IMG/VR virus record: IMGVR_UViG_3300032082_001065
Span: 1-23,419 of that record
Length of the DNA: 23,419 nucleotides
Source of the DNA: a virus
Reading direction: 5' to 3' (one strand)
The translations under genes were made by a program, and so were the position numbers. The notes beneath the pieces are model-generated. The model saw only the letters and a program-made list of their open reading frames with translations, was not told where the DNA came from and did no database searches. Each line of letters begins with the position of its first letter. Position 1 is the first letter of the stretch. This document shows positions 1 through 23,419 of this stretch, piece by piece.

Positions 1-615
1 ATCGGCTACTACTTCATCTAAGTAAGCTGTAGCTTGTGTGTTAGTAATACTTGTTCCAGATGTAATAATTGTTAAGTTAGCAGTTAAGCTGCCAGTAACA
101 AAGTCTAATGAACCTGAAGTTATATGATCAGTATTACCAGCTGTGGCAATAGTTACATTACTTTCAAATGCAGAAGCAGAATCACATATTTCAACCTTTA
201 GCCCGTCGCCTTTTGCGCCTGGATACTTAGCTATTACTATGTGAGCAGCATTAGCTGTATAGCTTCCTGCATCAAATTCAACTTTGTTCTTAATTAATAC
301 ACCAGAAGTGTTACCACCACTTCCTGATACGATACCAGTAGAGTTAAGCGCAGCACTTGAAACTGTTCTGACAACGTATAACTTGTTGCCATAGTTTAAA
401 AAGTTTGATGCGGTAAAGAATGTTTCGAAGTTGGATGCTTTTGGTTCACCAAAACGTGATACTAAAGAAGTTTCGCTATCAACGAGAACTCTTTGCTCAA
501 CAGGACCCCACTCAAATACACCAGCTATTGCACCTTCCGTTGTGGAAACTGCAGGCACTACTGTAGTTAAGTCGACTTCGCTAACATTTACACCGGGACT
601 GACTTGAAATGCCAT
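1..615 (-). CDS. gp18: Tail sheath protein gp18, N-terminal part (runs off left edge)
   Basis: This is the first 205 codons of the T4-type contractile tail sheath protein, which polymerises around the tail tube and shortens to drive DNA delivery. The reading frame is open from the ATG at 613-615 to base 1 with no stop. The product starts MAFQVSPGVNVSEVDLTTVV and continues with a glycine-rich GVFEWGPVE stretch, RFGEP, FLNYG and LYVVRTV, then AKYPGAKGDGLKVE. This is the order expected of the gp18 N-terminal domain. T4 gp18 is 659 aa, so about two thirds is missing here. A good Shine-Dalgarno (AGGAG) lies 7 bases before the ATG. Position right after gene 17 matches T4 order. A late promoter box lies in the 65-base gap upstream. 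Recognition of the family is firm. Confidence 0.96.
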   Translation of the reverse strand, partial: MAFQVSPGVNVSEVDLTTVVPAVSTTEGAIAGVFEWGPVEQRVLVDSETSLVSRFGEPKASNFETFFTASNFLNYGNKLYVVRTVSSAALNSTGIVSGSGGNTSGVLIKNKVEFDAGSYTANAAHIVIAKYPGAKGDGLKVEICDSASAFESNVTIATAGNTDHITSGSLDFVTGSLTANLTIITSGTSITNTQATAYLDEVVAD

Positions 616-653
616 CTTATGCTCCTATATTAAAAATTCAAATAGTTTGAATA

Positions 654-661
654 TATTTATT
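654..661 (-). promoter_or_regulatory. Candidate T4-type late promoter for gene 18
   Basis: On the minus strand this reads AATAAATA, one mismatch from the T4 late box TATAAATA. It sits in the only intergenic gap of the terminase/sheath region, 39 bases before the gene 18 ATG. T4-like late transcription uses the gp55 sigma factor and the sliding clamp on such boxes. An AT-rich 7-bp inverted repeat (ATTCAAA/TTTGAAT, 636-652) lies directly downstream and overlaps the expected start site. Confidence 0.55.
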
Positions 662-680
662 AAAACCTAGGGTTAGAAAA

Positions 681-2288
681 CTACCAGCTCCCCTCTTGGA
701 GATAACCATCTACTACAGGTTCAATACCATCTTCTACGAACCCAAATGGAAGCATATCATCTTCTATCATCTTGGCGTGTTGATCCTGAGTATGTTTTCT
801 AACGTCTGTTTGTGTTAACTCTTTAAAATAATCTTGAATGCTCAACCAACCATATAATACTAAACACATAACTAAATCATCATGACAGCCACCTTCGGCC
901 TCATATGACTCACCTTTTTGAGCAAAATGAGTAAGCTCTTCTAAAATTTTATAATCAGTTATAAATAGACTGTCATTCTCTATTAATGTCTTTAGATTTA
1001 GGCATCCTGTTCTTTTGACTTGCTTAGTAGTTCTAACGCCAAAATACTGTCCTCCTGATCCAAATCCTGATGATAAAACTTGTCCTGCTCTACCTCTTGC
1101 AGCTGACATTAACACGTTTTCTATCTCTAGATCATTATGTATTGACTCAGCTACTGACATTCCTATATCATTCGACTCAATAAGCATATAAGCATTGTTA
1201 TATTTTCTTGCTAATCCTGCTATTACTTGAGGAAAATTCATAGGAGATATTTCGTTATTTTGATATACAGCAACTACCTTTGATGGTATTTCCGTTACAT
1301 CTATAACGACTACTGCTGAGTAATCGTTGTTTACTCCTCTTGCAGTATCACAAATAGCAACATACATATGATCTTTTTGTTGCTCTTCATAAATTCTATA
1401 ATGTTCGTTTTCTGTTATTGGTCTTTTATATACTAATCGTTTTAAAACAGATGGTGATATAAGAGTGTTTGATGACCCAATAAATTCACATTCAAACTCA
1501 ACTCTAAATTGATCAGCAGATGTGTTTCTTATTGTCTGCTCTTTCCATTCTTTATCTCTTCCAGGTACATCAGACCAATGAACATCAATTCTTTGATATT
1601 CGTTTATACCTTCTTCACTATCATTCCATATTTTATAGAATAGATTTAAACCGTTAGGGGTTGAAGTAATAAGTACCTTAGAAGTTTTACCAGATGAAAT
1701 CGTAGGATATACAGAAGCAAAGAACTCTTCTTGTATGTGCATAGGTACAAAAGCAAACTCATCTAAGTAAATAAGGTTAAATGATCCACCCCTAATAGCT
1801 GATGCTGATGTTGAAGCTGCTAATATCTTAGAGCCGTTTTCTAATTCAACATTACCTTTGTTCCATTCTACAACACCTAATTGCAGCCATCTTGGTAAAT
1901 GTTCATAAGCTAGAGATATTCTAGATAAAATTTCTCTTGATTGTTGAGATTTGTGAGCTAGGATAGCTATACTAAATGATTCATTAAACATTAGATACCA
2001 TAATAAGGTAGCAGCAATAGTAGTTGTTTTACCTGACTGTCTAGGCATCTTACATATTACAAATCTCTCATCTTGAACTAACTTAACTATATCTTCTTGA
2101 AAGTCATATAGATTAAAAGGTACTAATCCTTCATCAATATTTACAATTTGTATATAGTTTTGAATAAAGTAAATTGCATCTTGAGAACATTTTACAAACT
2201 CTTCTACCTGCTCCGGAGTAAACTCTTGTGGAACATTAGCTCGCTTTAGGTTAGGATTACCTAAGTAATTTTCTCTAGCTTGATTCAT
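681..2288 (-). CDS. gp17: Terminase large subunit gp17 (packaging ATPase and nuclease)
   Basis: This is the motor of DNA packaging. It hydrolyses ATP to push DNA through the portal and cuts the concatemer at headful ends. The N-terminal ATPase has Walker A PRQSGKTT at residues 82-89, Walker B LIYLDE at 172-177 and a coupling motif ITSTPNG at 207-213. The C-terminal RNase H-like nuclease shows the expected acidic residues: D314 (ICDTARG), E371 (LIESND) and D470/D471 (CHDDLVM). At 535 aa it is shorter than T4 gp17 (610 aa) but carries both domains. The ATG overlaps the end of gene 16 by 14 bases, which suggests translational coupling. It ends in TAG at 681-683. No intein or intron is visible, although gene 17 is a known insertion site for these. 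Confidence 0.99.
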   Translation of the reverse strand: MNQARENYLGNPNLKRANVPQEFTPEQVEEFVKCSQDAIYFIQNYIQIVNIDEGLVPFNLYDFQEDIVKLVQDERFVICKMPRQSGKTTTIAATLLWYLMFNESFSIAILAHKSQQSREILSRISLAYEHLPRWLQLGVVEWNKGNVELENGSKILAASTSASAIRGGSFNLIYLDEFAFVPMHIQEEFFASVYPTISSGKTSKVLITSTPNGLNLFYKIWNDSEEGINEYQRIDVHWSDVPGRDKEWKEQTIRNTSADQFRVEFECEFIGSSNTLISPSVLKRLVYKRPITENEHYRIYEEQQKDHMYVAICDTARGVNNDYSAVVVIDVTEIPSKVVAVYQNNEISPMNFPQVIAGLARKYNNAYMLIESNDIGMSVAESIHNDLEIENVLMSAARGRAGQVLSSGFGSGGQYFGVRTTKQVKRTGCLNLKTLIENDSLFITDYKILEELTHFAQKGESYEAEGGCHDDLVMCLVLYGWLSIQDYFKELTQTDVRKHTQDQHAKMIEDDMLPFGFVEDGIEPVVDGYLQEGSW

Positions 2289-2679
2289 TTATTTGTTTCT
2301 TAATAAGCTTTTGTAAGTCACCTGTACTGCCTACAAATAATGTATTGTTAACAGTTGATGGACTTTTGCCTCCATTAGCTGTTGTTTCTATATTCTGTTT
2401 CTTTTTAGATAGATCCATTAATGCTATGTTTGCATCAGATAAAGTTCTAACTAAAGTAGCAACTACTTCAAACGCTCTTGGGTGTTGGGATTGCTGCGCA
2501 ACTTCTAAAAGTTCTGTGAGAGCATTAGAACCGTTTTCAATAACTTGATAAAGATTACCTCTTGCATACTCAAAGTCATTGTCAAGCTTGCTATCGCTTA
2601 CAATTGCTTTTGCTTTAGTTATATCTTTCTTAAGAGGTTCAAGTTCTAAAAACTCACCAATAGTGTCTTTATTATCCAT
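2275..2679 (-). CDS. gp16: Terminase small subunit gp16
   Basis: The gp16 family recognises concatemeric DNA and stimulates the gp17 ATPase as an oligomeric ring. The 134-aa product is acidic at its N-terminus. Its central helical stretch (about residues 45-95, including HPRAFEVVATLVRTLSDAN) is the typical oligomerisation core of T4-like gp16. A short basic C-terminus with LQKLIKKQ follows. T4 gp16 is 164 aa. The assignment rests on this pattern and on its position between gp15 and gp17. The start overlaps the end of gene 15 by 8 bases (ATGGATAA) and the stop overlaps gene 17 by 14, so the three genes are tightly coupled. Confidence 0.9.
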   Translation of the reverse strand: MDNKDTIGEFLELEPLKKDITKAKAIVSDSKLDNDFEYARGNLYQVIENGSNALTELLEVAQQSQHPRAFEVVATLVRTLSDANIALMDLSKKKQNIETTANGGKSPSTVNNTLFVGSTGDLQKLIKKQINESS

Positions 2680-3505
2680 TAAAATATTTATCTGTCACGA
2701 ATCCATAGTTATCATTTGCACTGACGCTATCAGTATTTATAGCAACGGTGCTATTAGATGTTGGATTACCATTAGCGTCTAATCCAGGTGTTATTGTTAT
2801 TCTGCTTGCTGGAGTTGCAATACTATTAATAGTAAATGCTCCTGGCGCGCCTGGATCAACATAAAATTGAGTATTTGCTTTTTTAATAAGACCTTTCTTA
2901 TCTTCTACAGGACCAAATACATATCCTTTTATATCAAATCTTAAAGTATGAATAAGAGCTCTTCTTGATTCAAAATTACCTTCATAACTATCTGATGTAT
3001 TTAAGCTTTGAAATACAACTGGTATATCAAAACCAAAATCTAAACCGTCTATTAGTTTTAAAGTAGCTGTAAACTCAGGAGTAAAATATGGTAAAATTTG
3101 TTCTAAAATTCTTACTCCATCTTCTGCATTCTTAACCATAACAGCTAATTCAAAACCTATATTAAATGGTGTTGGTGTTCCTACACTTGATAAATTAAAT
3201 GATTCGTCTCTCTTAGCCTGAACTAAATCTCTCATAGGATTCATTCTACGCTCAGGATCATATTGAAAAGAAATCATTTCAAAAGACATTCTTGGTAATT
3301 GTATTTGAATTTGTCTATCTAGATTAGGATCAACATTTAGTCTTTCAATAAACTTTTGTCTTGGTCCATATGAAATAGGCACACGCATAGTCTGGATAGT
3401 ATCACCAGCATTATTCTCTCTATCTATTTCAATGTTATTAAATAATGTACCAAAGTAAACTACATACTTTCTAATAACACCGTTGTAATACTTCTTACCA
3501 AACAT
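2672..3505 (-). CDS. gp15: Tail completion / sheath stabiliser protein gp15
   Basis: T4 gp15 forms a hexameric ring that caps the finished tail and provides the surface that joins head to tail. The product is 277 aa, against 272 in T4. It has the family's typical start (MFGKKYYNGVIRKYVVYFG) and internal motifs VPISYGPRQKFIERL and LPRMSFEMISFQYDPERR, which I recognise from T4-like phages. Its ATG shares one base with the gene 14 stop (TAATG at 3505). Its end overlaps gene 16. The C-terminal coding sequence also contains a perfect late promoter box at 2734-2741. Confidence 0.96.
   Translation of the reverse strand: MFGKKYYNGVIRKYVVYFGTLFNNIEIDRENNAGDTIQTMRVPISYGPRQKFIERLNVDPNLDRQIQIQLPRMSFEMISFQYDPERRMNPMRDLVQAKRDESFNLSSVGTPTPFNIGFELAVMVKNAEDGVRILEQILPYFTPEFTATLKLIDGLDFGFDIPVVFQSLNTSDSYEGNFESRRALIHTLRFDIKGYVFGPVEDKKGLIKKANTQFYVDPGAPGAFTINSIATPASRITITPGLDANGNPTSNSTVAINTDSVSANDNYGFVTDKYFNG
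2734..2741 (-). promoter_or_regulatory. Candidate late promoter for genes 16-17
   Basis: The minus strand reads TATAAATA, an exact match to the T4 late box. It lies inside the end of gene 15, 55 bases before the gene 16 ATG, a plausible distance for a short leader. It is inside coding sequence (codons for A-I-N-T), so chance cannot be excluded. Confidence 0.4.
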
Positions 3506-4269
3506 TAAAAGTTATTCTCACTAAATGGATTAAACTCACTAAAGTCAATAAATTCTAATCCCTCATCTTGGAAGAATGTTGAATCATCATCTTTATCTTG
3601 AGTTCTTTTATCGTAGTTATCGTTTATTATTTCTTGACCTGATTCAGTAGTTAAAGCTAAACCTGTTTCTAAAGTTAGACCTCTTGCATCTAATAAGTAT
3701 GATTGAGATCTATCTACTTCTATGCTATCTATTTCTGGTATACCAGTACTAAATCTTTCATCAGAATATTCAAATGTTTCTAAAGAAAGATCGTAAGTTT
3801 GAAGATCACCTAATTGATAAAATAGAGCATCATGTTTAACAAATTTAACTTCAAATAATTTACCAATTGCAGTAGGTAGGGAACCTTTAATCCATGGTAA
3901 AAATATTAAATCACCTTCTCTTGGTCTAGTAATATTAGGTTGAAATTCTTCTATCTCTTCTACAAATCTTCTTCGTGCAACAGTTACATTCATTTGATCT
4001 TGTATAGTAAGACCAAATCTTTCCATAAAGGCACCTTGACCTTCATACCCTTCTACTGACTTAATATATAATTCTAACGGATAAGCAGTTTCAAATTTAG
4101 ATAAAACAGCTTCTGAATATAATTGATCTTGCTCTACTTGATTTCTTGGAAGGTAAAATGACTCTTGACCATATATAGAAATAGCTTCTATAATTAGATC
4201 TTCAATAAGACTTGATTCACCACTAGCTTCGTAGTTTTGAAAGTAAGTTGATCTTCCTTGTATTGCCAT
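3505..4269 (-). CDS. gp14: Neck protein gp14 (head completion)
   Basis: gp14 joins gp13 in the neck below the portal and closes the filled head before the tail attaches. The product is 254 aa, against 256 in T4. Its N-terminal motifs (STYFQNYEASGESSLIEDLI, then YLPR) and the mid part VARRRFVEE...GDLIFLPW are typical of T4-like gp14. The C-terminal 60 residues are acidic (DKDDDSTFFQDEG). It follows gene 13 after only 6 bases and ends in a TAATG overlap with gene 15. An AGGG element 10 bases before the ATG serves as ribosome binding site. Confidence 0.94.
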   Translation of the reverse strand: MAIQGRSTYFQNYEASGESSLIEDLIIEAISIYGQESFYLPRNQVEQDQLYSEAVLSKFETAYPLELYIKSVEGYEGQGAFMERFGLTIQDQMNVTVARRRFVEEIEEFQPNITRPREGDLIFLPWIKGSLPTAIGKLFEVKFVKHDALFYQLGDLQTYDLSLETFEYSDERFSTGIPEIDSIEVDRSQSYLLDARGLTLETGLALTTESGQEIINDNYDKRTQDKDDDSTFFQDEGLEFIDFSEFNPFSENNF

Positions 4270-4275
4270 AGTTCA

Positions 4276-5022
4276 TTACCCTATCATGTCGCTAACTGGT
4301 AAGCTGTATGAAGAAATCATTTCGGCTTCAAGCTTATTTATCTCTGCTTCTGCCTCATTCATTATCTGGCTACCATTAAACGTAACGCCTCCGGGTAATT
4401 GTAATCCGCCAAATTTAGATAAATTTGTGCCCCATTGATATTTTATTTTTGCAGTTGCATAATTTAAAAGCCATCTATCTTTATAAACATCGTTATAAGT
4501 TTCAGGGTCAACTATTTTATATACTTCAGCTATTACATACTCACCGGCTTGAAGTTTATCCCAATCCATATCTACATATATTCTATTTGTATGTCTGTTA
4601 AATCTAATAGGTTGTCTTCCTACTAAAAGCTCTTCTATAAATTGTATATGTTGCATATTAGTATAATATGTAACAAGTGATTGATTAAATGAAGTAAGGT
4701 CATATAAATCATTTAATGCAATTTGATATCTAATATTAAATAAATTATTAGTAGATAAATTATTACCTATATCAAATATTCTAACAGCTCCAATAATATT
4801 ATCTGGAATTGTTAAATATTGATTATCTATATCGTCTTGAGTAATTGATTTTTTATAGAAGTCTCTTTCAACCCCGTCAAAATGATAGTCCCAATAATAA
4901 GAAAAAGATTCATCTATACGATCTTCTACCTGCATATCTTCTACATTAATTTCGATCACAGGAAAACCTAACTTGCGTAAACAATAATCTTTGAATTCTG
5001 TTCTACTTGTTGGTAATGCCAT
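4276..5022 (-). CDS. gp13: Neck protein gp13 (head completion)
   Basis: gp13 forms the upper neck ring under the portal and works with gp14 to finish the head. The 248-aa product is shorter than T4 gp13 (309 aa). It begins MALPTSRTEFKDYCLRKLG and continues with VIEINVEDMQVEDRIDE and YYWDYHFDGV, which I recognise as the marine T4-like gp13 N-terminus. RWLLNYATAKIKYQWG lies in the C-terminal third. The ATG is 3 bases after the stop of the upstream fibre gene, and the GGGGA ribosome binding site lies inside that gene's last codons. Expression is thus probably coupled to the 1360-aa fibre. Confidence 0.94.
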   Translation of the reverse strand: MALPTSRTEFKDYCLRKLGFPVIEINVEDMQVEDRIDESFSYYWDYHFDGVERDFYKKSITQDDIDNQYLTIPDNIIGAVRIFDIGNNLSTNNLFNIRYQIALNDLYDLTSFNQSLVTYYTNMQHIQFIEELLVGRQPIRFNRHTNRIYVDMDWDKLQAGEYVIAEVYKIVDPETYNDVYKDRWLLNYATAKIKYQWGTNLSKFGGLQLPGGVTFNGSQIMNEAEAEINKLEAEMISSYSLPVSDMIG

Positions 5023-5025
5023 TTA

Positions 5026-8000
5026 TTATCCCCAGACTACTGAACCACCACTATCATAGACTTTAAGTAATCTATTTGAACTATCATATAGATCTTCTAT
5101 AACTGCGTTAGCTGCTATTGTTATATCGTTGAATGAAACACTTGCTCCTGTAGCTACATCCTGACCGATATGAACTCCAGTTGAGTTAGATGTTACACCT
5201 GTGCCACCTACTACTGCAAATGATCTAGAAGCAGCAATATTACCACCACCTGTTAAACCATTGCCTGCTGTAAGAGTTACTGATGTATGATTAATATGCT
5301 CATTAGCTACAAACCCTGATAATGAATCATGATTAATTTGTGAATCGTTAGTAAATACACCTGAACTGTTTGCTGTAATACCTGTGTTAGCTACGACTGC
5401 TACTGCTGGTTCCCATCCTTCTCCAGCTGAACCTGTAACAGCTATACCATTACCTCCAGTAACATTATCTACATAGTTACCAGATGTGTCTGTTCCTAAT
5501 GCAATATCATTTGCTTTAGTATGGAAAGCATATTCAGTTCCACCAGCTAGTTTATGTGTCCATCTATCAGCTGATTCATCCCAGAAGAATAAAGCATTAG
5601 CTGAATCACCTCTTTCTACTTCTAATCCTGCATCAACAGAAGGAATACCTGTTTGATCTTTTGCTATAGTTATAATTGCATCAGTAACTGCTAATGTTGC
5701 TGTAGATACTGTTGTCTGAGTACCTGAAATAGCTAGGTTACCTGATACTGTTACATCATTAAACGTCACATCATCAGTAGTTCCTACTGCTTGACCAATA
5801 TGAACACCAGTTGCATTTACGGTTACACCAGTACCTGCTTTAACAAATGTACCTGTTGAATTAGATGTAATACCGTTATTAGCTTTAACTGCTACCGCTG
5901 AACTGTTTACTGATAAACCATTTCCAGCTCCTACTGATACAGCAGTTGAGTTAGCAACAATACCATTACCTGCTCCTACGTTAATAGTTCTTGTAGAAGC
6001 GATTGTACCACCACCTGTTAAACCTGTTCCAGCTGTTACTGAAACTGTACTATGGTCTATATTTTCATTAGCAACATAACCTGATAAGTTATGAATATCA
6101 ATATTACTTTCTGCTATAAATACACCAGACGAATTAGATACAACTTGATTATTACCTGCAGCTACAGCTAAAGTTCTAGAAGAAGCTATAGTACCGCCTC
6201 CTGAAAGACCGTTACCAGCTGTAATAGTTACTCCTGAATGATCTATGTTTTCATTAGCAACATATCCAGAAAGATTATGAATATCTATATTTCCTTCGGC
6301 AATAAATACACCAGATGAATTTGATACAACTTGATTGTTACCTGCAGCAACTGCTAGAGTTCTATTAGCAGCAATTGTACCACCTCCAGATAATCCATTA
6401 CCTGCAGAGATTGAAACACTTGAGTGATCTATATTTTCATTAGCAACGTAGCCTGAAAGATTATGAATATCTAAATTACTTTCGTTTACAAATACTCCAG
6501 AAGAATTAGATACTACTTGGTTATTGCCTGCAACAACATGTACACCAGTTGAGTTAGATGCTACACCTGAGCCTGCTGATACTGCTACAGCAGTTGAATT
6601 TACTCCAATACCGTTACCAGCTCCTACTGCAAATGATCTGCTTGTAGTAATATTACCACCACCAGTTAAACCATTTCCTGCAGTTAATGTAACTGAACTA
6701 TGATTTATATGCTCATTAGCAACAAAGTTTGATAAACTATCGTGATCTATTCCTGATGCATCTGCATATACTCCGGAAGCATTAGATGTAATACCTGTAC
6801 CAGCTACAACATGGACTCCTGTAGAGTTTGAAGCAATACCTAGTCCTGCTGTAACAGCAAATGATCTTGAAGCAGTAATATCACCGCCTCCTGTTAAACC
6901 ATTTCCAGCTGTTAATGAGACGCTTGAGTGATTAATATGTTCGTTAGCTACAAAACCTGATAAGTTATCATGAACAATAGCCGAATCGTCTGTAAATATT
7001 CCTGTTGAGTTAGCTGTTATACCAGTATTAGGTACTACTGAAACTGCTGTTGTATTAACAGATAAACCAGCACCAACGCCCAAGTTTAAAGTAACATCAC
7101 CAGTTGTACCACCACCGGTTAAACCATTGCCAGCAACTACGGACTCAATGTCTCCCGCGTCGTTTGTAAAACTAAATTGCCCAGTACTATTATCATAACT
7201 TATATCTCCACCACCGCTGAATAAGCCTCTTATAGTAGATGAGTTAATTGATAGAGCTGTTGAGTTAACATTTAAACCATTACCTGCAGCAACATGAACA
7301 CCAGTAGCATTTACGACAACACCATCGCCTGCATCTACTGCAAATGATCTTGATGCAGCAATTGTACCACCACCAGTTAAACCATTACCAGCTGTAAGCG
7401 TAACACCGCTATGATCTATATTTTCGTTAGCAACATAACCTGATAAGTTATGAATGTCAATGTTACCTTCATTGATAAAGACACCAGTTGAGTTAGATAC
7501 AACTTGATTATTACCAGGCTCAACATGAACTCCAGTTGAGTTAGATGTTATACCACTGCCTCCGTTAACAGCTACAGTAGTATTATTAACAGTAATACCA
7601 TTACCTGCACCTGCAGTAATAGTAACTGTACCAGTAGAACCGCCTCCAGTTAAACCTGAACCAGCAACTATATCAGTAATACTAGAATTACCTACGTCAA
7701 AACCAGCATCGTTATTAAATGCTGATAAAGGTATTTCTGAAATTAATTTTCTTTTATCTGCACCGTTATCTAATATGATAAGTTCATCTTCTGAATTTGT
7801 AACACTTTGCGTCATATCTGGTAATTCAGATAAATCAACAAATACACCTGAGCTGTTAGCAGATAGGCCTGTATTAGCTATAACAGCTATAGAAGGATCT
7901 GATCCTTCTCCTGGTGTGTGAGTAACAGCAATACCGTTGCCTGCTGTTACATCATCGATATAATTACCTGACGTATCAGTTCCTAAAGCAATATCGTGTT

Positions 8001-9108
8001 GTTTTGTATGCAATACATATTCAGTTCCACCTGCTAGTTTTTGAATCCATCTATCTTGTGATTCATCCCATACAAGTAATGCATTAGCAGAGTCACCTCT
8101 TTCTACTTCTATACCTGCATCTAAAGCTGGTGTACCTGTCTGTCCAGATGCAACTGTAATAACTGCATCGTTAACTACTAAATTGTTTGTGTCAACAGTA
8201 GTTTGTGTTCCTTGAATTGTTAGATTACCTGATACGATAACATCACTAAATGTTACGTCAGCTGTTGTGCTAACATCTTGTCCTATATGAACACCCGTTG
8301 CATTTACAGTAACACCTGTTCCTGCTGTAACTTTTAAATCAGTTGAATTAGCTGTTAAGCCATCTCCTGCTGCAACGTGTACTCCAGAAGAATTAGATAC
8401 TAAAGCAGTATTACCAACTACTGCTAGTGATCTTGTTGATGTTAAATCACCACCCCCTGATAGACCATTACCAGCTGTAACTGAAACTGAACTATGGTTT
8501 ATATTTTCATTAGCTACGTATCCGGATAAATTGTGAATATCAATATTACTTTCATTAATAAAGATACCTGATGAATTAGATACTACTTGAGTATTACCTG
8601 CTACAACGGCAAATGATCTTGAAGCTGTTATATCTCCACCGCCAGTTAAACCATTACCTGCTGATAGGGATACAGAGCTATGGTTTATATGTTCGTTTGC
8701 TACAAAGTTGCTTAAATTATCATGATCGATACTTGATTCTAATACGTTTATAAAACCTGTTGAGTTAACAGATACAAGATCGCCTACTTTTATTAAGCCT
8801 GAAACTGTTGAATTAGCCGATGGCAAAGTTTGAGCATAAGTAGAACCATCGCCTGTGCTTAATACAAATGTAGTATTAGAAGCTGTATACGTAAAATTAT
8901 CTACGCCGCTTACACTTGCACTTTGGATGTTTGTTACTAGACCTTTTGCATTAACTGTTACGACTGGAATAGTCGTAGTGTTACCTACAGTTCCTGCACT
9001 TGCGCCTGAATTTGGAAGCGCTGATGAGTTAACGACACCTGAGCTACTTGTTACCTCAACGCCGCCTACTTCTAAGCCATTTTTTACTCTAAAATTTTGA
9101 TTTGCCAT
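5026..9108 (-). CDS. Giant modular tail-fibre-like virion protein (1360 aa)
   Basis: A predicted virion fibre, exact role unknown. It starts with a short non-repeated head (MANQNFRVKNGLEVGGVEV) of a kind common in marine myovirus fibres. A long array of 40-70 residue repeats follows. Each typically carries NSSGVF, a D/NHxxLSxxVANExIxHSSV segment and AGNGLTGGG followed by ASRSFAV. I count eleven GxGL[T/S]GGG motifs. A module of about 163 residues occurs twice, at 262-424 and 1091-1253. It contains SGNLxIxGTQTTV, DAGxEVERGDSANAL and LGTDTSGNY. The protein ends DSSNRLLKVYDSGGSVVWG. It is rich in Ser, Thr, Asn, Gly and Val, with no Cys and no signal peptide. Lying directly before gene 13, it occupies the T4 gene 12/wac place. 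Whether it is a long side fibre, a whisker or a short fibre cannot be told. Confidence 0.85.
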   Translation of the reverse strand: MANQNFRVKNGLEVGGVEVTSSSGVVNSSALPNSGASAGTVGNTTTIPVVTVNAKGLVTNIQSASVSGVDNFTYTASNTTFVLSTGDGSTYAQTLPSANSTVSGLIKVGDLVSVNSTGFINVLESSIDHDNLSNFVANEHINHSSVSLSAGNGLTGGGDITASRSFAVVAGNTQVVSNSSGIFINESNIDIHNLSGYVANENINHSSVSVTAGNGLSGGGDLTSTRSLAVVGNTALVSNSSGVHVAAGDGLTANSTDLKVTAGTGVTVNATGVHIGQDVSTTADVTFSDVIVSGNLTIQGTQTTVDTNNLVVNDAVITVASGQTGTPALDAGIEVERGDSANALLVWDESQDRWIQKLAGGTEYVLHTKQHDIALGTDTSGNYIDDVTAGNGIAVTHTPGEGSDPSIAVIANTGLSANSSGVFVDLSELPDMTQSVTNSEDELIILDNGADKRKLISEIPLSAFNNDAGFDVGNSSITDIVAGSGLTGGGSTGTVTITAGAGNGITVNNTTVAVNGGSGITSNSTGVHVEPGNNQVVSNSTGVFINEGNIDIHNLSGYVANENIDHSGVTLTAGNGLTGGGTIAASRSFAVDAGDGVVVNATGVHVAAGNGLNVNSTALSINSSTIRGLFSGGGDISYDNSTGQFSFTNDAGDIESVVAGNGLTGGGTTGDVTLNLGVGAGLSVNTTAVSVVPNTGITANSTGIFTDDSAIVHDNLSGFVANEHINHSSVSLTAGNGLTGGGDITASRSFAVTAGLGIASNSTGVHVVAGTGITSNASGVYADASGIDHDSLSNFVANEHINHSSVTLTAGNGLTGGGNITTSRSFAVGAGNGIGVNSTAVAVSAGSGVASNSTGVHVVAGNNQVVSNSSGVFVNESNLDIHNLSGYVANENIDHSSVSISAGNGLSGGGTIAANRTLAVAAGNNQVVSNSSGVFIAEGNIDIHNLSGYVANENIDHSGVTITAGNGLSGGGTIASSRTLAVAAGNNQVVSNSSGVFIAESNIDIHNLSGYVANENIDHSTVSVTAGTGLTGGGTIASTRTINVGAGNGIVANSTAVSVGAGNGLSVNSSAVAVKANNGITSNSTGTFVKAGTGVTVNATGVHIGQAVGTTDDVTFNDVTVSGNLAISGTQTTVSTATLAVTDAIITIAKDQTGIPSVDAGLEVERGDSANALFFWDESADRWTHKLAGGTEYAFHTKANDIALGTDTSGNYVDNVTGGNGIAVTGSAGEGWEPAVAVVANTGITANSSGVFTNDSQINHDSLSGFVANEHINHTSVTLTAGNGLTGGGNIAASRSFAVVGGTGVTSNSTGVHIGQDVATGASVSFNDITIAANAVIEDLYDSSNRLLKVYDSGGSVVWG
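5350..5838 (-). repeat. 163-residue duplicated module, copy 2
   Basis: This codes for residues 1091-1253 of the 1360-aa fibre. It matches residues 262-424 (bases 7837-8325) over its whole length, including VTVNATGVHIGQ, EVERGDSANAL and GTDTSGNY. The two copies flank the shorter repeats near each end of the protein. Confidence 0.85.
7837..8325 (-). repeat. 163-residue duplicated module, copy 1
   Basis: This is the N-terminal copy of the module at 5350-5838. A shorter relative (SGNLTVSGTTTTI, INDNLIKLAANQT, DVDTGI) occurs near residues 243-285 of the 344-aa fibre encoded at 10837-11871. The module is thus shared between neighbouring proteins. Confidence 0.8.
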
Positions 9109-9138
9109 TCGGTTCCCTATCCCCTATATAACTATATC

Positions 9139-9146
9139 TATTTATG
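9139..9146 (-). promoter_or_regulatory. Candidate late promoter for the 1360-aa fibre gene
   Basis: The minus strand reads CATAAATA, one mismatch from TATAAATA. It lies over the stop codon of the 137-aa gene (GCA TAA ATA) and 31 bases before the ATG at 9108. An AGGGGATAGGG stretch between box and ATG serves as ribosome binding site. The same stop-codon arrangement occurs at 18992-18999. Confidence 0.5.
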
Positions 9147-9555
9147 CTTCTACATATTCTACGGAGTACTTATAAGTAGTAGATGCATTACTAGCTGTTG
9201 TTCTTATTCTAACATTATCACCTGATATATCAGATGTAACAGTAAATAAACTACTTCCAGATCTTACTGTGGCAAATTCAGTATCATAGGATGTAGTTCC
9301 ATCATGGATAACAACGAACGTTGTAGTATGGTAATTGGAACCTTGAGTTGCTTGTATTCTTAATATAGCTGATCTATAAGTCGTTTTTGCAAACGTTAAT
9401 AGATTTTCAGCATTAGTTGAACCAGCTGATTTAGATTGGCTTCTCTGCTGACCTGAGGTAGAAAGACCTTTGCTAGTTTCTACTTTATCAGTTGATGGGT
9501 TATAAGACATATGCCTTATAAGTTCTGCAATTCCGAATGCTTTAGTCTTTGGCAT
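9142..9555 (-). CDS. Virion structural protein with C-terminal domain shared with its upstream neighbour
   Basis: A 137-aa predicted virion protein. The N-terminal half contains GIAELIRHMSYNPSTDKV and a Ser/Gln-rich linker (GLSTSGQQRSQSKSAGST). The C-terminal half (residues 59-137) is clearly homologous to residues 256-333 of the protein encoded just upstream at 9557-10558. Both share the pattern YRxAxxxIQA, then IHDGTTxYxTE, then a TV-S-L-TV-DIxGxN(V/I)R(I/L)R strand set. The start codon follows the upstream stop by one base, with AAAGG in front as ribosome binding site. The last codons carry a late promoter box for the next gene. A baseplate or fibre-tip role is likely from context, but no function is known to me. 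Confidence 0.8.
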   Translation of the reverse strand: MPKTKAFGIAELIRHMSYNPSTDKVETSKGLSTSGQQRSQSKSAGSTNAENLLTFAKTTYRSAILRIQATQGSNYHTTTFVVIHDGTTSYDTEFATVRSGSSLFTVTSDISGDNVRIRTTASNASTTYKYSVEYVEA

Positions 9556-9556
9556 A

Positions 9557-10558
9557 TTAAACCTTTATTCCAATACGTTTTACTTTAAACGTTGTTCCTG
9601 ATCCTGTTGGTGTAACTCTCAATCTTATATTGTTACCATTAATATCACCAGATACGGTATATAATTCATTATTAGAATATACAGTTCCGTATTCTGTAAC
9701 ATATGCAGTTGTACCATCATGTATCAGCAATGCCTCACTAGCTGCAAAAGAATCTGAAGTGTTCGCTTGTATAATATATTTAGCAGTTCTAAATGAATTT
9801 TTATCAATATTCATTATTGTTATTATATCAGTATTAGAGGATGCTACTCCAACTGCTTCTGCTAAATCACCGCCTGTAGTTGAGGCAGCTGTTGTTCTTA
9901 AAATTTCAACTGTATCACCACTTACTGCATTAGCAGATAAAGTTATAGTGGAGTTGTTTGTTTGTGCGTAGTCATCACCTACTAGAAGTCTAACACCATT
10001 TAAATATACATCTTCGTCGCCTGCTGTATAAGAAAGTGTATTATTATTTATATCTGCACCATTAAATATTGTAGTATTAGAAGATGGTTTATATATAAAA
10101 CTAAAATTATTTACAGTTAAGGCACCTGCTGCAACATCCTGGAATGTTAAAGCACCGCTTCCGTCTGTGGTTAGAACTTGATCAGCATTACCATCTGTAA
10201 CAGGTAGTGTATAAGCACCATTCATGCTTAAGCCACCAATAGTTATAGTTGCTGGAGTAGTAGCACCTGTTTGTACTACAGAATTAAGAGTAGGAGTAGC
10301 TCCTGCGTCTACAAATGATAACTGACCGCTACCGTTTGTTTGTAATAATTGACCTGATGAACCGTCTTGTGAAGGAAAAGAATATCCATTTACAGATAAA
10401 GAAGTAACATTAGCACCAATTTCAAATATAACAGTACCATTGGAACCATACATGATTCCATCAGTCAAGTTAAGAGCTAACTCTCCAGTTGATATTTGAG
10501 ATGTGTTAGGCGCCTGACCGGATACGGACGATCGCTTAACTAAAAACTTTGCTGCCAT
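9557..10558 (-). CDS. Tail-fibre-like structural protein (333 aa)
   Basis: A predicted fibre with four visible parts. Residues 1-48 form an N-terminal module (FLVKRSS, ISTGELALNL, GIMYGSNG) shared with two other fibres here. Residues 55-140 contain two copies of a DGxxxQxLxTxGSGxLxF repeat. Residues 148-222 include DVYLNGVRLLVGDDY and TITLSANAVSGDTVEI, a beta-rich unit common in marine phage fibres. Residues 256-333 form the domain repeated in the 137-aa neighbour. The ATG lies 53 bases after the upstream stop. The GAGG ribosome binding site lies in the 3' arm of a perfect palindrome, so translation may depend on RNA folding. Exact role in the virion is unknown. Confidence 0.82.
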   Translation of the reverse strand: MAAKFLVKRSSVSGQAPNTSQISTGELALNLTDGIMYGSNGTVIFEIGANVTSLSVNGYSFPSQDGSSGQLLQTNGSGQLSFVDAGATPTLNSVVQTGATTPATITIGGLSMNGAYTLPVTDGNADQVLTTDGSGALTFQDVAAGALTVNNFSFIYKPSSNTTIFNGADINNNTLSYTAGDEDVYLNGVRLLVGDDYAQTNNSTITLSANAVSGDTVEILRTTAASTTGGDLAEAVGVASSNTDIITIMNIDKNSFRTAKYIIQANTSDSFAASEALLIHDGTTAYVTEYGTVYSNNELYTVSGDINGNNIRLRVTPTGSGTTFKVKRIGIKV

Positions 10559-10569
10559 TTGGGCTTATT

Positions 10570-10585
10570 CCTCTTATATAAGAGG
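10570..10585 (-). promoter_or_regulatory. Perfect 16-base palindrome covering the ribosome binding site
   Basis: The sequence CCTCTTATATAAGAGG is its own reverse complement. In mRNA it can form a 6-bp stem with an ATAT loop, closing the GAGG ribosome binding site of the 333-aa gene, whose ATG is 11 bases further on. No U-tract follows, so it is not an intrinsic terminator. A second helix, AGGTGA (10608-10613) with TCACCT (10583-10588), shares three bases with it and overlaps the upstream stop codon. Confidence 0.5.
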
Positions 10586-10611
10586 TGAGGGTTTCACTAT
10601 CCTCCGTTCAC

Positions 10612-10815
10612 CTACTTCTTCTTTTCTGTATTTACAGACTCTTCTTTTTCTACTTTAATTTTATTTTCAAGTTTTTTAAGTTCAATTATTTGTTCATTTG
10701 CCAATTGTAATTGAGCTTTAAGACTTATTAATTCTAAAGTCTTTTGTTGCAATTCAGTATTAATGTTTGCAATATATAATCTAACATACCCGTCTTGAGG
10801 GTTTTCAATACTCAT
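10612..10815 (-). CDS. Small coiled-coil protein (67 aa)
   Basis: A short hydrophilic protein, not recognised by family. After MSIENPQDGYVRLYIANI it is almost wholly helical, with heptad-like Leu/Ile spacing (LQQKTLELISLKAQLQLANE) and then a Lys/Glu-rich tail ending KKK. It has an AGAGGT ribosome binding site 7 bases before the ATG and sits 21 bases from the gene on each side in the fibre operon, so it is very likely real. Size and coiled coil resemble the T4 fibre chaperone gp57A (79 aa), but I see no sequence match, and it could equally be a minor virion protein. Confidence 0.72.
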   Translation of the reverse strand: MSIENPQDGYVRLYIANINTELQQKTLELISLKAQLQLANEQIIELKKLENKIKVEKEESVNTEKKK

Positions 10816-10836
10816 AATATACCTCTATAAAATTAT

Positions 10837-11871
10837 TTAATATGTTCCGCCATCAATAATAGCTTCAATATGTGCTAGGTTACCTGCTGTATATGTAACA
10901 GTAGTACCTGGCTCACCAGTAATACCTTCAACAAAAACAAAGGCTTTATTTGAATGACTCTGATCTCTAAACATACCTGAGTACTTTTGAGTATCTGATT
11001 CATCAAATGTCATATAGATACCTGTATCTACATCATCAGCATCAGTAACTGTCTGGTTAGCAGCTAGCTTAATTAAGTTGTCATTAATGTTTACAACTGT
11101 TGATGAAATAGTAGTTGTAGTACCTGATACAGTTAAGTTACCAGAAATACTTACATTTTCACCAAATGCTGCAGATCCAACAACAGCTAAGGTTGCAGCG
11201 TTTACTTCACCTGATACATCTACATCATTACCAGCAGTAATAACACCAGTTACTCCTAAAGTTGTACCGACTGTAGCAGCACCAACAATAGCAGCACTTG
11301 CTGCGTTTACCTCTCCAGTAATGTCTACATCATTACCAGCTGTAATTACTCCTGTTACTCCTAAAGTAGTACCAACAGTAGCTGCACCTACAATAGCGGC
11401 TGAAGCAGCGTTTACTTCACCAGTAATATCTACATCAGCACCAGCAGTAATATCTCCACCAGATTGAATTGTAGTTGTAGCATTTACAAAACCAGTAGCT
11501 GTTGTGTTACCAAACCCTACAGCTGATGATGTTGTTGCTCCTCTACCAGTTACTGTAGCAAGAGTTGAAGTAGAATTAACATTTATAACTGATGAATTAC
11601 CAGCTACTACTACGTCAGTACCACCAGTAATTAGAATACTATCATTTGATAAGTTTGTATTATCTACCGTTAAGGTAACAATACCATGAGAGGCGTTACC
11701 TGTTTGAGCTAAATTGTATTGGTCTCCAGATAAAGTAAAGGCATTACCATTTGAATTAGCACTGTACAGCTTCTTAGCTGCGATATCTATCGCCAATTCT
11801 CCTTCTGATAATGCATTATTCGCAGGTAAACCAGTACCTCTTCTTAATTTGATTAATGCTTGTCTAGCCAT
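10837..11871 (-). CDS. Tail-fibre-like structural protein with 35-residue tandem repeats (344 aa)
   Basis: A predicted fibre. Residues 1-40 (ALIKLRRGTGLPANNALSEGELAI, then KKLYSAN) look like the phage fibre N-terminal module also present in the BPP-1 major tropism determinant. Residues 141-245 hold three tandem 35-residue repeats of the form ITAGxDVDITGEVNAASAAIVG... The first two differ at a single residue. A SGNLTVSGTTTTI module follows (243-285), related to the duplicated block of the 1360-aa fibre. The C-terminus is HIEAIIDGGTY, sharing DGGTY with the 249-aa protein. AGGGGA before the ATG is the ribosome binding site and overlaps the stop of the 86-aa gene. The role as a fibre is inferred from composition and context. 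Confidence 0.83.
   Translation of the reverse strand: MARQALIKLRRGTGLPANNALSEGELAIDIAAKKLYSANSNGNAFTLSGDQYNLAQTGNASHGIVTLTVDNTNLSNDSILITGGTDVVVAGNSSVINVNSTSTLATVTGRGATTSSAVGFGNTTATGFVNATTTIQSGGDITAGADVDITGEVNAASAAIVGAATVGTTLGVTGVITAGNDVDITGEVNAASAAIVGAATVGTTLGVTGVITAGNDVDVSGEVNAATLAVVGSAAFGENVSISGNLTVSGTTTTISSTVVNINDNLIKLAANQTVTDADDVDTGIYMTFDESDTQKYSGMFRDQSHSNKAFVFVEGITGEPGTTVTYTAGNLAHIEAIIDGGTY
11137..11451 (-). repeat. Three tandem 105-bp repeats
   Basis: Units lie at about 11347-11451, 11242-11346 and 11137-11241. Each codes for 35 residues of the 344-aa fibre. The first two encode 34 identical residues out of 35 but differ at many silent sites, including one serine coded TCA in one copy and AGT in the other. 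The third copy is more diverged in protein sequence. Confidence 0.9.
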
Positions 11872-11879
11872 TTTTTCCC

Positions 11880-12140
11880 CTAGGTTGATTCTCTAAATGG
11901 AGAAGTACGTCTTTTTACGTCTCTCAATTTCAAAGCGTTCTTTACATTTATATTATTTATACTATTCAAGTCGTCTACTATTTCACGAAGTACTTGTACT
12001 TCAGCAGTTAACTTTTGATTAGTCTCTGATAAATCATCAATAATAGCTTTTTGATTAAGTAAAAATCTGCTTAAAACTTTTATTTGAACTTCTCCAAGTT
12101 CGTTATCTACTATTTTCTTTTCCCAAAATTTCCATGTCAT
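11880..12140 (-). CDS. Small coiled-coil protein (86 aa)
   Basis: Family not recognised. The start MTWKFWEKKI is aromatic and basic. Residues 20-62 form a predicted amphipathic coiled coil (LSRFLLNQKAIIDDLSE, then LTAEVQVLREIVDDL), and the C-terminus is basic (KLRDVKRRTSPFREST). It is the second small coiled-coil gene in the cluster. The ATG shares one base with the stop of the 249-aa gene (TAATG at 12138-12142), so translation is likely coupled. A fibre or baseplate chaperone, or a minor trimeric virion part, is possible. Confidence 0.75.
   Translation of the reverse strand: MTWKFWEKKIVDNELGEVQIKVLSRFLLNQKAIIDDLSETNQKLTAEVQVLREIVDDLNSINNINVKNALKLRDVKRRTSPFREST
11954..11961 (-). promoter_or_regulatory. 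Candidate late promoter for the 344-aa fibre gene
   Basis: The minus strand reads TATAAATA exactly. The box is inside the 86-aa gene, 83 bases before the ATG at 11871. T4-like late promoters often lie in the end of the upstream gene. The local sequence codes for an Asn/Ile run, so chance is possible. Confidence 0.35.
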
Positions 12141-12889
12141 TAATATGTACCACCATCTAAATCACCAAAATCAACATCATTATTAGTCACTATCATAACT
12201 TGACCGTTTGATCCAGTTTTAAAATCCATTGTACTTGAGTTAGCAGCAGCTAATACTGAATTAGCAGTAAAGCTAGTAACTCCGGTTCCACCATCTTTCA
12301 CTTCCAGAGGTGCTGATAAACTAGTTATAGTTGCATTAACTAAATTAGCGTTACTTAAACTTGCTCCGCTAAAACCAGTATTACCATTATATTTAGCTCC
12401 TGAAATAAAGATACTTTTACCAGAAGTTACTCCTGAAGGTAAATTAGAACCTATAAAATGAAGTACACCAGATTGATAATCAAAGTACCATTCATCACTA
12501 TTTCCTGAACCAGTTTCAAATAATTGTGTGCCGTTAGATGCAGGGTTACCTGATCCTGCGGTATCAACATATACTTTTAATTGATATGTTGCTCCAAAAG
12601 AAGAAGGTACCCAATTTGTAATATTTGATTTCCATGTACGTCTAGCTGAAGAGGTAACATCTTCTGTTGTTTCTTGTTCTGTATATATTATTAATGGACC
12701 TGAATTTGCACCCGGTTGAGTACTAGGAATACTTCCTGCATCAGTCCATATAGTAGAAGGCTTTATTATTAACTCAGATACAATAGCTTCGTTAGGAGCT
12801 TTTTTAGCTGCATTAGTATCAGTTTTAGTTTTACTAAATCCTATTTTTTTCCAGAGTAGATCAACCTTTTGTGTATCTGAAATCGCCAT
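12140..12889 (-). CDS. Virion structural protein (249 aa)
   Basis: A predicted baseplate or fibre protein of a type I recognise from marine T4-like phages, without a settled function. The head (MAISDTQKVDLLWKKIGF, then KKAPNEAI) is followed by a beta-rich region with YQLKVYVDTAGSG, ETGSGNSDEWYFDYQSGVLHF and SGKSIFISGAKYNG. A short pentapeptide-like stretch (FSGASLSNANLVNATI) lies at 173-188. A DGGTGV module and the C-terminal DLDGGTY follow. It is joined by TAATG overlaps to the 1126-aa gene upstream and the 86-aa gene downstream. Confidence 0.82.
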   Translation of the reverse strand: MAISDTQKVDLLWKKIGFSKTKTDTNAAKKAPNEAIVSELIIKPSTIWTDAGSIPSTQPGANSGPLIIYTEQETTEDVTSSARRTWKSNITNWVPSSFGATYQLKVYVDTAGSGNPASNGTQLFETGSGNSDEWYFDYQSGVLHFIGSNLPSGVTSGKSIFISGAKYNGNTGFSGASLSNANLVNATITSLSAPLEVKDGGTGVTSFTANSVLAAANSSTMDFKTGSNGQVMIVTNNDVDFGDLDGGTY

Positions 12890-15800
12890 TATGATATCTC
12901 TAATTTAGTTAAACTTTGACCACTACTTAATCCTACTGATACTAATATTTGATTATTAGTAGATGAAGATGCGTTTTGATCGCCTAATGTTAATTGGAAA
13001 GAGTCATTACTATAGTTTGTACTTGCTTGTATTCTATCACCAGAAGTAAATGCACATCCGTCCGATCCATTTCCACCAGCAGTTGTATTAGCTCCTGGTG
13101 TACCTGCTCCTGCATATGTATTAGAAGCATCTATCCAACCGTTACTGTCTGATGTATCATCTATATTTGTACCTGGTGCTGCTATGTGGAATGAAGCAAC
13201 ACTACCAGTTAAAGTAACATTAAAGTTAGCTACGTTTGTTCTTTTAAACGCAAATCTAAAGTATTGAACTCCGGATCTACCAGTATTTAGGTCTGGTCCT
13301 ACTGGAAGATATCCTGAAGAATAATTTATTGTATTATGTGCTAATGTTCCGTACCTTTGAATCGCTTCGTCAGTTCCAGCGACAGTAACTGCGCCAGTCC
13401 AAGCGTTGCTAACATAATAGTCCACATTATTAGCAAAGGTAGGAGTAGCATTAGTTGAACTAAAGTTAGATAATCTCTTGCCGTCCGTATCATAAGTTGC
13501 TCCTAAGCTGTCAGATACTGGTATTGCATCTTCTCTTACACCAGATGAATTACCATTATATACTGCTACTTTTGTATTTGCATATTGTAAAGTAGTTCCT
13601 GTTCCATTTACGTTTTCCATATTCATGGCAAAACCTTCTACTCTTCTTCCACCACCATTTACAGATACTTGAAAAGTTTCTAAGCTTACATTAGCACCTA
13701 CACCTGTATTAGCTATAGGATATCCTGATGATAATGAACTAGAAGGTAAAATATTATAACCTTTAGTTTGATTAGCAAAAGCATTACCACTATCTCCTTC
13801 TACATCTGATCCGTTAGAGATATTGAAAGGAGTTGAATCATTTTTATAGAACTGACCTGCTACGTTACTTACTACAGCACCTGCAACATTCAGCACAGCA
13901 TCATTAGTATAATAAGGAACCCCAGATACATATGCTAATGTACCTGCAGAGTTCTGTGTAACAGAAGTACTACCGAAATGTAATACTGGTGTTCCAGTTA
14001 AATTGTCTTTACCAAACTCTAATACTGAAGTATTACCAGTAGTTGAATGACTTAGTTTATAAGTATGAGTACCAGTAGATAGAGAAGATTTATTTACTCT
14101 TGCTCTAAAACCAGAATATAATCCAGGAGCAAAAATTCTATTACCTGATGATACACTAGTACCAGTATTACTAAAGTTATAGAAATCTAACTCATCAACA
14201 ACAGTCAGAGCGTTATTTGATCCTGTATCGTCACCAGATGTAAATGTGATTGTGCCGTCTACTGAACCATCAACTATCGCAGATAGAGCTCCTGCTCCTG
14301 CATTATAAACTACTTGTGAGTTGGCTTCACCTGTTGTTTGTATACCACCAGATGTTGTATATCTAGTAATATTATCTCCTGCTGAGAAAGACCCTTCAGA
14401 TGTATTATTAATAAATCCTGAAGCTAGTCTTGGTGAATTGCCCACTGAACTTGATGTTAAAGAAAAAGATTTACCTGATAACCCTTCTGGAGCTGCAATA
14501 CCTGTATCAAATATTTTTAATGTCTTAGTCGCTATATCTGGTATTGCTGCTGGGTTAGCAGTAGAATGTGAATTAATTGAAAATGTAATAGTATTAGTTC
14601 CAGTACCTGTTCCTGTAGTATAAGTATGTGATAATCTACCACCTTGAGTACCACCGGCTACTGAAGTATTTGCTATTGCTGACGTATCACCATCTCCCCA
14701 ATTAACAAAGAAGGTCGCTACAACATCATTAGCATTAGTAGTTTCATTATCTAAGTATATTGCTTGATTAATATTAGCTTCAGTAATTTCTGAACCGCCT
14801 GACGATGCACTAAATATGTCAAAATCAGCATTAGGATCACCTGTATATAAAGTAATTAAATCAGTAGCTGTAGTTGTTGCATTATTTCCTTCACCTAATG
14901 CATTAGTATTTCTAGCAATGACTACAACATCAAATGGTGAGCTAGCATTATTAGTATAAGTATGTGAAGGAGTTGAATCAGTTGTATTATTAGTATAATT
15001 TCCATCACCCCAATTAATATCATATCTATCAGCATTACCTACTACACTAATAGTTAACGTACTTGTTAAAGGTGCTCCACCAGTATTACCTGAATTACAA
15101 CTTACTGTTACATCTCTTACATAAGTATTTTGATATACATTAAACATTACTTCATTCATAGAATCAATTGCATCTGCAACTGATGTAGTGTTAGCTATAG
15201 ATGTTACTGCACCTTCTATATTTCCAGAACCTGAGCCATTTGCAAAGACTCCATCTGTTGGTGCTCCTATTTGTGTAGTATTACCAGTAGTACTTACACC
15301 AGCAATTTGAGTATCAACATAGTTCTTATTAGCGACTTGAGATGCTGCGGCTGGATCTGAAGCAATTGTTATCTGATTAGCATATACATGCCTGTAATTA
15401 TTAGTAGATGAACCTAAATCATAAGTTACATTATCAGAAGGAATAATACTTGTATTAACAGTAGCTCCTAATGATATTACATCTCCACCATCACCAAGCT
15501 GTATACTTGAACCTCTTAAAATAAAATCACCATTAACTGTTAAGTTATTTGATATAGAGACATCGTTAGCATGAAGCATACCAGTTAAGGTTGTTACTGT
15601 TGAATTAGCTGCTATTATCTGAGGTTCATGTACTCTTATTGTTGATCCCATCCCTGAATGGTTTCCACAATAGTAAAATAATCTTGTAGGTGCATCTGCT
15701 TCTAAAGAAACTATAGAATATGATCCTGCTGAGCCTGATGTTCCTACATGAGTAATACCTGTAGTAAACTCAGAACCTCCACCGTGAGTACCATCTGAAG

Positions 15801-16269
15801 TTTCACTAAACTTTAAAGGATGATTTGCATTAGTTGAATCTGAAGTATCAAAATAATATTTAATGCCTGGTAATAGTCTAAATACTTGTTGTGCAGTACC
15901 ATCAATAGCAAACTTACCACCTGATACTGTTACTGTGTGTTTAAAGCCTTGAAATGCCGCTTCAGTTATTGATAGATTAGGTAATGTTAGATCAGTACTA
16001 ATTACAATATTATTAACAGTAGCAGTTCCATTAACTGTAAGAGCTACAGTTTTAAGATCATCAACAAATGATGAAGCGTTTACTACTATTGCCTGATTAG
16101 CTGTTAATGTCCCAGGTGTCCTTTGCCCTGCGATAGGTATTCCAACGTTAGCAGTAGTACCACCAACATATAAAACATTACCATTAGTGGTAAAAGCTAA
16201 CTCACCAAATACTATATTCGAAAACGAGTTAACCGATTGCGAACGTTTAATCTGAATTACATCGGACAT
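12889..16269 (-). CDS. Adhesin-like virion protein with cupredoxin-like motif and PKD-like domains (1126 aa)
   Basis: A large predicted fibre or baseplate decoration protein. Residues 1-40 are the shared N-terminal module (IQIKRSQS, IVFGELAFTT, NVLYVGG). Residues about 130-214 look like a small cupredoxin-like domain. They contain NHPLKF with H150, DGTHGGGSEF, and YYCGNHSGMG with C201, H204 and M207, a possible type 1 copper site. Residues 384-470 and 475-590 each contain WGDG and HTYT, the signature of PKD (immunoglobulin-like) domains. The last 500 residues are Ser/Thr/Asn/Gly-rich beta sequence without a recognised domain, ending QSLTKLEIS. TAATG overlaps couple it to both neighbours. PKD domains often bind proteins or sugars, so a role in host contact is likely. 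Copper binding is unproven. Confidence 0.83.
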   Translation of the reverse strand: MSDVIQIKRSQSVNSFSNIVFGELAFTTNGNVLYVGGTTANVGIPIAGQRTPGTLTANQAIVVNASSFVDDLKTVALTVNGTATVNNIVISTDLTLPNLSITEAAFQGFKHTVTVSGGKFAIDGTAQQVFRLLPGIKYYFDTSDSTNANHPLKFSETSDGTHGGGSEFTTGITHVGTSGSAGSYSIVSLEADAPTRLFYYCGNHSGMGSTIRVHEPQIIAANSTVTTLTGMLHANDVSISNNLTVNGDFILRGSSIQLGDGGDVISLGATVNTSIIPSDNVTYDLGSSTNNYRHVYANQITIASDPAAASQVANKNYVDTQIAGVSTTGNTTQIGAPTDGVFANGSGSGNIEGAVTSIANTTSVADAIDSMNEVMFNVYQNTYVRDVTVSCNSGNTGGAPLTSTLTISVVGNADRYDINWGDGNYTNNTTDSTPSHTYTNNASSPFDVVVIARNTNALGEGNNATTTATDLITLYTGDPNADFDIFSASSGGSEITEANINQAIYLDNETTNANDVVATFFVNWGDGDTSAIANTSVAGGTQGGRLSHTYTTGTGTGTNTITFSINSHSTANPAAIPDIATKTLKIFDTGIAAPEGLSGKSFSLTSSSVGNSPRLASGFINNTSEGSFSAGDNITRYTTSGGIQTTGEANSQVVYNAGAGALSAIVDGSVDGTITFTSGDDTGSNNALTVVDELDFYNFSNTGTSVSSGNRIFAPGLYSGFRARVNKSSLSTGTHTYKLSHSTTGNTSVLEFGKDNLTGTPVLHFGSTSVTQNSAGTLAYVSGVPYYTNDAVLNVAGAVVSNVAGQFYKNDSTPFNISNGSDVEGDSGNAFANQTKGYNILPSSSLSSGYPIANTGVGANVSLETFQVSVNGGGRRVEGFAMNMENVNGTGTTLQYANTKVAVYNGNSSGVREDAIPVSDSLGATYDTDGKRLSNFSSTNATPTFANNVDYYVSNAWTGAVTVAGTDEAIQRYGTLAHNTINYSSGYLPVGPDLNTGRSGVQYFRFAFKRTNVANFNVTLTGSVASFHIAAPGTNIDDTSDSNGWIDASNTYAGAGTPGANTTAGGNGSDGCAFTSGDRIQASTNYSNDSFQLTLGDQNASSSTNNQILVSVGLSSGQSLTKLEIS

Positions 16270-16487
16270 TAGGTTACCTCACCACCATCTATACCACCTC
16301 TAGCAGCTGCTACAGATACAGGCACAAATGTATTTGATGAGGAGTTATAAGCCAAGACTTCACCGTTTGCAACTACTGTATAATCAATATTTAAACCTGT
16401 AATATCAGTTGTCGCTGTTTGGTTTTTAATTATTTTAGTTACAATTGGTGTTGATGTAGTTTGAATTGTTGCTACTGTATTAGCCAT
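16269..16487 (-). CDS. Small structural-cluster protein (72 aa)
   Basis: Not recognised beyond its resemblance to small virion proteins in T4-like fibre clusters. The product is Thr/Val-rich, with TDITGLNIDY and ANGEVLAYNSSSNTFVPV, and ends GGIDGGEVT, close to the DGGTY end of two other proteins in the cluster. Both ends form TAATG overlaps with neighbours, which supports it as a real translated gene. The short length and beta-type composition suggest a single small domain. Confidence 0.75.
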   Translation of the reverse strand: MANTVATIQTTSTPIVTKIIKNQTATTDITGLNIDYTVVANGEVLAYNSSSNTFVPVSVAAARGGIDGGEVT

Positions 16488-16822
16488 TAGTAAGTAACCT
16501 CCGGTGTAACAGTTGCTTGACCTTGTAAAACTCTATTAACTGTTGAGCCTCCACCTAGAGAGACTTCAACATCATACATATAACGTCCAGGAGGAATAGC
16601 ACCTGTAGTTGAATTATTTGCTGAAAGTGTTAAGATACCATTTATTGGATCAGTAGCAGATGCACTAATCGTATATGAAGTATTTGAGGACCAATGCTTA
16701 CGTAATTTACATGCAGCATTGTATCCAGTCAGGTTAAATACAGCCCCATTAGCCTGTGTGACTGTAACAGCCAAAGAAAAGTCAGTACCTTTATCTATTA
16801 AAATATTTGCGCGCGTAGCCAT
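16487..16822 (-). CDS. Small beta-sandwich virion protein (111 aa)
   Basis: A 111-aa product that looks like a single beta-sandwich domain of the type at the N-terminus of phage baseplate upper proteins (BppU-like). It has GTDFSLAVTVTQANG, FNLTGYNAACKLRK, NGILTLSANN and PPGRYMYDVEV, then LQGQATVTPEVTY. It opens the run of five genes linked by TAATG overlaps. TGAGGTG lies 5 bases before the ATG as a strong ribosome binding site, and a weak late promoter box lies just upstream. Exact role unknown. A baseplate or fibre attachment part is likely. Confidence 0.8.
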   Translation of the reverse strand: MATRANILIDKGTDFSLAVTVTQANGAVFNLTGYNAACKLRKHWSSNTSYTISASATDPINGILTLSANNSTTGAIPPGRYMYDVEVSLGGGSTVNRVLQGQATVTPEVTY

Positions 16823-16841
16823 TTACACCTCATTTTAAGTA

Positions 16842-16849
16842 TATTTAGG
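16842..16849 (-). promoter_or_regulatory. Weak candidate late promoter before the TAATG-linked structural genes
   Basis: The minus strand reads CCTAAATA, two mismatches from TATAAATA. It lies in the 46-base gap between the oxygenase-like gene and the 111-aa gene, 20 bases before the ATG. Its position is good but its match is poor. Confidence 0.25.
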
Positions 16850-16868
16850 CTATTTTAAATCGAGGGTA

Positions 16869-17708
16869 CTACGCTTCTTCTATTTCTTCACAGAGATCTT
16901 CCCATATCATTCTGTCAGGGACAACAGTTGATAAAGTAAACCTTCTAGTAATGGCATGAGCACAATGCCAGCATGCTGTTTCTTGGTCAGCTAGAATAGG
17001 AGTTGTATAGGTTTGCTCGTGTTTACCGAACTTACCTGCAATCTTATCACTATAAGTATTCGGATCTGAAACAGTGTCATAAAAAATACCAGCTCTAGCT
17101 ACCCAACCAGGCTCATCTTTATATTCAACTATTTCACCATCATCATATGTATAAAATGATCCGCTTCCTTCTTTATTATAATGAAGTAAAATATTATGAC
17201 CAGGAGCATTTCCATTATGATGCCATGGAATATGTCCTCCGGGTTGATAGAAAGCACATAAAGCCATAGCTGAACCGCCTAACCATTTATGTGATATATC
17301 ATATACCATATCTCTAAACCAATCATAATCTTTATTTATTTCCCAAATCTTTTTACCAGTTACAAATGGTTCTAAATTAGGAAACCCTTTAGTTTCATGA
17401 GTATGAGGTCCCTTTTCTTTCATAAGTTTTTTTTGATAATTTAAATATTCAATACTAATAGGGCTCATCTGATTAGGTTTTAATGTATCGTTCATACTCC
17501 AGGGTAAGATATCCCAATGAGGAGCAGCTATATAGGCCTCTTCTTTATTATTTTTTTTTCTTTCTTCTGGATTTTTTTGATTATATTCTCTTTTCATCAT
17601 TTCATCCATAAGTTCTTGATCATCAAATAATTCATCAACCTTTAATGCAAGAGCATCTAGTTTTTCTAATAAATCAGGATTTCTTAATTTAAGAGTTTTC
17701 ATTCTCAT
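16869..17708 (-). CDS. 2-oxoglutarate/Fe(II) oxygenase-like protein with altered metal motif
   Basis: A 279-aa protein. The helical, charged N-terminus (1-60) precedes a double-stranded beta-helix oxygenase region. Visible core parts are CAFYQPGGHIPWHHNGNAPG (151-170), NILLHYN, GSGSFYTYDD, EPGWVARAGIFYD and a distal HCAHAITRRFTLSTVV (248-263). In this fold iron is usually held by HxD and a distal His, while an Arg/Lys binds 2-oxoglutarate. Here H251 and R255/R256 fit, but the proximal motif is H163-H164-N165-G166, lacking the usual Asp. It is read as HxN or HxG, which could alter chemistry or mean lost activity. The ATG overlaps the glycosyltransferase stop by 4 bases (ATGA). A second ATG two codons later is possible. 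Substrate unknown. Context suggests a virion protein. Confidence 0.72.
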   Translation of the reverse strand: MRMKTLKLRNPDLLEKLDALALKVDELFDDQELMDEMMKREYNQKNPEERKKNNKEEAYIAAPHWDILPWSMNDTLKPNQMSPISIEYLNYQKKLMKEKGPHTHETKGFPNLEPFVTGKKIWEINKDYDWFRDMVYDISHKWLGGSAMALCAFYQPGGHIPWHHNGNAPGHNILLHYNKEGSGSFYTYDDGEIVEYKDEPGWVARAGIFYDTVSDPNTYSDKIAGKFGKHEQTYTTPILADQETACWHCAHAITRRFTLSTVVPDRMIWEDLCEEIEEA

Positions 17709-18553
17709 ACTGGATTACCTCCAGGACCTGTACCAGGTTGATATTCATCTTCTAAATGTAATCCTGGTGTTTGGTTTAATAACCCTCTATTAATAGGATG
17801 ATGTTTAATAATAGGTTTTAATCCTCCATGAGAATTTTCTCTCATATAATGATTCCAATTCCATCTAAGCATCTCGTGCTTATTATTATTTTCTATTTCT
17901 TGTATTTTAAGATCTGGAATTAATTTTTGATGTATCCACCACCAAGTAAATTGATCCCATGCTCGATTTTTAAAATAAATTTCAGGATGATTTTTCCAAA
18001 AATCAGGATTAGCATTTATATTTAAATACTCAGTCCACCATAAGTTCATTGCTTTTTGAGCATTAGGATGTTTATCATTATTCCACCATAAGAAAAATCC
18101 ACCATGATATCTTAAATGCTTTTCTACTTTATTATCTCTTATATCTGCTTTACCTTCTTTAGTATAGATTGCTGTACTTGCACCTGTATTAGGATCAATA
18201 ACAGTAAAGGCACAATCATGATTATCATCTAATAAATCAAAAACTCTTTCTATTTCTTCATCTACTATTTCCATATCAGCATCTAAATAGCAAGTTTTTT
18301 CAAACGGTGTATGTTGAAGAGCCCATAATTTAGATCTTACACTTATTGGAAAATCTTCACTAACTACTTTAATAACTGAATCTAATCTTTCAAAATCTTC
18401 TACCCATTCTGGATGACATGCAACCATTACTTTTGGATCATCATAAAAATCTTCTAAACTCTCTATACATTGTATCGCACTATTTTTATAGTGGTTATGC
18501 ATAGAAGCAACTAATAAAAAACCTTCTTTATGTTTCTGTTCTGTCATAATCAC
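17705..18553 (-). CDS. GT-A fold glycosyltransferase
   Basis: A 282-aa predicted nucleotide-sugar-dependent glycosyltransferase. The N-terminal half has the order FLLVASMHNHYKNSA, KVMVACHPEW, SVRSKLWAL, then CYLDADMEIVD. D91-A-D93 is the DxD motif that binds the metal and sugar nucleotide. The C-terminal half has HGGFFLWWN (150-158), AWDQFTWWW (198-206, with the WDQ common in acceptor sites) and KPIIKHHP (246-253), as in GT8-like enzymes. No membrane segment or signal is seen, so it acts in the cytoplasm of the infected cell. The start overlaps the 138-aa gene by 26 bases, and an in-frame ATG two codons later is an alternative. The acceptor is unknown. DNA, lipopolysaccharide or the neighbouring fibre are possible. 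Position in the virion operon favours a virion protein. Confidence 0.8.
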   Translation of the reverse strand: MIMTEQKHKEGFLLVASMHNHYKNSAIQCIESLEDFYDDPKVMVACHPEWVEDFERLDSVIKVVSEDFPISVRSKLWALQHTPFEKTCYLDADMEIVDEEIERVFDLLDDNHDCAFTVIDPNTGASTAIYTKEGKADIRDNKVEKHLRYHGGFFLWWNNDKHPNAQKAMNLWWTEYLNINANPDFWKNHPEIYFKNRAWDQFTWWWIHQKLIPDLKIQEIENNNKHEMLRWNWNHYMRENSHGGLKPIIKHHPINRGLLNQTPGLHLEDEYQPGTGPGGNPV

Positions 18554-18944
18554 TCACTACTGCTGCACCATAGACATATAATTCTGCAAATGTTTTAGCT
18601 TTACGAATACGTCTTTTTAATTTTTTATTAGTAGTTTTTTTAACTTCTTCAATTTCCATTACTGATAGTTTTTCAATAAACAGAGATTCCTGCATTTGTC
18701 TTTCTTCATTCTCTTTATGAAATTGTTCTTCAGCTAATTTTTGCTCTCTGAACTTTTTTACATCTTCTTCAGACCTTGCAGTAATTTCATCAATAGAAAA
18801 TTCTGCTAAAACAGCATCGTAGTTTTCTTTATCAGCGGGATCTATGATAAGCTCTCTACTACCTGTTTCGGTAATTTCTAGAGCTCTTATACGTTTTTTT
18901 TCTTCTGGTATTTCCCAGAGAGCGGATTTAAATCGCTTTGCCAT
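18528..18944 (-). CDS. Conserved charged protein of T4-like marine phages (138 aa)
   Basis: The start MAKRFKSALWEIPEEKKRIR is familiar to me from T4-like marine phage genomes, but I know no function. The middle (60-110) is a highly charged helix rich in Glu/Lys/Gln, probably coiled coil. It is followed by a basic KLKRRIRKAK and a short hydrophobic end. TGAGGT lies 9 bases before the ATG as a strong ribosome binding site, and a late promoter box overlaps the stop codon of the gene upstream. It heads the small operon with the glycosyltransferase and the oxygenase-like gene. A scaffolding, chaperone or regulatory role cannot be told apart. Confidence 0.78.
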   Translation of the reverse strand: MAKRFKSALWEIPEEKKRIRALEITETGSRELIIDPADKENYDAVLAEFSIDEITARSEEDVKKFREQKLAEEQFHKENEERQMQESLFIEKLSVMEIEEVKKTTNKKLKRRIRKAKTFAELYVYGAAVVSDYDRTET

Positions 18945-18991
18945 TATATAACCTCACGTTTAACATTATTATTATTATATGTTCTTTTATT

Positions 18992-18999
18992 TATTTATG
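18992..18999 (-). promoter_or_regulatory. Candidate late promoter for the 138-aa/glycosyltransferase/oxygenase genes
   Basis: The minus strand reads CATAAATA, one mismatch from TATAAATA, laid over the stop codon of the giant repeat protein. It lies 48 bases before the ATG at 18944. The leader contains an ATAATAATAATAATG triplet run (about 18964-18979) of unknown meaning. An overlapping AATAAATA four bases on gives a second possible box. Confidence 0.5.
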
Positions 19000-21900
19000 C
19001 AACTCTTAGCCACAGTTTTATTGTAGAATTATTTGAACCAGTAGCCTGAATAGTATCACCTGCAAATTGACCTGTAAACTGAGATGAATAAGTAGATGTA
19101 TATTGTGGCCCTACTATTAATCTAGCAAAAGAATTTCCATCATAAGAAGGACCAGGTGTTGTTCTAGCATATCCTACACTATAATTATCACCTACCACAA
19201 GCCTAGCAAATTGACCTCTTGTATATTGAGGACCTGGAGTAGTTCTACTATACTGTGATGTATACTGCGGTCCAACAACAAGCCTTGCAAACTGACCTCT
19301 TGTATATTGAGGACCTGGAGTTGTTCTTGCATAGTTAGCTGTATAATTTGGACCAGTAACTAATCTAGCATAATCACCATCCGAATAATTAGGGCCTGGA
19401 GTTGTTCTAGCATACCCTACACTATAATTAGGCCCGGGTGTTATTCTAGCATAATCACCGTCTGAATAATTAGGACCTGGAGTAGACCTGGCATAGTTAA
19501 CTGTGTATTGAGGACCAGTAACTAATCTAGCATAGTTACCATCTGAGTAATTCGGCCCTGGAGTTGTTCTAGCATAGTTTACCGTATACTGAGGTCCAAC
19601 TACTAATCTTGCATATCCTGCAGAATAGATTCTAGTAAATTGTCCTGTATACTGAGCTGTAAATTGTCTTGTAAATTGTCTACCATATTGCGCAGAATAT
19701 ATCCTAGCATATTGACCAGTATATTGAGCTGTAAATTGTCTAGTAAATGACCTTCCATATTGAGCAGAATAAATTCTAGCATATTGACCAGTGTATTGAG
19801 CAGTAAATTGCCTTACAAATGACCTTCCATATTGAGCTGAATAAATTCTTGTATACTGCCCTGTATATTGTGCAGTGAACTGTCTGTTGAATGATCTTGC
19901 ATAATCAGCTGAGAATATCCTAGTAAATTGTCTTGAGTATTGACCTGAGTAAATTCTAGCAAACGCTCTACCATAACCCGCTGAGAATATTCTAGTAAAC
20001 TGTCTTGCATATTGACCGGCATAAGATCTAGCAAACTGTCTACCGTACCCTGCGGAGAATATTCTAGTATATTGACCGGTGTATTGAGCAGTATATTGTC
20101 TATTAAAAGATCTGCCATACTGTGCTGAATATATTCTTGCGTATTGACCTGTGTACTGAGCTGTATATTGTCTGTTAAATGATCTTCCATACCCCGCAGT
20201 AAATATTCTAGTGAATTGTCTTGTATATTGCCCACTATAGTTTCTTGCAAAAGATCTTCCGTATCCTGCTGAGAAGATTCTTGTAAACTGCCTTGAGTAT
20301 TGCCCATTATATATTCTAGTAAATGATCTACCATACCCCGCAGTAAATATTCTAGTGAATTGTCTTGCATATTGACCGTAGTAAACTCTTCCGAACGCTC
20401 TACCATAACCTGCTGAGAAGATTCTTGTAAACTGTCTAGCGTATTGACCATAGTAAACTCTACCAAACGCCCTACCGTATCCGGCTGAGAAAATTCTTGT
20501 AAATTGTCTCGCATATTGGCCATAATAAACTCTACCATAGTTTACAGCATAAGCTGGTCCTGGTCTTGCTCTGTTATAATTAACAGCGTAGTTAGGTCCG
20601 CCTACTATTCTTGAGTAACTTACACCGTAAGCAGGCCCTGGTCTTGCTCTGTTATAAGATCCGTAATATATTCTACCAAAAGATCTGTTGTATTGAACTC
20701 CATAAGCCGGTCCTGGTCTTGATCTACCATAGTTACCATAGTATATTCTACCAAACGCTCTATAATATTGTACACCGTAAGCAGGTCCTGGTCTTGCTCT
20801 ATTATAAGAACCGTAATAAATTCTACCATAGTTAACAGTATAGTTTACAGCATAATTTGGTCCTGGCCTTGATCTCGCAAATGTACCAGCATATAAACCT
20901 GAAGTTTGTCTGAAGTAGTTTGGTAATCTAGAAAAACCTTTATATTCACCCCCTATTGGAGGGAATGCAGAAAATCCACTAGCGTAAGAATTTGCGCTAC
21001 GCATGTAAAGAGTACCTCTATAATACTGCGAGCCAGCCTGGTCTTGATCTGGAGGTGGGAAGAATGTTGGAGGACCAAAATAATTTTCAGGAGGTGCTCC
21101 ATATGCAGTAGCATATCCACTAGTATTTAAAGAATCTGCATTATAGCCAAAATCAAATGCTAGACGTGAAAAATTAGACCCGGTGTATTGACCGTAGTAA
21201 ACTCTTCCAAAAGATCTACTATAAGATACACCATAAGCAGGTCCTGGTCTTGATCTACCATAGTTACCGTAATAAATTCTACCATAGTTAACTGTGTAAC
21301 CAACTGAATAGTTAGGTCCTGGTCTTGCTCTATTATAAGAACCGTAATAAATTCTACCATAGTTAACAGTATAGCCTACAGCATAATTTGGTCCTGGAAC
21401 TGATCTACCATAGTTTCCATAATAAATTCTACCGTAGTTAACAGTATAACCAGCTGAATAAATTCTAGCAAATGATCTACTATAATTTCCATAATAGATT
21501 CTGCCGTAGTTTACAGCATAAGCTGGTCCAGGTCTAGCTCTTGTATACTGACCATCTGAATAATTAGGTCCTGGAGTTATCCTAGCATAGTTAACAGTGT
21601 AGTTAGGACCTGGTCTAGATCTTGTATACTGACCATCTGAATAGTTAGGACCTGGTGTTGTTCTAGCATAGTTAACGGTATAGTTAGGTCCAGGTCTTGA
21701 TCGAGTATATTGTCCATCACTGTAATTAGGGCCTGGTGTTATTCTAGCATAGTTAACTGTATAAGCAGGTCCTGGTCTAGCCCTAGTATATTGCCCATCA
21801 GAGTAATTTGGTCCAGGTGTAATTCTAGCATAGTTAACAGTGTAGTTAGGGCCTGGTCTGCTTCTAGTATATAGAGGACCACTGTATTGAGGTCCAGGTG

Positions 21901-23419
21901 TAATCCTTGCATAGTTAACTGTATAATTAGGTCCTGTAACAAGCCTTGCAAACTGGCCTCTAGTGTATTGTGGACCTGGTGTAATTCTAGCGTAGTTAGC
22001 TGTATAATTTGGACCGGTTACTAATCTAGCAAACTGTCCTCTTGTGTACTGCGGTCCTGGAGTTATTCTAGCATAGTTGACTGTATACTGTGGCCCAGGT
22101 CTAGCTCTTGTATATTGTCCATCAGAATAATTAGGACCAGGAGTTGCTCTTGCATAGTTAACAGTGTAGTTAGGACCAGGTGTAATTCTAGCATAGTTAC
22201 CATCTGAGTAAGCTGGTCCTGGAGTTGCTCTTGAATAACCTACTGAGTAGTTTGGACCTGTTACTAATCTTGCAAATTGACCTCTCGTGTATTGAGGTCC
22301 GGGAGTAGTTCTACTATACTGAGAAGTGTAATTAGGACCGGTTACTAATCTAGCAAACTGTCCTCTTGTGTACTGCGGTCCTGGAGTAATTCTAGCGTAG
22401 TTAGAAGTGTACTGATCTCCAGTAATTAGTCTGGCAAACTGCCCTCTAGTATATTGTGGTCCTGGGGTTATTCTAGCGTAGTTAGAAGTATATTGATCTC
22501 CAACTACAAGTCGAGCAAACTGACCTCTTGTATATTGAGGACCTGGAGTTGATCTTGCATAGTTTGTTGTATACTGTCTAGTAAATTGTCTTCCATATTG
22601 GGCTGAATATATTCTTGTAAACTGCCTTGCATATTGTCCTGTAAACTGTCTAGTAAATTGTCTACCGTATCCTGCTGAGAAGATTCTAGTAAATTGTCTA
22701 GCATAATCTCCAGTAAATGTTCTAGCAAATGCTCTTGTGTATTGTGCTGTAAAAATACGAGTAAACTGTCTTGCATAGTCACCGGTAAATTGCCTGTTAA
22801 ATGATCTACCATATTGAGCTGAATAGATTCTTGTAAACTGGCCAGTGTATTGAGTTGTATACTGTCTAGTAAATTGTCTCCCATACTGGGCTGAATATAT
22901 TCTTAAATATTGTCCTGTATACTGAGCAGTAAACTGTCTATTAAATGATCTAGTATAATCTGCAGTAAATGATCTTGCAAATTGTCTTGTATATTGTGCT
23001 GTAAATTGCCTCGTAAACTGTCTACTAAAGTTGCCTGTAAACTGATTTGAATATTGTTCAGAAGTATTATCAGCTACTTGATCTATTAAACTATCACTTA
23101 CTTGAACCCAAGTACCTGTTCCCGGGGCACTAGCTTGTAATTTATAAGTACCCACACCTGTAGCTACAATTCTATTTCTTAATCTTTGAGTTAAGGATTG
23201 AATTTCAGCAGTAGACATCTGCTTTATAAGTGAACCGTCTAACTTAACAGTTGGTATATTAGTATGACTTATACCATCGTCTGTTTTACGATATAAATTA
23301 TAAGTTTGATTAGTTCCACCATCATGAGTAATAGTATCAGTAACTGATGCCTTATTAGCCCATGTACCCCCTGATGGAGCTGAAGTACCAAAATAGTATT
23401 GACCCGTAGCATAGCTGGA
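18995..23419 (-). CDS. Giant aromatic/Arg tetrad and PGP repeat virion protein (at least 1474 aa, 5' end outside window)
   Basis: The frame is open from the right window edge to TAA at 18995-18997. The ATG at 23216-23218 is internal: 67 further codons upstream are open and continue the domain pattern. Counting from that Met, the layout is: 1-55, a unique head with a YKLQASAPGTGTW module; about 56-220, tetrad repeats x-[YF]-x-[R/A/G] in 24-residue units; 220-563, 27-residue units with TPGP/RPGP; 563-680, NYGRIYYG units; 680-780, a unique Pro-rich domain; 780-900, YYG/RPGP units; 900-1203, 24-residue tetrads; 1203-1383, PGP units; 1383-1407, a tail. I count about 35 PGP. Cys is absent and Lys is rare. 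Similar Tyr-Arg repeats occur in other marine myovirus virion proteins, but no function is known to me. A fibre or adhesin role is inferred. Confidence 0.88.
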   Translation of the reverse strand, partial: SSYATGQYYFGTSAPSGGTWANKASVTDTITHDGGTNQTYNLYRKTDDGISHTNIPTVKLDGSLIKQMSTAEIQSLTQRLRNRIVATGVGTYKLQASAPGTGTWVQVSDSLIDQVADNTSEQYSNQFTGNFSRQFTRQFTAQYTRQFARSFTADYTRSFNRQFTAQYTGQYLRIYSAQYGRQFTRQYTTQYTGQFTRIYSAQYGRSFNRQFTGDYARQFTRIFTAQYTRAFARTFTGDYARQFTRIFSAGYGRQFTRQFTGQYARQFTRIYSAQYGRQFTRQYTTNYARSTPGPQYTRGQFARLVVGDQYTSNYARITPGPQYTRGQFARLITGDQYTSNYARITPGPQYTRGQFARLVTGPNYTSQYSRTTPGPQYTRGQFARLVTGPNYSVGYSRATPGPAYSDGNYARITPGPNYTVNYARATPGPNYSDGQYTRARPGPQYTVNYARITPGPQYTRGQFARLVTGPNYTANYARITPGPQYTRGQFARLVTGPNYTVNYARITPGPQYSGPLYTRSRPGPNYTVNYARITPGPNYSDGQYTRARPGPAYTVNYARITPGPNYSDGQYTRSRPGPNYTVNYARTTPGPNYSDGQYTRSRPGPNYTVNYARITPGPNYSDGQYTRARPGPAYAVNYGRIYYGNYSRSFARIYSAGYTVNYGRIYYGNYGRSVPGPNYAVGYTVNYGRIYYGSYNRARPGPNYSVGYTVNYGRIYYGNYGRSRPGPAYGVSYSRSFGRVYYGQYTGSNFSRLAFDFGYNADSLNTSGYATAYGAPPENYFGPPTFFPPPDQDQAGSQYYRGTLYMRSANSYASGFSAFPPIGGEYKGFSRLPNYFRQTSGLYAGTFARSRPGPNYAVNYTVNYGRIYYGSYNRARPGPAYGVQYYRAFGRIYYGNYGRSRPGPAYGVQYNRSFGRIYYGSYNRARPGPAYGVSYSRIVGGPNYAVNYNRARPGPAYAVNYGRVYYGQYARQFTRIFSAGYGRAFGRVYYGQYARQFTRIFSAGYGRAFGRVYYGQYARQFTRIFTAGYGRSFTRIYNGQYSRQFTRIFSAGYGRSFARNYSGQYTRQFTRIFTAGYGRSFNRQYTAQYTGQYARIYSAQYGRSFNRQYTAQYTGQYTRIFSAGYGRQFARSYAGQYARQFTRIFSAGYGRAFARIYSGQYSRQFTRIFSADYARSFNRQFTAQYTGQYTRIYSAQYGRSFVRQFTAQYTGQYARIYSAQYGRSFTRQFTAQYTGQYARIYSAQYGRQFTRQFTAQYTGQFTRIYSAGYARLVVGPQYTVNYARTTPGPNYSDGNYARLVTGPQYTVNYARSTPGPNYSDGDYARITPGPNYSVGYARTTPGPNYSDGDYARLVTGPNYTANYARTTPGPQYTRGQFARLVVGPQYTSQYSRTTPGPQYTRGQFARLVVGDNYSVGYARTTPGPSYDGNSFARLIVGPQYTSTYSSQFTGQFAGDTIQATGSNNSTIKLWLRVA
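19070..19610 (-). repeat. PGP-type repeats, distal block
   Basis: Units of about 81 bases coding 27 residues, such as NYARTTPGPNYSDGDYARLV with a following TGP/VGP. On the plus strand the word ggacctggagt recurs. It is the second block of the type found at 21530-22560. Confidence 0.88.
19610..20520 (-). repeat. 24-residue (72-bp) aromatic/Arg tetrad repeats, distal block
   Basis: Each unit is six tetrads with Tyr or Phe in second place and Arg, Ala or Gly in fourth, for example QYARQFTRIFSAGYGRAFGR plus VYYG. At least a dozen units run in near-perfect register. Silent sites differ between copies. Confidence 0.9.
20520..20880 (-). repeat. NYGRIYYG/RPGPAYGV repeats, block after the unique insert
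   Basis: Units of about 25 residues, such as AYGVQYYRAFGRIYYGNYGR followed by SRPGP. They are related to the block at 21180-21530 on the other side of a unique domain. Confidence 0.85.
21180..21530 (-). repeat. NYGRIYYG repeats, block before the unique insert
   Basis: Units contain VGYTVNYGRIYYGNYGR followed by SRPGP or SVPGP, 21-25 residues each. They bridge the PGP block upstream and the unique Pro-rich domain downstream. Confidence 0.85.
21530..22560 (-). repeat. PGP-type 27-residue (81-bp) repeats, proximal block
   Basis: Two sub-types alternate: NYARITPGPQYTRGQFARLV with TGP, and NYARITPGPNYSDGQYTRAR with PGP. Both are 27 residues. About 20 PGP motifs fall here. Confidence 0.9.
22560..23050 (-). 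repeat. 24-residue aromatic/Arg tetrad repeats, proximal block
   Basis: Same type as 19610-20520, for example DYARQFTRIFSAGYGRQFTR plus QFTG. The block begins right after the SAP-GTW head module, at the segment QYSNQFTGNFSRQFTRQF. Confidence 0.88.

Follow-up and report, generated by a model that had tools for sequence, protein, structure and literature searches.

A mirrored, tyrosine-rich repeat protein of uncultured T4-like phages: a candidate hairpin tail fibre

An open frame of 1,474 amino acids (18995..23419, on the minus strand, as are its segments and the four downstream genes discussed below) lies at one end of a 23,419-base IMG/VR virus record, which is the whole stretch of DNA analysed here and is referred to as the window. 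The frame encodes a giant protein of low-complexity composition, dominated by Tyr, Gly, Arg and Asn, in which aromatic residues keep returning at short distances. Is this rhythm maintained by selection, and what kind of structure might such a chain form? The 5′ end of the gene, and with it the N-terminus of the protein, is cut off by the contig end; a full-length orthologue of 1,505 aa is found at another locus (L004).

Rhythm, repeat blocks and family of the giant protein

Across the body of the giant protein, one Tyr or Phe follows another at a distance of exactly four residues in 166 of 276 cases (60%), compared to a mean of 10% and a maximum of 17% in shuffled sequences. A first-pass annotation of this DNA had described about 1,300 residues of tetrads. 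The rhythm is indeed far above chance, but only the two A blocks keep it strictly, with runs of 42 and 64 aromatics at intervals of four, so that strict tetrads cover about 430 residues. The same annotation correctly gave the block order as A-B-C-unique-C-A-B, with units of 24, 27 and 25 residues, and saw that Cys is absent and Lys nearly so (0 and 0.5%, respectively, in the body of the protein); it missed what this order may mean, namely a chain that runs out and back. The units of block B have aromatic spacings of 4-9-5-9, and we read all three unit types as tetrads with one-residue bulges: six tetrads in A, six tetrads plus three bulges in B, and six tetrads plus one bulge in C.

The window protein begins with the rest of an N-terminal anchor domain, comprising the end of module M2 and the first half of module M3 (aa 1-118, 23066..23419). 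The first arm consists of block A1, with flat 24-residue units (about aa 119-290, 22550..23065), block B1, with 27-residue units carrying three one-residue bulges each (about aa 291-680, 21380..22549), and block C1, with 25-residue units (about aa 681-744, 21188..21379). Halfway along the tail (centre 0.51) comes a non-repetitive segment, the predicted hairpin tip (aa 745-836, 20912..21187). The second arm contains block C2 (about aa 837-985, 20465..20911), the flat units of block A2, which would face B1 (about aa 986-1280, 19580..20464), and the bulged units of block B2, which would face A1 (about aa 1281-1450, 19070..19579). The chain ends in a C-terminal strand, TIKLWLRVA (18998..19069).

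The frame, whose loss in close relatives had been proposed as a check, is kept. The window protein and its L004 orthologue are 86.8% identical in amino acid sequence, with a dS of about 1.2 and a dN/dS of 0.083. Only 12 of 256 aromatics are changed (nine of them by exchange of Tyr and Phe) and 2 of 145 Arg residues, and Pro sites are also nearly fixed. Between repeat units of a single giant protein, synonymous sites are saturated, indicating that the repeats are old and selected. Copy number does vary, as it would in a neutral, satellite-like expansion of repeats devoid of function, but the low dN/dS, the almost fixed aromatic and Arg sites and the saturation between units refute that explanation, and we consider its probability practically negligible. 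The tetrad rhythm is genuine, and purifying selection on it is strong.

The prediction that no described family would account for the protein held: searches of Pfam, PHROGs and PDB sequences yielded no informative family. The sole family match is phrog_20647 (E 8e-20, aa 114-283), which covers 170 of the 1,474 residues and has no stated function, and the PDB sequence search gave two matches, both at chance level (E 0.05). A match to Enterococcus phage Riverwalk was rejected as chance, the matching stretch being unannotated with its neighbours on the opposite strand.

Relatives of 331-3,884 aa occur in uncultured T4-like phages. They begin with a common domain of about 240 aa, continue as a Tyr-rich tail that varies greatly in length and composition, and end in a C-terminal TYTLYVRVA or TLKLWLRIA. 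Two scans of IMG/VR recovered 187 and 304 matching stretches; among 50,697 phage records, phage C48C1 alone has relatives of the giant protein and of three proteins encoded downstream of it (c138, GT and OXY, see below). Among uncultured aquatic phages the family is widespread; isolates almost entirely lack it. Six residues (Tyr, Thr, Ser, Asn, Gly and Ala) are present in every one of 103 tails. Arg is not an essential element of the repeats across the family, as it falls to about 1% in some tails.

Several variations on this plan were seen. Acidic tails almost without Arg (NYTGEFINE..., YEGDFIADFILD...) occur in L074:1-9930 and L140:2-5515, with the aromatic spacing kept or relaxed. Members of 3,347 aa in phage C48C1 (L002:15693-25736) and 3,884 aa (L010:4349-16003) contain, dispersed over their second half, several domains without repeats, each of about 60-250 aa. 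Directly upstream of the giant gene, many loci encode a second, shorter tetrad protein of 800-900 aa with a midpoint unique segment of its own (L004:7572-10040, L005:950-3385, L006:7581-10205 and L007:7578-10058, among others); the window ends before the place that this gene occupies in its clade.

Mirrored arms and a split terminal module

Fifty-two family proteins have a single unique segment, and in most of them it lies at 0.49-0.51 of the tail; the members that do not fit are the giants with several unique domains and those whose unique segment is absent or off-centre. The two arms, of 193-690 aa, are nearly equal in length (ratio 0.979, SD 0.024). When the arms are compared in mirror order, unlike block types lie opposite each other, with a correlation of composition down to -0.80 in the C48C1-like clade and near zero in the parallel control.

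The arms also change length together. In 27 disjoint protein pairs, we counted 30 cases of same-sign indels at mirrored places, compared to 5 in the parallel control; the proteins are related and the tests not fully independent, although no protein was used twice. Randomising the indel positions gave a mean of 9.4 and a maximum of 20 matches in 2,000 trials, none reaching 30, and the excess was significant separately in two strata. The paired indels were exactly equal in size in 23 of the 30 cases, their positions inside the repeats being uncertain by up to one unit. Examples are insertions of 352 residues in each arm (L048 vs. L055) and of 176 residues in each arm (L044 vs. L054). Comparison of the window protein with its L004 orthologue shows a joint change of two 27-aa B units in arm 1 and, at mirrored positions of arm 2, two 24-aa A units. 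Other proteins of the same viruses showed no excess of mirrored indels (1 match, 0.5 expected). An origin of the paired indels at the DNA level was considered and rejected, inverted repeats between the arms being imperfect and at most 20 nt long.

Tail indels of at least 8 aa are overwhelmingly even in length (126 even vs. 12 odd, compared to 41:33 in control proteins), as expected if both faces of a beta-strand must be kept; this supports the first-pass suggestion of beta-strand character. The two structures it had derived from this character, a solenoid and a sticky polymer, fared less well. A solenoid with fixed turns of 24, 27 or 25 residues finds no support in the many even indel sizes that are tolerated when mirrored in the other arm, and in a structureless polymer the exact matching of the two arms in length and register would be needless.

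Slips in the phase of the aromatic rhythm fall at the same mirrored position in both arms. A simple mod-4 phase test fails in the window clade, which is expected for a 24:27 pairing but is no proof of such pairing. Counted from the base in steps of 12 tetrads, bulges number [0,0,0,4,6,6,6,6,6,5,1,2] in arm 1 and [5,6,6,2,0,0,0,0,0,1,3,2] in arm 2. In the window protein and its L004 and L005 counterparts, a bulged strand always lies opposite a flat one, so that, over most of the presumed ribbon, every twelve tetrads carry about six bulges when both strands are added up. Folding at the unique segment would place A1 on B2, B1 on A2 and C on C, which accounts for the order A-B-C-unique-C-A-B.

The two ends of the protein are also related. 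Against M3, the module M2 profile aligns mainly over its first half; its other half instead finds the last residues of the protein. The strand at that end has its homologue in the TYxLYRK strand of the N-terminal module, and would complete the split module. In 74 of 80 independent family members, the final 30 aa align with the strand that the module lacks; 46 of 1,600 shuffled sequences and 33 of 1,540 tail pieces did so. When M3 and the C-terminus were scored as one joined sequence, the score did not clearly rise, an ambiguous result. Since the strand missing from the N-terminal module has its homologue at the C-terminus, the tail appears to be inserted in a split module, with both ends of the repeat region apparently anchored together.

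A possible hairpin fibre in the host-recognition cluster

The virus is a T4-like phage, with gp15 and neck proteins (Pfam) and a terminase, and in relatives baseplate-like and fibre-like genes lie upstream of the giant gene. The giant gene stands at the start of the host-recognition cluster, between baseplate and neck genes, the same place as the host-recognition cluster of cyano- and pelagimyophages (PMC7029224). A cyanophage origin was rejected, as 12 related contigs contained no psbA.

Conservation falls along the arms. Mean identity is 0.87 in the N-terminal domain, 0.82 in the basal, 0.75 in the middle and 0.65 in the distal part of the arms, 0.53 in the tip, and 0.90 at the C-terminus; the tip is less conserved than the basal and middle parts in 19 of 27 pairs, and tips have been exchanged between proteins otherwise 85-90% identical. 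This fall in identity from base to tip, together with the location of the gene, fits a receptor-binding fibre, in agreement with the earlier description of a fibre-like marine phage protein. We consider it quite likely that the giant protein serves a T4-like phage as a tail fibre for host recognition, with a chain built as a hairpin.

We propose that the repeat region is fastened at both ends to a small N-terminal anchor domain made of three related modules, the third of which receives its last strand from the C-terminus. The chain would go outward as arm 1, turn at the variable non-repetitive tip and come back as arm 2, the arms forming a very long beta-ribbon of two antiparallel, in-register strands. 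One face of the tetrads would show Tyr/Phe and Arg/Gly, the opposite face Thr/Ser/Gln/Asn. In the window protein, one strand would be flat (A) and its partner would carry one bulge per two tetrads (B), with C facing C; the flat and bulged roles would swap about 40 tetrads from the base. At full extension, the 618 residues per arm would span about 200 nm, assuming 0.33 nm per residue and no coiling. The tip would be the part that probably contacts the host, and the glycosyltransferase-like and oxygenase-like proteins encoded downstream probably modify the fibre. The complete proposal, in which one chain of as many as several thousand residues goes out and returns as an antiparallel two-stranded beta-ribbon with a split-module base and a swappable midpoint receptor-binding tip, evolves by paired indels and is modified by its own glycosyltransferase-like and oxygenase-like partners, seems to us somewhat more probable than its alternatives taken together.

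Most known phage fibres are parallel trimers, and the giant protein could be a conventional fibre of this kind, a parallel homotrimer or beta-solenoid with a basal N-terminus and a C-terminal distal tip, in which each unit of 24-27 aa makes one turn, a size that suits solenoid turns. This is quite improbable given a variable segment at the chain midpoint, a C-terminus as conserved as the N-terminus, compensatory indels at mirrored places and the many even sizes that these take. Moreover, the C-terminal strand belongs to the N-terminal module, which does not agree with a distal C-terminus. The shafts of adenovirus and phage fibres made of triple beta-spirals or beta-helices are homotrimers of parallel chains whose C-termini lie at the tip; they share with the giant protein short-period repeats in long beta fibres, but differ from it in that its arms are mirrored.

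A disordered, sticky cation-pi or amyloid-like polymer, such as a mussel-foot-like adhesive, would have no defined fold, and both the low-complexity composition and the AlphaFold2 model of aa 1-520 (the arm 1 side, without arm 2), which shows no fold and a pLDDT of 22-30 over the repeats, are compatible with it. The model can also be set against the hairpin, although without arm 2 it does not bear either way on pairing of the arms. A disordered polymer has no need of equal arms, a phase-locked register or exactly matched indels, nor does a cation-pi adhesive sit well with the low Arg content of some tails, making this reading highly improbable.

The arms might instead pair between chains: in an oligomer, each subunit's arm 1 would lie against arm 2 of the next subunit. 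This arrangement satisfies every pairing test equally well, and nothing in the sequence speaks against it, lengths and ends being identical. A hairpin within one chain is the simpler explanation, and we consider pairing between subunits distinctly unlikely.

We know of no tail fibre with both chain ends at the base and the tip in mid-chain, and we found no description of such a hairpin fibre in the open-access literature. FhaB/CdiA filamentous adhesins are very long, secreted bacterial proteins with solenoid repeats and a recognition segment roughly halfway along the chain. The likeness to the giant protein lies in the very long repeat chain and the mid-chain recognition segment; homology was not found, and to our knowledge no compensatory arm indels have been described in FhaB/CdiA. 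The tail fibres of T4-type phages, including cyanophages and pelagimyophages (PMC7029224), resemble the giant protein in their location between baseplate and neck, their 'L-shaped tail fiber assembly' neighbour and a variable adhesin-like end, but have no sequence similarity to it; in the giant protein both ends would lie at the base and the tip in mid-chain.

If the hairpin model is correct, paired indels in the fibre arms do for a protein what compensatory changes do for an RNA stem, and make a hairpin fold directly testable from sequence. Such a fold would be a new means of making fibres that are very long and thin, with length and tip free to evolve independently of each other, and would offer a design principle for beta fibres. 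Given how common it is among uncultured aquatic phages, the family may play a part in host recognition in the ocean and in fresh water.

Downstream genes

The giant gene is followed by c138, GT, OXY and usually c111. The first encodes a conserved 138-aa partner (18528..18944), a possible assembly chaperone; its relation to the upstream 'tail assembly chaperone' of C48C1 is not detectable. GT is a GT-A-type glycosyltransferase-like protein of 282 aa (17705..18553) with a conserved DxD (YLDADME); the only Glycos_transf_2 matches, in 14 of 21 members, lie below the Pfam cut-off. The c111 product (16487..16822) is a relative of the PHROG 'L-shaped tail fiber protein assembly' and is also encoded in cultured phages, at the equivalent place. 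No such cassette was found between the VrlC/baseplate genes and the c111 gene in HTVC008M and P-HM1. Three GT relatives in bacterial genome records, all in metagenome bins, are probably phage contigs.

OXY (279 aa, 16869..17708) has a model with the double-stranded beta-helix fold of 2OG-Fe(II) oxygenases (pLDDT 77.9, pTM 0.80), which aligns with PHD2 (3oui; Z 10.7, 146 residues, rmsd 3.3) and has the bacterial P4H 4iw3 as its top Foldseek match. PDB sequence profiles of OXY, GT and c138 gave chance matches only. An H163-x-N165...H248...R256 motif is invariant in 27 members; judging from the motif spacing, its Asn would correspond to the iron-binding Asp. Because Asn thus replaces the Asp/Glu of the usual HxD/E...H iron triad, which is unusual for 2OG-Fe(II) enzymes, we call the protein 2OG-oxygenase-like and its activity putative.

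With the tetrad protein as bait and enough downstream DNA, OXY was present in 59 of 59 loci and GT in 61 of 62. With GT as an independent bait, c138 lay nearby in 64 of 65 loci and OXY in 60 of 65, the remaining five having OXY further along the contig. GT and OXY probably modify the fibre. They might instead have the host surface as their target (LPS O-chain, superinfection exclusion) and be mere neighbours of the fibre, a role that has been proposed for glycosyltransferases of the pelagimyophage host-recognition cluster (PMC7029224) and is in keeping with the extra glycosyltransferase-like genes of some loci. We consider it somewhat unlikely, given the near-invariant linkage to the giant protein and c138 and the second family member that lies between GT and OXY in L142-L145 (711 aa in L142:6841-8973).

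As for the reaction on the fibre, serine-rich repeat adhesins have dedicated glycosyltransferases, and collagen and plant hydroxyproline glycoproteins are acted on by a hydroxylase and a glycosyltransferase. These systems resemble the giant protein in being long repetitive fibres with their own modifying enzymes, nearby or sequential, but the tails of its family are mostly Pro-poor, unlike collagen-like systems. Pro is absent from 10 of 103 tails and below 1% in 65, and collagen-like prolyl hydroxylation therefore cannot be the shared reaction.

Some loci carry further genes near the cassette. Judged by eye, and with no Pfam match, these resemble sulfotransferases, methyltransferases and a second type of glycosyltransferase (L126:7278-8000, L111:8164-8766, L111:8766-9374 and L099:8092-11703); a radical SAM gene is found at L126:9360-10511. 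In the related viruses L099 to L108, the same cassette precedes a run of genes on the opposite strand, coding for about 230-275 aa each. Elsewhere in the window, a 1,360-aa protein with AGNGLTGGG repeats (5026-9108) has a Pfam match to Peptidase_S6 that looks spurious (24.3 bits for a cut-off of 23.3, in no single stretch), and is probably another fibre.
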